The notes under the pieces were generated by a model. The model was not told the DNA's origin. It did not search any database and saw only the letters and a list, made by a program, of their open reading frames with translations. A stretch of 56,195 nucleotides of DNA from Bacteroidales bacterium (GTDB lineage: Bacteria > Bacteroidota > Bacteroidia > Bacteroidales > CAIWKO01), in the NCBI GenBank assembly GCA_018004645.1, contig JAGNBV010000008.1, positions 1 to 56,195 of the forward strand. Reading direction: 5' to 3'. Shown here piece after piece: positions 1 to 56,195 of this stretch; position 1 is the stretch's first letter; each line of letters begins with the position of its first letter. The position numbers were made by a program, and so were the translations under genes.

Positions 1-110
1 GGTGCAAATGGCTCTGTTTTGATGGGGGTAGGTTTCTTGAAAAACCAGAATCTGGTTTGTAAAAATCTGAATATGAGTAATCTGTAAGTGCCGATATTAA
101 AAAATCAGGT

Positions 111-145
111 TTTGTCGGTTGATAGTGATTTATTGTATAAATTTG
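111..145 (+). promoter_or_regulatory. Bacteroidetes-type promoter of first TonB receptor
   Basis: A TTTG box lies at 111-114 and TAAATTTG at 138-145, matching the -33/-7 consensus TTTG...TAnnTTTG of Bacteroidetes. The 23-nt spacer is at the long end. Transcription would begin near 152, so translation must start at ATG 164 or 173 and not at the open frame further upstream. Confidence 0.4.
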
Positions 146-172
146 CACCCGAAAAAATCCAAAATGTTTTTT

Positions 173-2590
173 ATGATAAAAAAATACTTTCTACTGGCCG
201 TTGCTTTACTTTGTGTGGCGGCTTCCGGTTTTTCGCAGGAAGCTACCGTGAAAGGTGTTATTTACAATGGTACAACCAAAGAAACTATCCCCGGGGTGAG
301 TGTAATGACGAGTGATAAAACAGGGGTAAGTTCCGAAATAGATGGTTCATTTACCGTTAAAGTGCATTCGGGTAAAGCCGTCAGGCTGGTATTTAAAATT
401 CTCGGCTATGCCAATGTAACCAAACTGCTGGATATCAAACCGGGCGAAACAAAGGAAATCAAGGTTGAAATGATGGAACAGGCCACCGCAATTGAAGGAG
501 TGGTGGTTACCGCCGGAAAGTTTGAACAGAAATTTTCGGATGTAACCATTTCGATGGATGTGCTGAAACCCAATCAGATAGAAAACAGAAATACCAACAA
601 TATTACGAGTTCGCTGAATAAAGTATCAGGCGTGGATATCAATGATAATCAGCCCAGTATTCGTGGCGGCAGCGGATATAGTTACGGCGCGGGAAGCCGG
701 GTAATGGTGCTGGTGGACGATTTGCCGATGCTTTCGCCCGATGGCGGCGATTCAAAATGGAATTACCTGCCTCTCGAAAACTTATCACAGGTTGAAATTA
801 TTAAAGGCGCTTCCTCTGCTTTGTTTGGTTCATCAGCATTAAACGGAGTTATTAATCTGCGGACAGCCTATCCGAAATCAAAGCCGGAAACCAAGATTTC
901 TGTGAACAGCGGCTTGTATCTGAATCCCAAAAACCGACGCGCGGCCTGGTGGTACGAAGAGGATCCTTTGTATTCGCATACGGTGGCCGGTAAAATGGTT
1001 AACCCCTTATCTTTGTTTGGGGTAAAAAATCCGGGCTTTGGTGGCGTAAACTTCTTTCATTCACGGCAAATAGGCCAATTTGACCTTGTGGTTGGAGGCA
1101 ATCTATATGAAAACCAGGGTTTCCGCACCGATGAAGGAGAAGCCAGAGCCAGAGCCAACATCAATTTCAGATACAGGGCAAAAAAAATTGAAGGACTTTC
1201 GGTCGGGTTCAATGCAAATTATATGTATCAGGACAAGAAAAATTTCTTTTTATGGAGAGACTCGGATTCCGGCATTTACCGGCAGAACAATGCTGCAGTT
1301 CCCATGACCGGATACCGGATTAATGTGGATCCGTATTTTTTGTATTTCAACAAACGAGGCAGCAAATACACCCTTAAAACACGGTATTACCGCCAAACCA
1401 ATCATAATGCTGCCGACAGCACTATGAATAATGATGCCGACATAATCTATGCCGATTACCAATATCAGCATAAATTTAAGGATAAGTATAATCTCACAGC
1501 CGGTGCTATGGGAAGCTTCAGCAAATCCACCGCACTATTGTATCAAACCAATCATCATGCTACCAATTTTGCTATGTACATTCAGTTTGATGCTAAGGTG
1601 TGGAACAGGGTTTCGTTTTCGCTTGGCTTGAGAGGCGAGTATGCCCGCATTGATAAAGATGAGACAGAATCTTCATTTTCAATAAAAACAAAAAAAGATA
1701 CCTTTAACATTCCTATTGAGCCTGTGCTGCGAGCCGGAATTAACGTGCAGGCAGCAGAATATACCTTTATAAGGGCCTCCTTCGGGCAGGGATACCGCTT
1801 CCCATCAATCGCCGAAAAGTTTATCAGGACATCAATCGGGGGACTGAATATTTTTCCCAATCCGGATTTAAATGCCGAGTCGGGGTGGAGCGCCGAAATA
1901 GGACTTAAACAGGGTTTCAGGGTTGGCTCCTGGCTGGGATATGTGGATGTGGCCGGTTTCTGGACACAATATAAAAATATGATGGAATTTACTTTTAACG
2001 ATTACCGCAAAGATGGCCGGACTGATACTACTTATACAGGATATGAAGATTATATTAAGAAATTTCTTGGGTTTAAATCTTTAAATGTTGGCCATGCCAG
2101 AATCGCAGGAGTGGATTTCTCGCTGATGGGCAAAGGCCTGCTGTTTGGATTCCCGGCAACCCTTGGCCTGAGCTATATTTACACCGATCCCGTTAACCTT
2201 GATTATGACGCCACGGATACCAACAGTTTTAAGGTTTTAAAATACAGGAATTATCATACGATAAAAGGTGATTTCGAAGTACAGGTGGCTTTTTTCACAC
2301 TGGGACTTTCCTATATCTATAAAAGCCACATTATCAATATCGACAAAGCTTTTGAAGGCGAACTCATCCCCGGCATTTCCAAGTCGAACCTGCTCCCGGG
2401 CCTTAAACAATACCGTACGGAACACGACAAAGGATACCATGTCCTCGACCTTAGGATGCTTTTTGACATTAATAAGCAACATAGGATAGGACTATTTGTA
2501 AATAACCTGTTCAACACCGAATACATGACACGGCCCGGATATATCGAAGCCCCTATCAATGTGGCCGTTCAATATATGGTAACTTTCTGA
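173..2590 (+). CDS. TonB-dependent outer-membrane receptor (copy 1)
   Basis: An outer-membrane active transporter that would take up a scarce ligand using TonB/ExbBD energy. The ATG at 173 gives 805 aa with a clear signal peptide ending near residue 22 (GFSQ). ATG 164 would add three residues. 805 aa is also exactly the length of the paralogue just downstream, which supports this start. Domains in order: a carboxypeptidase-regulatory-like beta-sandwich (about 24-105), a plug with VDDLPM and a VEIIKGASSALFGSSALNGV-type segment (about 115-220), then a 22-strand-type barrel ending in a C-terminal Phe. No SusD-like lipoprotein is adjacent, so a glycan-uptake pair is unlikely. Siderophore, cobalamin or another small ligand is more plausible, but the substrate cannot be read from the sequence. 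Confidence 0.93.
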   Translation: MIKKYFLLAVALLCVAASGFSQEATVKGVIYNGTTKETIPGVSVMTSDKTGVSSEIDGSFTVKVHSGKAVRLVFKILGYANVTKLLDIKPGETKEIKVEMMEQATAIEGVVVTAGKFEQKFSDVTISMDVLKPNQIENRNTNNITSSLNKVSGVDINDNQPSIRGGSGYSYGAGSRVMVLVDDLPMLSPDGGDSKWNYLPLENLSQVEIIKGASSALFGSSALNGVINLRTAYPKSKPETKISVNSGLYLNPKNRRAAWWYEEDPLYSHTVAGKMVNPLSLFGVKNPGFGGVNFFHSRQIGQFDLVVGGNLYENQGFRTDEGEARARANINFRYRAKKIEGLSVGFNANYMYQDKKNFFLWRDSDSGIYRQNNAAVPMTGYRINVDPYFLYFNKRGSKYTLKTRYYRQTNHNAADSTMNNDADIIYADYQYQHKFKDKYNLTAGAMGSFSKSTALLYQTNHHATNFAMYIQFDAKVWNRVSFSLGLRGEYARIDKDETESSFSIKTKKDTFNIPIEPVLRAGINVQAAEYTFIRASFGQGYRFPSIAEKFIRTSIGGLNIFPNPDLNAESGWSAEIGLKQGFRVGSWLGYVDVAGFWTQYKNMMEFTFNDYRKDGRTDTTYTGYEDYIKKFLGFKSLNVGHARIAGVDFSLMGKGLLFGFPATLGLSYIYTDPVNLDYDATDTNSFKVLKYRNYHTIKGDFEVQVAFFTLGLSYIYKSHIINIDKAFEGELIPGISKSNLLPGLKQYRTEHDKGYHVLDLRMLFDINKQHRIGLFVNNLFNTEYMTRPGYIEAPINVAVQYMVTF

Positions 2591-3028
2591 TGGGTGTCGA
2601 ATTTTTGTGCCTGATTTTTCACCCGGAGGGCCGGCACAAGAAATTCTCGTAATCAGAAAGAGCTGTCGGTTCAGATATTTTCCTGGCAGGGATTATCCTG
2701 ATATGATACATTCTCTACTTACGCTCATTCAGAAATTTCACATCATTTATTTTAAAACAGAAGGGGTTAATCCCAATCAAAAATTATTTGTTGATTTGAC
2801 AATTAAGATTTTTTAACAAAAAAAAGCTACGTTATACCATAAATTTAAATTGTTTGTTTTTGCGCCTTATCTGCTGATAATCAGCGTATTGATTTTTGTG
2901 CATGAATGATTTTTTAACGACAGTCATAATATAGTGTTGATAATCAGCTCATTAAACAGGATTGGTATTATTAATTATTTTGTATTTTTGCGCTCCGAAA
3001 ATATGCGGGTTAAAATAAAAGCATTCTG
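2591..3028 (+). other. Intergenic region between TonB receptors, with repeated half-palindromes
   Basis: This 438-bp stretch has no convincing gene. A 69-codon open frame at 2607-2816 has no family features. It is AT-rich towards the 3' end and holds GCTGATAATCAGC (2873-2885, a palindrome around one central base) and GTTGATAATCAGC (2936-2948). The two start 63 bp apart, about six helical turns. They precede the promoter of the second receptor and could be operator sites. Confidence 0.4.
2962..2990 (+). promoter_or_regulatory. Promoter of second TonB receptor
   Basis: TTG at 2962-2964 and TATTTTTG at 2983-2990 with an 18-nt spacer fit the Bacteroidetes -33/-7 consensus. The start codon at 3029 leaves a leader of roughly 30 nt. 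The second receptor therefore probably has its own promoter, downstream of the repeated palindromes. Confidence 0.5.
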
Positions 3029-5446
3029 ATGAAAAAAATTCTACTATTCCATTTTGTATTTTTAAGTTGTTCTTTCTTGGCCTTAGCTCAACAGGCAACC
3101 ATCAAAGGCACCATCTTCAACGGAAAATCAAAGGAGACTATTCCTGGAGTAAATGTTATCCTGGACGAAAAAACCGGTGTGGCCTCCGACATCGATGGCC
3201 GGTACTCGCTAAAGGTCAATCCTGGTAAAGTAACTATTACTTATAAGTATATCGGGTACACGCCGGTCGTGAGAACCTATGACCTGAAACCCGGACAAAC
3301 AAAAATTGAAGACATTGAGTTGTATGAGGAATCAATGGTAATTGAAGGGATTGTTGTTTCTGCCGGAAAATTTGAACAGAAATTGTCCGATGTTACCATC
3401 TCGATGGCCGTATTAAAACCCGACCGCATTGAAAAACAGAACACCAACAACCTGAGTGAGGTAATCAACAAAATCCCCGGAATTGATGTGTTTGACGGCC
3501 AGCCCAGCGTTCGTGCCGGAAGCGGCTATAGCTACGGAGCCGGCAGCCGCGTGATGGTAATGGTGGACGACATGCCGCTGTTATCGCCCGATGCCGGTGA
3601 TGCCAAATGGAACTTTATGCCTATTGAAAATATTTCGCAGGTAGAAGTGATAAAAGGAGCCTCCTCTGCCTTGTTCGGCTCTTCAGCCCTTAACGGGGTT
3701 ATCAACCTGAGGACCGCTTTTCCTAAAGACAAACCCCAGACCAAAATCACCATCAACGAAGGCGTATATCTTAACCCAAAACGTAAAGAGCTTATCTGGT
3801 GGGACGAATACAGGCCGGATTATTCTCATACCTTAATGGCGAAAATCATAAACCCCTTGTCCTTACTGGGTATGAAAAATCCCGGATTTGGCGGAGTTAA
3901 TTTTTCGCACTTGCAAAAATTTGGCCAGTTCGATCTGGGAGTAGGCGGCAACTTTTTCGAAGATCAGGGTTTCCGTTATCCCAACGGAGAATGCCGGGGC
4001 CGTGCCAACGTAAACCTGCGTTACCGTGTCAAAAAAATTGAAGGCCTTTCTTTTGGGATGAATGCTAATGTTATGTATGCGGCTACTTCCAGTTTCTTCC
4101 TGTGGGGAAATGCCGATTCGGCAGCCTATATGCAGCGCGAAGATGCCATAACCCATAATCAGGGCTTACGCGCCAATGTGGACCCGTATTTTATGTATTT
4201 CAACAAAAGAGGCAGCAAGTACAGCCTGAAATTAAGATGGTTCCGCACATCCAACCTTTTTCCCAACGAGCCCGACAAAAACAATATTTCCGACATTATT
4301 TACGGTGATTACCAATACCAGCATAATTTTAAAGGAAAACACAACCTTACCGCGGGCGCTTCGGGAAGTTATTCCAAATCGCAGGCCAACCTTTTCGGAG
4401 AGCACGATGCCGTTAACTTTTCCATGTACGCCCAGTATGATGCCAAATTTTGGGAGAAACTAACTTTGTCGCTCGGCATACGCGGAGAATACTTCCGCAT
4501 AGATACCGCAGAATCAGAATCTACTTTTTCATACAAAATTAAAGGTAAAATACATACCTTGCCCATCATGCCTGTGTTTCGCGCAGGATTGAACTATCAG
4601 GCGGCAAAATATACATTTATCAGAGCCTCCTATGGCCAGGGTTACAGGTTCCCAACTGTTGCTGAAAAATTTGTGGAGACCAATCTTGGCGGATTAAACC
4701 TATTCCCTAACAAACTGCTTAAACCGGAAACAGGATGGGCTGCCGAATTGGGAATAAAACAAGGTGTAAAAATCGGCAAATGGAATGGCTACCTCGATTT
4801 GGCCGGATTCTGGACTGAGTATAAAGACATGATGGAGTTTACTTTTAACGATTACCGCCTTGATGGCAGGGCCGACACCAATTACACCGGCTTTGAAGAA
4901 TACATCAATAAATTTTTAGGTTTCAAATCCTTAAATGTGGGACACGCCCGTATTTATGGCGTGGATGCTACTTTTACCGGACAGGGCAATTTGTTTGGTT
5001 TTCCGGCAACCATCCTGGCAGGATATACATATACCTACCCGCGAAACCTCGATTACGATGCCTCCGACACTACAGGTACCAGCGTGAAAATACTTAAATA
5101 CAGATACCTTCATTCGGTAAAAGTCGATTTCGATGTTACATTTTATTTCTTTACCCTCGGGATAGGCATGAACTACACCAGCCATATGATCAATATTGAT
5201 AAGGCCTTTGAAGGAGAATTGATTCCGGGCATTGCTTCGTCCGACTTGCTTCCGGGACTTAAAGCCTATCGCGAAGAACACAACAAAGGTTATTTCGTGA
5301 TGAACCTTCGCGGATTGTTTGATATTACCGAAACCCAAAGAGTGGGTGTCTATGTAAACAACCTGCTCAATACCGAATACATGACGCGCCCGGGTTTCAT
5401 CGAAGCACCCAGAAATATTGCCGTACAATACAGCCTGACTTTCTGA
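3029..5446 (+). CDS. TonB-dependent outer-membrane receptor (copy 2)
   Basis: A close paralogue of the preceding receptor with the same length (805 aa) and order: signal peptide (LALAQ at about 17-21), carboxypeptidase-regulatory-like domain, plug (VDDMPLLSPDAGDAKW) and barrel ending YSLTF. Long blocks are shared almost word for word, for example SGYSYGAGSRVM and GASSALFGSSALNGVINLRT. Differences are concentrated in extracellular-loop-like segments of the barrel (such as after FFLWG and before YGDYQYQH), as expected if the two copies bind related but different ligands. It is followed after 5 nt by a glycosyltransferase gene, so it probably heads an operon running to purN. Confidence 0.93.
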   Translation: MKKILLFHFVFLSCSFLALAQQATIKGTIFNGKSKETIPGVNVILDEKTGVASDIDGRYSLKVNPGKVTITYKYIGYTPVVRTYDLKPGQTKIEDIELYEESMVIEGIVVSAGKFEQKLSDVTISMAVLKPDRIEKQNTNNLSEVINKIPGIDVFDGQPSVRAGSGYSYGAGSRVMVMVDDMPLLSPDAGDAKWNFMPIENISQVEVIKGASSALFGSSALNGVINLRTAFPKDKPQTKITINEGVYLNPKRKELIWWDEYRPDYSHTLMAKIINPLSLLGMKNPGFGGVNFSHLQKFGQFDLGVGGNFFEDQGFRYPNGECRGRANVNLRYRVKKIEGLSFGMNANVMYAATSSFFLWGNADSAAYMQREDAITHNQGLRANVDPYFMYFNKRGSKYSLKLRWFRTSNLFPNEPDKNNISDIIYGDYQYQHNFKGKHNLTAGASGSYSKSQANLFGEHDAVNFSMYAQYDAKFWEKLTLSLGIRGEYFRIDTAESESTFSYKIKGKIHTLPIMPVFRAGLNYQAAKYTFIRASYGQGYRFPTVAEKFVETNLGGLNLFPNKLLKPETGWAAELGIKQGVKIGKWNGYLDLAGFWTEYKDMMEFTFNDYRLDGRADTNYTGFEEYINKFLGFKSLNVGHARIYGVDATFTGQGNLFGFPATILAGYTYTYPRNLDYDASDTTGTSVKILKYRYLHSVKVDFDVTFYFFTLGIGMNYTSHMINIDKAFEGELIPGIASSDLLPGLKAYREEHNKGYFVMNLRGLFDITETQRVGVYVNNLLNTEYMTRPGFIEAPRNIAVQYSLTF

Positions 5447-5451
5447 TAATA

Positions 5452-6528
5452 TTGCCTGAAAAGAAGAATATTCTTATTTGTCCGCTAAATTGGGGACTAG
5501 GACATGCCAGCCGGTGTATCCCGCTGATAAAAATTTTAAATCAGGCCGGCCACCATGTAGTTATCGCAGCTGACGGACCTGCTGCCAGGCTGCTAAAAAA
5601 TGTATTTCCCGATAATGAAAGTGTTATTTTCGGGGATTACAATATCAGGTATTCAAAAGGAGGCCACCTGGTGAGAACCATCCTTTGGCAAATACCAAAA
5701 ATTTTGTTCCGTATTGCAGCGGAACACCATAAGGTAAAATCGATTGTAAAAAAATACAACATTGACACATTGATTTCCGACAACCGTTTTGGCCTGTGGA
5801 ACCGAAAAATCCGTACAGTGTATGTTACTCACCAGCTTTTCATCAAAAGCCCTGCGGGAAATCGCCTGGTTGAAAAGTGGCTGCAAAAGATTCACTTCTT
5901 TTTTATCAAAAAATATGATGTGTGCTGGATACCTGATTTGACGGGCGATTTCAAACTTTCGGGCGAGCTGTCCGGAAAGCATCCCTTACCCGCCAATGCG
6001 CGTTTTATTGGTCTCCTTTCCGATTTTTGCGATGCCCCTCTGCAAACCACCACGGGCTATGATGTGTGTGCCGTGATATCCGGCCCCGAGCCGCAACGCA
6101 GTATTTTTCAGCGCCTGCTGCTGGAACAATTGAAAAATTCCGGCAAGAAAGCAGTGGTCATTTTGGGTAAGCCTGCAGAAAAATCAATTAGTACGACAGA
6201 CAAAAACATTACCGTATTTAATTATCTGACAGCCGACGAGATTAAAAAATATTTTATGTGCTCGGAATATGTTATTGCCAGGGCGGGATATTCCACCATT
6301 ATGGATTTGGCGGTAACAGGCCGGAAAGCTATACTTGTGCCAACGCCCGGTCAAACCGAACAGGAATACCTGGCCGGGTATTTAAAACAGAAAAAAATTT
6401 ATTATTCGACCAAACAGGAAGGTTTTGATGTAAACACAGCACTAAAAAAAGCTGCCAATTATTCCGGAATAAGCCATTGCTGCGATATGCAAAAACTGGA
6501 AGAAATAATTTTGAATACAATTTCATAA
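5452..6528 (+). CDS. Glycosyltransferase (MurG/GT28-like, two Rossmann domains)
   Basis: 358 aa. The N-terminus has CPLNWGLGHASRCIPL, the typical nucleotide-sugar transferase glycine loop with GHASR. The C-terminal half has ARAGYSTIMDLAVTGRKAIL, the GT-B signature that binds the diphosphate of the donor sugar (compare GGxxTxxE regions in MurG/UGT-like enzymes). It resembles uncharacterised 'glycosyltransferase' proteins of the GT28/UGT group. Acceptor and donor are unknown. The start must be TTG at 5452, since no ATG or GTG occurs before the GHASR loop. It lies 5 nt after the receptor stop, so translational coupling is likely. It is probably cytoplasmic or peripherally membrane-bound. Confidence 0.7.
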   Translation: MPEKKNILICPLNWGLGHASRCIPLIKILNQAGHHVVIAADGPAARLLKNVFPDNESVIFGDYNIRYSKGGHLVRTILWQIPKILFRIAAEHHKVKSIVKKYNIDTLISDNRFGLWNRKIRTVYVTHQLFIKSPAGNRLVEKWLQKIHFFFIKKYDVCWIPDLTGDFKLSGELSGKHPLPANARFIGLLSDFCDAPLQTTTGYDVCAVISGPEPQRSIFQRLLLEQLKNSGKKAVVILGKPAEKSISTTDKNITVFNYLTADEIKKYFMCSEYVIARAGYSTIMDLAVTGRKAILVPTPGQTEQEYLAGYLKQKKIYYSTKQEGFDVNTALKKAANYSGISHCCDMQKLEEIILNTIS

Positions 6529-6571
6529 CTATTGTTTTCTTTTTACTTAATTTTGACACAACGTATTTGAG

Positions 6572-7666
6572 ATGCTTAAGCGAAATAAATGGCTGCTGAT
6601 AATTCTCGGAGTCCTTATCATTGGATTTCTGATATGGTATTTTTGGAAGATAGTCGTTTATATTTTGGTTGCTGCCGTGCTTTCGGTAATGGGTAAACCG
6701 CTGGTGGTGCTGTTCGACCGTATCCGCATAGGCAAAAAAAAATTCCCTCATGCGCTGAGTGCCTTACTTACATTGTTTGCACTTTATGGTGTTATCTTTG
6801 GTTTTTTTGCGTTGGTTGTACCTATGCTGATATCGCAAATTACCACCCTGTCGTCGGTTGGATCCGATGAATTATTGCTCGGACTACAAGAGCCTATTAA
6901 TTGGCTTGAAAACTTTTTTGTTCGCTTTCAGATAATGAAACCGGGCGACAGTATTGAGGCGCTGGTCTCTGCAAAACTGATGTCTTTTATCAGTTTTGCC
7001 AATGCAGGCGATCTGGCAGGGACATTGATTAGTTTTGCCGGCGGATTTTTTGTGGCTGTCTTTGCCATAGGATTTATAACCTTCTTCTTTCTGAAACAGG
7101 AACGTATGCTGATAAAATTCATCATGCTGCTCACACCTGTCCACCTCCAAACCGAAATCAAACACGTATACCTGAAAATCATCAAACTGCTTTCGAAATA
7201 CTTCCTGGGACTAACCCTCGACCTGGTCATTGTTATGACATTGATTACAATCGGCATGACAATATTCGGATATAAGAACGCTTTGATGATAGGGGTTTTT
7301 GCCGGCATGATGAATGTTGTCCCCTATGTAGGCCCCATTATCGGCTGTATTATCGCCCTGGTATTTGCTTCCACAGGAATCATTGAAGCAGGCGGAACCC
7401 TTGAAACGGTACCACTGATACTTGAAGTATGCGGATCGTTGATGGTAATTAATGCCATTGATGCGTATGTATTTCAACCCTATATCTACTCCAACGTGGT
7501 AAAAGCCCATCCTCTTGAGATTTTCCTGGTAATATTGATTGCCGGCAGTACAGCAGGAATATTGGGAATGGTGCTCGCGATCCCATCATATACCGTGATT
7601 CGAATCATCGCAAAACAGTTCTTAATAAAATATCCGGTCATCAAACGCCTGACTCAAAACATCTGA
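6572..7666 (+). CDS. AI-2E family transporter (PerM/TqsA-like permease)
   Basis: 364 aa of an integral membrane protein with about seven to eight hydrophobic helices: two near the N-terminus, a central hydrophilic part, then several from about residue 150. The segment GVFAGMMNVVPYVGPIIGCI is the family hallmark PYxGP. The family includes TqsA (autoinducer-2 export) and Na+/H+ antiporters, so the name does not prove quorum-sensing function. A TAATTTTG -7 box at 6548-6555 could provide an internal promoter. The radical SAM gene follows after a few nucleotides. Confidence 0.88.
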   Translation: MLKRNKWLLIILGVLIIGFLIWYFWKIVVYILVAAVLSVMGKPLVVLFDRIRIGKKKFPHALSALLTLFALYGVIFGFFALVVPMLISQITTLSSVGSDELLLGLQEPINWLENFFVRFQIMKPGDSIEALVSAKLMSFISFANAGDLAGTLISFAGGFFVAVFAIGFITFFFLKQERMLIKFIMLLTPVHLQTEIKHVYLKIIKLLSKYFLGLTLDLVIVMTLITIGMTIFGYKNALMIGVFAGMMNVVPYVGPIIGCIIALVFASTGIIEAGGTLETVPLILEVCGSLMVINAIDAYVFQPYIYSNVVKAHPLEIFLVILIAGSTAGILGMVLAIPSYTVIRIIAKQFLIKYPVIKRLTQNI

Positions 7667-7683
7667 CCGTGCTGAATTCATGC

Positions 7684-8670
7684 ATGAATGATTTTTATCA
7701 TCTGTCAGCCGCGATGTCCGGAAAAAAAATAATGAATTACCTGCGGCTGAAAGGCTCATATTTTTTATCGATATTGCTTCAAAGACCTGTTCACAGGGGC
7801 TCCCCTTCTTTTTTATCAGTGGAGCCAGGGGCCTTTTGCAACCTGAGATGTCCCGAATGTTTTACTACCCAGGCTAACTTTTCGCGCCCCCGAGGTTTTA
7901 TGACCATGGATACTTTCGAAAAAATTATGGAACAAACTGCAGGAAGCGTTTTTTATCTCAACCTGTATTTTCAGGGAGAGCCGTTTCTTAATGACAATAT
8001 TTTTGATTTTATCGCCTGTGCCAAAAAAAATGGTTGTTATACTGCGGTTTCTACTAATGGGCATTTTTTAGACGAAGCAAACTCAAATAAACTGATCTGC
8101 AGCGGCCTCGACCGGCTGATTGTTTCTTTAGACGGAACCGATGCTGAAACATATCGCGAATACAGAAGAAACGGAGATTTTGAGAAAGTCGTTCAGGGGA
8201 TTAAAACAGTGGCAGAACAACGAAAAAAAACGAAATCCAAACATCCTTTTATTGAAATACAATTTGTGCTGACACGCAAAAACCAGTCACAACAGCACGA
8301 AATTAAAAAAATAGGGAAACAACTCGGCGCCGATAAAACCACCGTAAAATCTTTTCAACTGTTGAATTATGAACGTGCCGGCGAATGGTTGCCCGATAGC
8401 AACTCCCGGTATTTAATTGCTGATGACGGCACTGTGAAAACAAAAAACAAGCTTCATAACCGTTGTTTTCGTATGTGGAGTTCCTGTGTGATTACATGGG
8501 ATGGAGTGGTGGTTCCCTGTTGTTTCGACAAAAATGCCTCATATCCCCTGGGAAACATTCTTCATCAGCCGTTGAACGAAATATGGGACAGTGAAATTTC
8601 CCGTGAGTTCAGAAAAAAAATCTTTTCGCAAAGGAAAAACATTGATATTTGCATGAATTGTTGCAAATGA
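7684..8670 (+). CDS. Radical SAM protein with SPASM domain
   Basis: 328 aa from this start. CNLRCPEC gives the CxxxCxxC site for the SAM-binding [4Fe-4S] cluster, followed by a radical SAM barrel (GEPFL, STNGHFL, SLDGTDAETYREYR). The C-terminal SPASM region has Cys residues at CFRMWSSC, PCCFD and a terminal CMNCCK, ready to bind an auxiliary Fe-S cluster. Family members modify peptides or act as anaerobic sulfatase maturases or heme/cofactor enzymes. The substrate here is unknown and no precursor peptide gene was seen beside it. The longest frame begins at a GTG (7669). ATGs at 7684, 7714 and 7732 are all possible, and the last gives MNYLRLKG. Confidence 0.82.
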   Translation: MNDFYHLSAAMSGKKIMNYLRLKGSYFLSILLQRPVHRGSPSFLSVEPGAFCNLRCPECFTTQANFSRPRGFMTMDTFEKIMEQTAGSVFYLNLYFQGEPFLNDNIFDFIACAKKNGCYTAVSTNGHFLDEANSNKLICSGLDRLIVSLDGTDAETYREYRRNGDFEKVVQGIKTVAEQRKKTKSKHPFIEIQFVLTRKNQSQQHEIKKIGKQLGADKTTVKSFQLLNYERAGEWLPDSNSRYLIADDGTVKTKNKLHNRCFRMWSSCVITWDGVVVPCCFDKNASYPLGNILHQPLNEIWDSEISREFRKKIFSQRKNIDICMNCCK

Positions 8671-8686
8671 TTTAGTAAACCAACAA

Positions 8687-9286
8687 ATGAAAAAAATAGC
8701 CATTTTTGCCTCGGGCAACGGAAGCAACGCCGAAAATATCATCAACCACTTTGCCGGCAGCCAAAGCGTTGAAATTGCTTTGATACTTTGCAACAACAGC
8801 AAAGCTTATGTTATTGAACGCGCAAAAAATCACCGTATTCCCTGTATGATTTTTAAGTCAAAGGAGCTTAGAGAAACACCTGTTGTTTTAAATAAATTAA
8901 AAGAATTAAATATTGACTTCATCGTGCTGGCAGGATTTTTACTGCTGATCCCCACCGCTATTATCCGGGCTTTCCACAATAGGATCATAAATATCCATCC
9001 GGCTCTGTTGCCGAAATATGGCGGCAAAGGGATGTACGGCGGTTTTGTTCATGAGGCTGTCCGTAATTCGGGCGATACGGAAACGGGTATTTCCATACAT
9101 TTCGTCAATGAAAAATACGATGCGGGAGCTGTAATATTTCAGGCGCGTTGCCCTGTTACACCGGAGGATACGGCAGAAACAATTGCGCACAAGGTTCATC
9201 AGTTGGAATACCGGTATTTTCCCGAAATAATCGAGAAGGTAATTGCCGGGAAAGCAGGAAGGCCCTCCGCAAGTTCCGTTTTATAA
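8687..9286 (+). CDS. purN: Phosphoribosylglycinamide formyltransferase
   Basis: A 199-aa cytosolic enzyme of purine synthesis that transfers formyl from 10-formyl-tetrahydrofolate to GAR. FASGNGSNAENII is the phosphate-binding loop. INIHPALLP carries catalytic Asn102 and His104, and YDAG carries Asp145, the known N-H-D set. Length is normal for PurN. It is the last gene of the leftward-to-rightward run. Its stop codon (9284-9286) abuts the stop of the convergent ABC gene (9281-9283). The bases between leave no room for a separate terminator. Confidence 0.95.
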   Translation: MKKIAIFASGNGSNAENIINHFAGSQSVEIALILCNNSKAYVIERAKNHRIPCMIFKSKELRETPVVLNKLKELNIDFIVLAGFLLLIPTAIIRAFHNRIINIHPALLPKYGGKGMYGGFVHEAVRNSGDTETGISIHFVNEKYDAGAVIFQARCPVTPEDTAETIAHKVHQLEYRYFPEIIEKVIAGKAGRPSASSVL

Positions 9287-10984
9287 GCCTTTTGGGATGG
9301 AGGCTATCAGGTTTTTGGTATAGTCTGTTTTTGGGTTTTTGTAAATTTCGTCGGCAGGGCCGTATTCGACAATCTTACCGTTTTTCATCACCATCATGCG
9401 GTCCGACATATATTTTACCACCGAAAGATCGTGCGAAATAAATATCAGCGAAAACCGGTATTCTTTTTTCAACTCATTCAACAGGTTCAATACCTGTGCC
9501 TGTACTGAGACATCCAGCGCCGAAACCGATTCGTCGCAGATAATAAATTTTGGCCTGAGGGCCAGCGCCCTTGCTATGGAGATGCGCTGGCGCTGGCCGC
9601 CCGAGAGTTCGTGCGGGTAGCGGTCGTAAATGGTGTCGCCAAGGTTAACTTTATTGAGAATGTCTAAAACAGTTTTTTTTCTTTCCGTTGCATTGGCGCC
9701 CAATCCATGTATGCGCATACCTTCGCTAATTGCCTTGCCAACGGTCAGCCGCGGGTTAAGCGAAGAGTAGGGGTCCTGAAAAATTATCTGAAAATCTTTA
9801 CGCAGCTTTCTCAGTTTGCTTTTGGAATAAGAACTGATTTCACTTCCGAAAAAAACAATTTTCCCTGATGCCGGCTCCACCAGTCTCAACAGGGTTCTTC
9901 CCAGGGTGGTTTTGCCGCAACCCGATTCGCCAACGATACCAAGAGTTTCGCCGGGGAATACCGTAAAACTAACATCGTCCACGGCTTTAAAAACAGAAGG
10001 AGTCTGAAACCATCCCCGTTTTATGGAAAAATGTGTTTTCAGGTTTACAGCTTCCAGTATGGGCTTGTTTTCATATTTCTTTTCGAGCTCCTGCCGGTGT
10101 TCTTCGGGTGGTATTTCATCAAAAATACCATCAATATTGTTTTTCATAAAACGTTCTACCGTGGGCAGTTGCTTGTACCGTATTCCCAGTTTGGGACGGC
10201 AGGCAAGCAGTCCCTTGGTGTAAGGATGTTGGGCGTTTTCAAAAATTGTATCCACAGCGCCTTGTTCCACTACGATTCCCTTGTACATCACCAGCACATA
10301 GTCCGCTATTTCAGCGATAACACCCAGGTCGTGCGAGATAAAAATTATGCTCATCTGGTATTTCTGCTGCAGGTGCTTCATCAGTTCGATGATGTTTTTC
10401 TGCACGGTTACGTCCAGTGCGGTGGTGGGCTCATCGGCAATCAGCAGCGAAGGCGTGCAACTCATGGCTATGGCTATCATAACGCGCTGACGTTGTCCTC
10501 CCGACAACTCATGAGGATAGGAACGATAGGCTTTCACGGGGTCGGGCAGCATGACTTCTTTGAACCACTCAAGAGTCAATCGTTTGGCTTCTTTTTTACT
10601 CACATGCTGATGCAGCATAATTGTTTCGTCCACCTGCCGGCCACATTTGTAAACGGGATTAAGCGAGGTCATCGGCTCCTGAAAAATCATGGCCAGTTCG
10701 GCGCCCCTGAATTTCCTTTTGTTTTTTTCGGGCAGGGCCAGGATGTCCGTAATGTTGCCTGTTTTATCGGTAAACAGGGCTTGTCCGGAAGTGATTTTTG
10801 AAATGCCGGACGGCAACAGGCCCATCAATGCCAGCGAGGTTACTGATTTTCCCGATCCGGATTCGCCCACTATGCCGATGGTCTTGCCTTTTTCAAGGGT
10901 AAAAGAAACATCGCTGACGGCATGAACCACGCCGTTTTCGCCTTTAAAATCAATATTCAGATGTTGCAGGTCGAGCAGGGGCAT
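9281..10984 (-). CDS. Peptide ABC transporter ATPase with two fused nucleotide-binding domains
   Basis: 567 aa with two complete ATPase units in one chain, equivalent to DppD plus DppF. Unit 1 has Walker A GESGSGKS, signature [12 protein letters not shown] and Walker [14 protein letters not shown]. Unit 2 has [20 protein letters not shown] and [14 protein letters not shown]. It would energise a dipeptide/oligopeptide importer at the inner membrane. No permease or binding protein is adjacent. A longer frame begins at TTG 11005, but that codon lies in the left arm of a terminator hairpin, so ATG 10984 (MPLLDLQHL) is preferred. The upstream gene on the same strand is a secreted dipeptidase, suggesting a shared role in peptide use. 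Confidence 0.92.
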
Positions 10985-10990
10985 AGGTGT

Positions 10991-11018
10991 ATAAAAAAGC
11001 CGCAACTATGTTGCGGCT
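10991..11018 (-). terminator. Rho-independent terminator of the C69 dipeptidase gene
   Basis: AGCCGCAAC (10998-11006) and GTTGCGGCT (11010-11018) form a 9-bp perfect stem with a 3-nt loop. On the minus strand it is followed by TTTTTTAT. It sits 15 nt after the dipeptidase stop and just before the ABC ATPase start, so the two genes are probably transcribed separately or with attenuation. Confidence 0.85.
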
Positions 11019-11032
11019 GTATGGTTTTATTT

Positions 11033-12730
11033 TTACTGAGCGCTGCCGCTTTTTACTTTGTAACGGTCGCCGGTTTCCTTGATAATCATCCGGTACCAGT
11101 CGTCGCTGTACCTAGGGTGATCTACATTAGACGACTCTTTGGTTTTTCCGGGATATTTCACGTTTCCGTCCAGGTATTTTACAAATAGGTATTTGTAAAG
11201 TTCTTTCCAGCGGGCCACCAGATTGTTTCCGGTTTTCACAGAATACTGTGTGATTAGTTCTAAAGCTTTGGCCGGATTTTCTTTGTAAAGAGCCAAAGCG
11301 TTTTTATCTGTTTCAGGAACCTCGGTTTGAATATATTTTGTTTCCAGTTCTTTTTGCAGGGTTCGTATTTCGGGGATGATGTCGCAATAACGGGTATAGG
11401 CAAAGTTTGAAACCTGGTTGAATACCCAGAATGCGGCATTGTCGTTAAAGGTTACCATATCGCCGAGGCCGACAGCATAGGATTCAGGGACTTTGGTAAT
11501 GCCGCAATACATAGGTGCATATACAGTGCTGTAGGTGTCGTCAACGCCAAACCAGATGATACCACCGATAGCATCGGGTAACCAGCCTCTGCATTGTGCC
11601 ACAAAAGAGAACCCTGTCTGTTGTGTGGAGGTGGCTCTTTCGTGGATATAATCACCGCCATCCTGGCTCCAGGTCATAGGCCGCCAGCGGTAAGGGCATT
11701 TAAAGGGGCCGGCGCCGAGATCATTGGTCATATCCATCGGGGTGCCTTCAAAATGGTCGCGCATAATTTCCATCACATCATAAACCGAGAGTTTTCTGTC
11801 GGGTTTTATCCATAGCGGAAATCTGTTTTTGAGGTTTTCGCCCATCGCGTAATCCTGATATTGCGCCATTTCTTTGCTGAAACGGTTAAATCCGGCCCAA
11901 ACACGGGCTTCGCAAAAACGGGCAGCGCCAAAATCTACCGGAGCATAAGCATCGGCAAAACTGAATTCGGCATCTTTGCCGGTAAAATAACCTTTAGTGC
12001 GGGCAAACTCAATAACGTCTGAAGAATAGATACATTCAATGGTGGGCAGGTCAATTTTTTTGAATTGCAGGTTGGTGATAGACGTTTTGCCATCGGCCAG
12101 CGGAAACGTGGTGATACGTGCCTGGTTGGCATGGCCGCTGATATAACCATCAGGAATACGCCGGGCTACCCATACGGCGCCTTTATTACCTACACCTTTA
12201 CCAATCATTTCAAATATCCAGGCTTCGTTTTTATCGGCAATAGAAAATGATTCTCCCGAACTACAATAGCCGTATTCGGCAATCAATTCGCCGATAAGTT
12301 TTATGGCTTCACGGGCTGTTTTGCATCTTTGGAGGGCTATGTATATCAGGCTGCCATAGTCCATAATTCCCGATCTGATGGAATCTTCCAGTTCGGATCT
12401 GCCTCCATAGGTGGTTTCGCCAATGGCAAGCTGGTGTTCATTCATATTGCCCACCACGGAATAAGTATGGCGGGCTTGTTTTATTTTTCCACGGTATTCG
12501 CCGGTATCCCATTCATAAACATCCATCAGGGCGCCTTCGGGGTAATCCTGTGCAGCCCGGAAATACAATTCACCATAAAGCTGGTGCGAGTCGGCGGTAT
12601 AGCAAATCATCACCGAGCCATCGGTAGTAGCTCCCTTGGTGATGATAAAATTAGTGCATGCATAAGCAGGCTGTTGTAAGCAAAAAGCAGCGATGAAAAA
12701 ACAGGTAAATGCAACAAAAACTCTTTTCAT
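11033..12730 (-). CDS. Secreted C69-family dipeptidase
   Basis: About 565 aa. A signal peptide ends at AYA, immediately followed by CTNFI. In the C69 (PepD/dipeptidase A) family this Cys becomes the N-terminal nucleophile after processing. The family motifs TDGSVMICYTADSH and NEHQLAIGETTYGGR follow. It probably hydrolyses short peptides in the periplasm. ATGs at 12736 and 12730 are both possible. The second gives a normal MKRVF signal start. A TATTTTTG box (complement of 12771-12778) could be its -7 element, leaving a leader of about 30 nt. Confidence 0.9.
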   Translation of the reverse strand: MKRVFVAFTCFFIAAFCLQQPAYACTNFIITKGATTDGSVMICYTADSHQLYGELYFRAAQDYPEGALMDVYEWDTGEYRGKIKQARHTYSVVGNMNEHQLAIGETTYGGRSELEDSIRSGIMDYGSLIYIALQRCKTAREAIKLIGELIAEYGYCSSGESFSIADKNEAWIFEMIGKGVGNKGAVWVARRIPDGYISGHANQARITTFPLADGKTSITNLQFKKIDLPTIECIYSSDVIEFARTKGYFTGKDAEFSFADAYAPVDFGAARFCEARVWAGFNRFSKEMAQYQDYAMGENLKNRFPLWIKPDRKLSVYDVMEIMRDHFEGTPMDMTNDLGAGPFKCPYRWRPMTWSQDGGDYIHERATSTQQTGFSFVAQCRGWLPDAIGGIIWFGVDDTYSTVYAPMYCGITKVPESYAVGLGDMVTFNDNAAFWVFNQVSNFAYTRYCDIIPEIRTLQKELETKYIQTEVPETDKNALALYKENPAKALELITQYSVKTGNNLVARWKELYKYLFVKYLDGNVKYPGKTKESSNVDHPRYSDDWYRMIIKETGDRYKVKSGSAQ

Positions 12731-12957
12731 AAGCATTGTGGGTTTGATTAATAACTTTGATAATTCTCTCCAAAAATACTTATTTTTTCGCTACAGGAAC
12801 GATGATTTTTTATTTTGAGGATATGCTTCCCCGCGAAACAGCAGTCTTGTCGGCGAAATAGTCAAGGAAACAATTATATTTGTAATTTATATAAATTTTT
12901 TTATTTATTACGAATGAATGAGTTAAAATAAACTCAAATATTTTATATTTGCCGATT
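12731..12957. promoter_or_regulatory. Divergent intergenic promoter region
   Basis: This 227-bp AT-rich stretch separates the dipeptidase and sensor-kinase genes. For the kinase, TATATTTG boxes occur at 12875-12882 and at 12944-12951. The second is so close that the predicted transcript start falls on or beside the ATG at 12958. For the dipeptidase, TATTTTTG lies at 12771-12778 on the minus strand. No gene fits here. Confidence 0.5.
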
Positions 12958-15894
12958 ATGCGAAACGCCATTCGATACATTTTTGGAGTATTGATTTTAT
13001 TATATGGCTCTGCTGCCTTTGCGCAGCAATATACTTACAGGCATTATACAGTGAAGGATGGCCTGGCGCAAAACCAGGTAACCACTTTATACCTGGATAA
13101 GCAGGGGTTTGTGTGGGTTGGCACCAAAGGCGGCGCCAGCCGTTTCGACGGGATGAAGTTTAAAAATTTCACCATGGAAGATGGGTTGACGGATAATTAT
13201 ATTGAAAGGTTTTTGGAATTAAACGGCACGCTGTTTTGTTTAACCTTAAAAGGTGTTTCGGTTTATCAGAACGAGAAATTTAATATCATAGCGAAATTCC
13301 CAAAAAGTAATTTAAACAGAATTGTGCTGTCCAGCGATTCAAGCAAGGCTTATGTGAGCTTCGGAAATAAAATTTTAATGACCAATGGCAAAACCCATGA
13401 AATTATTTATACCCACGATACAAAGGATGATATTTACAATTTAGTGTTGGATCCGGGCAGCAATAATTTGATTTTTTCAGTTGAGAAAAAATTATTTTGC
13501 CTGGAGCCGGGAAAAAAGCCGCAAATAATATTTGACAATTCGCATTATAAACTTTTTCATGACAACCACCGGGTTTATTTTATAGCAGAGGTAAACCAGA
13601 CCGATGTGGACAAAAACGGATTATATAAATTGGTTGGCCGCCAGGCGGTAAAAATATTCGATAATAAAAATTCCACATTGGGAGAGTGTCATTTTATTGC
13701 ATCCAAGGGGCACATTTTCATGTACAACAATAACACATGCTGGATGGAAATTGACACTGCCGGGCATGTTGTTGACCGAGATTCTTTACACGGCAGGTTT
13801 TTTTGGGCCTTTATTTGCGATAAAGAAGGCAATTATTGGTTAGGATCCGAAACCGGCCTTTTTCGCACACAATCATTTGCTTTCAGAAACTATGACGAAA
13901 AATCAGGCATGCCACTTTATATCTGGAGTATTTTGGAAAGTACCGACAGCGCCATGGTTTTTGCCGGGTTTAACGGTGATTTGAGCGTGCTAAAAGATAA
14001 TAAAATTTCTATCATCCCTCCCGCTGCATACCCATTAGAAAGGAGGAACCGGTTTTATATGAATGGGTTTTGCTCCGGCAAGGGAATGTGGATGTTGCCC
14101 ACCGACGGAGGTTATGTGCTTACTTTCGATGGGAAAAAATTTGACAGGCTGTTTTTTAATATTGCAGATAAATATCCTGCCATTTTGTGTATGCACGAAG
14201 ATACTGCCGCACACCGTATATATCTGGGCACCAACGAAGGGTTGATAATTTATGATACAGATAAAAAAACCTTTAAGGTTCATCCTACAGAAAAACACAA
14301 TGTGCTGTTTGTGGAAGGCGACAAATATGGCAGAAAATGGATTTGTACCAACAAAAAAATTTATTTGTTTGAAAAAGACTCCCTCAAAGAACTGAATTTG
14401 CGAGGTTTTCCAAATGATGCAGGGGTAATTTCGTGTAAAAGAGATTCGCGGGGCAATATGTGGGTGGCAGCCAAAAATGGCCTTTTTCTTTATAACTGGA
14501 AAGAGTACATAAAAATTTCACCCGAAAATTATTTTTTCATCAGTCTGTATCGCAACCGTTATTTAATAGCCGGCAATGTTAATGGTTTTCTATATATCGA
14601 TCTGGATGCTTTTTATTCTTATAATCCCGATTGCTGGAAATTTTTCGACCATAACAACGGCTTTTCCGGGATAGAATGCGGACAAAACGGAACATGTATC
14701 GATAGCCGTGGCAATGTGTGGATACCTACCTCAGAAAGTGTGGTAAAATTTATGCCCGGGCGGCTTACAAAAAACAAAGTTCCGCCTTTTCTTATTCTTT
14801 ATTCTTTCGAAATATCCGGAAGAAATCTTATGTGGGAAATGGCTGGCGATGAGTCAAACGATACGAACCAAACCATTCAAATTGATTATACATATCGCAA
14901 TATTAGGATAGCCTTCCATGGCGTTTCGTATTCATGTCCCGAAAAAGTATTGTACAAAACAAGATTATTGGGGTTTAATGATGCATGGTCGGATTCAACC
15001 GCCGAAAATAGCGTGGTATTTACCAATCTTTCGTATGGACATTATGTTTTTGAGGTTTTGGCATGCAATGCTGATGGCGTGTGGACAGAGAAACCGATGA
15101 AGGTGCATTTTGTTATACATGCGGCATTTTGGCAAACCGAGTGGTTCATTACGATCATGTCGTTAATTTTCGCGTTTGTGATTGGTATCGTTGTTTATTT
15201 AATAATGCAGGCCAAAAGGAAAAAAGAACTTCAGCAATTGGCAATAGAAAAAGAACTGATCAGTTTGCAGGTTAAAACGATTAATGCACAGATAGATCCC
15301 CACTTTGTATTTAATGCCATCACCGCTATCGGTGCCGAAGTACAGGTAAACAATGTGGAAAAGGCCTATTCATATTTTGTTAAAGTGTCCAATTTGTTGC
15401 GCAATTCATTGCAAAACAACGATAAAATTCTGCGTCCGTTGTATGATGAAATTGATTTTATTAATAATTATCTTACCCTCCAGAAATTCAGGTTTGGCGA
15501 ACGTTTTGATTATACGGTAAACGTTTCGAACCACGTCGACATGAAATTTGAAATTCCCAAGATGTGCGTACAAACTTTTGTTGAAAATGCTTTGAAACAC
15601 GGCTTGGAGCATAAAAAGTCGCTCGGGCGGCTGAAAATTGAAATTACTATGGACAATAGGTATCTGGTGGCCGAAATTACCGATGATGGAGTTGGGAGGG
15701 AAAAAGCGGGGAAGTTGAATATAAAATCAACAGGGATTGGGTTAAAAACCCTGAAGAAGTTTTTTGATATTTATAATTCATACAATACCGAAAATGCCGG
15801 CTTTGAAATCACCGATTTGTTTGATAAGATGGGAGAAGCTGCCGGAACCACGGTGAAACTAACCATTCCGTTGAGCTATAAATTTGTTATTTAA
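12958..15894 (+). CDS. Sensor histidine kinase with two-component regulator propeller (LytS/YehU-type kinase)
   Basis: 978 aa. The signal peptide ends at AAFAQ. Next come periplasmic beta-propeller repeats of the Reg_prop type (VKDGLAQNQVTTLYLDKQGF, then WVGTKGG), covering about residues 25-610. A Y_Y_Y-type sandwich (about 640-717) and one transmembrane helix (about 728-750) follow. The cytoplasmic part has IDPHFVFNAI, the His-kinase motif of the LytS family with His at about residue 782, and an HATPase (VENALKHGL, DDGVGRE, TGIGLKT). No DNA-binding domain is fused, and no LytTR regulator lies in the window, so its partner is encoded elsewhere. The longest frame starts with TTG 12949, but ATG 12958 fits the signal peptide. 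Confidence 0.9.
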   Translation: MRNAIRYIFGVLILLYGSAAFAQQYTYRHYTVKDGLAQNQVTTLYLDKQGFVWVGTKGGASRFDGMKFKNFTMEDGLTDNYIERFLELNGTLFCLTLKGVSVYQNEKFNIIAKFPKSNLNRIVLSSDSSKAYVSFGNKILMTNGKTHEIIYTHDTKDDIYNLVLDPGSNNLIFSVEKKLFCLEPGKKPQIIFDNSHYKLFHDNHRVYFIAEVNQTDVDKNGLYKLVGRQAVKIFDNKNSTLGECHFIASKGHIFMYNNNTCWMEIDTAGHVVDRDSLHGRFFWAFICDKEGNYWLGSETGLFRTQSFAFRNYDEKSGMPLYIWSILESTDSAMVFAGFNGDLSVLKDNKISIIPPAAYPLERRNRFYMNGFCSGKGMWMLPTDGGYVLTFDGKKFDRLFFNIADKYPAILCMHEDTAAHRIYLGTNEGLIIYDTDKKTFKVHPTEKHNVLFVEGDKYGRKWICTNKKIYLFEKDSLKELNLRGFPNDAGVISCKRDSRGNMWVAAKNGLFLYNWKEYIKISPENYFFISLYRNRYLIAGNVNGFLYIDLDAFYSYNPDCWKFFDHNNGFSGIECGQNGTCIDSRGNVWIPTSESVVKFMPGRLTKNKVPPFLILYSFEISGRNLMWEMAGDESNDTNQTIQIDYTYRNIRIAFHGVSYSCPEKVLYKTRLLGFNDAWSDSTAENSVVFTNLSYGHYVFEVLACNADGVWTEKPMKVHFVIHAAFWQTEWFITIMSLIFAFVIGIVVYLIMQAKRKKELQQLAIEKELISLQVKTINAQIDPHFVFNAITAIGAEVQVNNVEKAYSYFVKVSNLLRNSLQNNDKILRPLYDEIDFINNYLTLQKFRFGERFDYTVNVSNHVDMKFEIPKMCVQTFVENALKHGLEHKKSLGRLKIEITMDNRYLVAEITDDGVGREKAGKLNIKSTGIGLKTLKKFFDIYNSYNTENAGFEITDLFDKMGEAAGTTVKLTIPLSYKFVI

Positions 15895-15964
15895 CCCAGA
15901 TTGCGCAAAAGGAACATAGTGAACTATTGTGCAGTGGGAGGGATTGTGCGTTGCATCCGGGTAA
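15893..15964 (+). repeat. 72-bp structured repeat, copy A
   Basis: It aligns without gaps to 34482-34553, with 60 of 72 bases identical by hand count. It begins inside the stop codon of the sensor-kinase gene. The ends are inverted (CCCAGAT and ATCCGGG). An inner stem pairs TGCGCAAAAG with CTATTGTGCA around a 12-nt loop, with one mismatch and one G-T pair. No open frame is conserved between the copies. Confidence 0.8.
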
Positions 15965-15971
15965 TCTGGAT

Positions 15972-16868
15972 TCAGCCAAACACTACATCTGTTTGGTCTG
16001 CAACAGAAAGAGTTATTTTTCGTCCTAAAATCAGCGCGCGGTTGTCGTCAAGATGCCCGGCGGGAAACCCGAAACATACTGGATAATCATAGGCTGACAC
16101 ATGTTCGGCGATAATTTCATAGGCCGTTTTTCCAAAAGGTATGGTGTTGTCGTTCATATTATTCATCCCGCCAACAATAAGCCCTGCAAGGTTTTGCAGC
16201 TTGCCGCTGCGTTTTAGTTGTACCATCATCCGATCGATGTGGTAAAGATATTCTTCAAGGTCCTCAATAAAAAGTATTTTCCCATTGGTTTCTATATCAG
16301 AAGCAGAACCACTCAGGGAATATAAAATTGACAGGTTGCCACCAGTTAATACACCTTCGGTTTTACCTGTCCTGTTATAGCTATGGTTCGATGTGGCGTA
16401 AGAAAGTTCTTCTCCAAACAGGGCTTTTCTGAGGCTCTCCAAAGATTCAGGAGTGTTGGCAGAGAAATTTATTGGCATAGAACCGTGCAGGGTTTCTATA
16501 CCGAAATTTTTATTAATGTGAGAATGCAGCACGGTAACATCGCTGTAACCTGCTATCCATTTGGGGTGAAGCAGAAACTTTGAAAAATCAAGTTTGTCAA
16601 TGATACGCATGGTGCCATATCCGCCCCGTGCACAAAGAATGGCTTTAATTTCAGGATCGTCGAGCAATTTCTGAAAACCGTCAAGCCTTTCTTCATCTGT
16701 TCCTGCATATTGGTTGTTGCTGTAAAACAGGTTGGAGGCATAAACAGGTTCAAGTCCCCAGTTTTTTAGGAGTTCAATTGCAGGCTTGAGTTCTTCGATA
16801 CTGATCTTTCGGGCGGGAGCAGCAATGCCGATTTTGTCCCCTTTACTAAGATTTTGTGGTGTCTTCAT
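15972..16868 (-). CDS. LD-carboxypeptidase (peptidase family S66)
   Basis: A 298-aa serine peptidase that removes the terminal D-alanine from muropeptides during cell-wall recycling, or acts on related LD bonds. The family's Ser-Glu-His set is visible: Ser109 in AGYSDVTVLH, Glu202 in FIEDLEEYLYHIDRM and His272 in FPAGHLDDNRA. ILCARGGYGTMRI is the other S66 signature. No signal peptide, so cytoplasmic. It lies convergent to the sensor kinase. The RAYT transposase gene stops upstream on the same strand, 29 bp away. Confidence 0.93.
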   Translation of the reverse strand: MKTPQNLSKGDKIGIAAPARKISIEELKPAIELLKNWGLEPVYASNLFYSNNQYAGTDEERLDGFQKLLDDPEIKAILCARGGYGTMRIIDKLDFSKFLLHPKWIAGYSDVTVLHSHINKNFGIETLHGSMPINFSANTPESLESLRKALFGEELSYATSNHSYNRTGKTEGVLTGGNLSILYSLSGSASDIETNGKILFIEDLEEYLYHIDRMMVQLKRSGKLQNLAGLIVGGMNNMNDNTIPFGKTAYEIIAEHVSAYDYPVCFGFPAGHLDDNRALILGRKITLSVADQTDVVFG

Positions 16869-16891
16869 GCTGATGTAGTGATTATATGTGG

Positions 16892-16960
16892 TCAGGACTA
16901 AAGTCCCTGATCTGACAGATGTTCATTATTAACCACGGCATTAATGCCGTGGTTAATAAT
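16892..16960. repeat. REP-like palindromes at the 3' end of the RAYT gene
   Basis: Two palindromes. One (16892-16910) has the core GGACTAAAGTCC. The other is a perfect 36-bp palindrome at 16925-16960 centred on GGCATTAATGCC with arms continuing through AACCAC/GTGGTT. The larger one lies within the last codons of the transposase gene, and the smaller overlaps its stop. Confidence 0.85.
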
Positions 16961-17392
16961 GCCGGAATCTTTATCCAGGGCTTCATTCCTGATAAATTTT
17001 TCATATTCCTGAGCAAACGTAACTTTCTTATGATGGGCTTCCTGTCCGTTAATGTATTTTCTAACATTGTCCAACGCTGATTCGCTTACGGATACTGCAT
17101 AGTATTCATCTGCCCATCCAAACTTTGTTTTGGTAATTTTCTTATCATTGATCCAATGAGCAGATTCCCCTTTTATCAATTGCAAAACTTTAGCAATACT
17201 CATATCAGCATTAAGTCCGAACAAACAATGCAAATGATCTGTATATCCATCTATGGTGTCAATAAATAACCGTTTAACTTTCGCATTTTCTTTAACATGG
17301 GCGATCACACTTTTTCTGGTCTCATCCGTTAAAAATGGATATCGGTTTTTTGTTCCCCAGACTGCATGGATCATAACTTTTACAAAAGGCAT
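16898..17392 (-). CDS. REP-associated Y1 transposase (RAYT, IS200/IS605-like)
   Basis: A 164-aa HUH-family single-strand nuclease. HLH at residues 53-55 (TDHLHCLFGL) is the metal-binding motif, and Tyr113 in RKYINGQEAHHKKVTF is the expected nucleophile. Length and sequence fit the single-Y1 RAYT/TnpA group. No left and right IS200 ends or TnpB gene were seen. Instead the gene is bracketed by short GGxCTAAAGxCC-type palindromes, as in REP/RAYT loci, where the enzyme is thought to move or process the palindromes. The last 20 or so codons are built from palindrome DNA. It is probably a domesticated, possibly still active, enzyme. Confidence 0.85.
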   Translation of the reverse strand: MPFVKVMIHAVWGTKNRYPFLTDETRKSVIAHVKENAKVKRLFIDTIDGYTDHLHCLFGLNADMSIAKVLQLIKGESAHWINDKKITKTKFGWADEYYAVSVSESALDNVRKYINGQEAHHKKVTFAQEYEKFIRNEALDKDSGIINHGINAVVNNEHLSDQGL

Positions 17393-17406
17393 ACTGTTTA
17401 TTTTCA

Positions 17407-17582
17407 GGGTTAACCCCGATTATTATTGTTGTTCCAAATACATTATTAAAAGCCAAAGCTAAGAAATTTATTATTACTAAAAATACTTTTTAAGGGCTAA
17501 AGCCCTTATAAGCACCTGGCTCATGTACCAACGGACTTCAGTCCTTTAGTATGTAGCAGGAGAGAATTCAGGGTTTTAGCCC
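17407..17582. repeat. REP-like palindrome cluster upstream of the RAYT gene
   Basis: Four short palindromes in 176 bp: GGGTTAACCC (17407-17416), TAAGGGCTAAAGCCCTTA (17491-17508), GGACTTCAGTCC (17533-17544) and GGGTTTTAGCCC (17571-17582). Each has G/C-rich arms around a TA/TT-rich centre, like the ones at the other end of the gene. The 289-bp gap before metG contains nothing else except its promoter. Confidence 0.8.
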
Positions 17583-17629
17583 TTTCAGATGTCAATTCTC
17601 AATTATCCATATAAATCAGCCGAAATAAT

Positions 17630-17637
17630 TAATTTTG
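17630..17637 (+). promoter_or_regulatory. -7 box of metG
   Basis: TAATTTTG matches the Bacteroidetes -7 consensus. No clear TTTG is seen at the -33 position. The predicted leader to ATG 17682 is about 38 nt. Confidence 0.4.
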
Positions 17638-17681
17638 CAGTTATAAAAATCTTGCGAAAAACATTAAAAACACGCAATTAA

Positions 17682-19739
17682 ATGGTAACAACAGAAAAAA
17701 AATATAAACGCACCACCATAACATCTGCCCTGCCTTATGCCAACGGGCCCGTACATATCGGCCATCTTGCCGGCGTATATGTGCCTGCCGATATTTATGC
17801 CCGCTATTTACGATCAAAAGGCGAAGATGTTGTTTTTATCGGCGGCTCCGACGAGCATGGGGTTCCAATAACCATTAAAGCCCGCCACGAACACTGTTTG
17901 CCTCAGGATATAGTGGATAAGTACCACCATATCATCAAAAAAGCTTTCGAAGAATTTGGAATTTCTTTTGATATTTATTCACGCACTTCCAATAAAATTC
18001 ATCACGAAACATCTGCCGAGTTTTTTAAAACACTTTACGATAAAGGTGAATTTATTGAAAAAGTTACCCGGCAATATTATGATGAAGAAGCTAAGCAGTT
18101 TTTGGCCGACCGCTATATTACAGGGACTTGTCCGCATTGCAATAACGAAAGGGCTTACGGTGACCAGTGCGAACAATGCGGCACCTCGCTCAATGCCACC
18201 GACCTGATAAATCCAAAATCGGTGTTAAGCGGGAATCCGCCTGTACTGAGAGATACCAAACACTGGTTTTTGCCTCTCGACAAATACGAACCCTGGCTCA
18301 GACAATGGATATTGGAAGAGCACAAAGAATGGAAAACGAATGTGTATGGTCAATGCAAATCATGGCTTGACCAGGGCTTGCAGCCACGTGCCGTTACGCG
18401 CGACCTTGACTGGGGCGTGAAGGTGCCGGTGGAAGGCGCGGAAGGGAAGGTGTTGTACGTGTGGTTTGACGCGCCCATAGGTTATATCTCCGCCACCAAA
18501 GAATGGGCTGCCGCCAACGGAAAAAACTGGGAAACCTACTGGAAAGACAAAGAAACCAGGCTGCTGCATTTTATCGGCAAAGACAATATCGTGTTTCACT
18601 GTATTGTTTTCCCCGCCATGCTTCATGCTGAAGGAAGCTATATCCTGCCTGACAATGTACCGGCCAACGAGTTTTTAAACCTCGAAGGTGATAAAATATC
18701 CACTTCGCGCAACTGGGCGGTATGGTTGCACGAATACCTGGAAGAATTTCCCGGGAAACAGGATGTGTTGCGCTATACACTCACGGCCACGGCACCGGAA
18801 ACAAAAGATAACGACTTTACCTGGAAAGATTTTCAGGCACGTAACAACAGTGAACTGGTGGCTATTCTCGGCAATTTTGTAAACCGCGCGCTGGTGTTGA
18901 CACACAAATTCTATAATGGCGAAGTGCCTGCCTGCTCTACTATTACAGAGTATGACAAGCAGGTGTTGAACGATTTGGCCGGATTTCCTGCCACCATTGC
19001 CGAAAGTCTTGATGCGTTTCGTTTTCGTGAAGCGCTTGCCGAAACAATGAACCTGGCGCGCCTCGGAAACAAATACCTTGCTGAAACAGAACCCTGGAAG
19101 CTAATCAACACCGATGCAGAACGTGTGAAAACCATTATGAATATTGCCCTTCAGATATGTGCCAATCTAAGCATTGTGATGGAACCGTTTTTGCCCTTCT
19201 CTGCTGCCAAACTAATAGGCTTGCTTAATGTTTCAAAACATACCTGGCATGATGCTGGCCGTAGTGATTTGTTGATGCCCGGGCATAAAATCAGCCGAGC
19301 AGAATTACTGTTCGAAAAAATTGAAGATGAGGCTATCGATTTTCAGTTGAAAAAACTACACGATACAAAAAAAATAAACCAGGCGAACAACATCGTTTTA
19401 CAAGCAGCAAAAGAAGCTATACAATACGATGATTTTACACGTATGGACCTGAGGACTGCCACTATACTGGAAGCCGAAGTCGTGCCTAAAACAAAAAAAC
19501 TTCTAAAATTGAAACTCGATACCGGCATTGATGTAAGGACGGTGGTTTCGGGCATTGCCGAATATTACCAACCCGACCAGATCATTGGTAAAAAAGTGGT
19601 GATGCTTGCCAACCTTGCCCCGAAGGAGATCAAGGGAATACCTTCGCAGGGTATGATACTGATGGCTGAAAACAGCGAAGGCAAATTATGTTTTGTAAGT
19701 CCTTCGGAAGATTTTCACAACGGTTGTGTGGTGAAATAA
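17682..19739 (+). CDS. metG: Methionyl-tRNA synthetase with C-terminal tRNA-binding domain
   Basis: A 685-aa cytosolic enzyme that charges tRNA-Met. PVHIGH (residues 23-28) is the class I HIGH motif, and KISTS near residue 337 replaces KMSKS. The zinc knuckle CPHCN...CEQCG lies in the connective region at about 150-166. The C-terminal 110 residues (from about [13 protein letters not shown]) form the Arc1p/EMAP-II-like OB-fold that binds tRNA and dimerises MetRS, so this is the long form of the enzyme. The first ATG follows a -7 box at a sensible distance. A degenerate tRNA copy and an intact tRNA-Arg follow. Confidence 0.98.
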
Positions 19740-19758
19740 ATTATTTTTGAAAAAAATT

Positions 19759-19809
19759 GGCCCCTTAGTTCGATGGATACCTGCCTGCTGGCAGGCAGGG
19801 AACGGAAGT
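19759..19809 (+). pseudogene. Broken tRNA-Arg copy interrupted by a palindrome
   Basis: Bases 19759-19779 and 19800-19809 read as the first 31 bases of the intact tRNA-Arg at 19907, with two changes (position 7, G to T; position 14, A to G by hand alignment). Between them lies a 20-bp palindrome. After the 5' half of the anticodon stem the similarity stops, so anticodon, T-arm and 3' acceptor strand are missing. It cannot make a tRNA. Confidence 0.8.
19780..19799. repeat. 20-bp palindrome inserted in the tRNA-Arg relic
   Basis: CCTGCCTGC and GCAGGCAGG flank a TG centre. The same outer sequence, CCTGCC...GGCAGG, recurs in a longer hairpin at 49891-49925. The exact junction is uncertain by one G. 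Confidence 0.8.
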
Positions 19810-19888
19810 AAACATAAAAAAGGATTCAAAAGATTTTTGTTTACGCATTAGAAAGTCTGAAGGATGGACGGATATCCGTAAAAAATTT

Positions 19889-19896
19889 TACCTTTG
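19889..19896 (+). promoter_or_regulatory. -7 box of tRNA-Arg
   Basis: TACCTTTG fits TAnnTTTG and ends 10 nt before the mature tRNA start. No good -33 box is seen. Confidence 0.4.
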
Positions 19897-19906
19897 CAAA
19901 AGTTTT

Positions 19907-19978
19907 GGCCCCGTAGTTCAATGGATAGAACGGAAGTTTCCTAAACTTTAAATACAAGTTCGATTCTTGTCGGGGCTA
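19907..19978 (+). tRNA. tRNA-Arg (anticodon CCT)
   Basis: A complete cloverleaf of 72 nt. Acceptor GGCCCCG pairs with CGGGGCT, with a G-U first pair. The anticodon stem GAAGT/ACTTT carries the loop TTCCTAA, so the anticodon is CCT (AGG codons). The T-arm ACAAG/CTTGT has loop TTCGATT. CCA is not encoded. A partial, interrupted copy lies about 150 bp upstream. Confidence 0.93.
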
Positions 19979-19985
19979 CGGAAAT

Positions 19986-20017
19986 AAAGTGATACAACAG
20001 GTGTCGCTTTTTTTTTG
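19986..20017 (+). terminator. Terminator after tRNA-Arg
   Basis: AAAGTGATAC (19986-19995) pairs with GTGTCGCTTT (20001-20010), including two G-U pairs, around loop AACAG, and runs into nine T residues. This is a rho-independent terminator directly after the tRNA. Confidence 0.8.
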
Positions 20018-20025
20018 TAAATTTG
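20018..20025 (+). promoter_or_regulatory. -7 box of the CotH-family gene
   Basis: TAAATTTG fits the consensus and immediately follows the tRNA terminator T-tract. The leader to ATG 20075 would be about 43 nt. The -33 box is not clear. Confidence 0.4.
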
Positions 20026-20074
20026 ATAAAGAGAAAAACGATAAATCACAAAAATCCATTACTAAATCAAAGTT

Positions 20075-21565
20075 ATGAGAAAAGCCATTATCCTGATTAT
20101 TTCAATATTCATCTTTCAGATGACTAAGGCCAGCCCCGGAGATTCGATTTTTAATATGACGTACATCCATAATCTTCATATCACTTTTCCTTATCCGAAT
20201 TTTTTCGATTCCCTGATTTATACGAATATTACCGATGAATATATTCCTGTTGATATAGACTTTAACGGAGAAATATACAGCCAGGTGGGCATTAAAGTAA
20301 AAGGCAATTCATCATTCAATAACCCAAGCCAGAAAAAATCTTTTAAGCTTGATTTTAATACTTTCGTCCAGGGACAGGATATGCACGGGCTTAAAAAACT
20401 TAATTTCAACAATTCTTTCAAAGATCCATCATTCATGCGCGAAAAGCTCAATAATGATTTTCTGATTAGTCACGACCTTCCAGCCCCGCGGGTTACCTAC
20501 TGTAATGTTTACATGAACAACCAGCTTTGGGGATTATATGCCATTGTGGAAGAGATTGATGATGAATTTTGTACACGATGGTTTAATAGCAATGATGGCA
20601 ACCTGTTTAAAGGCGACCCCCATGGCACACTGCAATGGAAAGGAAGCATGAACCAGCCGTTGTATGAATCCGATTATGAACTTAAAAACAACAGCTCTGT
20701 AAACGACTGGAGCGACCTGATATCCCTGATCAATGTGATCAATAATACGCCTGATGCCAGTTTGCCTGCAACCTTGGATCAAAAGATGAACACGGAAGAT
20801 TTTATACGACACTGGGTGGCGGAAAATATTTTTGTAAACCTTGATTCCTACCTGGGCAGTGGACATAATTACTATATTTATCATGATACGGTTACTGATA
20901 AGTTTCAGTGGATTGCGTGGGACAGCAACGAATCATTTGGAAGCTTCAAAATGAACCTCAGTACCAGCCAATTGAAAAATCTCGATATGTATTTTGTTGG
21001 GCAGGCCGGTGCCAGGCCACTTTGTGAAAATCTGTTAGAAAACTCCCATTATAAAAACCTTTATGATATGGCTTACTGCCGGCTAAGGGATGATTTTTCC
21101 AATTTATATTTCGATCCAATCATTGACTCGTTGCGGCCGGTAATTCAAAGCAGCGTGTATTCCGACCCGAAAAAATTTTATAACAATGCCAAGTTTGATT
21201 CAAGTTTTAACTATGATGTGAAGTTGCCGGAAGGTATTGTTGTTTTTGGGTTAAAACCGTTTATTGCAGCTCGCAGTGTGGCTATTCAGAACAGTATTAC
21301 CGGTCATGGTGTGGATTGTTCGCTGCAGGTGTCTGAAGGCATAAGCCCGTTGCACGGGATAAATGTTTATCCCAACCCTGCGTCAGCCGTGTTGTATATT
21401 GAAGCGGGAATCCCCATTGAAAAAACAACACTTTATGATCTTCAGGGACGATTGGTGCGGACTTACTGCATAACCGCCGGATTTATTGATATCAGCGACG
21501 TTAGCCCGGGTATGTATGTGCTTAGGATAAACGATGGCCTGTACGGGAAAATAATTATTAACTAA
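20075..21565 (+). CDS. CotH-family protein with T9SS sorting domain
   Basis: 496 aa. A signal peptide (residues 1-19, ending TKAS) is followed by a CotH-type protein-kinase-like fold: VGIKVKGNSSF (early family motif), KKSFKLDF, FKGDPHGTLQW and FQWIAWDSNESFGSF, with the Asp of the metal-binding motif. CotH proteins in spore coats phosphorylate proteins, and homologues occur widely in Bacteroidetes as secreted proteins. The last 70 residues (YPNPASAVLYIEA, LYDLQGRLVR, GMYVLRI) form a type A T9SS sorting domain, so the product is exported and attached to or released from the cell surface. Substrate unknown. Confidence 0.88.
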   Translation: MRKAIILIISIFIFQMTKASPGDSIFNMTYIHNLHITFPYPNFFDSLIYTNITDEYIPVDIDFNGEIYSQVGIKVKGNSSFNNPSQKKSFKLDFNTFVQGQDMHGLKKLNFNNSFKDPSFMREKLNNDFLISHDLPAPRVTYCNVYMNNQLWGLYAIVEEIDDEFCTRWFNSNDGNLFKGDPHGTLQWKGSMNQPLYESDYELKNNSSVNDWSDLISLINVINNTPDASLPATLDQKMNTEDFIRHWVAENIFVNLDSYLGSGHNYYIYHDTVTDKFQWIAWDSNESFGSFKMNLSTSQLKNLDMYFVGQAGARPLCENLLENSHYKNLYDMAYCRLRDDFSNLYFDPIIDSLRPVIQSSVYSDPKKFYNNAKFDSSFNYDVKLPEGIVVFGLKPFIAARSVAIQNSITGHGVDCSLQVSEGISPLHGINVYPNPASAVLYIEAGIPIEKTTLYDLQGRLVRTYCITAGFIDISDVSPGMYVLRINDGLYGKIIIN

Positions 21566-21633
21566 TTTTCAAAATTTTCCAGGTATTTGTTGGTGTATTA
21601 CCAATGTGCAATCGGTATAAAAAAACCAATGAA

Positions 21634-21665
21634 TTGTCTGAAACCAAAAAAATATCATAATTTTG
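21634..21665 (+). promoter_or_regulatory. Promoter of tRNA-Glu
   Basis: TTG at 21634-21636 and TAATTTTG at 21658-21665, separated by 21 nt, fit the -33/-7 consensus. The tRNA starts 39 nt after the -7 box. Confidence 0.55.
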
Positions 21666-21704
21666 TCCCTGATTAGTTATCTGAAATAGTTTATAATACC
21701 ACTC

Positions 21705-21779
21705 GGCCCCGTCTTCTAGTGGTTAGGAAAATAGATTCTCAGTCTAAAAACATGAGTTCGATTCTCATCGGGGCTGCCA
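21705..21779 (+). tRNA. tRNA-Glu (anticodon CTC)
   Basis: Acceptor GGCCCCG pairs with CGGGGCT. The anticodon stem ATAGA/TCTAA (one mismatched end pair) carries TTCTCAG, giving anticodon CTC (GAG codons). The T-arm ATGAG/CTCAT has loop TTCGATT. Discriminator G is followed by an encoded CCA (21777-21779). The acceptor stem is identical to that of the tRNA-Arg upstream. Confidence 0.92.
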
Positions 21780-21810
21780 CTTTTACAGTAAAAAAACGAC
21801 CCATTCAAAA

Positions 21811-23631
21811 TTATTTGAACCTTACTGTTACCTGCTGATTGGGTGCAGCATCAAAAACAATAAAGTTTGTATTGTCTTTTTTCACAATGGAGGCCTTGCC
21901 TATCCTGGCTTCAATGGCCGTTGGTTTTTTATACGCCTCGAAAGAAATATTTTTTATGGTAATACTGTCGGCGGTTTTTACGGTAATAATAGCTGATTCA
22001 TCATTTTCGTTCACAAAAAAACGTGTTTGTCCAAGCTTTTCCCAATAGTCCGCAACGGCTTCAATGGTGGTTATCCAGGTGTTTTCCGATTTAACTTGTT
22101 TTACTAAGTTTATCAGGGGTATCATGGTTGAATCACTATGTCCGACATATAGAGGATGTCCCAGGTAAACCATAAGTCCATTATATGGCTTTATGGCATA
22201 TTCCCAGGTGTTGAGTAAATACTTCTGATAAAGTTTGGCATCCTTTGTCAGCTTGTCTTCAGAATAGGCTCCATTGAGTATTTGTTCAAAGAAAAAGTAA
22301 TCATCATTCAAAATGGGGGAAATTTCCAACAGACCCGAATATTTGTACAGGCCGTTGCCCGAAATACATATTTCATAGGGGAATGCGCAGCCATAAAAAC
22401 TTTCAAGGTTGTCCACACCTATGCTGGAATCGAATTTGTATCTGCGTCCCGATAAACATTCTAATCCCAGAAAACTGCTTTTTGTAAACGGAAACCGAAA
22501 TCCCGTAAAAGATTTATTCCAGAATAATTCGTTAGCAATAATGTTTTTACTGATTTCGTAATAGGGTGCAGTTTGGTTATTAAGTTTACCAAAACCATTT
22601 GATTGCAAAGAATACTGTTTTAAGAAATCTCTTATAATGCTGTCGGGTTGCTCATTGACAAAAACTGTTGGGGCGATTTTTTCTTTTTCAAAAAAATCCA
22701 TCAGGCGTCTGTATTCACTTATTTTACCGGAAGAATTCAGGGTGGCGCAAAATGCATAACGGTGCGCGTCGGGCCAGATGTTAAGCCGCAACGAGCTGTT
22801 ATTTATTTTATAAAATGACGTAAGAACATAATGATAAAATTCGCGTATCTGTTCTGCACTCCAGTATCCGCCGGCATTTGACGGGTGCAGCAGGTAGGAG
22901 GTGGGAAGCAAAAAACTCATGCCTTTTTCGTAACGGTTCTGCACCAGGGCAGGAATGGTGTCTTCATTGCTGAGCCAGCTTGCCAGTACTTTCAGGCTGT
23001 CGGAATACATAGTGTCTATCACCAACGACCAAACATCCTCGGTAAATTCCGCTATGAAATTACCTTGCAATTCTTTGGTAATGGATCCGTCCAATCGATA
23101 TCCTTTGATGTCTTTTTCAACCAGGGATACTCCGAAACACTCTCCTAAAGCCCAGTTGCCGGGGGTTATGATGCCGTATAAACTGGTTCTGTCGGTGGCG
23201 TCGGGAAGGTTTCGGCCGATGTTGTCTCCTGCCACCAGAATACCTCCATTTTTTACCCAATTCACTATAGTTTGGAGTTCTTCATCTGCCATAAAAGTCA
23301 ATGAATACCTGCGGTCGGCATCATGGTAACCGGCAGCGGTGGGGAGTATCATTATATTGTAACGGTTCAGCTCCTGCGGATCAAGTAAAATATCCCTGGA
23401 TTTTAGCGTAACAAAGGCTCCAAGCCTGTTGAAGGTCTGCATGGCAATATTAACGCCTTCAGCAAGCACCCCATTCCCCAGATTTGATCCCGTGGTAACA
23501 ATCAATACCCTCGGCAACATATAGCCCTGCTCGCTTTCAGAGGGCGTATCAGCCACATTGTTTTTGTTGTTGCACGATAACAACAGGCTTAACATTATAA
23601 ATAGCAAGAAAAAATGACGTAGTGTTTTCAT
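21811..23631 (-). CDS. Exopolysaccharide-locus lipoprotein: amidotransferase-like plus degenerate deacetylase domain
   Basis: 606 aa, the last gene of a four-gene cluster. The signal peptide ends in LLLSCNN, a lipobox, so it is probably membrane-anchored. Residues about 40-260 look like a class I glutamine-amidotransferase/ThuA-like Rossmann domain (VLIVTTGSN; ILVAGDNIG) with no catalytic Cys in the usual nucleophile elbow. Residues about 290-560 have a NodB-like layout (HRYAFCATLNSS, then APTVFV), but the TFDD metal ligands are replaced by ATLNS, so deacetylase chemistry is unlikely. This domain pair recalls the middle and C-terminal parts of PelA and proteins annotated DUF2194; the name is uncertain. 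Its start overlaps the stop of the preceding gene in TGATG. Confidence 0.65.
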   Translation of the reverse strand: MKTLRHFFLLFIMLSLLLSCNNKNNVADTPSESEQGYMLPRVLIVTTGSNLGNGVLAEGVNIAMQTFNRLGAFVTLKSRDILLDPQELNRYNIMILPTAAGYHDADRRYSLTFMADEELQTIVNWVKNGGILVAGDNIGRNLPDATDRTSLYGIITPGNWALGECFGVSLVEKDIKGYRLDGSITKELQGNFIAEFTEDVWSLVIDTMYSDSLKVLASWLSNEDTIPALVQNRYEKGMSFLLPTSYLLHPSNAGGYWSAEQIREFYHYVLTSFYKINNSSLRLNIWPDAHRYAFCATLNSSGKISEYRRLMDFFEKEKIAPTVFVNEQPDSIIRDFLKQYSLQSNGFGKLNNQTAPYYEISKNIIANELFWNKSFTGFRFPFTKSSFLGLECLSGRRYKFDSSIGVDNLESFYGCAFPYEICISGNGLYKYSGLLEISPILNDDYFFFEQILNGAYSEDKLTKDAKLYQKYLLNTWEYAIKPYNGLMVYLGHPLYVGHSDSTMIPLINLVKQVKSENTWITTIEAVADYWEKLGQTRFFVNENDESAIITVKTADSITIKNISFEAYKKPTAIEARIGKASIVKKDNTNFIVFDAAPNQQVTVRFK

Positions 23632-26600
23632 CAGTCTAATATTTCAATGGTAACATCCTGATTAGGATAAATGTTGAAAAATAAAACATTGCTCCTGGCA
23701 TTATATATTCCATCGGCTGCACAATTGGTGATCCTGAATTTTTTATTTTTCGTCTCCAGCCTGATGGTAAGCGGGTGGTTATATATTTCAGGATTCAGCG
23801 GGCAATCCACACGAAGAAAAATGGCATTTTCGTGTGCCGAGGTTTTTATAACGGCGCTGTTCCGTTGTTTACTATATTTACCGATAGCCGAAATGGGGGC
23901 AATCCAGTAGCCGGAGTTTCTTACCAGGCGGATTTGTTTTACAAAATCGGCAGGGGTAACGGTGTAGTTATTGGTAACGTTATGCGATTCGTACAGCTTA
24001 TACTCCTTTGAAATCTTTGGGAAAATATGATGGTAAAGCAACACCGTCCACGAATTTTTATTGTTGGCCAATATTGAATCCAGTATGGTAATTGAAGGGT
24101 TTTCCGAGTTTAGGAATACCACGCTGTTGAGTTTCATAAAGTCATTATTGGCATTTTTTCCTGGTGTGGCCTCGCCTGTCCTGCCGAACAGAAATCCCGC
24201 GTTTTTTGCCGCGTTGACCACTATGTCAGGCGAATTTGAATATGGGTAATGTATAACCGAAATGTTGATTCCTAATTTGGCCTCAAGGCTTTTCTTACTT
24301 TCTTGAAAATCTTTTATTATCTGGGCTGCAGACATGCCCGCGTATTTCTTGTGTTCGTTGCCATGAAAAGAAATTTCGTGACCTTCATAAATGATGTCAT
24401 GTACCTGTTTTATGCCAAGTCTTTTTATGGCAAAGCTTCCTTCTTCAGCAATCAGTGAGGGCGTTTCGTGCAGCCACGAATCTACCAGCCCGAAGTTTGC
24501 CTTCAGGTTATATTTTCCTAATGTTGGCAGCGCGTATTCGTATTGGCTGTAATCCGCATCATCAAAGGTAATGGATACGGCGCCGGCCCGGTTGCCGTAG
24601 TAAGGGCAAATGGAAAATTTTGTGGCGGGGTCTTTGGTTTTAGGCGTTGTGTCGGCAATCACATCCAGGTGGGCAAAAAGTGTTTTTAGCGTGTCGTAAA
24701 TGGGCTTTAACCGTGTTGTATAGGATGGCTGTTCCCAGGTTGCCCAGGTGTATTTGTACGGCCTGCTGATGTTGGTTTTGGCAGTTGTGTTTCCTTTTTT
24801 GTCGGTTACGTAATAAAAAATTTTAAAGCCCGGTGTGACAGAACTTTCAATAGCTTCGGTACCCGGCACATCGTCAAGGACCGACCGGGAGGAAGGATCG
24901 CTGACATTAAGCAGCAGCCATGGCAAACGGATTTCAAGAGTTTTTGTCTGGTTGTCCCAATACCAGTCGGCATTGGAATACCTGGGGTCACTGCTATTGC
25001 CATGATGCAATGTACCCTGATTAAAACAGACAGAATCAATTCTTTCGCCCATGATGGTTTCTTTTCCTCTGTTGGCTAACAGCAATTGTTCAGCATAAAT
25101 ACCGTTATTGTTGTATTTTGAAGCGTAAACAGGAATGATGTCTTTCACAACATCAGTATATAGCAAATATTGATCGTCAACCAATATTTTTGCATTGTCA
25201 ACGGATTCAATTTTTAGGAGAAATTCGATTCCATTGCTTATTTCTTTCTCAATTCCTGGCAATTTGTGATTCCCCTTTTTTTTGTCATAGGTGTCAAAAG
25301 CAATCAGGAGGTTGTTTTGGTTCAGATTGAATGTGGGCAGGCGCAATGTAAGGTAAAAGTATGCGGCATCAGCATCGGCAACAATAAATTCTTTGTTTCC
25401 CGCGGGAATTTCTTTCCAGTCATTCAGTTTGCCGTCAACAGTCTTTGTGCGTGATTCCACGGCCAGTATCCCATAATTTTGTTCGGGATTTTCCATATTG
25501 TGCCACAGTTTTCTTCTTTCGGCGGGTTGCTGAAAATCCATGACAAGCCAATTATGTTTGTACCATTCGTCAGTCCATTCAAAGTAGAGGCCTCCGGCAC
25601 ATGCCGACTCGTGGATGTCTGTGGTCAGGATTGATGATAAGTGGGCTTGTGCCAGTTCGCTGTGGCCGCCCTGATGAAAGCCCTGCGAGCTGAAATGACT
25701 GTTTCCCCTGCTGGAGGGCAGGCCATATTCTGCTATAAGCAAGGGTATGCCTTCGTTACGGCTTTTGAGGTCTTTTAAATATCCAAGAAAATTATCATTT
25801 TGTCCCCGGTTGTTTTTTGTAGTACGGTATTTTTCTTCCATAAAGATATAATCAGGATAATAGGGATAAACATGATAGGAGGCAAAAATGTCGGGCACGA
25901 ACAACTCCGAGGATTGGAATTTTGTAAAATCAATGCTTACCAGATCGTTGTCGTATTCCCTGATTTTGTCATTGTCGATAAACTCGTAGTTATGATACAT
26001 CGGATCAAGAGGCAGCCAGTTTACAAAGGAAACCGGGTGTTGTTTCAGGAAGGTCTGTGTCTCGTAGTGAACCAAATAATCCATCATTTTTGCCAAAAAT
26101 ACTTCCATGGCCGAACCTTCATTTATTGAGACAAACAATCCCGGGTATTTTGTTACCGATGCATTCACTGCATTGGTAAACATAACCGATTTTGGTTCCC
26201 ATTCCCTCCCCAGCAGATACCCAATAACATATTTGGAAACATCGGACGAATATACCCCGCTGGCATGTCCGGCTTTAGGTTTGAGATATGCTTTGCCATT
26301 AATGACCTCCACGGCTTTCCTGATTTCTTTCTGATATGATTTCATAAAGCTCGTATTCAGGTAATTTCTGTCGAGGGGTTCTTCGGTCCATATTCCCTGC
26401 AGGATATAAAGACACCGGTTTTGGTTGTTCAGATTATAATAAGCAAGGGCGTCGTAAAATTCGGGGGGCAGTATGGTATATACCCGTATTACATTCGAGT
26501 TCATTTTCCCTATCATGCGGAACCATTGAAGGTAATCATCAAAAGATAATGAAAACTCAACCGGGAAATAACCGGGCATAGCAGTGCCAATATTCACCCC

Positions 26601-26879
26601 CTTCAGATAAATGTCTTTCCAGACACTTTTACGACTGCCGTCCACCACCCGGGGCTGTCTTATTTTGAAGTAATTTCCGTTGGCTATAGCATAATAATTC
26701 ACTTTGTGACGCAACTTGACCAATTCTTCTTTTGATAACAATTCCACCGGAAGTTCAGTTTCTTCTTCCTGAATCAGCGATTCCTTTTTTGTTCGCGCAT
26801 CTTCTATTTTCAGCATTTGATACACAACAAATGCAAGCAGCATTACCAGAAACAGTATTATGAGATACTTTGCTTTCAT
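23631..26879 (-). CDS. Membrane-anchored glycoside hydrolase / CBM9-like / NodB polysaccharide deacetylase
   Basis: 1082 aa. An N-terminal membrane anchor (about 4-23) precedes a clan-A TIM-barrel region (YLKGVNIGTAMPGYFP). LGREWEP (Glu226) and LLIAEYG (Glu384) are the likely acid/base and nucleophile. From about 480 a VDGKLNDWKEI segment starts a CBM9-like beta-sandwich. From about 760 a NodB deacetylase follows: SITFDDADY (motif 1), SFHGNEH (motif 2, two His), HYPYSNS (motif 3) and LLYHHI (last motif). It would trim and deacetylate a nascent exopolysaccharide in the periplasm, a role split differently in PgaB and PelA. It starts in TGATG overlap with the TPR porin gene and ends in TGATG overlap with the lipoprotein gene. 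Confidence 0.82.
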   Translation of the reverse strand: MKAKYLIILFLVMLLAFVVYQMLKIEDARTKKESLIQEEETELPVELLSKEELVKLRHKVNYYAIANGNYFKIRQPRVVDGSRKSVWKDIYLKGVNIGTAMPGYFPVEFSLSFDDYLQWFRMIGKMNSNVIRVYTILPPEFYDALAYYNLNNQNRCLYILQGIWTEEPLDRNYLNTSFMKSYQKEIRKAVEVINGKAYLKPKAGHASGVYSSDVSKYVIGYLLGREWEPKSVMFTNAVNASVTKYPGLFVSINEGSAMEVFLAKMMDYLVHYETQTFLKQHPVSFVNWLPLDPMYHNYEFIDNDKIREYDNDLVSIDFTKFQSSELFVPDIFASYHVYPYYPDYIFMEEKYRTTKNNRGQNDNFLGYLKDLKSRNEGIPLLIAEYGLPSSRGNSHFSSQGFHQGGHSELAQAHLSSILTTDIHESACAGGLYFEWTDEWYKHNWLVMDFQQPAERRKLWHNMENPEQNYGILAVESRTKTVDGKLNDWKEIPAGNKEFIVADADAAYFYLTLRLPTFNLNQNNLLIAFDTYDKKKGNHKLPGIEKEISNGIEFLLKIESVDNAKILVDDQYLLYTDVVKDIIPVYASKYNNNGIYAEQLLLANRGKETIMGERIDSVCFNQGTLHHGNSSDPRYSNADWYWDNQTKTLEIRLPWLLLNVSDPSSRSVLDDVPGTEAIESSVTPGFKIFYYVTDKKGNTTAKTNISRPYKYTWATWEQPSYTTRLKPIYDTLKTLFAHLDVIADTTPKTKDPATKFSICPYYGNRAGAVSITFDDADYSQYEYALPTLGKYNLKANFGLVDSWLHETPSLIAEEGSFAIKRLGIKQVHDIIYEGHEISFHGNEHKKYAGMSAAQIIKDFQESKKSLEAKLGINISVIHYPYSNSPDIVVNAAKNAGFLFGRTGEATPGKNANNDFMKLNSVVFLNSENPSITILDSILANNKNSWTVLLYHHIFPKISKEYKLYESHNVTNNYTVTPADFVKQIRLVRNSGYWIAPISAIGKYSKQRNSAVIKTSAHENAIFLRVDCPLNPEIYNHPLTIRLETKNKKFRITNCAADGIYNARSNVLFFNIYPNQDVTIEILD

Positions 26880-28423
26880 CAGAACGATTGTTTAACCGAA
26901 AACCGGATATTCATGCTTTGATAATACTTATTATAAAAATAGCTTCCGCCCAGCGAAAAACTGGTTTTATTTTTCTCGTATCCTAACTCTAATGTGCCAT
27001 TGTACTGATTGGTGTTATAGTTGTCCCGTCCATACATGAATTCAAAATAATTGTAAAATCCCTTATAGCTATAGAATTCTGATATCATGGCGCCCAGTAT
27101 GGTTCTGTTGGAAGGGGAATAATACAATGGCGAAACATATTTGTAGTCCATGTCATAAAGGTTTACGCCGAAGGTTATGTTGGGATTTTTCAGAAATTCC
27201 TTCAATTCATATTTGAGTTCAATTTTAAACCGGGTGTTGGTATTGTTCCTTTTTTCAATGGTATCGCGGGATTCGTTTACAAATACACTGTTGTCCCTGA
27301 TGACGCTGTATCGGTACATACCTCCCAGGCTAATGCCCCTGTAAGACAATATTAGTGTGTTTTCGGCAAAATTATGCCCCACTTTATTCCAGTAATAAAA
27401 ATAATCGTAGGCGGTTGTCAGGTAATTTCTGATTTTAAATTTTTTAATTGAATAAGCAAAACTCCAGGTGCCTCCGAACGAAGTTATCCGGGAATCATTG
27501 ATGCTGGCACCTGCATATACGCTAATACGGTGAGATTTTAGGATAAATAAGGGATTGATCAGGGTATTGTCGAACCACCGGCGGACATCGGACAGATACA
27601 GATTGTCGCGCTGCGAATAATCCCAGAGCGTGCTGACGGTAAGCGAAAAGTGGTCGGTCAGGCGTTTGTTGAATGCATATTTCTGGACAAATGCCGATAT
27701 TTTGTATGCCGGCGTATCTTTGATGGCCGAAGGTTCTTCTTCGGTAATGTACATCAGGGTGGCGCTTACTGAGGAGGCTAATTCACTTTTTACATTGGTA
27801 TACTTAGTGATATAATCCTGATTCCCGGGATCAAGTGATAATGCCTTTTTATAAAATTTCAAGGCGGAGGAAGGCTTGTCTTGCCAGTAATACATTTTCC
27901 CTATACCAGCCCATGCCTCGGCCAGGGTGCTGTCTATTTCCAGCATTTTTTTATATGCCAAAGTTGCCGAATCCAGGCGGTTGTTGACAATATGAATAAA
28001 AGCCATATCGGCGTAAACATCAGCATCCTGATTGTTTACCGCCAACGACCGTTTTAAACAGGCCGCCGCTTTGGGGTAGGATTCCTGTTTGGTATAACAC
28101 CGTGCCATTCCATTCAGGATGTCTGTATTATCAGGATATTGGTGCAGCAACCTCTCGTATCCTTCAAGTGCCTTATCATATTGTTTCAAACGGTAATGAT
28201 TGTTTGCAATACCAAATTTTGCATCATAATTGGCTGTGTCTATCAGCAATGCTTTTGTGTAATATTGATTCGACAATTCAAAATTACCCAAGGCACAGGC
28301 CTCCTGCCCTTTGTTTATAAGGTAAGAAACGGAGGTGCTATCTGTTGCATCTTGTCCATACAACGAAAAAAAATTGCCTAACAACAATAAAATGATTCCT
28401 GTTTTTAATTTATTAAAACGCAT
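26879..28423 (-). CDS. TPR-containing outer-membrane exopolysaccharide porin
   Basis: 514 aa. The signal peptide ends at LYGQ. About five tetratricopeptide repeats follow (residues about 35-215; for example YDKALEGYERLLHQYPDN), then a beta-barrel of alternating aromatic strands ending in KQSF, the usual C-terminal Phe of outer-membrane proteins. This two-part plan is that of PgaA, BcsC and PelB, in which the TPRs guide the polymer into the barrel. At about 300 residues the barrel is normal for a 16-strand pore, but the TPR region is short. ATG 28423 is preferred, 2 nt after the glycosyltransferase stop; a TTG at 28429 would overlap it. Confidence 0.85.
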   Translation of the reverse strand: MRFNKLKTGIILLLLGNFFSLYGQDATDSTSVSYLINKGQEACALGNFELSNQYYTKALLIDTANYDAKFGIANNHYRLKQYDKALEGYERLLHQYPDNTDILNGMARCYTKQESYPKAAACLKRSLAVNNQDADVYADMAFIHIVNNRLDSATLAYKKMLEIDSTLAEAWAGIGKMYYWQDKPSSALKFYKKALSLDPGNQDYITKYTNVKSELASSVSATLMYITEEEPSAIKDTPAYKISAFVQKYAFNKRLTDHFSLTVSTLWDYSQRDNLYLSDVRRWFDNTLINPLFILKSHRISVYAGASINDSRITSFGGTWSFAYSIKKFKIRNYLTTAYDYFYYWNKVGHNFAENTLILSYRGISLGGMYRYSVIRDNSVFVNESRDTIEKRNNTNTRFKIELKYELKEFLKNPNITFGVNLYDMDYKYVSPLYYSPSNRTILGAMISEFYSYKGFYNYFEFMYGRDNYNTNQYNGTLELGYEKNKTSFSLGGSYFYNKYYQSMNIRFSVKQSF

Positions 28424-28425
28424 AT

Positions 28426-29937
28426 TCAATTCTCAAATGTTTTAATCCCTTTTCGTTCAAATTTATTCCAGTTGCTTTTTTTCTGCATGATGTAGGCGAT
28501 ACCCTTTAATTGTGCGAACATCTTAAAAAATTCATAAGAGACACTGCCGATTATGCTGGTAACAAGCAGCAACAACCAATCACCAAAAGTGTTATACCGC
28601 AATGTCTTTCTGTCGATGCTGAGATGGTTTTTGCTTTTAGTCTCTAATACAACGGTAATAACGCTCATAATAATGGTTGTAATTAATAGTACACTGATAA
28701 GCAGCAAAAGTATCCATTGGGCATCAATATCTTTCACCAGTGAGAGCACGATGAGAAATACGAGGCTGAATATTTTCATAAAGGGTGCCAGAAATTCAAA
28801 AATAAAATAATAAGGCATGGCCAGCAATCCTGTGGCTCCATATTTGGGTTCAAACATAATCTTCCGGTGAAGCTTCAGTGATTCCCCCAATCCCTGATGC
28901 CATCGTGCCCTTTGCTTAAAAAGGTTTTTGTGGTTGTCAGGAACTTCTGTCCAGCACACAGGATAAGGAAGAAAGGTTACCTTGCCTTTTATTTTGTTCT
29001 CACGGTAATAACGCCACAACCTGATCACCACCTCCATGTCTTCGCAGACGGTCTTACTTCGCAATCCGGCGGTTTTAACTATATAGGGATGGTCGTTGAA
29101 TCCGGTAAGCAACCCGCCGATATTCAGCAGGTCTTCTTTTCGGTATAAAGAAAAAGCACCCGACATGATCAGCAACATATTCATTTTACTCAAACTAAGC
29201 CGTGCAATCATGAAAGATTTCATATATTCAACAATCTGCCACAATACCCAGATATTGCGGGGCATTTTTCTGGTGGATATTTTGCCTTCTGAAATGACCA
29301 GGCCGTTGGATGCGGCCAGAAAACCTCCTGTAACAAAGACATGGGGATTTTCTATCATGGGCTGAAGCACCATTTTCAGTGCCTGATCGTCAAGGATGGA
29401 ATCCGCATCAATGGTGCAAATGTATTTTTTTGAGGATATGTTTAGCCCGGCATTAACGGAGTCGGCCTTGCCTCCGTTTTCCTTGTCAATGAGTAAAATT
29501 TTGTTGCTGCTGTCACGATAAACTTTTTTGATGGTCCCGGTTTTTATGCCGCCCTGTAATTCAAACCCGGTTTCTGTAAAACTAAATGAATTCAGCATCG
29601 TTTGCAGCGTCCTGTCTTTGGATCCGTCATTGATTACAATGATCTCAAAATCATCATAATCTATTTTGGAAAGCATTTTTATGCACGAAACCAGCGAAAC
29701 TTCCTCGTTATAGGCAGGAACGATAATGGAAACGGAATGCTTGTAATAATTGACGGAAGAAATTTTTCTGACTTTGTTCCGGTGATGTAATACCAGTGAA
29801 TATATAAACAAAAAAATGTCAATAAGAAAATACAATGTGAAATAAATGACCATCAGTTTTTCAATTATCCGGACAAAATATAGTAATGCCGTCTGAAGGT
29901 CAATCCCGGATAAGAAAATATACAACGGTTCGTTCAT
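28426..29937 (-). CDS. Processive family 2 glycosyltransferase (PgaC/HasA-like)
   Basis: 503 aa, first gene of the exopolysaccharide cluster. Two N-terminal hydrophobic stretches (about 15-50) precede the GT-A domain: SIIVPAYNEE, NDGSKD (Asp104), IDADS (Asp177/179), CEDME (Asp300) and QRARW (342-346). This is the D, D, D, Q(R)xRW set of processive synthases. C-terminal helices (about 370-450) would form the polymer channel. There is no PilZ domain, so direct c-di-GMP control is not evident. Donor sugar cannot be decided; a deacetylase in the cluster favours an N-acetylated sugar such as GlcNAc. No strong promoter box was seen upstream, so read-through from the methyltransferase gene is possible. 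Confidence 0.9.
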   Translation of the reverse strand: MNEPLYIFLSGIDLQTALLYFVRIIEKLMVIYFTLYFLIDIFLFIYSLVLHHRNKVRKISSVNYYKHSVSIIVPAYNEEVSLVSCIKMLSKIDYDDFEIIVINDGSKDRTLQTMLNSFSFTETGFELQGGIKTGTIKKVYRDSSNKILLIDKENGGKADSVNAGLNISSKKYICTIDADSILDDQALKMVLQPMIENPHVFVTGGFLAASNGLVISEGKISTRKMPRNIWVLWQIVEYMKSFMIARLSLSKMNMLLIMSGAFSLYRKEDLLNIGGLLTGFNDHPYIVKTAGLRSKTVCEDMEVVIRLWRYYRENKIKGKVTFLPYPVCWTEVPDNHKNLFKQRARWHQGLGESLKLHRKIMFEPKYGATGLLAMPYYFIFEFLAPFMKIFSLVFLIVLSLVKDIDAQWILLLLISVLLITTIIMSVITVVLETKSKNHLSIDRKTLRYNTFGDWLLLLVTSIIGSVSYEFFKMFAQLKGIAYIMQKKSNWNKFERKGIKTFEN

Positions 29938-30012
29938 TTATTTGTCGTCAGTTTGCTTATTATTACATGGGCCGGGATTTTAAAAAATCCATTTTTTATT
30001 CATGAAAATTTG

Positions 30013-30633
30013 TTATGCATTACTTTTTGCCGTGATCAAAAAAACCGGATACTCTTTCGTTTCGTTGCCAATCTGCTTTTTGATTGAAAAACATGGCCGG
30101 TGATGTATTTCGGCAAAGCCGGTTTTTGTAAGCCATTGGGCAAATTGATTTACATCAAACCCTTTATGCCCTTTAAAATCTTCCCCGTGAAAAGTTCCAT
30201 CTTCCGGATAGAGATCAGCAATAGCAACAATTCCCCCCTCGTTTAATAAGGTCGAAAAACGCTTAAGTATTAGTGTTACATCTTCGATGTGATGCAGCAC
30301 CATCTGTGTAAAAATCACATCGAATTTTTCATCCGTCAGTTCCTCTTTTTCGAGGTCGAAAAAACGTGTTTTTAGGTTGACGGCGCCTGCGGCAATTATT
30401 TTGTCGCCGGTTACTTTTAACATTTCTCTCGAACTGTCAAGCAATACGATTTCATCAAAATAATCCCTCAGCATAAAACTTAAAATGCCGGTGCCGGCCC
30501 CATACTCCATTGCTCTCATCACAGGGGTTGCTGGTAGGTGTTCTATGATTTTTTCGGCGATGGCCGCCGAACGTTCGGCGTGCATCGGGTTGTCATCCCA
30601 CTCCCTGGCTCTTTTATCAAAATAATTCATCAT
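30013..30633 (-). CDS. Class I SAM-dependent methyltransferase
   Basis: 206 aa. MEYGAGTGILSFML is SAM-binding motif I, IVLLDSSREML motif II, and FDVIFTQMVLHHI motif IV. It resembles UbiE/COQ5-like and small-molecule methyltransferases. The substrate is not evident. TATATTTG on the minus strand (30650-30657) is a good -7 box and leaves a leader of only about 10 nt. It lies between the redox operon and the exopolysaccharide cluster and could be cotranscribed with the latter (75-bp gap with a short GGATTTT/AAAATCC palindrome). Confidence 0.85.
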   Translation of the reverse strand: MMNYFDKRAREWDDNPMHAERSAAIAEKIIEHLPATPVMRAMEYGAGTGILSFMLRDYFDEIVLLDSSREMLKVTGDKIIAAGAVNLKTRFFDLEKEELTDEKFDVIFTQMVLHHIEDVTLILKRFSTLLNEGGIVAIADLYPEDGTFHGEDFKGHKGFDVNQFAQWLTKTGFAEIHHRPCFSIKKQIGNETKEYPVFLITAKSNA

Positions 30634-30741
30634 GAGAAATAAATTAATGCAAATATACGCAGCAATAACCCATCCATATCCGATTTTAACATACTGTCGC
30701 TTATGGCATACTAATGGCAGGGCCGGGCCATAACGGAACGC

Positions 30742-30924
30742 TTATTTTCTTTCAACCGCGCCGGTAGGGCAAAATTTCAGGCACCGGCCACAATTGATAC
30801 ATTTTGTATTGTCAATAACCGGCAACCCGGTACCCGTTTGAGTTATGGCATCGGCCGGACACATGGTTATAAGCGGACAACGGTGGTTTTGCGGGCATTT
30901 TATTTTAGTTACAGATAAGGCCAT
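30742..30924 (-). CDS. Small ferredoxin-like 4Fe-4S protein
   Basis: 60 aa. The C-terminal half has a full CxxCxxCxxxCP motif (Cys42, 45, 48, 52). The N-terminal half has Cys10, Cys16 and Cys22 in a spaced CPQNHRCPLITMCP pattern with 5-residue gaps, so it can bind one regular cluster and possibly a second unusual one. This pattern recurs in small bacterial 4Fe-4S proteins. It probably carries electrons for the nearby thioredoxin-like proteins. It is the last gene of the sigma-54 operon, 71 bp after the DUF302 gene. Confidence 0.85.
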   Translation of the reverse strand: MALSVTKIKCPQNHRCPLITMCPADAITQTGTGLPVIDNTKCINCGRCLKFCPTGAVERK

Positions 30925-30995
30925 TTTGTTTTTCTTTTTTATGTCGGAAAAAATTTTTTTTGAAAAAATAATGCTGAAAAATCCCGGCTTTTTCT

Positions 30996-31400
30996 TTACA
31001 AACCCAAAGCCGTTTTTACAATCTCGTGCGATTCGATGGTAGCATTACCAACAGATTCTGTTATCGCCTGGGGCAAGTCGGGGGCCATGGCCTCCATGTT
31101 GAGCAGGGAGACATAGGTTTTGCCATCATCTTTTTCATATACTGCAATGCGGCACGGCATCATCACCGAGGCTATCCTTTCATCATTTTTTTCAAGAATT
31201 TTTGCCGAAAATTCCGGTTTGCAAATTTCTATTATCTGTACCGGTCTGACTGTTTTTCCGGCCTTGGCCAGCGATTGTTGCAGGTTGTGTACAGCTGGAT
31301 TTTGCCAGGATTTTGCTGCAGCGGTTGTGATAATTTTTTCGACGGTGGTCAGCAAGTCGAAACCACTTGAGTGTTCTATAAAAATATTATGCTCCTTCAT
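30996..31400 (-). CDS. DUF302-family protein
   Basis: 134 aa from ATG 31400 (MKEHNIFIEHSS); the longer frame has no better start. Features: a first half with repeated hydrophobic-acidic pattern, and the segment IASVMMPCRIAVYEKDDGKTYV with Cys and the beta-strand following. The DUF302 fold is alpha-beta, and some members bind heme or act in sulfur or redox contexts. Its start overlaps the preceding gene by 14 bases, so the two are coupled. The function is unknown, but a redox or sulfur-related role is suggested by the operon. Confidence 0.7.
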   Translation of the reverse strand: MKEHNIFIEHSSGFDLLTTVEKIITTAAAKSWQNPAVHNLQQSLAKAGKTVRPVQIIEICKPEFSAKILEKNDERIASVMMPCRIAVYEKDDGKTYVSLLNMEAMAPDLPQAITESVGNATIESHEIVKTALGL

Positions 31401-31650
31401 GATTTTGTGTTTTCTTTTTATTCTTATTAAATGTTTCTCCCAACAGGTATCCAAGAGCGATGCCCCACAAAATGCTCATCCAGGGGTTGGAGGTAATGGG
31501 GCAGGCGCCCGTTGAGCAGCCCACCAGCCGGTAATACAGATATCCGCCAATACCGCCAACGATAACCCCGATGATGGATCCCCGAAATTCTTTTATCTTT
31601 ACAAAAATACGCTCGCGGGAAGGCGCTTTGTTTTCCTGGTTATCTTCCAT
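31387..31650 (-). CDS. Small membrane protein (DUF6132-like)
   Basis: 87 aa: a basic N-terminal tail (about 1-25) then two hydrophobic helices separated by a loop (GVIVGGIGGYLYYRLVGCS, then CPITSNPWMSILWGIALGYL). The Cys pair in GCSTGACPI is the marker of this small family, which occurs near redox and sulfur genes. It could be a Cys-containing scaffold or channel in the inner membrane. The function is not established. It overlaps the downstream DUF302 gene by 14 bp. Confidence 0.7.
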   Translation of the reverse strand: MEDNQENKAPSRERIFVKIKEFRGSIIGVIVGGIGGYLYYRLVGCSTGACPITSNPWMSILWGIALGYLLGETFNKNKKKTQNHEGA

Positions 31651-31667
31651 GGTTTGTCCGGAGGGTT

Positions 31668-32030
31668 TTAATTTTGTTTTTTGTTGAGCAACACCTCGTC
31701 AATCACCTGTATAAACGATTGTTTAGGCATAGCACCCATGGTCATCTGTGGCTGGCCTTCCATCGGTACGAAAAGGATGGAGGGAATGCTCTGTATGCCA
31801 AATTCTCCGGCCAGTTCCTGCTCCTGTTCAGTGTCTATTTTGTAAATATCGATTTTGCCTTCGTATTCTTTGGACAGTTCTTCCAATACCGGCGCCACCA
31901 TCTTGCAGGGGCCGCACCAATCGGCGTAAAAGTCGATGATACATGGCTTGTTGCCTTCAAATTTCCATTCCTGGTTGATTTCGTAATTAAATACCTTTTG
32001 TTTAAAAGTTTCAGCTGTTAAATGTTCCAT
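31668..32030 (-). CDS. trxA: Thioredoxin (WCGPC type)
   Basis: A 120-aa cytosolic thioredoxin with WCGPCKM and the cis-Pro loop SIPSILFV; conserved Asp in IDFYAD precedes the active site. The only member of the operon's three thioredoxins with the standard CGPC motif, so it is the most likely general disulfide reductase. It lies between the membrane-anchored thioredoxin (32073) and the DUF6132-like gene. Confidence 0.93.
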   Translation of the reverse strand: MEHLTAETFKQKVFNYEINQEWKFEGNKPCIIDFYADWCGPCKMVAPVLEELSKEYEGKIDIYKIDTEQEQELAGEFGIQSIPSILFVPMEGQPQMTMGAMPKQSFIQVIDEVLLNKKQN

Positions 32031-32072
32031 TTTTTTATGTTTTTAGATTGTTATGAATGATTAGTTTTTTAT

Positions 32073-32546
32073 TTATTTGATTAATTTGTTCATTTCGGCT
32101 ATTATTACTTCCTTAGAGGTAACGCCGACAAATGTTTTTACCACCTTGCCGTCTTTGAACAACAGCATGGTAGGTATGCTTTGAATAAAATAACGGTCTC
32201 TGATTTTTGGATTTTGATCAATATCTAATTTACCTATCACGGCTTTTCCGTTCATCAGGGCGCTTACCTCGTCGAGAATTGGAGCCTGTATCCTGCAAGG
32301 CCTGCACCATGTTGCCCAGAAATCTACCAAAACCAATCCTTTTTTGATTTTTTCATCAAATGAATTGTCGGTCAAAATCAGAACGCCGGCCATATTTTCA
32401 GAGACAGCGGATACTGTCACGGCCTTTTTTTGGCCGGGAGTCGCCGCATTCGTGGCTTTTCCTGCCGTGCATTCATAAATCGTCAGGGCGGCTACGACCA
32501 CTGTTGCAGTGATTAAAACCCAGGAGTATTTTTTTACGTGTTTCAT
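32073..32546 (-). CDS. Membrane-anchored thioredoxin (WCRPC type)
   Basis: 157 aa. An N-terminal hydrophobic segment (about 10-25) followed by a linker makes it a membrane-tethered or exported protein. The thioredoxin domain has FWATWCRPCRIQAP, LDIDQNPKIRDRY and SIPTMLLF. CRPC with a positive X residue is unlike CGPC and shifts the redox potential in model thioredoxins, but the direction here cannot be predicted. It would carry electrons across to the periplasm or act on periplasmic substrates. Confidence 0.88.
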   Translation of the reverse strand: MKHVKKYSWVLITATVVVAALTIYECTAGKATNAATPGQKKAVTVSAVSENMAGVLILTDNSFDEKIKKGLVLVDFWATWCRPCRIQAPILDEVSALMNGKAVIGKLDIDQNPKIRDRYFIQSIPTMLLFKDGKVVKTFVGVTSKEVIIAEMNKLIK

Positions 32547-32574
32547 GTTTTTCTTGTTTGTTGATTTTATTGAT

Positions 32575-32907
32575 TTATATGAACATTCTGTCGAAAGTGT
32601 TTAGCAGGGTTTGTTTTTGTTGTATGCCTACAAACTGTTTTATCATTTTGCCGTTTCTGAACAATAACATCGTAGGGATGCTGCTGATGCGATAATGCGA
32701 AGCGATGTCGCGGAATTTTTCAACGTTCAGTTTTGCTATGGTCACTTTATCTTTCATTTCGGCAGCTACCTCTTCGAGTATGGGCGACTGTATGCGGCAG
32801 GGGACACACCATTCTGCCCAGAAATCCACCAGGGTGAGTTTCTCCTTTATCGCCTGCTGAAAAGTTTCGGCCGTCAGGTTTATAATGTTTTTATTTTTTG
32901 AAAACAT
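32575..32907 (-). CDS. Thioredoxin-like protein (WCVPC type), first gene of the redox operon
   Basis: 110 aa with a cytosolic thioredoxin fold: VDFWAEWCVPCRIQSP and SIPTMLLFRNG. CVPC is atypical. This gene heads the set of six same-strand genes and starts 20 nt from the predicted sigma-54 transcript start. The protein keeps the Asp/cis-Pro framework, so it is probably active. Its partner could be the ferredoxin-like protein or a substrate protein elsewhere. Confidence 0.88.
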   Translation of the reverse strand: MFSKNKNIINLTAETFQQAIKEKLTLVDFWAEWCVPCRIQSPILEEVAAEMKDKVTIAKLNVEKFRDIASHYRISSIPTMLLFRNGKMIKQFVGIQQKQTLLNTFDRMFI

Positions 32908-32938
32908 AACATTGTTTTTTTTGTACCGAACCTCCTAC

Positions 32939-32954
32939 TCAATAGTTGTGCCAA
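32939..32954 (-). promoter_or_regulatory. Sigma-54 (-24/-12) promoter of the thioredoxin/ferredoxin operon
   Basis: On the minus strand TTGGCACAACTATTGA matches YTGGCAC-N5-TTGC except that the last base is A instead of C. The GG and GA dinucleotides are exactly 10 nt apart, as the sigma-54 holoenzyme requires. Expected start near 32927, 20 nt before the ATG at 32907. The activator gene lies divergently next door. Confidence 0.7.
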
Positions 32955-33031
32955 AGTTTTTAAGTGGCTGTAAATCAGAATAATAAAACGAACATCTTGA
33001 AGCATAAGAAAAAAAGATGGTTTATAAATGA

Positions 33032-33082
33032 TTAACTTTTAAAATAAAAACTTAACTTTGCATTAATTAAGTTAATTAACTT
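33032..33082. promoter_or_regulatory. TTAACTT repeat array: likely activator-binding sites
   Basis: TTAACTT occurs at 33032-33038, 33052-33058 and 33076-33082, with an inverted copy at 33069-33075, so 33069-33082 is the perfect 14-bp palindrome AAGTTAATTAACTT. The sites lie 80-140 bp upstream of the -24/-12 promoter, the typical range for a sigma-54 activator, and cover the activator's own -7 box. Confidence 0.5.
33053..33060 (+). promoter_or_regulatory. -7 box of the sigma-54 activator gene
   Basis: TAACTTTG fits TAnnTTTG, about 30 nt before ATG 33090. It overlaps one TTAACTT site, so binding there would repress the gene. No clear -33 box. Confidence 0.4.
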
Positions 33083-33089
33083 TTTCGGT

Positions 33090-34493
33090 ATGAAAAATAA
33101 AGACATCTTACAAGTGCTTGACGGAGCTCCCTGCGGCATTTTTTTTACAGACCGTATGCTGACCATTACTTTCTGGAATGAAGATATGCGCCGCATGACC
33201 GGGCTGGACAGCCTGGATGCCTTGCACAAAAAGCTTTCCCTGCTGACATTTTATGACATCCGGCACAATGAAAAAAAGCCATTGGATTTCAGGCAGTGCC
33301 TGAAAGGAGAGAAGGCAAATATTGCCAAAACGGCCTTTCTGGAGGGAAAAGACGGAAAGCAAATTTTGGTTTTCATTAATGCCAGATTCATTCAGGCGGG
33401 CACGGAGCCGATGTTGTTTGTGGCCGTTACCGATATTTCAAAAGAGATTACATGCAGCACTGTCGCTGCGGTTCCGCTGATTGTTCAGGAAAAGGAAGCC
33501 CTGCAAAAAATTGTTGGCCACGACGACAAAATACGTGAGTTGTACCGCCTGATCGAATTAGCGGCCGATTCGATGGCTACGGTGAATATTTCCGGCGAAA
33601 GCGGCACCGGAAAGGAACTGGTGGCCAGTGCCATTCACCAATTGTCTCCCAGGAAAGACAAACCCTTCATAAAAGTAAACTGTTCCGCGCTGACCGAAAC
33701 ACTGCTGGAAAGCGAATTGTTTGGCCATGTTAAGGGCTCTTTCACCGGAGCCTATAAAGACAAAACCGGTAAATTTGAAGCGGCAGGAGGAGGCACAATT
33801 TTTTTGGACGAGATTGGAGAAATCAGCCAGATGATACAGGTTAAACTGTTGCGCGTGATTCAGGAAAAAACCATCGAAAAGGTCGGCGATAATAAACCTG
33901 TGAAAGTGGACATGCGCATAATTACAGCTACAAACAGAAACCTCAGGGAACTTGTCAGCAAAGGCTTGTTCCGCGAAGACCTGTTTTACCGCCTGAACGT
34001 ATTTCCGATTGTTACTGCACCCCTGCGTGACCGTATGAACGACATTCCGCTGCTGGTGGAACATTTTATTGCAAAGTTTAACCGGCAGACAGGAAAAAAG
34101 ATACAAGGCCTGACCGAAAATGCGTTCCGGGTAATGATGGATTATTGCTGGCCCGGCAACGTACGCGAGCTGGAAAATAGTATTGAACATGCTTTTGTGG
34201 TCTGCAACAAAAAACTGATTGATGTGTTTGATTTACCGCAGGAGCTGAGAGTAACCTCTATCAGACAGGAATTATGCCGAAGCATTGCCGCTCCGGGTGT
34301 TGCTACGCCCGAGGTAAATGAATACAGTCCGGCGCTGGTGCAGGCATCTTTCAGAATCATCACCAAAGAGCAGCTTGAAAACGCACTCATTTTAAACAAT
34401 TTCAGACGTAATGAAACAGCACGGCAACTGGGCGTGAGCACGGTGGCCTTGTGGAAAAAAATGAAAAAATTTGGCCTGTTAAACCCAGATTGA
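33090..34493 (+). CDS. PAS domain sigma-54-dependent transcriptional activator
   Basis: 467 aa. An N-terminal PAS domain (about 5-115) senses a signal or ligand. The AAA+ domain has GESGTGKE (Walker A, about 169), GSFTGA near 216 (GAFTGA variant, sigma-54 contact), GGTIFLDEIGE (Walker B) and CWPGNVREL. The C-terminal Fis-type helix-turn-helix is in ENALILNNFRRNETARQLGVS. No receiver domain, so it senses directly. It is divergent from the sigma-54-type operon (182 bp apart), the usual layout for an activator and its target. The last three codons and stop (NPD) come from the 72-bp repeat. Confidence 0.93.
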   Translation: MKNKDILQVLDGAPCGIFFTDRMLTITFWNEDMRRMTGLDSLDALHKKLSLLTFYDIRHNEKKPLDFRQCLKGEKANIAKTAFLEGKDGKQILVFINARFIQAGTEPMLFVAVTDISKEITCSTVAAVPLIVQEKEALQKIVGHDDKIRELYRLIELAADSMATVNISGESGTGKELVASAIHQLSPRKDKPFIKVNCSALTETLLESELFGHVKGSFTGAYKDKTGKFEAAGGGTIFLDEIGEISQMIQVKLLRVIQEKTIEKVGDNKPVKVDMRIITATNRNLRELVSKGLFREDLFYRLNVFPIVTAPLRDRMNDIPLLVEHFIAKFNRQTGKKIQGLTENAFRVMMDYCWPGNVRELENSIEHAFVVCNKKLIDVFDLPQELRVTSIRQELCRSIAAPGVATPEVNEYSPALVQASFRIITKEQLENALILNNFRRNETARQLGVSTVALWKKMKKFGLLNPD

Positions 34494-34553
34494 GTAATAG
34501 GAACGTAGTGAACTATTGCGCAGTGGGTGGCATCGTGTGCTGTATCTGGGTAA
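34482..34553 (+). repeat. 72-bp structured repeat, copy B
   Basis: Gapless match to 15893-15964 (60/72). Begins in the last sense codons of the activator gene and provides its stop codon (TGA 34491-34493). The terminal inverted ends CCCAGAT and ATCTGGG are perfect here, and the inner stem TGAGTAATAG/CTATTGCGCA carries one mismatch and one G-T pair. Confidence 0.8.
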
Positions 34554-34563
34554 CCCCGACTTA

Positions 34564-34597
34564 GAAAATGTTTCCGCTATGGCGGTATTACATTTTC
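34564..34597. repeat. REP-like hairpin in the GAPDH 3' region
   Basis: GAAAATGT (34564-34571) and ACATTTTC (34590-34597) form the outer stem. CCGC and GCGG (34574-34577, 34582-34585) form the inner stem around TATG. It lies in the 260-bp gap between the activator and GAPDH genes, which has no gene. Confidence 0.7.
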
Positions 34598-34604
34598 TTT
34601 GTCG

Positions 34605-34701
34605 ATTACGCATTAACGAATCAAATCATATATTATTGATTATTAGAAGATAATGATTGATTAGTCCTATTGCTACGCAATAGAAGTATTTAATGCGTAA
34701 T
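34605..34701. repeat. 97-bp element with 12-bp inverted ends
   Basis: ATTACGCATTAA (34605-34616) and TTAATGCGTAAT (34690-34701) are perfect inverted repeats. Inside is CTATTGC-TAC-GCAATAG (34667-34683), a perfect hairpin. No open frame. It looks like a small non-autonomous element or composite palindrome. Confidence 0.6.
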
Positions 34702-34713
34702 ATGGGCTAAAAT

Positions 34714-34752
34714 AAAAAACCGGCTAAAGACATTACTTCTTCAACCGGTTTT
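34714..34752 (-). terminator. Terminator of the PPDK-like/GAPDH operon
   Basis: On the minus strand AAAACCGG pairs with CCGGTTTT, the stem extends inwards with G-U pairs (TTGAAG with CTTTAG), loop about 9 nt, then TTTTTTATTTT. It lies 61 bp after the GAPDH stop codon. Confidence 0.8.
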
Positions 34753-34812
34753 GTTTCTGTTGGATAGCTGTATGCTGAATCCTGTTCTTTTAGCTATTCC
34801 GCCCTTTCAGGC

Positions 34813-36069
34813 TTAGTGCAGGTATTGATCAACATATACGGTAAGTTTTTCCAACAGGTTGACATAACTGCCAAATTCGTTGTCGTACCAGCCGAATATT
34901 TTTGCATGGGTAACAGGAATGTTCATATCCACCGGGTTTTTTATGCCGAACGATTTTACGGTTTCGGCGGGCAGTTTGATAAAGCCGGTGCGGGTGTGGT
35001 TTTCCGAACCTTCAATGACTACGGCTGCCTTGTATCCGGTAAGGTCTGCCGACACGTTCTGCCGGTCCGAAAATACCAACAGGCCTTTTTGTGAACCTGC
35101 AGCGGCAGTTTTATAAATATTGTTGATATGTTGGCGGTTGATTATGGGATTTCCTTTTTCGTCAAGACCGGAATTAAAAGTGATATTCAAGGTAATCAGT
35201 GATACGGTTGTGGTTGGAATACGCACCGAATCGGCCATGAAGCCTATCTCCTGTATTTCGGGGATGATAGATTCGAGCGCTTTGGCAGCGCCGGTGGTGG
35301 ATAATATAATGTTGTTGAACACCGAACGTGTCTTGCGGAGATCGCTGGCCCCGGCTTTGGGCAGTGAGTCGAGCACCGACTGCGTGTTGGTAGCTGCGTG
35401 AACGGTTGACATTGATGCCGTGAGTATCTTGGAGGTGTATCGGTCTTCCATCAGCGGCTTGATCATGTGCGACAAGCCCGTGGTGGTGCAACTGGCAGCA
35501 GAAATAACATCATGTTTTTGAGGGTCATATTCAATATGGTTGATGCCGTAAACCATCATGATACTGTCGGTTGGAGTTTGTTTTTCAGCATCCTTGATTT
35601 TAAAAGGAGCGCTGACAATCACCTTGCGTGCCCCGCCTGCCAGATGGCCCCTCAGGCTTCCTTTGGGAGAGTCTATGGACACAGTGGGATCCACAAATTT
35701 TCCGGTGCAGTCGAGCACCAGCTGAACCTGTTCTTCTTTCCATGGAATTTTGGCGGGGTCGCGTTCTTCGGTAAGCACTTTCACCATCATGCCGTCAATG
35801 TCGAAAATGAATTTTTCGGAATCAATAACCTTGATCACATCCTTTCTTGACTTTTGTCCATAGAGAAAATTGCCAAGGTTGCCGTAGGTGGAATCATTTT
35901 CGAGAGCCTGTATCATGGCTTCGATGTTTTTTCCGGTTTTACGGCCAATGTTGATAACAACGCCATCAAAATGCCTTGTTACCAAATGGTTCCACAAGGA
36001 TAGTTTCCCGATTCTGCCCAGGCTGTTGATTCCCAGGTAGTTTTTGTTTTTTATTTCTGTTTCCATCAT
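34813..36069 (-). CDS. Divergent glyceraldehyde-3-phosphate dehydrogenase homologue
   Basis: 418 aa, longer than the usual 330-340. INSLGRIGK is the NAD(P)-binding loop (usual GFGRIG). Cys194 in SAASCTTTGL replaces the common SNASCTTNCL, and His224 in TVHAATNTQS lies 30 residues on, the spacing of the catalytic Cys-His pair. WYDNEFGSYV is the C-terminal signature. After the second strand the usual Asp (INDP) is replaced by INIGRK, as expected if NADP is favoured. Residues around the Pi and substrate sites also differ, so the phosphorylating reaction is likely but not certain. It follows the PPDK-like gene after 52 bp and ends at a terminator. Confidence 0.85.
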   Translation of the reverse strand: MMETEIKNKNYLGINSLGRIGKLSLWNHLVTRHFDGVVINIGRKTGKNIEAMIQALENDSTYGNLGNFLYGQKSRKDVIKVIDSEKFIFDIDGMMVKVLTEERDPAKIPWKEEQVQLVLDCTGKFVDPTVSIDSPKGSLRGHLAGGARKVIVSAPFKIKDAEKQTPTDSIMMVYGINHIEYDPQKHDVISAASCTTTGLSHMIKPLMEDRYTSKILTASMSTVHAATNTQSVLDSLPKAGASDLRKTRSVFNNIILSTTGAAKALESIIPEIQEIGFMADSVRIPTTTVSLITLNITFNSGLDEKGNPIINRQHINNIYKTAAAGSQKGLLVFSDRQNVSADLTGYKAAVVIEGSENHTRTGFIKLPAETVKSFGIKNPVDMNIPVTHAKIFGWYDNEFGSYVNLLEKLTVYVDQYLH

Positions 36070-36121
36070 AAAAATAATTAGGTGTTAAAATTTATTAGGA
36101 TGATTATTTTTTTTCAACAGT

Positions 36122-39100
36122 TTATTCATTTATCATCATGTGGTAATGACCAAGGTAAATATTTCCCAGATTTCCGTCAATTGCTATTTTGTCACCCGCT
36201 GCCAGTGTGTGTCCTTTGATGTTGCAGATACCTTCTCTTTCGTTAACCACCAGGTCGGTACAGTTCACAATGCATATTTTACCCAGTCGCGCTGCAGTAA
36301 CTGCGGCGTGCGAGGTTGCCCCTCCTCTTGAGGTGAGCAGGCCGTCGCAGCGGAAAATCAGGTCGATGTCGTCAGGCACCGTATCCGGCCTTACGAGGAT
36401 GAGTTTTTTGTCTGGCTGCTCCTGCCTCATTTCTCTCAGCCCTTTATCATCGAACACCAGTATTCCGTTTATGGCACCGCCGCCAATGCCTACTCCCTTT
36501 CCCAGCAGTACCATATTCTCGTCTGAAATGGCAAACATTTGTTTTTTGTTTTTCGGCCGGGTGTCCTGGTCGCGGGTTTGCAATATGTAAAGGTCGTTGG
36601 GATCGTCCGATTCAAAGGTAAATTCTATTTCCTGGTGGCTGAATCCGTGTACTTCCACCAGCTCTTTGGCGATGTTGTATAAACGTTCATACAAGCGTGG
36701 AAATGCTTCCTGCAGCGATTTTTCCTGCCCATGTACATGTGGCTGGTCTTGCGATATGGGAAGCACGTGTACCAGCCCGCCGACCACATCTTCGCCCTGG
36801 CTCACCAGCGAATAGTCTCCGTACAGATGGATGCCCGGTTCCCTTTTGTGTGGGTTGTTGGTAAAGAATACTCCCGTGCCCGAAGTGTAATTGATATTGC
36901 CCAGCACCATTTTTTGTACAATCACCGCGGTGCCCCATTCATCGGCAATGTGCAGATGATGGCGGTAAACTTTAGCCCGCGAAGAATTCCATGAGTCAAA
37001 AACACTTAATATGGCCTGCCTCACCTGCAAAAACATGTCTTCTTCTATGTGGATGTTGTTTTTGTCAAGAATCTCCCGGTAAGCAAATGCCATATCCCGC
37101 ATACGGTGCGGCTTAAATTGCACTTTCAGGTCCACCTTATCGGCTTTCTTAAAATCCATCATGATCTGGTCAAAGGTATCGCGCGAAATACCCGAAGCCA
37201 TGCCCCAGCTTTGCAAAAACCTCCGGTAGCAATCCCACGAGGTCCATCCGTAATTGGGTTGTTTGCTCAGTTCTTCAATAATTTCTTCGTTGATACCGAT
37301 ATTCAGAAAGGTGTTCATGGCCCCCGGCATGGATACGGCGGTACCCGATCGCACTGACAGCATCAATGGTTTTTTTGGATTCCCGAGTTCCAGCCTGGTT
37401 TCTTTTTCCAGCCGCCGTATCTGGGCCTGAATCATAGTATCAATTTCCCTGCTCAGCATTTTATGCTGCAAAATGGTGTTTTTTCGCCTGAAGACCTCTG
37501 TAGTTATAACAAAACCGGGCGGTACAGGATATTGCAGGGCTTTGAGTTTTTTTAAAAAATAAGCCTTTGACCCGATGAAGACCTGATTGTCCACCACCGT
37601 GGCCTCGCCATATAAGGGACTGATTACCATGTCGGGGTTGTACGACATGATGTCCCGGATTCGTTCTGCGCTCAGGGTTTCCACCATGTTTCTCAACGAA
37701 GTCAGAATTTCTGTAATGAAATTATCTAAACTTTGCAACAGAAATGAAGAGGATAACATGTCCCGGTAAAAAGTTTCCGATTGCATATGGAAAAAGCTGT
37801 TGTCGCTGGGGCCTGGTTCAGGGTGTCCTTCGCGCATTCGCGGGATCACGATTTTCAGGATGTCTTCGTATGGACTGAAAAAGTATTTACTAATGATTTC
37901 ACGGATGTTTTCGCTCATGAACTCAAAAATATTGATATACTGATGCAGCGAAAAACTCTGCGATTTCAGGCTGTTGCTGAACATGCCCATGTTGGAGATA
38001 AACACATCGTTGGTAATGCCGTCGAGTTCCAGCCCTTCCTTGTAAATAGCCAGAATGGAGTCGATTTTTACAAGTATCTTGGCTGTGATATAATTCAGGT
38101 TGATGGATTTTACCCATTCTTCCATAATCAGGTGGGCTGCCTGTTCCAGTTTAAAAATGAGTCCTCCTGCCTCAAAACGGCGTTCATGGTAATCGCCGTA
38201 CATCGAGGGTATTCCAAAGGCCACATGCCTTTTGTGATAGATGTTTTCCCAACCCTCGGTTTTTTCTTTGCTCAGGATGATTTCTTTGAGCATTGAAATA
38301 AAATGGAAAATTAGTTTCAGCGCATCTTCACGGTTTTTCTTCTGAATAGCTTCTTCTAACAATTCAATTTCATTTTCGGCGATAAAATTGTATTTACGGA
38401 TACTTTTTCCCAGGTTTACCGTGTTGAATGAATATTTTTCTATCAGGATAAAATATATCCTGCAAAGCATTTTCAGCCTTTTTTTGTTTATCTGGGAATG
38501 ATCGCTCACGGAATCTACCCATTTGTCCACCTTGTCGGGGTGTTCTTCAATAAGTTGCGACGGTTTGATATGTGCTTTTTCTGCAGTCTTCAGGATGAGT
38601 TTTTGCATGGGAATAGCCCATTTAGGGTCGATGGCGGCTTTCACATCCTCAGGCAAAAAAGGCTCAAGCGGTTTCAGGTTGCCGTCTATCCAGTAGTTGA
38701 AGACTTTTTTGGTAAAAGAGATATGGGTATTGTTGCTTTCGATATGAACGAGCTTGCGCAGGAAGTGTATCAGCTTGTCATCGCGGTGTGTCATTTCATC
38801 AATGGCCGTGGTGATATCGCGCAATTCGCCTTCTGCACCGATCTCGTTGAAATATACCGGGAAAATTCTGCACAATTGCTTGACCGTTCTGAAATACGGA
38901 TGAAAATCAGAATTCAGCAGGGCTGAGATGTCTTTCTGAAACAGGTCGGTATCAAAAATAAATATACCTTTCAGTTTCAGGTTTACCGTGAGCGCCAGGA
39001 TTAGTTTGTGATAAAGCTCAGGCTTGGTTTCGAACAGCGAAAGCCATACGCGTATGTTTTTGATATGGCTTGGATCCACTTCGGTGCGCCACTCCTTACT

Positions 39101-40204
39101 CATATGCAAAGGGCCGGGTGTTACAAAGGGAAGTTCGATAATCTTGTTCACAAAATCTTTGGTGTTTTCCACCTTGCTGCTGTTGACAATTTCCTTGCCC
39201 AGCGTGGAAATACATTCCAGCACCGTAGAGCTGTGTTCTTTTTGCAGTTCGTGAAATAACTTGAAAATGTTATCTATAAAGGGCTTTACCTGTTCCGGCT
39301 CAATTTTTTCCAGAATCCTTTTAATCAGGATGTTCAGATTTATAAGCAGGGTGTTGGTTACATGAGCCATTGCAGGTATGTGCAACAGGTAAACCAAAAA
39401 ATAAAAGCGGTTGGCAATTATTTGAAAAGTATCGGTACGTCCGATAAAATATTTTGTAATCTCCGAGTACAACGGAATGTTTTTGTCGAGCTCTTCAAAA
39501 GTTTTTACCTGACGCCATTTTTCCATCAGGTCATCAAAATAAGGCTTGCCGATAAATGATAACTCATCAGCAAAATCTTCGCTGAACAGGTCTTTGTTTT
39601 TTTCGTACCAGGTTTCGGCCCAGGAGTTTTCAGCCCAATACGAAATAACACGTCCGGCAAGAAGGTGAATCACTTCAAAAAACTTGTCTTTCAGTACGGG
39701 ATTGTTGTTTAATACCGATAGCTGGTTTTTTATAAAGGTGGCATTTTGCAGCACCGAAACTTCATTATGTTCCCCCCATCTTTTTATGATGTCCAGGCCC
39801 TTGGATTCCAGTTGCATTTGAACGGTTTCCAGCTTGGTAATCATCGCCAGAAATTCAATCATGGCCATAAAAACCATTTCAAAAGCCTTGGTTTGAACCG
39901 TTTTTTCCAACGATTCTTCGAACAACTGTAAAATGATATCCAGGGCTTTAGCCTGATCGGGACACTGGGTATAAAACCAAAAGTCGCCTAATGCCAGCCG
40001 CCGTAACTCGTCACTGACATGGTCCCAGTTGATGTATCCGTGATAGTATTCATCAAAAAAATTCTTAGTTCTTTCGTGGATGCCGTAATGTGATTCCGAA
40101 AGGCCCAACAGCCATACATGTTCCTCTCTCAACACGATGTCTTTGGGAAGTTGAGTTATTTTTAGGTTGGCAGCTAATCCGGTTGATTTGATAGGTCTGT
40201 TCAT
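36122..40204 (-). CDS. Large PPDK-like protein: ATP-grasp and phospho-His domains without PEP domain
   Basis: 1360 aa. The first roughly 860 residues are mainly helical and charged, with no recognised motif. Then GSKAYFLKKLKALQYPVPPGF and RSGTAVSMPGAMNTFLN mark the ATP-grasp domain of PPDK/PEP synthase. TSRGGATSHAAVTAARLGK near 1290 carries the phosphorylated His. The sequence ends about 60 residues later, so the PEP/pyruvate TIM barrel of true PPDK is absent. An ATP-to-His phosphotransfer to some other acceptor is therefore likely (as in glucan dikinases or rifampin phosphotransferase, with different architecture). TTG 40210 is the longest start, but ATG 40204 is preferred. A TAATTTTG -7 box lies at 40296-40303 on the minus strand. 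Confidence 0.82.
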   Translation of the reverse strand: MNRPIKSTGLAANLKITQLPKDIVLREEHVWLLGLSESHYGIHERTKNFFDEYYHGYINWDHVSDELRRLALGDFWFYTQCPDQAKALDIILQLFEESLEKTVQTKAFEMVFMAMIEFLAMITKLETVQMQLESKGLDIIKRWGEHNEVSVLQNATFIKNQLSVLNNNPVLKDKFFEVIHLLAGRVISYWAENSWAETWYEKNKDLFSEDFADELSFIGKPYFDDLMEKWRQVKTFEELDKNIPLYSEITKYFIGRTDTFQIIANRFYFLVYLLHIPAMAHVTNTLLINLNILIKRILEKIEPEQVKPFIDNIFKLFHELQKEHSSTVLECISTLGKEIVNSSKVENTKDFVNKIIELPFVTPGPLHMSKEWRTEVDPSHIKNIRVWLSLFETKPELYHKLILALTVNLKLKGIFIFDTDLFQKDISALLNSDFHPYFRTVKQLCRIFPVYFNEIGAEGELRDITTAIDEMTHRDDKLIHFLRKLVHIESNNTHISFTKKVFNYWIDGNLKPLEPFLPEDVKAAIDPKWAIPMQKLILKTAEKAHIKPSQLIEEHPDKVDKWVDSVSDHSQINKKRLKMLCRIYFILIEKYSFNTVNLGKSIRKYNFIAENEIELLEEAIQKKNREDALKLIFHFISMLKEIILSKEKTEGWENIYHKRHVAFGIPSMYGDYHERRFEAGGLIFKLEQAAHLIMEEWVKSINLNYITAKILVKIDSILAIYKEGLELDGITNDVFISNMGMFSNSLKSQSFSLHQYINIFEFMSENIREIISKYFFSPYEDILKIVIPRMREGHPEPGPSDNSFFHMQSETFYRDMLSSSFLLQSLDNFITEILTSLRNMVETLSAERIRDIMSYNPDMVISPLYGEATVVDNQVFIGSKAYFLKKLKALQYPVPPGFVITTEVFRRKNTILQHKMLSREIDTMIQAQIRRLEKETRLELGNPKKPLMLSVRSGTAVSMPGAMNTFLNIGINEEIIEELSKQPNYGWTSWDCYRRFLQSWGMASGISRDTFDQIMMDFKKADKVDLKVQFKPHRMRDMAFAYREILDKNNIHIEEDMFLQVRQAILSVFDSWNSSRAKVYRHHLHIADEWGTAVIVQKMVLGNINYTSGTGVFFTNNPHKREPGIHLYGDYSLVSQGEDVVGGLVHVLPISQDQPHVHGQEKSLQEAFPRLYERLYNIAKELVEVHGFSHQEIEFTFESDDPNDLYILQTRDQDTRPKNKKQMFAISDENMVLLGKGVGIGGGAINGILVFDDKGLREMRQEQPDKKLILVRPDTVPDDIDLIFRCDGLLTSRGGATSHAAVTAARLGKICIVNCTDLVVNEREGICNIKGHTLAAGDKIAIDGNLGNIYLGHYHMMINE

Positions 40205-40392
40205 GTTCAATTAAAAAAATTTTTTCTCACAAAGAGTATAAACCGGTACAAAATAAGAAAAAATTCAGGGGTAAATTGTACTTTGTGCCGACAAACAAAA
40301 TTAGACTTTTTTTTGATGGGAAAAAAAATTCCGCGACACACACCGCGAAACACGCATTAAGCTTGCAAAAGAACAAACTTAGCAGGCCGTAC
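40205..40392 (-). promoter_or_regulatory. Intergenic region upstream of the PPDK-like gene
   Basis: 188 bp, AT-rich. A TAATTTTG box (minus strand, 40296-40303) is the likely promoter. No open frame or clear terminator of the phospholipase gene was found. Confidence 0.4.
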
Positions 40393-41796
40393 TCAGGGCA
40401 AAAATATTTTAATAATTCCGGTATGGCAGCGGGAGGATATTTTTGCAATGAATAATCCCGGCATATCTTCCGGCAGCGTGATTTCTAAAGGACTTTCATT
40501 GATATTTGGAATCTTTTTTTTAAAAATAGTACGCCCTGTCAGATCAAACAGATCCACAAGATTTTCTGAACCATCATGTTTTCCGCATATAATTAAAGAT
40601 CTTTTTGCCGGATCAAAATAAAATATACCATCTTCTGAAATAGTCTCCGGTGTCCCTAATGACAGTTCATTGAAACGCGTCATAAACTCTTCAAAATACA
40701 TTGCGGCGATTTGCCCGTCGTGAATTATCAGCGTGTTTTCGTCGTAATCTTCTTCGGCTGAGTTGGTCCAGTTGTGAGAGCCTGTAACTACCAAAGGATC
40801 CGAAGATGGACTGGTAGCATCCGCAACCCCATATTTATGATGAAATGAATTAGGAACATTTTCATGCGATAATACAGGAATACCGGCCGAAAGAAGCGAA
40901 TTATATTCCGAACCGAAATAGGAAACATTTTCGATAATTCCCTTAACGGCAACGCCCGAATTATGGACATCTTCCACCGCATCCCCTATCCCGTTATGTA
41001 TAAACGTGAACATGGCAAAACAGAAATCAGAATCTGTAGTATTGACAGCAGTCTCGATATGGGTGGACGTTCCGTCGCTGGGTGAAAAATATAGTTCAAC
41101 GGTTTTGCCACCTATCGTAAACGTGTGGGGCGTATTGTCTGTTTTGGCATCCCCGAATTTTGAGTTGGACAAATTGGGGGTTGCCGTTGCCGAGCCCCAC
41201 ATTTCCTCGAACTCCGTTGTATAAGCTAATGCCAGTTGTTTATCCTGGATAAAAACAACATTATTAGGATCAATGGTTAAGTTATCCGGCGTATGATTTG
41301 CCGAGCCTGTAATCACCCAGGCATTGTTTTCTTCATCCCTGTCAATGATTACAAACTTGTTGTGCATGATGTTTGTGCCGTCATTTCTTTTAAGCAGGGC
41401 AACAGACGGATTTAATCCGGCCAGCGAATAATTCAGCGCTGTGGTTTCCGAAATAAAACGCACAGTTACTCCTCTGATATATGCCTGGTTTACTGCGGAG
41501 ATGATGGCGTCGCTCCTGTTGTCGTAAACGCACATGTCGAGCGTGTGATGTGCTTTATTGATATAGGCAACAATAGTATCTTCCATGTGGGGATTATACA
41601 TGCCGTCAGCATACGGGGATATGGAATTGTCAACCGTATTGGTGAAATATACCCGGATAATACCTGATGATTTGGATGTGAATGATTGGGCCGAAGCCTG
41701 CGTTGTGGCTACCAGTAGCGTAGTCCAAACACACAAAAAGGAGAAGATTGTAGTTGCTGTTTTTTTATTGATGATCTTAAAAAAAGCTACTGACAT
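40393..41796 (-). CDS. Secreted phospholipase-D-like protein with T9SS sorting domain
   Basis: 467 aa. The signal peptide ends at ASAQ (about 38). Two HKD motifs: HNKFVIIDRD with following GSANHT (about 144-165), and HHKYGVADA with GSHNWT (about 315-340). Both His and Lys are present; the acidic residue in the second repeat is offset. This gives a PLD-superfamily active site for phosphodiester transfer or hydrolysis (lipid, DNA or other). The last 80 residues (LFDLTGRTIFKK) form a T9SS sorting domain, so it is secreted through T9SS. ATG 41796 is 8 nt after the transglycosylase stop. A TTG at 41808 would overlap it. Confidence 0.88.
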   Translation of the reverse strand: MSVAFFKIINKKTATTIFSFLCVWTTLLVATTQASAQSFTSKSSGIIRVYFTNTVDNSISPYADGMYNPHMEDTIVAYINKAHHTLDMCVYDNRSDAIISAVNQAYIRGVTVRFISETTALNYSLAGLNPSVALLKRNDGTNIMHNKFVIIDRDEENNAWVITGSANHTPDNLTIDPNNVVFIQDKQLALAYTTEFEEMWGSATATPNLSNSKFGDAKTDNTPHTFTIGGKTVELYFSPSDGTSTHIETAVNTTDSDFCFAMFTFIHNGIGDAVEDVHNSGVAVKGIIENVSYFGSEYNSLLSAGIPVLSHENVPNSFHHKYGVADATSPSSDPLVVTGSHNWTNSAEEDYDENTLIIHDGQIAAMYFEEFMTRFNELSLGTPETISEDGIFYFDPAKRSLIICGKHDGSENLVDLFDLTGRTIFKKKIPNINESPLEITLPEDMPGLFIAKISSRCHTGIIKIFLP

Positions 41797-41804
41797 CTGC
41801 AATA

Positions 41805-43271
41805 TCAACCCTTCAGGTTGATTTTAAGTTTTTGCCCGGGCTGAATAAGGTTTTTTGAATTCAAATTGTTCAGGCGGCGGATGTCTTCCACTGTAACCCC
41901 GTTGTATTTTTCGGCTATCCCCCACAAGGTGTCGCCTTTTTGAACCGTATGATAAATATATTTTTCAGAAGCAGTAGTTTTGGGAGAAGCAGGTTTTGCC
42001 TGTATAGCGGCCTGGGCTTGTGCCGGAGCCGTTGTGGTGGTCTGTTCAGCAGCCTGCGTTGTGGTGGGTGCAGGGGCTTGTGTTTTGCTTACTGAGGCTT
42101 TGGCCATCACCGGGCTGGGCTTGGTTTTGCTTGCCGACATCAGTTTCAGTTGTTGCTGATAAGCAGCTTCCTGTGGTGATTTATAACAATAGATGGCATC
42201 CTCGTTGCTGATAAATTCGCCCATAATTTTTCGTGGAAGGCACAGCACATAAGGTTTTTCTTCGGTGGCAGGTATGATGCCTTTTTTATAGGCCGGATTC
42301 AGAAATTTAATTTCTTCAGCCGGCATACATAGGTACGAAGATATCTGGCCGATATTGTAGTTTTTGGTTACCGTAACCGTATCAATTTCGCAATGCAGTA
42401 TCGGAGGTTGTGTGGGATAAAGATTATGTTCGGCGGCGTATGTCATTACGTAGGACGCTCCAATAAATGCCGGCACATAGTTTTGTGTTTCTACAGGCAA
42501 AAATCTCTGAATTTTCCAGTAGGTAATACGTTCGCTGCTGTCGAGATTGGCAATGCGTATAGCTTTATTTATGCATCCCGCCCCGGCATTGTATGCGGCA
42601 AGTACTATTGCCCAGTCCTGGTAGATGTTGAAAAGGTCTTTCAGATGCCTGCAGGCAGCCACTGTTGATTTATAGGGATCAAACCTGTCGTCAACATACG
42701 AAGATACCTGGAGATCATACATTTTGCCGGTGGTTAGCATAAACTGCCACAATCCGCTGGCGCCACAGCGCGAACGGGCAATAGGGTTTAAGGCCGATTC
42801 AATGATGGCCAGATATTTTAACTCAAGAGGGAGGTCGTAATTGTCTAGTTGTTCTTCAAAAAGCGGAAAATATATTTCTGCCAGTCCCAGCATACGGGAA
42901 GTGAGTTTTCTCTTCTGTACCGAATACACATCAATATAGTTTCTTACCTGCTGGTTGTAAACATATTCAAAAGGAGAGTTGATACTCATAATATTGATTC
43001 GTTTGCTGTAAACACTGTCGTCGTAAACAGGCACCGAATCGGCCGGAAAGTTATAGATGTTTAATTTGGAAACTTCGGTGGTAAAGGTAGAATTAGTAAA
43101 AAAAGCCAGGGTGGCAAGGCTGTCGAATTGGGCAACCACCGGATTGTCTTTATAAAAAGATGAATCGGGATGATGCTGCGGGAGAGAGGAAGAAAACGGA
43201 AAAGATAAGGCTGAAAAAGCAAAAAACAATGATGAAAATAATGAAAGCAAACTCTTTTTGTAAAAAATCAT
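41805..43271 (-). CDS. MltD-like membrane-bound lytic transglycosylase with LysM
   Basis: 488 aa. A signal peptide (1-24) is followed by a long region to the SLT domain. Glu158 in LAIIESALNP is the catalytic acid, with GASGLWQFM and AAYNAGAG. A proline/threonine/alanine-rich linker (about 370-435) leads to a C-terminal LysM (HTVQKGDTLWGIAEKYN), which binds peptidoglycan. It cleaves the glycan strands in the periplasm or at the outer membrane to remodel the wall. MltD of enterobacteria has the same order, with a different linker. It is cotranscribed with the PLD gene. Confidence 0.93.
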   Translation of the reverse strand: MIFYKKSLLSLFSSLFFAFSALSFPFSSSLPQHHPDSSFYKDNPVVAQFDSLATLAFFTNSTFTTEVSKLNIYNFPADSVPVYDDSVYSKRINIMSINSPFEYVYNQQVRNYIDVYSVQKRKLTSRMLGLAEIYFPLFEEQLDNYDLPLELKYLAIIESALNPIARSRCGASGLWQFMLTTGKMYDLQVSSYVDDRFDPYKSTVAACRHLKDLFNIYQDWAIVLAAYNAGAGCINKAIRIANLDSSERITYWKIQRFLPVETQNYVPAFIGASYVMTYAAEHNLYPTQPPILHCEIDTVTVTKNYNIGQISSYLCMPAEEIKFLNPAYKKGIIPATEEKPYVLCLPRKIMGEFISNEDAIYCYKSPQEAAYQQQLKLMSASKTKPSPVMAKASVSKTQAPAPTTTQAAEQTTTTAPAQAQAAIQAKPASPKTTASEKYIYHTVQKGDTLWGIAEKYNGVTVEDIRRLNNLNSKNLIQPGQKLKINLKG

Positions 43272-43405
43272 GCGATAAAATATTGATTTAGTTGATATTA
43301 CATGTTAATTTAGGAAAATTGATTTCACAAATTAACAAATAAAATTCGTAAAACGCAAAATTTTTTTCGTTTTTTTTGAAAAAAAGTTTTATAACAACTT
43401 AAAAA

Positions 43406-44119
43406 TCAAAATGGTGTCTTGTACAATGTTGATAGGTAGTTGTCGGCAAATTCGCGAACACAGGCCTGGCCGCCGCATTTCGATAGTATTATTGTAACTT
43501 TTTCTTTTACAGCCTCGGCGGCATCTGCAGGACAAGCCGACAGGCCCACTTTTTCTATCACCGGGATATCATTAAGGTCATCGCCGATATAAGCAACATT
43601 TTGCATGGTTATTTTCATCTCATTACACCATTTTTCAAGCACTTCCAGCTTTTTCCAGGTGCCAATATACACTTTCTTCACTCCCAGAATTTTTGCCCGG
43701 TGGGTTATGGTGTTTTGAGTAAATCCCGAACTGAGAAAACCTACCTGGTAGCCTGCATTTATCAGGCTGATGATGGCAAGACCGTCCCGGGCATGAAATT
43801 TCTTTATCTCATCGCCATTTTCCGTATAGATAATGCCCCCATCGGTCATCACGCCATCAATATCAACCACAAGAAATTTAAAATCAAAGGTCTGGACCAG
43901 CCGCTCCCTGGCTTGAATATTAACGGTGAGGAATTGGGCAATGGGATAATTCAGCGTTTCAGAAATTTTTATCAGCTGTTCAGCATCGGGCAATGCCTTT
44001 TTTTTCAAAAAATCACGGATAAGACTTTCTGAAATCCCGGTTTGTTTTGCCCATTGAACAGCATCTGTTTTTCGGCGGGCCGACAGGTACTTAAAATTTT
44101 CTGAAAAAAAACATTTCAT
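43406..44119 (-). CDS. HTH-HAD phosphatase (KdsC-like, N-terminal XRE-like domain)
   Basis: 237 aa. An N-terminal helix-turn-helix of XRE type (about 18-65; QTGISESLIRDFLKKK) is joined to a HAD-IIIA phosphatase: VVDIDGVMTDGG (nucleophile Asp and general acid Asp), SSGFTQNTITHRA, GDDLNDIPV and GGQACVREF. The phosphatase region is like KdsC, which releases Pi from Kdo-8-phosphate, but that enzyme lacks the HTH. No other DNA-binding feature is present. Its start overlaps the aroF-like stop in ATGA, so the two are coupled. Whether the HTH controls the operon or only tethers the enzyme is unknown. Confidence 0.85.
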   Translation of the reverse strand: MKCFFSENFKYLSARRKTDAVQWAKQTGISESLIRDFLKKKALPDAEQLIKISETLNYPIAQFLTVNIQARERLVQTFDFKFLVVDIDGVMTDGGIIYTENGDEIKKFHARDGLAIISLINAGYQVGFLSSGFTQNTITHRAKILGVKKVYIGTWKKLEVLEKWCNEMKITMQNVAYIGDDLNDIPVIEKVGLSACPADAAEAVKEKVTIILSKCGGQACVREFADNYLSTLYKTPF

Positions 44120-45114
44120 ATTATGTTCCGGTTAATGGCTTTGGCAATGGGTTTAAGGGTTTCAAACAATGCTTCAAATTGCTGATGGGTGAGTTGCTGC
44201 GACGCATCCGAAAGGGCCACCGATGGGTTGGGGTGCACTTCAATCAGCAGGCCGTCAACGCCCATGGCCATGCATGCCCGCGCGAGGTCGGGAACGCCAT
44301 AGGCATATCCCATGGCATGGCTGGGATCGAGTATTACCGGCAGGTTGGTGTTTTCTTTCAGGTAAGCTGCTCCGCACAAATCAAGGGTAAAGCGCGTTTT
44401 GGTCTCAAAGGTGCGTATGCCGCGTTCGCACAACATCACATTGGGGTTGCCTCCCGAAAGGATGAATTCGGCGGCCTGGATAAATTCCTGTAAGGTGGTG
44501 CCAAAACCTCTTTTCAAAAGGACGGGTTTCTGCGTTTTGCCGCATTTTCGCAATATTCCGTGGTCGTACATCGACTTGGCGCCAATCTGAATGATATCGG
44601 CATATTCGATCACGTCGTCCACATGCGACGAATCGCGCACCTCGGTAATAATGGTGTACCCATAAAGCCGGCGCATTTTATCCAGCAATTCCAGACCTTT
44701 AACACCCAGCCCCTGAAAAGTATATGGTGAGGTTCTGGGCTTGAAACAGCCGCCGCGCATGCTCTTCAGTCCGCATTTTTTTATGAATTCTGCCGATTGG
44801 GTTATCTGATTTTCCGATTCCACCGAACATGGCCCAATGGCAATAAACACATTGTTGGTATTGCCACCTATGTAGTTTTCACCAATCCTGATAGTCCTTT
44901 TTTCCGGAATATATTTTTTACTGGCCAACTGTATGTCGGTGTCAAATACAAAAGATGAAGTGAAAAAATCCTTGTCGGCCTCTTCGGTTTTTTTCAAAGC
45001 CGAAGGGGTGATCAGGATGTTATAATCACTGGCCTGCAACACGATGGCTTCGTATTTATCTGCCAGTTGCTGAAGTTTCTCGGGGCTAATATTTTTTTGG
45101 GTATGGAGTATCAT
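44116..45114 (-). CDS. aroF: DAHP-synthase family aldolase (type I beta, AroF/Kdo8P-synthase superfamily)
   Basis: 332 aa. A small N-terminal domain (about 1-70) of ferredoxin-like fold is followed by the TIM barrel: IAIGPCSVES, RGGCFKPRTSPY (PEP/sugar binding), LLKRGFGTTL, LCERGIRTFE, DPSHAMGY and IEVHPNP. It best fits type I-beta DAHP synthase (E4P plus PEP to DAHP), which shares ancestry with Kdo8P synthase. No chorismate mutase domain is fused. Overlaps of 4 bp (ATGA) with both neighbours show translational coupling, which places it in a module with an epimerase-CBS protein and a KdsC-like phosphatase. It could therefore make a different 3-deoxy-ulosonate. Confidence 0.85.
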   Translation of the reverse strand: MILHTQKNISPEKLQQLADKYEAIVLQASDYNILITPSALKKTEEADKDFFTSSFVFDTDIQLASKKYIPEKRTIRIGENYIGGNTNNVFIAIGPCSVESENQITQSAEFIKKCGLKSMRGGCFKPRTSPYTFQGLGVKGLELLDKMRRLYGYTIITEVRDSSHVDDVIEYADIIQIGAKSMYDHGILRKCGKTQKPVLLKRGFGTTLQEFIQAAEFILSGGNPNVMLCERGIRTFETKTRFTLDLCGAAYLKENTNLPVILDPSHAMGYAYGVPDLARACMAMGVDGLLIEVHPNPSVALSDASQQLTHQQFEALFETLKPIAKAINRNII

Positions 45115-46118
45115 GATTCTCCTTTGATTAAATAATTAAACTTTATGGCTCCGGTAATTTGTTTTTGTCTGTTAACCACCGGTAGGAACAATACGGGGAA
45201 ATCCAGATTTTTTATATAGGCAAGCACATCGCCCACGGTATCGTCTTCGTAAATAAAAGCAGGGTTACGGTTGATCATTTGCCGTACATCAATGTGGTTC
45301 AGGTTGCCGATGTTTCTGATGAGGCCTTTGCGGATATCGGCGTTGGTTATAATTCCCAGGAGTTTTCCGTTGGTGTCGGCGATGTTGGTAAATCCCATTT
45401 TATATTGTTCGATGGACAGCAACACTCTTTCAAAAGAGAGGTTTTCCTCATGAATCACCGGCAACTCGTCGTATTCAAGCATAAAATCCTGTATGTGGTA
45501 ATGTGAGCTCACCCCGTCGCTTTTCAGTTGAACCATGGCTGAGCCGATAAACGAGTTTTTGAACAGGTATGAACCGATGACTGCCGCATAAACACCCATG
45601 TTGCGCATGATAAACGACACTTCCGCGTTGATGCCTCCATCCACGTGAATTTTTTTACCGGGATATTGACTTCTGAATTCCCTGATTTTTTTGAAATTCT
45701 GCTTATTAAACACACCACCGCTCATGCCCGGCGTGGTGGTCATAAATAAAATAAAACTGCAGGTGCCGGCAAACGGCTCAAAAGCAGCAAGGCCTGTTTC
45801 GGAAGTTATTGCCAGCCCGAATTCGGTTTTCAGCCCTTGTGGAATGCGCAAACCATCAGTAAGATTTTCATATTGAAAAGTAACATAGTCAACCTGGTGC
45901 AGGGCAATGAGGTCGAAGTACTTTTCCGGCGAAGGCGTGATGAGGTGGAGGTCTATCGGGGTTTTGCTCAGCGTGCGTATCAGGGCGATATCGTCAAAAA
46001 CCCGGATATCGTCAAGGCAATCAATATGAAAAAAATTAACACCGCAGGCGTCCAGTTCTTCTATCAGTTCAGGCAGTTTTTTTTCTTTGTTGGAATATAT
46101 AGAAGCCGAAAATTTCAT
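45111..46118 (-). CDS. Ribulose-phosphate 3-epimerase-like barrel fused to tandem CBS domains
   Basis: 335 aa. The N-terminal two-thirds is a ribulose-5-phosphate 3-epimerase-like barrel: FHIDCLDD, DLHLITPSP and HVDGGIN supply His and Asp metal ligands, and TTTPGMSGG replaces the usual NPGFGGQ loop. From about residue 215 two CBS repeats follow (GKLLGIITNADIRKGL; VRQMINRNP; ITGAIKFN). Their wording is like the CBS pair of the arabinose-5-phosphate isomerase KdsD/KpsF. The CBS part may bind a nucleotide and regulate the barrel. The fusion is unusual. A -7 box TAGTTTTG (minus, 46139-46146) is 20 bp before the start. Confidence 0.8.
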   Translation of the reverse strand: MKFSASIYSNKEKKLPELIEELDACGVNFFHIDCLDDIRVFDDIALIRTLSKTPIDLHLITPSPEKYFDLIALHQVDYVTFQYENLTDGLRIPQGLKTEFGLAITSETGLAAFEPFAGTCSFILFMTTTPGMSGGVFNKQNFKKIREFRSQYPGKKIHVDGGINAEVSFIMRNMGVYAAVIGSYLFKNSFIGSAMVQLKSDGVSSHYHIQDFMLEYDELPVIHEENLSFERVLLSIEQYKMGFTNIADTNGKLLGIITNADIRKGLIRNIGNLNHIDVRQMINRNPAFIYEDDTVGDVLAYIKNLDFPVLFLPVVNRQKQITGAIKFNYLIKGES

Positions 46119-46138
46119 CGCAGATGGTAATTTTTTAG

Positions 46139-46146
46139 CAAAACTA
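46139..46146 (-). promoter_or_regulatory. -7 box of the epimerase-DAHP-HAD operon
   Basis: TAGTTTTG on the minus strand fits TAnnTTTG, about 20 bp before ATG 46118. The -33 partner is weak (CAA at 46161-46163, 14-nt spacer). Confidence 0.45.
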
Positions 46147-46208
46147 CAAACTTTTGGCTACAATATGCTAATTTTACCTTGATGTATTTATTATAAAATG
46201 ATTTGTTT

Positions 46209-46538
46209 ATGACCATAAAACAAGCACAACAAACGGTTGATGAGTGGATAAAAACCACCGGTGTCCGTTATTTCAGCGAATTGACCAATATGGCGATGCT
46301 GACCGAAGAAGTCGGCGAGGTGGCCCGTATCATTGCCCGCACCTATGGAGAACAATCATTTAAAGACTCGGACAAGGAAAAAAATCTTGCCGACGAACTG
46401 GCCGATGTCTTGTTTGTTCTTATATGCCTGGCCAATCAAACCGGCACCGACCTTACAGAAGCGCTGCAAAAAAACCTGGAAAAAAAGACTGCACGCGACA
46501 ACATGAGACATAAAAACAACAGCAAATTGACATCTTGA
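46209..46538 (+). CDS. MazG-like nucleotide pyrophosphohydrolase
   Basis: 109 aa from ATG 46209; a TTG at 46203 is the longer option. The MazG-type helices have EEVGEVARIIARTYG (first acidic pair) and ADELADVLFVLICLAN (EExxD-type metal site). It would hydrolyse a non-canonical NTP to NMP and pyrophosphate, protecting nucleic acids from misincorporation. Length is normal for the small one-domain group. It is divergent from the epimerase-CBS operon (90 bp apart) and precedes tRNA-Leu. Confidence 0.88.
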   Translation: MTIKQAQQTVDEWIKTTGVRYFSELTNMAMLTEEVGEVARIIARTYGEQSFKDSDKEKNLADELADVLFVLICLANQTGTDLTEALQKNLEKKTARDNMRHKNNSKLTS

Positions 46539-46548
46539 AAATTTTTGA

Positions 46549-46580
46549 TTTGGCTATAACAAAACTATTTTCTACTTTTG
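46549..46580 (+). promoter_or_regulatory. Promoter of tRNA-Leu
   Basis: TTTG (46549-46552), 20-nt spacer, TACTTTTG (46573-46580): a full match to the Bacteroidetes -33/-7 consensus, 32 nt before the tRNA. Confidence 0.7.
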
Positions 46581-46612
46581 TCCTCCTTTTAAAAAAGTTC
46601 TTTACTTTTTAT

Positions 46613-46696
46613 GCCCGAGTGGCGGAATAGGTAGACGCGTTGGTCTCAAAAACCAATGAGAGCAATCTCGTGCCGGTTCGATTCCGGCCTCGGGTA
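46613..46696 (+). tRNA. tRNA-Leu (anticodon CAA)
   Basis: 84 nt with a long variable arm, as for Leu. Acceptor GCCCGAG pairs with CTCGGGT (G-U first pair). The anticodon stem TTGGT/ACCAA has loop CTCAAAA, giving anticodon CAA (TTG codons). The variable arm includes TGAGAGCAATCTCG. T-arm GCCGG/CCGGC with TTCGATT. CCA is not encoded. Confidence 0.95.
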
Positions 46697-46709
46697 CAAC
46701 AAATTTTTA

Positions 46710-46748
46710 AACCCCCGTTAATTAAGAGTTTCCGGGGGTTGTTTTTTT
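46710..46748 (+). terminator. Terminator of tRNA-Leu
   Basis: AACCCCCG (46710-46717) and CGGGGGTT (46733-46740) form an 8-bp perfect stem followed by GTTTTTTT. It lies 14 nt after the tRNA. Confidence 0.9.
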
Positions 46749-46816
46749 ATGGTGGACGAATTTAAGGTTTTAGCGTGGGATAAAAACAAAAAAACTGTGT
46801 AGATTTTACCTAATTT

Positions 46817-47257
46817 TTACTCAAGAAAAACTCCATCATAGAAATTTCCAACCGTTTTTTCTCCATTTGCATATGTATATGTCCCTTTACCATTGATTAA
46901 TCCATCTTTGAATTTTCCGACAAATTTTTCTCCGTCAGGAAATATACATGTTCCTCGACCATTTCTTTGATTATCTTTGAATTCTCCGACATATTTTTCT
47001 CCGTCAAATAATGTCTGTGTTCCTTGACCATTGTATTCACCATTTTTGAATTCTCCGACATATATTTCTCCGTCAGGATATGTCTTTGTTCCCTGACCAT
47101 TGTATTTACCATTTTTGAATTCTCCGACATATTTTACTCCGCGATAAACGTAAGTGCCATATCCGTTAATACAGTCTCCGCTAATACAACCACTGGTTTG
47201 TGCACATAAATTGGCGGTTAGAATGATAAGAAGTTGAAAAATAATGATGTTTTTCAT
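46817..47257 (-). CDS. Secreted MORN-repeat protein (short paralogue)
   Basis: 146 aa. The signal peptide ends at LCAQ (about 20), then a Cys-rich TSGCISGDC segment, then four full MORN repeats of 23 residues (YVGEFKNGKYNGQGT type) and a diverged fifth. It is a duplicate of the longer gene upstream, with the same leader, the same Cys segment and a shared upstream sequence. MORN repeats form a beta-hairpin ladder and often bind lipids or proteins. No lipobox or T9SS domain is present, so it is probably periplasmic or released. It has no clear -7 box of its own. Confidence 0.85.
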   Translation of the reverse strand: MKNIIIFQLLIILTANLCAQTSGCISGDCINGYGTYVYRGVKYVGEFKNGKYNGQGTKTYPDGEIYVGEFKNGEYNGQGTQTLFDGEKYVGEFKDNQRNGRGTCIFPDGEKFVGKFKDGLINGKGTYTYANGEKTVGNFYDGVFLE

Positions 47258-47358
47258 AATGTATTTTTTTGATTTCGAATAGTATTTATATACGGATTTG
47301 AGTTAGCCAAATTAACCATTATTTATAGATGCTTGTTTATAAGTTTTATGTCTAATTT

Positions 47359-48423
47359 TTACTTAACAAAAAATCCATTACTGAAATATCCAACCTTTTT
47401 TTCTTGGTTTGGAAGCGCAAGTGTACCTTGACCATTGAATTTACCATCTTTGAATTCTCCGACATATGTTCCTCCGTCAGGAAATGTGAATGTTCCTTGA
47501 CCATTGATTATGCCATCTTTGAATTCTCCTACGTATATTGATCCTTTTGGAGATGTGAATGTTCCTTGACCATTGAATTTGTCATCTTTGAATTCTCCAA
47601 CATATTTTTCTCCAGTTGAAGCAGTATATGTTCCTTGACCATTACTTTTACCATCTTTGAATTCTCCGACATATTTTTCTCCGCTTGGAAAGGTATATGT
47701 TCCTTGACCATTTCTTTTACCATCTTTGAATTCTCCGACATATATTGATCCTTTTGGAGATGTGAGTGTTCCTTGACCACTGTAATTGCCATCTTTGAAT
47801 TCTCCGACGTATTTTTCTCCGCTTGGAAAGGTATATGTTCCTTGACCATTGTACTTACCATCTTTGAATTCTCCAACATATTTTTCTCCGTCTGGAAATG
47901 TATGTGTTCCTTGGCCATTTTTTTTACCATCTTTGAATTCTCCAACATATTTTTCTCCGTCTGAATCTGTAAGTGTTCCTTGACCATTTCTTTTATCATC
48001 TTTGAATTCTCCGACATATTTTGTTCCGTTAGAATATGTATATGTTCCTTGACCATTGTATTTGCCATCTTTGAATTCTCCGACATATTTTGTTCCGTAT
48101 GGAAATGTGAGTGTCCCTTGACCATTGTACTTACCATCTTTGAATTCTCCGATATATTCTTCTCCGTCTGGAACTGTTAGTGTTCCTTGACCATTTCTTT
48201 TATCATCTTTGAATTCTCCGACATATTTTGCGCCTCCAGGATATGAATATGTTCCTTGACCATATCTTTTACCATCTTTGAATTCTCCGACATATTTTCT
48301 TCCAATTGAATCAACATAAGTGCCATATCCATTAAAACAGTCTCCGCTAATACAACCACTGGTTTGTGCACTTAAACTGGTAGTTAAAATGATAAAAAGT
48401 TGAAAAATGATGATGTTTTTCAT
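47359..48423 (-). CDS. Secreted MORN-repeat protein (long paralogue)
   Basis: 354 aa from ATG 48423. A signal peptide (LSAQ), the TSGCISGDC element, then 13 regular 23-residue MORN units (KYVGEFKDGKYNGQGT-like) and a short terminal one. The DNA is a 69-bp tandem repeat with strong unit similarity, so the copy number can be expected to change by recombination. Because 69 is a multiple of three, other frames stay open across it and give false genes. Codons are uniform. The longer open frame starts at 48468 but would need a start inside the probable promoter (TAATTTTG on the minus strand, 48466-48473). The function is unknown. Confidence 0.88.
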   Translation of the reverse strand: MKNIIIFQLFIILTTSLSAQTSGCISGDCFNGYGTYVDSIGRKYVGEFKDGKRYGQGTYSYPGGAKYVGEFKDDKRNGQGTLTVPDGEEYIGEFKDGKYNGQGTLTFPYGTKYVGEFKDGKYNGQGTYTYSNGTKYVGEFKDDKRNGQGTLTDSDGEKYVGEFKDGKKNGQGTHTFPDGEKYVGEFKDGKYNGQGTYTFPSGEKYVGEFKDGNYSGQGTLTSPKGSIYVGEFKDGKRNGQGTYTFPSGEKYVGEFKDGKSNGQGTYTASTGEKYVGEFKDDKFNGQGTFTSPKGSIYVGEFKDGIINGQGTFTFPDGGTYVGEFKDGKFNGQGTLALPNQEKKVGYFSNGFFVK

Positions 48424-48903
48424 AATGTGTTTTTTTGATTTCGAATAATTTCTATAAACTAATTTCAAAATTACATATAATTTAAATTAAAAAAAATTAA
48501 TATCTCTTTGCGGAGATCAACACAATAATAAACGTGTCTATTTTCGTCTAAAATAGATAAGACAGACGCACACGTTCCCGGGCGTGTTATGATGTCGGAA
48601 AAACCTTTTCACACGCAGCTAATGACTACGGAAAAACCTTTGTATGTGTTAAATGTCCCAATTTGCTCCCATTGGTTTCCCGTCATAATAACTAATCGGT
48701 TGCGGTTATTAAAGAATAAAACAATCTATTTTCGCCTGAAAAAGAGAATCAAGGAAACAATTTGCCTACCTCAGGTTCGCCAGAAATTTTCATCAGCTGT
48801 AAATAAATGATTTATGGTTGGTTTTTTTGTTGTGGTACAAACTGGGGGACGAATGAAGCTGAATGCCGCGGGAAATTTTTTACCAGAATCTGCCGCAATT
48901 AGT
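48424..48903. other. Intergenic region upstream of the MORN genes, with hairpins
   Basis: 480 bp with no supported gene. Open frames at 48589-48810 and 48814-49227 show no family or signal features. A 27-bp segment just upstream of the long gene (48421-48447) repeats upstream of the short one (47255-47281) with one change. Hairpins include TCTATTTT-CGTCT-AAAATAGA (48537-48557) and ACACG/CGTGT (around 48570-48587). Possibly leader or regulatory RNA, but nothing more can be said. Confidence 0.5.
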
Positions 48904-49719
48904 TTAGAAACTCGCCTTAATCCCCATCTCGCTGCTAAAAGAATTCCGAATTACTCCTTCCGGAGGAAAAGCATCATACAGATAACGCAGGCCCACTACA
49001 AAAGCAATATGTTTTCCCAACCCAAAACTCAGCGCCGTCTGGTTGGTTATCCTGAAGTCGTTAAAATAATCTATCCGTGGCTGATAATAAGTTATAGTAC
49101 TAAATTCCCCGATTTTTTTGGGCAACGACCAGGTAAAGGTAAAATAAGCCGAAATTCTGTGATGGTTGTGCGTTTCAGGTACCGTTTCGTTTGTCTTTTC
49201 GTGCTCAAACATATAAAGCGAGCCTAAACTCGATTTCAGTCCCGGCTTATTTAAAATCTTGAACCGCGGTCCGGTGCCGGCAAGCAGCCGCATTTCAAGC
49301 AGTAATACGGGGTTGCTCTGGTATTGCATAAAAACTTCCCACCTGAAATAGCTGTTAAACTTCCGGGTGTACCTCAGGTGGGCAAAGCCGGCATTAGTGA
49401 GGGTGCTGCTGTTCGATTTGGAAACTTCATAGCTGCCCAGCATCAGAAAAACATCCTTAAGGCTTTTTGACCGTAGCTGTAAAGCTGCCGAAACGCTCAA
49501 CTGCAACAGCTCTTTTTGGTTGTTTTGCTGATACGAAAACGAAGCGCCTGCATGACCGGCCAGTTTTATGCTGTCGTTTTGCATACGTTGCGATTCCACG
49601 TTGACGATTTGGGCATTTGTTACCTTGATTAAAAGCAAAAGTGCTATCAATCCAATACTGCCTGTTTTATTAAATGTTTTCACGCTGAATAAGCCTTTGC
49701 AGGCGGCAAAAGTAGGCAT
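48904..49719 (-). CDS. Outer-membrane beta-barrel protein (DUF481-like)
   Basis: 271 aa from ATG 49719; the longest frame begins at TTG 49758. A hydrophobic signal segment ends near TNAQ. The rest is alternating hydrophobic/polar strands with aromatic ends (FAHLRYTRKFNSYF; MQYQSNPV; LSFGLGKHIAFVVGLRYLYD) and a C-terminal IKASF, as in outer-membrane beta-barrels of the DUF481/YdiY type. Its role is unknown. It stands alone, with 400 bp or more of noncoding DNA on both sides. Confidence 0.7.
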   Translation of the reverse strand: MPTFAACKGLFSVKTFNKTGSIGLIALLLLIKVTNAQIVNVESQRMQNDSIKLAGHAGASFSYQQNNQKELLQLSVSAALQLRSKSLKDVFLMLGSYEVSKSNSSTLTNAGFAHLRYTRKFNSYFRWEVFMQYQSNPVLLLEMRLLAGTGPRFKILNKPGLKSSLGSLYMFEHEKTNETVPETHNHHRISAYFTFTWSLPKKIGEFSTITYYQPRIDYFNDFRITNQTALSFGLGKHIAFVVGLRYLYDAFPPEGVIRNSFSSEMGIKASF

Positions 49720-50550
49720 TTTACTGATAAGGTTTATATGGGTGATAGATTTGGACAATGTCTTTTTTGAGGTGCCTTTATGAAACTATTTATTTGAGTT
49801 TTGCATGATTTTTATAAGTCACACAGAGCCGGACAAAGCGCGGTAATGAGGGTTGAGTCCGTGTCGAAGTGTGACAACAACGGTCGTCTTCCCTGCCTGC
49901 GTGCCGAACACTTCGGCAGGCAGGGACAATCTTCTCCTTCCACTTTTGGTTTCAGGAGAATCTGCTACCAATGACAACAATATTGTATTTGGCTGTTTTA
50001 CAGTTATTTCGGTCAGGCAGAGCCGTTGTTCTGGATAAAAATGAATTTGTTGAAAAAATTTATTGAACAACGAGTCGAAGTCGACCGAAATAAAATTCGA
50101 TGAAATTCACCAACAATCAGGCCCCATTTCGACACGTCCCGAAAGTCCCTATACCTTTGGCCACAAAGATTTATATTATCGGGACGGCTCAACGTGACCT
50201 GAATTTTTGTCATTAAATGTTATTTTTGTGCGCAGCATAATTACCACTCTGACTGACCGTTGTTTTGTCCTTTTTGACAATATGTAAAAATGTTCTTTTT
50301 CATAGCGTTATTATCTTGGCAATCCACATTTGATTATTATTTTACAATTGTATTTTTTTATGCAAAACTTCAGTTATTTATTAAAAACGCCTAATCTTCT
50401 TTTTGAAATCATATTAGACTGATGGTTTATTTACGATCTTATTAATCAGCACCTCAAAAAAAGAATTACCATAGATTTGCATTCAAAAAAACTTTCATAC
50501 CTATGATAGGTTATTATAAAAAAATTTTTAGTTTTATACAAAATTTTCCA
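49720..50550. other. Large intergenic region with palindromes and a lipocalin promoter
   Basis: 831 bp without a supported gene. It contains the 35-nt palindrome at 49891-49925 (listed separately), an inverted pair CGTCCCGA (50135-50142) and TCGGGACG (50179-50186), and repeated GTCGAAG-type motifs. TAGATTTG at 50472-50479 is a possible -7 box for the lipocalin gene. Confidence 0.55.
49891..49925. repeat. Palindrome sharing CCTGCC/GGCAGG arms with the tRNA-Arg insert
   Basis: CCCTGCC pairs with GGCAGGG, and TGCCGAA with TTCGGCA, with a TGCG bulge and a CAC loop. The outer arms match the palindrome in the tRNA-Arg relic at 19780-19799. Confidence 0.8.
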
Positions 50551-51078
50551 ATGAATAAGACATACACCAATTTTATCCTAATTTTAATGATTATGTTTAC
50601 TTCCTGTTCAACAATTCCCGATGGCGCCGTCGCCGTAAAACCTTTTGATGTCAACAAATATCTTGGCAAGTGGTATGAGATTGCCCGCCTCGATTTCAGG
50701 TTTGAACGCGACTTAAACAATACCACCGCGGAATATTCATTACGTGAGGATGGCAAAATCAAGGTAGATAACAAGGGTTTTAATACCAGGACAAAAGAAT
50801 GGAAGCAAGCCATTGGCAAGGCAAAATTTGCCGGCGATAAAGATGTGGCCATGCTGAAAGTGTCTTTTTTCGGACCCTTCTACTCAGGGTATAATGTGAT
50901 TGCCTTAGACCCCGATTACAAATATGCCCTCATTGCCGGCAAGAATTTAAAATACCTGTGGATTCTTTCGCGCGAAACCACTATCCCGGAAGACATCAAA
51001 CAAAACTATCTGAAAACCGCGGAAGGCCTGGGTTACAAAACCGCCGACCTGGTGTGGGTGGAACATGATAAAAAATAA
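50551..51078 (+). CDS. Lipocalin family lipoprotein (Blc-like)
   Basis: 175 aa from ATG 50551; an ATG at 50503 is in frame but adds a non-signal extension. The signal peptide ends IMFTSCST, a plausible lipobox Cys. The lipocalin core starts with KYLGKWYEIARLDFRFERD, the GxW motif, then NTTAEYSLREDGKIKV, and the C-terminal strand-helix part (YKYALIAGKNLKYLWILSR). Bacterial Blc proteins sit in the outer membrane and bind lipids or other hydrophobic ligands, often in stress. A stand-alone gene. Confidence 0.9.
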   Translation: MNKTYTNFILILMIMFTSCSTIPDGAVAVKPFDVNKYLGKWYEIARLDFRFERDLNNTTAEYSLREDGKIKVDNKGFNTRTKEWKQAIGKAKFAGDKDVAMLKVSFFGPFYSGYNVIALDPDYKYALIAGKNLKYLWILSRETTIPEDIKQNYLKTAEGLGYKTADLVWVEHDKK

Positions 51079-51177
51079 ATATCCCGTTCAATCCCGTCTT
51101 GCAGACTGACAGTGTCTCGTTAAGACTATTAAGAAGAAAAAATCCCGCGGTAGGCCAAATAATCTCTGTGAAGGTGT

Positions 51178-51648
51178 TTATTTGTTCCCCATCATCCCCA
51201 GGATGCTGACCAGCGAATTGGTAACCGATGATGTGGTGGCCGGGGTTATGGTGTTGTTGTTTAAAGAATTCACAACCGACGACAAATTCAAATTGTTTAC
51301 TGAAGAGATGATATTGTTTACCGTGTTGTTATTGATCAGGTTAGTTGATCCGGCAATAACACCTGTGGCAAAATTTTTATAGTTGGAGGTGTTGGTTCCC
51401 AGGCCTTTAATTGCTGCACCGCTGGTAGCCAGGGTGGCAAGATTCAGGATGGTGGCCTGGTTGTTTAGAACAATCTTACCCTGTGATTTATATTGACTAT
51501 AGAGTGACTTCAAAGCGGAGCCAAAGGTGTTGCCGGCCACATATTCTGCAGATGTTGCCGAAGGTGCTGCGGTGGGCGAAACAGTGCCGCAGGAAGAAAC
51601 CATTATTACAGCGGCAATAAACAGTGTAAGAGTGATTTTTACTTTCAT
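51178..51648 (-). CDS. Small lipoprotein of unknown family
   Basis: 156 aa. The signal peptide ends IMVSSCGT (lipobox). The mature part is rich in Ser, Asn, Thr and Ala, with a long coil-like middle (ALKSLYSQYKSQGKIVLNN) and a low-complexity tail rich in NN and SS. There are no known motifs. It would be a periplasm-facing outer-membrane lipoprotein. The promoter TTTG-N19-TAATTTTG (minus strand, 51672-51702) is a good one. Confidence 0.7.
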   Translation of the reverse strand: MKVKITLTLFIAAVIMVSSCGTVSPTAAPSATSAEYVAGNTFGSALKSLYSQYKSQGKIVLNNQATILNLATLATSGAAIKGLGTNTSNYKNFATGVIAGSTNLINNNTVNNIISSVNNLNLSSVVNSLNNNTITPATTSSVTNSLVSILGMMGNK

Positions 51649-51671
51649 TTTAAATTTTTATTTGATTAATG

Positions 51672-51702
51672 CAAAATTAATAAATGTTTTGTGATTGGCA
51701 AA
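51672..51702 (-). promoter_or_regulatory. Promoter of the unknown lipoprotein gene
   Basis: On the minus strand TTTG (51699-51702), 19-nt spacer, TAATTTTG (51672-51679). The leader to ATG 51648 would be about 16 nt. Confidence 0.65.
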
Positions 51703-51835
51703 AAAATTTATGGAGATCATGGTTTCCATTATCTTTTTCGGCCCGAAGGGTGAAAAATTCGCAAGAATTTATCAGGCTAAGGCATTTGGGGGGTAACCTA
51801 AAGAAAATGAAATAAAATGATACCGGCATGCCTTA

Positions 51836-51843
51836 TAAATTTG
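51836..51843 (+). promoter_or_regulatory. -7 box of gldA
   Basis: TAAATTTG fits TAnnTTTG. A transcript from about 51850 would exclude the ATG at 51828 and support ATG 51900 as the gldA start. No -33 box at the proper distance is seen. Confidence 0.4.
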
Positions 51844-51899
51844 TACTTTTGACGTCATTAATAGTAATAAACAAAAGCAAACACACTATTTGCAGGCCT

Positions 51900-52811
51900 A
51901 TGTCTATCAATGTACACGATATCACCAAAAAATACGGGAAACAAAATGCCCTTCACAAGGTTTCTTTTGAAATAAAAAGCGGAGAGATTGTCGGCCTGCT
52001 GGGTCCTAACGGTGCCGGCAAGTCCACCCTGATGAAAATCCTGACGGGTTTTATTCCGCCAACATCAGGCGAAGCACGGGTGTGCGGGTTCGATGTCAGG
52101 GAACAATCGCTGGAGGTGCGCAAAAAAGTAGGTTATCTGGCCGAGCATAACCCGTTGTACCTCGAAATGTATGTGAAAGAATTTCTGCTTTTTGTTGCCG
52201 GCCTGCATAAGCTCGGGAAAGAAAAACATGCCCGCGTCAGGCAAATGATTGAAATCACAGGGCTGGAAGCAGAACAAAACAAAAAAATAGGCGCTCTTTC
52301 CAAAGGCTACCGTCAGCGGGTGGGCCTGGCGCAGGCGCTTATGCACAACCCCGAGGTACTCATCCTCGACGAACCTACCACCGGCCTGGACCCCAATCAG
52401 ATTCTCGAAATCAGAGGCCTGATAAAGAAAATCGGAAAGGAAAAAACGGTGATGCTTTCCACTCACATCATGCAGGAAGTAGAAGCCGTGTGTAGCCGGG
52501 CCATCATCATCAACAAGGGAATAATTGTTGCCGACGACCTTACCGCCAATATGTACCAATACCTTAAAAAACGTAACACCATCAAAGTGGAGTTCAATGC
52601 AAATATCGACGGCGAATACCTGAAAAAAATACCGGGAGTCTTAAAACTGACACATAAGAAAGCTAATGTCTGGGAAGTGGAATCCGACGAAGATGTGGAT
52701 GTGCGAAGCGAAATATTCAAATTTGCTGTAAAAAACAATATCGAAGTACTCTCCATGCACAAAGAGGTTGTCAGTATGGAAGACGTTTTTCACCAGCTTA
52801 CCCAAAAATAA
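51900..52811 (+). CDS. gldA: ABC transporter ATP-binding protein, GldA-like
   Basis: 303 aa. LLGPNGAGKSTLMKIL (Walker A), YLAEHNPLYLEMYV, LSKGYRQRVGLAQAL (signature) and VLILDEPTTGLDPNQ (Walker B) are in the GldA wording (AEHNPLY is characteristic). GldA powers a membrane complex with GldF and GldG needed for gliding in Flavobacterium; homologues in non-gliding species have other roles. No gldF or gldG is adjacent here. The C-terminal 80 residues are a regulatory tail. ATG 51900 (MSINVHD) is preferred. A DUF4907-like gene follows after 49 nt. Confidence 0.87.
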   Translation: MSINVHDITKKYGKQNALHKVSFEIKSGEIVGLLGPNGAGKSTLMKILTGFIPPTSGEARVCGFDVREQSLEVRKKVGYLAEHNPLYLEMYVKEFLLFVAGLHKLGKEKHARVRQMIEITGLEAEQNKKIGALSKGYRQRVGLAQALMHNPEVLILDEPTTGLDPNQILEIRGLIKKIGKEKTVMLSTHIMQEVEAVCSRAIIINKGIIVADDLTANMYQYLKKRNTIKVEFNANIDGEYLKKIPGVLKLTHKKANVWEVESDEDVDVRSEIFKFAVKNNIEVLSMHKEVVSMEDVFHQLTQK

Positions 52812-52860
52812 ATTTGTATTAAGAGCCAGGTTTATTACATTTGGGAATTATTTTCCCGAT

Positions 52861-53310
52861 ATGAGAAAAACCAAAATAAAACTTCTGGTTTTAAGTCTTG
52901 CTGGTTTGTTCGCTATTATTAGTGGTGTTTTTTTTTATGCAAAAAGAACACAGTATAATACAAAAAATCCTTCGATACCCGGCAGTCTTGTTAAGAATTC
53001 CGCCACAACCCGCGGGATCGATATCCAAGATGCCGCAGGAAGGAACGATACAGTACCGTACCTTTTTGAAACCAAATCTTTTGAAACAAAAATAATAGAC
53101 TCGGAGGGAAACACCTTTGGTTACGATATCTTTATCGACGGCAGTCTTGTCATACACCAGCCCAACGTTCCCGGCCAGGCTGGAAACAAAGGGTTTGCCA
53201 GCATCGAAAAAGCTGAAAAAGTTGCCGGCAAAGTGGTTGAAAAAATAAAAAACAATCAGATACCTCCAGTAATTACAATGGAAGAATTAAAAAAAATGGA
53301 TGTCTTATAA
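52861..53310 (+). CDS. DUF4907-like secreted or membrane-anchored protein
   Basis: 149 aa from ATG 52861; an ATG at 52768 lies inside gldA. A hydrophobic N-terminal segment (about 7-22) may be a signal or anchor. The C-terminal part has GYDIFIDGSLVIHQPNVPG, then GNKGFASIEKAEKVAGKVVE and PVITMEELKKM, a pattern of short proteins listed as DUF4907. Such proteins are often found beside Kelch-repeat genes, as here (18 bp to the next gene). The function is unknown; the pair could act together at the surface. Confidence 0.7.
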   Translation: MRKTKIKLLVLSLAGLFAIISGVFFYAKRTQYNTKNPSIPGSLVKNSATTRGIDIQDAAGRNDTVPYLFETKSFETKIIDSEGNTFGYDIFIDGSLVIHQPNVPGQAGNKGFASIEKAEKVAGKVVEKIKNNQIPPVITMEELKKMDVL

Positions 53311-53328
53311 AAAACAAAAACCTACTGT

Positions 53329-54531
53329 ATGAAAAAATTAATTATTACACTTTTGGCAATCGGTTGCCCGTTCATCATGTTTGCACAAAATTTCTGGACG
53401 CAAAAAGCGGATCTCCCGGCGGGGGCCCGTTATCGTTGTGCAGGGTTCAGTATTGGTACAAAAGGGTATTTTACTATGGGGGATATTAATAATATTCCCA
53501 ATAATACCGATTTATGGGAATATGATCCGGGGACCAATGCCTGGACACAAAAAGCCAGTTTTCCCGGGCCGGCCAGAAACAATTTGGGTGCAGTTTTTTC
53601 AATCAATGGAAAAGCCTATGTTGGTTGCGGTTCAAGTTGGGTGCCGGGTACTTATACTAATTATAATGATTTCTGGATGTACGATCCGGTGCTCAACAGT
53701 TGGACGTCCAAAGCCACTTTTCCGGGTGCTGCACGCAACGGCGCAGTGAGTTTTGTCATTGGAGAATGTGGCTATATGGTCTCCGGAATAGATCAAAGTG
53801 TTAATTTTTTGAATGATATGTGGGAATACAACTCAGTTACAGATACCTGGACACAAAAAGCCAGTGTGGGTTCTTTTGGAAGATCCAATGCGGTATGCTT
53901 CGCCATTGGCCGTATGGGATATTTCGGGTTGGGACGAAACAGCAGCAATACGAAGTTGTCCGATTTTTGGCAATACGATCAGGTCAACAATATCTGGACA
54001 CAAAAAAATAATTTTCCGGGTGGCGCAAGAACCTATATGTCGGGGGTTAGCGTTGGCGGCTATGGGTATATCGGATTTGGGAGTTCAGCCACCACCGACA
54101 ATAATCTCGATTTCTGGATGTATAATCCGGATACAGATACTTGGATACAGAAGTCGGGACTTACTTTAGGCCGAAACCAGGCAGCCATTTTTGAACTCGG
54201 AGGAAAGATTTATGCAGGTACCGGCTATTCCATGGCCGGACGCCTGAATGACTTTTGGGAATATACCCCTGAAGGCTTTGGAATAGATGATGTATCGGCT
54301 GAAACCCTGATAATCAATTATTATTCACACAGCAAACGATTATTCATCATGGGAGGATGGATAAATACCGTGACTATTTACAATATTTCGGGTCAAAAAA
54401 TCTTATCAGCCGGTTTTAAAAAACAAAATTCGGTATCTGTGCAAGTAGGTGAAGTACCTCCCGGAATATACATCGTGGAGGTTGTTTCCGACAGACATTC
54501 TGTCACCAAAAAAATCCTGCTGAATAATTAA
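53329..54531 (+). CDS. Kelch-repeat protein with T9SS sorting domain
   Basis: 400 aa. A signal peptide (ending MFAQ) precedes about six Kelch units (WTQKASFPGPARNNLGAVF; then YVGCGSSW; FWMYDPVLNSWTSKA type), forming a beta-propeller for binding protein or glycan. The last 75 residues (YYSHSKRLFIMGGWINTVTI, YNISGQKILSAGF, GIYIVEVVS) form a T9SS sorting domain. It is exported through T9SS and probably works at the cell surface. It is in one operon with the DUF4907-like gene. Confidence 0.92.
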   Translation: MKKLIITLLAIGCPFIMFAQNFWTQKADLPAGARYRCAGFSIGTKGYFTMGDINNIPNNTDLWEYDPGTNAWTQKASFPGPARNNLGAVFSINGKAYVGCGSSWVPGTYTNYNDFWMYDPVLNSWTSKATFPGAARNGAVSFVIGECGYMVSGIDQSVNFLNDMWEYNSVTDTWTQKASVGSFGRSNAVCFAIGRMGYFGLGRNSSNTKLSDFWQYDQVNNIWTQKNNFPGGARTYMSGVSVGGYGYIGFGSSATTDNNLDFWMYNPDTDTWIQKSGLTLGRNQAAIFELGGKIYAGTGYSMAGRLNDFWEYTPEGFGIDDVSAETLIINYYSHSKRLFIMGGWINTVTIYNISGQKILSAGFKKQNSVSVQVGEVPPGIYIVEVVSDRHSVTKKILLNN

Positions 54532-54556
54532 CACGATTGATGGATTAAGAAAAAAT

Positions 54557-54585
54557 TTTGGTTTTCCAAAAAAGTTGTATCTTTG
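54557..54585 (+). promoter_or_regulatory. Promoter of metK
   Basis: TTTG (54557-54560), 17-nt spacer, TATCTTTG (54578-54585). The expected transcript start near 54592 falls directly before the riboswitch-like structure. Confidence 0.6.
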
Positions 54586-54596
54586 CACATTCAAAA

Positions 54597-54654
54597 GTGG
54601 AAAGATTTGGATTGCTTGCAACCACGGAAAAAAATGCTAAAACATGATTATCCC
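54597..54654 (+). promoter_or_regulatory. SAM-II-type riboswitch (long-loop variant) before metK
   Basis: The 5' leader folds as SAM-II. P1 is GTGG (54597-54600) with CCAC (54622-54625). The loop carries AGATTTGGATTG and ends CTTGCAA. Downstream is TGCTAAAA, the SAM-II conserved tract. The pseudoknot pairs GGAT (54609-54612) with ATCC (54650-54653). The long loop between TGCTAAAA and ATCC fits the long-loop subtype known from Bacteroidetes. It probably lowers metK expression when SAM is abundant. Assigned by eye from the pattern, not by covariance search. Confidence 0.72.
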
Positions 54655-54709
54655 GCAATACAATCCACCCTTTTCCGAATAATTTATTAACTAACCAAAA
54701 ACAATTGTT

Positions 54710-56050
54710 ATGGGATATTTATTTACATCCGAGTCCGTTTCTGAGGGACACCCGGATAAAGTTGCCGATCAGATTTCAGATGCTTTACTTGATGAATTTC
54801 TTCGTTTCGACCCCGAATCGAAAGTTGCCTGCGAAACCCTTGTTACCACCGGCCTGGCCGTGTGTAGCGGCGAAGTGAAAACTACAGGATTTGTCGATAT
54901 CCAAAAGGTGGTTCGCGATGTCATAAAAAAAATTGGTTATACCAAAGCCGCTTACAATTTCGATGCGACTTCCTGCGGTGTAATCTCAACCATTCATGGA
55001 CAATCACCCGACATCAACCAGGGCGTCGTCCGTCAGAAAAAAGAAGATCAGGGTGCCGGCGACCAGGGCATGATGTTTGGCTATGCCTGTAAAGACATGG
55101 ATAACTACATGCCGATGCCTATTGAACTGGCACATATCCTGCTCCAGGAACTGGCCGCCATCCGCCGCGAAGGTAAAAAAATGAAATACCTTCGTCCGGA
55201 TTCAAAATCACAGGTTACCATAGAATATGATGATGACGGCAAACCAGTGCGTATTGATACCATCGTTATTTCCACACAGCATGATGATTTTGTTGCCCCA
55301 AAAAGCAACAGCGAAAAAGATATCAAAGCTGCCGAAAAAGCTATGCAAGACCAGATTGCTGTTGATATAAGAACTGTACTGGTTCCGCGCGTTGTAAAAA
55401 CATTGCCCAAACGTGTACAGAATTTGTTTCAGAGTAATTACAAACTTTTTGTCAACCCAACCGGAAAATTCATCATCGGCGGACCTCACGGCGATACCGG
55501 ATTAACCGGAAGAAAAATTATTGTGGATACCTATGGCGGTAAAGGTGCGCATGGCGGTGGCGCTTTTTCCGGAAAAGACAGCTCCAAGGTGGACCGCTCA
55601 GCAGCCTATGCAGCTCGTCACATTGCTAAGAACCTGGTTGCTGCCGGCGTAGCCGACGAAGTACTTATTCAGGTGGCTTATGCTATCGGCGTGGCACAGC
55701 CTGTAGGCGTGTATGTGGATACCCACGGCACCGCCAAAGTTAAGGATGCCAAAGGAAAAATTATGAAGGACGGAGAAATTGCCAAAAAAGTGGAGAAAAT
55801 ATTTGACCTTCGCCCTTATGCCATCGTCGAACGCTTTAGTTTGAAAAACCCCATCTTCCAGGAAACAACAACCTACGGACATTTTGGAAGAACTAACCGT
55901 TTCGAAGAAGTTGAAGTTTATTATCAGAACGGTACTACCAAATCCAAAAAAGTCAATGGAGAGGTAAAGTACTACAAAAAAGTAGAATTCTTTGCCTGGG
56001 AAAAACTCGACTATGTTGATAAGATAAAAAAAGAGTTCAAACTCAAATAA
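54710..56050 (+). CDS. metK: S-adenosylmethionine synthetase
   Basis: 446 aa, somewhat longer than the usual 380-400. It makes SAM from methionine and ATP in the cytosol. [20 protein letters not shown] is the N-terminal motif (His of ATP site). [11 protein letters not shown] is the hexapeptide motif region, and [20 protein letters not shown] is the P-loop-like glycine segment (written as [15 protein letters not shown]). The last 60 or so residues are an extension typical of the Bacteroidetes enzyme. It is preceded by a SAM-II-like riboswitch and followed by a terminator. Confidence 0.98.
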
Positions 56051-56073
56051 TATCTTCCCTTAAAATAAAAAAG

Positions 56074-56110
56074 AGGCTGTCTCAAAACCGAGACGGTCTT
56101 TTTTTTTTGT
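56074..56110 (+). terminator. Terminator of metK
   Basis: AGGCTGTCTC (56074-56083) pairs with GAGACGGTCT (56090-56099) with two G-U pairs, loop AAAACC, then about ten T residues. Confidence 0.9.
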
Positions 56111-56195
56111 CGAAAAAGAGTAGGTGGCATTTCAACCTGCTAAAACAAGTACGTGTATAAAAATGATTTCCTATTGCATTGGTTTGCCTAATCAA

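Follow-up and report, generated by a model that had tools for sequence, protein, structure and literature searches.

Four adjacent genes on the minus strand of a Bacteroidales contig (hereafter the window, the whole stretch of 56,195 nucleotides that was analyzed) raise the question of whether they encode one of the known polysaccharide secretion systems, Pga, Bcs, or Pel, or a system of another type. The open reading frames were verified: the genes, referred to as A, B, C, and D in the direction of reading, overlapped by 4, 1, and 1 nt (A-B, B-C, and C-D, respectively), in line with the compact locus reported in a preliminary description of this DNA. The general components of the synthase-dependent class were found in this one operon: a processive inner-membrane GT2, a periplasmic processing enzyme, and a TPR protein with a putative barrel. 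We regard it as quite probable that the four genes constitute an operon for synthase-dependent exopolysaccharide secretion that belongs to a type not named before, while confidence in the identity of the polymer is low. A methyltransferase gene lies upstream (30013-30633) and a CotH gene downstream; both were left out of the system because the flanks vary between the other loci.

Domain structures of the four proteins

Gene A (28426..29937, minus strand; 503 aa) encodes a processive GT2 polysaccharide synthase. It matched Pfam Glycos_transf_2 (1e-24) and Glyco_tranf_2_3, and hydropathy placed transmembrane segments near residues 20-52 and 377-435. The DGS (D104), DADS (D177/D179), EDM, and QRARW motifs were all retained in 8/8 aligned orthologues, which bears out the earlier assignment as a processive GT2 with D104, a DxD at 177-179, and QRARW. 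By profile, the nearest relatives were PgaC and chondroitin/hyaluronan-type synthases.

Gene B (26879..28429, minus strand) contains about six TPRs (residues ~34-215), as detected by Pfam, followed by ~300 aa without a Pfam match but with a barrel-like sequence pattern. The protein is therefore predicted to be a TPR and outer-membrane β-barrel export porin, as had been proposed; the TPRs are supported by Pfam hits and the barrel by sequence pattern only.

Gene C (23631..26879, minus strand; 1082 aa) encodes a protein with one N-terminal transmembrane segment (residues 1-27, by hydropathy), probably an inner-membrane anchor, and three domains on the same strand: a clan GH-A-like TIM-barrel glycosidase (25470..26672, residues ~70-470; AF2 and Foldseek), a β-sandwich (24645..25457, residues ~475-745; strand-rich in the AF2 model), and a NodB/CE4 deacetylase (23865..24617, residues ~755-1005; Polysacc_deac_1, 1.6e-19). 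Residues 70-745 had no Pfam, NCBIfam, or PDB-sequence match. The "CBM9" label previously given to the β-sandwich had no Pfam match at E<1 and was not retained: the domain is CBM9/DOMON-like by pattern only, and a homologous region is present in Bacillota relatives. In the AF2 model of C (pLDDT 82), the glycosidase formed a TIM barrel with weak loops, and its top PDB match in Foldseek was GH157 (9g4n; E=5.3e-11, 14% identity, TM 0.41 by target), an endo-β-1,3-glucanase family. E226 follows predicted β4 (strand 218-223) and E384 lies within predicted β7 (380-385) of this model, which corresponds to the clan GH-A layout of an acid/base Glu after β4 and a nucleophile Glu at β7. These two residues, together with R132, W288, and E438, were invariant in 97/97 glycosidase homologues from at least seven phyla. 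A genome scan confirmed at least 571 relatives of this domain among the 596 pattern matches listed; thus, the glycosidase of C represents a large family that none of the profile libraries consulted contains.

The NodB motifs of the window's C were all intact: TFDDA, HGNEH, HYPYS, and YHH, covering the DD, HxxxH, xPYS, and terminal His of CE4. Among PDB sequences, this domain matched PgaB (4u10/5bu6/3vus) and PplD structures; by sequence, it appears closest to CE4/PgaB-type enzymes, and intact NodB domains of the family resemble de-N-acetylases.

Gene D (21811..23631, minus strand; 606 aa) encodes a lipoprotein with the lipobox LLSC20, C20 being the lipid-anchor residue. The AF2 model (pLDDT 90.8) comprised an α/β/α domain (~38-250), a CE fold without metal ligands (~280-535), and a C-terminal β domain (~536-606). 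A weak GH42M/GATase-like profile match (0.004) was obtained, the DD was replaced (TLNS), and HxxxH was absent (LQSNGFG), while the RFPF motif and the His of GHP remained; the earlier reading of D as a lipoprotein with amidotransferase-like and degenerate NodB-like parts was thus sustained. The top PDB match in Foldseek was human NDST1 (9f6z; E=1.7e-11), which aligned over the full length (593 columns) with a low overall TM, indicating that the arrangement of domains differs from that in NDST1; CE4 enzymes and GH42-type domains followed. A similar succession of domains has been described for PelADA (610 aa; α/β/α CBM114, CE26, and β-rich domains; PMC13254593), PelA (a PelADA-like plan with a hydrolase in front; PMC12022489), Agd3 (an N-terminal carbohydrate-binding domain, then a CE domain; PMC7229062), and NDST1 (an N-terminal domain, then a CE domain; PMC10864358). 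With its three domains, the model of D fits the plan described for PelADA, Agd3, and NDST1, minus the metal ligands; the likeness to PelADA and PelA rests on the published plan, PelA being absent from the best 50 fold matches of D. The ligands were gone in nearly all orthologues, and D is probably a polymer-binding pseudo-deacetylase. One locus carries a second D copy with FDDGG and HSYSH (L071:579-2423), suggesting that the ancestor of D was active.

Co-conservation and erosion of the deacetylase

Of 393 scanned genomes from the same order, nine besides that of the window carried a long-form C, in some cases on a short contig, and A-B-C-D occurred together in every locus long enough. A scan with one genome per species yielded at least 18 long-form loci (L056-L073) in Bacteroidota, Ignavibacteria, Cloacimonadota, Delongbacteria, and WOR-3, five of which were the same contigs as loci of the same-order scan. 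The complete four-gene unit was found in at least 12 further distinct loci of Bacteroidota and Delongbacteria, mostly tightly spaced; these 12 were used in the comparison, and the count becomes 13 with L047, where the contig ends within D. Contig-cut versions, with truncations consistent with the unit, occurred in Ignavibacteria, Cloacimonadota, and WOR-3; on one contig from WOR-3 (L072), D lies ahead of A, and B is missing from the gene calls. Among the loci listed, D was found only within loci of the four-gene type. The pairwise divergences of A, B, C, and D were correlated (r 0.87-0.91, Mantel p 0.0005), which partly reflects shared species phylogeny. A single clade (98/83 support) united the long C proteins of FCB phyla and WOR-3; its neighbors were Bacillota forms and stand-alone Bacteroidota forms.

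This gene-neighborhood analysis, which the preliminary description had proposed as a check, showed that the GT2 is co-conserved with the other three genes; the restriction to Bacteroidetes was not upheld, since the system extends to Delongbacteria, WOR-3, Ignavibacteria, and Cloacimonadota. C was lacking from three further genomes of the genus to which the window belongs, suggesting that the system is accessory, and its recurrence amid varied gene surroundings, across further families and phyla, argues against a chance association.

The NodB domain of C was far less constant than the glycosidase. Its motifs were intact in 4/18 aligned orthologues (the window, L057, L066, and L069), and largely so in L043 by a separate alignment, and were eroded in 14/18. 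"Built-in deacetylation", as claimed earlier, is therefore consistent with the window, but does not extend to the system as a whole. Since the eroded forms are spread over several separate branches, loss probably occurred more than once, as read from the tree rather than from a formal reconstruction. In four loci (L058, L059, L071, and L073), a separate gene of ~355 aa upstream of A matched residues ~750-1060 of C and had kept every motif, suggesting that the activity lost in C may be available in trans. No stand-alone NodB besides C was found at E<=1e-10 in G312, G350, G439, G384, G484, G548, G654, or G457, and in these lineages with a degenerate C, the activity appears to be genuinely gone, as far as the completeness of the genomes allows. 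Motif conservation thus indicates that deacetylation is optional across the family, with the glycosidase as the invariant processing step. The presence of an intact NodB in only a minority of orthologues also weakens the case for a single polymer.

Relatives of the C glycosidase also had GT2 genes as neighbors in Bacillota, Gemmatimonadota, Acidobacteriota, and Deinococcota; outside the FCB group, a GT2 lay within 6 kb of the glycosidase in 26/41 of the L084-L135 loci that had flanks of 6 kb or more on either side. These loci resemble the four-gene unit in having a homologous glycosidase and β-sandwich beside a homologous GT2 (C against Bacillus proteins, HHalign E 5e-146). In contrast, they contain a HEAT-repeat protein, often with a response regulator and a kinase, and are without D and without a NodB domain on the C homologue. 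Homology between the N-terminal extension of the Bacillus C proteins and the α/β/α domain of D was not significant. A Deinococcus plasmid carried a TPR-glycosidase fusion, a HEAT protein, and a GT2 in a row; besides this HEAT-GT2 locus, a scan of a plasmid collection found only partial relatives, and a comparison with PHROGs gave nothing useful.

Comparison with known polysaccharide systems

The claim of a distinct secreted-polymer system, belonging to neither Pga, Bcs, nor Pel, held: the curated cut-offs were missed, and no published description of this operon was found in the open-access papers searched. The EmbRS-regulated cluster of Rubrivivax was considered as the same system and ruled out, being a Wzx/Wzy-type locus. 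The absence of PilZ and GGDEF, noted earlier for the locus, extended to the whole assembly (93% complete), which makes c-di-GMP control of a known kind unlikely. The four-gene unit contained neither a PgaD-like nor a BcsB-like gene. Cellulose systems share with it a GT2 synthase, the TPR-barrel protein BcsC, and a dedicated glycosidase; however, the scores were 28.8 against a cut-off of 858 for BcsC and 33 against 699 for CelA, PilZ was missing, and the glycosidase is a TIM barrel, whereas BcsZ belongs to GH8. Agd3 (CE18, CBM87) and NDST1, the latter being the best full-length fold match of D, have the same domain plan as D, but are active, metal-dependent deacetylases that act on galactosaminogalactan in fungi and on heparan sulfate in animals, respectively, while D is predicted to be inactive.

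As for the polymer, a hexosamine polymer is plausible, the N-acetylated hexosamine polymer of the preliminary description being a guess, although the nearest fold of the glycosidase is a β-1,3-glucanase. A system of the same class may instead secrete a neutral β-glucan (β-1,3 or mixed), with the C glycosidase as its endo-glucanase and NodB as an O-deacetylase or a vestige. The GH157 fold match and the repeated loss of the deacetylase beside an invariant glycosidase are consistent with such a polymer, but fold likeness at 14% identity does not fix the substrate, the GT2 is nearest to PgaC and chondroitin/hyaluronan-type synthases, and intact NodB domains resemble de-N-acetylases; we consider this possible, but rather unlikely.

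Clearly improbable is a diverged Pga operon producing partially deacetylated poly-β-1,6-GlcNAc, in which A is PgaC, B is PgaA, and C is PgaB with its glycosidase replaced. Pga likewise has a GT2 synthase, a TPR-barrel porin, and one protein in which a glycosidase is fused to a NodB deacetylase. The best NCBIfam model of A was PgaC (TIGR03937), with 24% identity to Escherichia coli PgaC over 290 columns, the PgaA and PgaB models matched B and C, and the C NodB matched PgaB structures. However, the scores fell far below the equivalog cut-offs: 115.6 against 422.3 bits for PgaC/IcaA, 37.7 against 366.65 for PgaA (the best export-porin model of B, together with BcsC), and 39.1 against 321.9 for PgaB; an hhalign comparison of B with E. 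coli PgaA was not significant. The domain order of C is the reverse of that in PgaB (deacetylase N-terminal, glycosidase C-terminal), and its N-terminal glycosidase, with a GH157-like and not a PgaB-like top fold match, apparently belongs to another family. D has no Pga counterpart, and neither PgaD nor c-di-GMP input was found. Deacetylation plays a central part in the export and adhesion of Pga and Pel polymers, and PNAG export depends on deacetylation by PgaB, whereas the deacetylase was eroded in most relatives of C.

A Pel-type system making a GalNAc-rich polymer, with PelA split and PelF replaced by a GT2, is highly improbable. The plan of D (606 aa, against 610 aa in PelADA of Bacillus cereus, CE26 and CBM114) fits that published for PelADA and for PelA (CE21, GH166) domains 2-4, and a TPR-barrel export protein is present as in PelB. 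However, the synthase is a GT2 and not a GT4, and no PelF above the cut-off was found in the genome (best 73.6 bits against 100; sub-threshold GT4 matches ring in all controls). The other pel genes are absent from the unit, D did not match PelA by sequence at E<1, its DD and HxxxH ligands are lost in nearly all orthologues, and no PelA hydrolase was among the best 50 fold matches of C. The earlier view of the accessory proteins as "PelA split in two" is therefore retained for the domain plan of D, and abandoned for C, the NodB of which is CE4/PgaB-type. Finally, a cell-wall or lipid-linked glycan decoration locus without secretion, the GT2 adding sugars to an envelope carrier, would suit the membrane anchor of C and its deacetylase and glycosidase domains, which occur in envelope remodeling too, but is very unlikely given the processive QxxRW motif of A, the TPR-barrel protein adjoining A and C in every complete locus, and the absence of carrier-lipid enzymes from the conserved unit.

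Possible mechanism and significance

Computation shows which genes are present, that they are conserved together, how their domains fold, and which catalytic residues are kept or lost; from this, we infer biochemical activities, localization, polymer identity, and the order of steps for the proposed secretion operon. A would polymerize a nucleotide sugar and push the resulting chain across the inner membrane. C, anchored there by one helix, would meet the chain in the periplasm and cut or trim it with its retaining clan GH-A-type glycosidase, and, in the window's species, its NodB domain would remove acetyl groups. D, a PelADA/Agd3-shaped lipoprotein without metal ligands, may bind and escort the chain, and the TPR domain of B may guide it into its own barrel for export.

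Evenly balanced, in our estimate, is a broader proposal: a widespread, unrecognized exopolysaccharide-synthase lineage defined by one uncatalogued glycosidase family, the catalytic residues of which are never lost. It would come in two forms: GT2-TPR barrel-NodB/D, present in FCB phyla and WOR-3, and GT2-HEAT-response regulator, present in Bacillota, Gemmatimonadota, and others. Its polymer would differ from PNAG, Pel, and cellulose, and deacetylation would be dispensable, repeatedly lost, and sometimes supplied from a separate gene. If the four genes are indeed a secretion operon of a new type, the few known synthase-dependent exopolysaccharide systems would gain a further member, and a glycosidase family would be exposed; the glycosidase could also serve as a tool against biofilms. 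Since the deacetylase has decayed time and again with the glycosidase left intact, the processing step that export needs would become directly testable.

Loci containing C-like glycosidases

A broad family of loci, in which a glycosidase resembling C (the glycosidase/beta-sandwich/NodB protein of the operon) occurs together with a GT2 and a HEAT-repeat protein (L084-L135, L074-L083, and L148), was distributed in Bacillota, Gemmatimonadota, Holophagaceae, and Deinococcus, and was often accompanied by a response regulator and a hybrid kinase; no name was found for this locus family. The C proteins of Bacillaceae (L101:8783-12028 and its relatives) possessed an N-terminal extension of ~380 residues (IVDKTVP...REHKG), which had no match in Pfam and no significant similarity to D, the lipoprotein of the operon. 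In Bacteroidota, stand-alone C-like glycosidases of ~870 amino acids without NodB were located close to a GT2 that was different but belonged to the same family (L013, L014, L050, and L054), and TPR and response-regulator genes were also present in some of these loci.

Second copy of D

At one of the loci with long-form C, a degenerate D shares its operon with a second paralogue of D (L071:579-2423), in which the DD and HxxxH motifs are intact.

Other genes in the window

Next to the operon, on the opposite strand, lies a gene (20075-21565) whose product is CotH kinase-like, secreted, and equipped with a tail for type IX secretion (Por_Secre_tail). Translations indicated three tandem thioredoxin-like genes (31668-32907) and, when inspected by eye, a short ORF similar to transposases of the IS200 type (Y1; 16898-17392). 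The protein encoded at 47359-48468 consists nearly wholly of MORN repeats.
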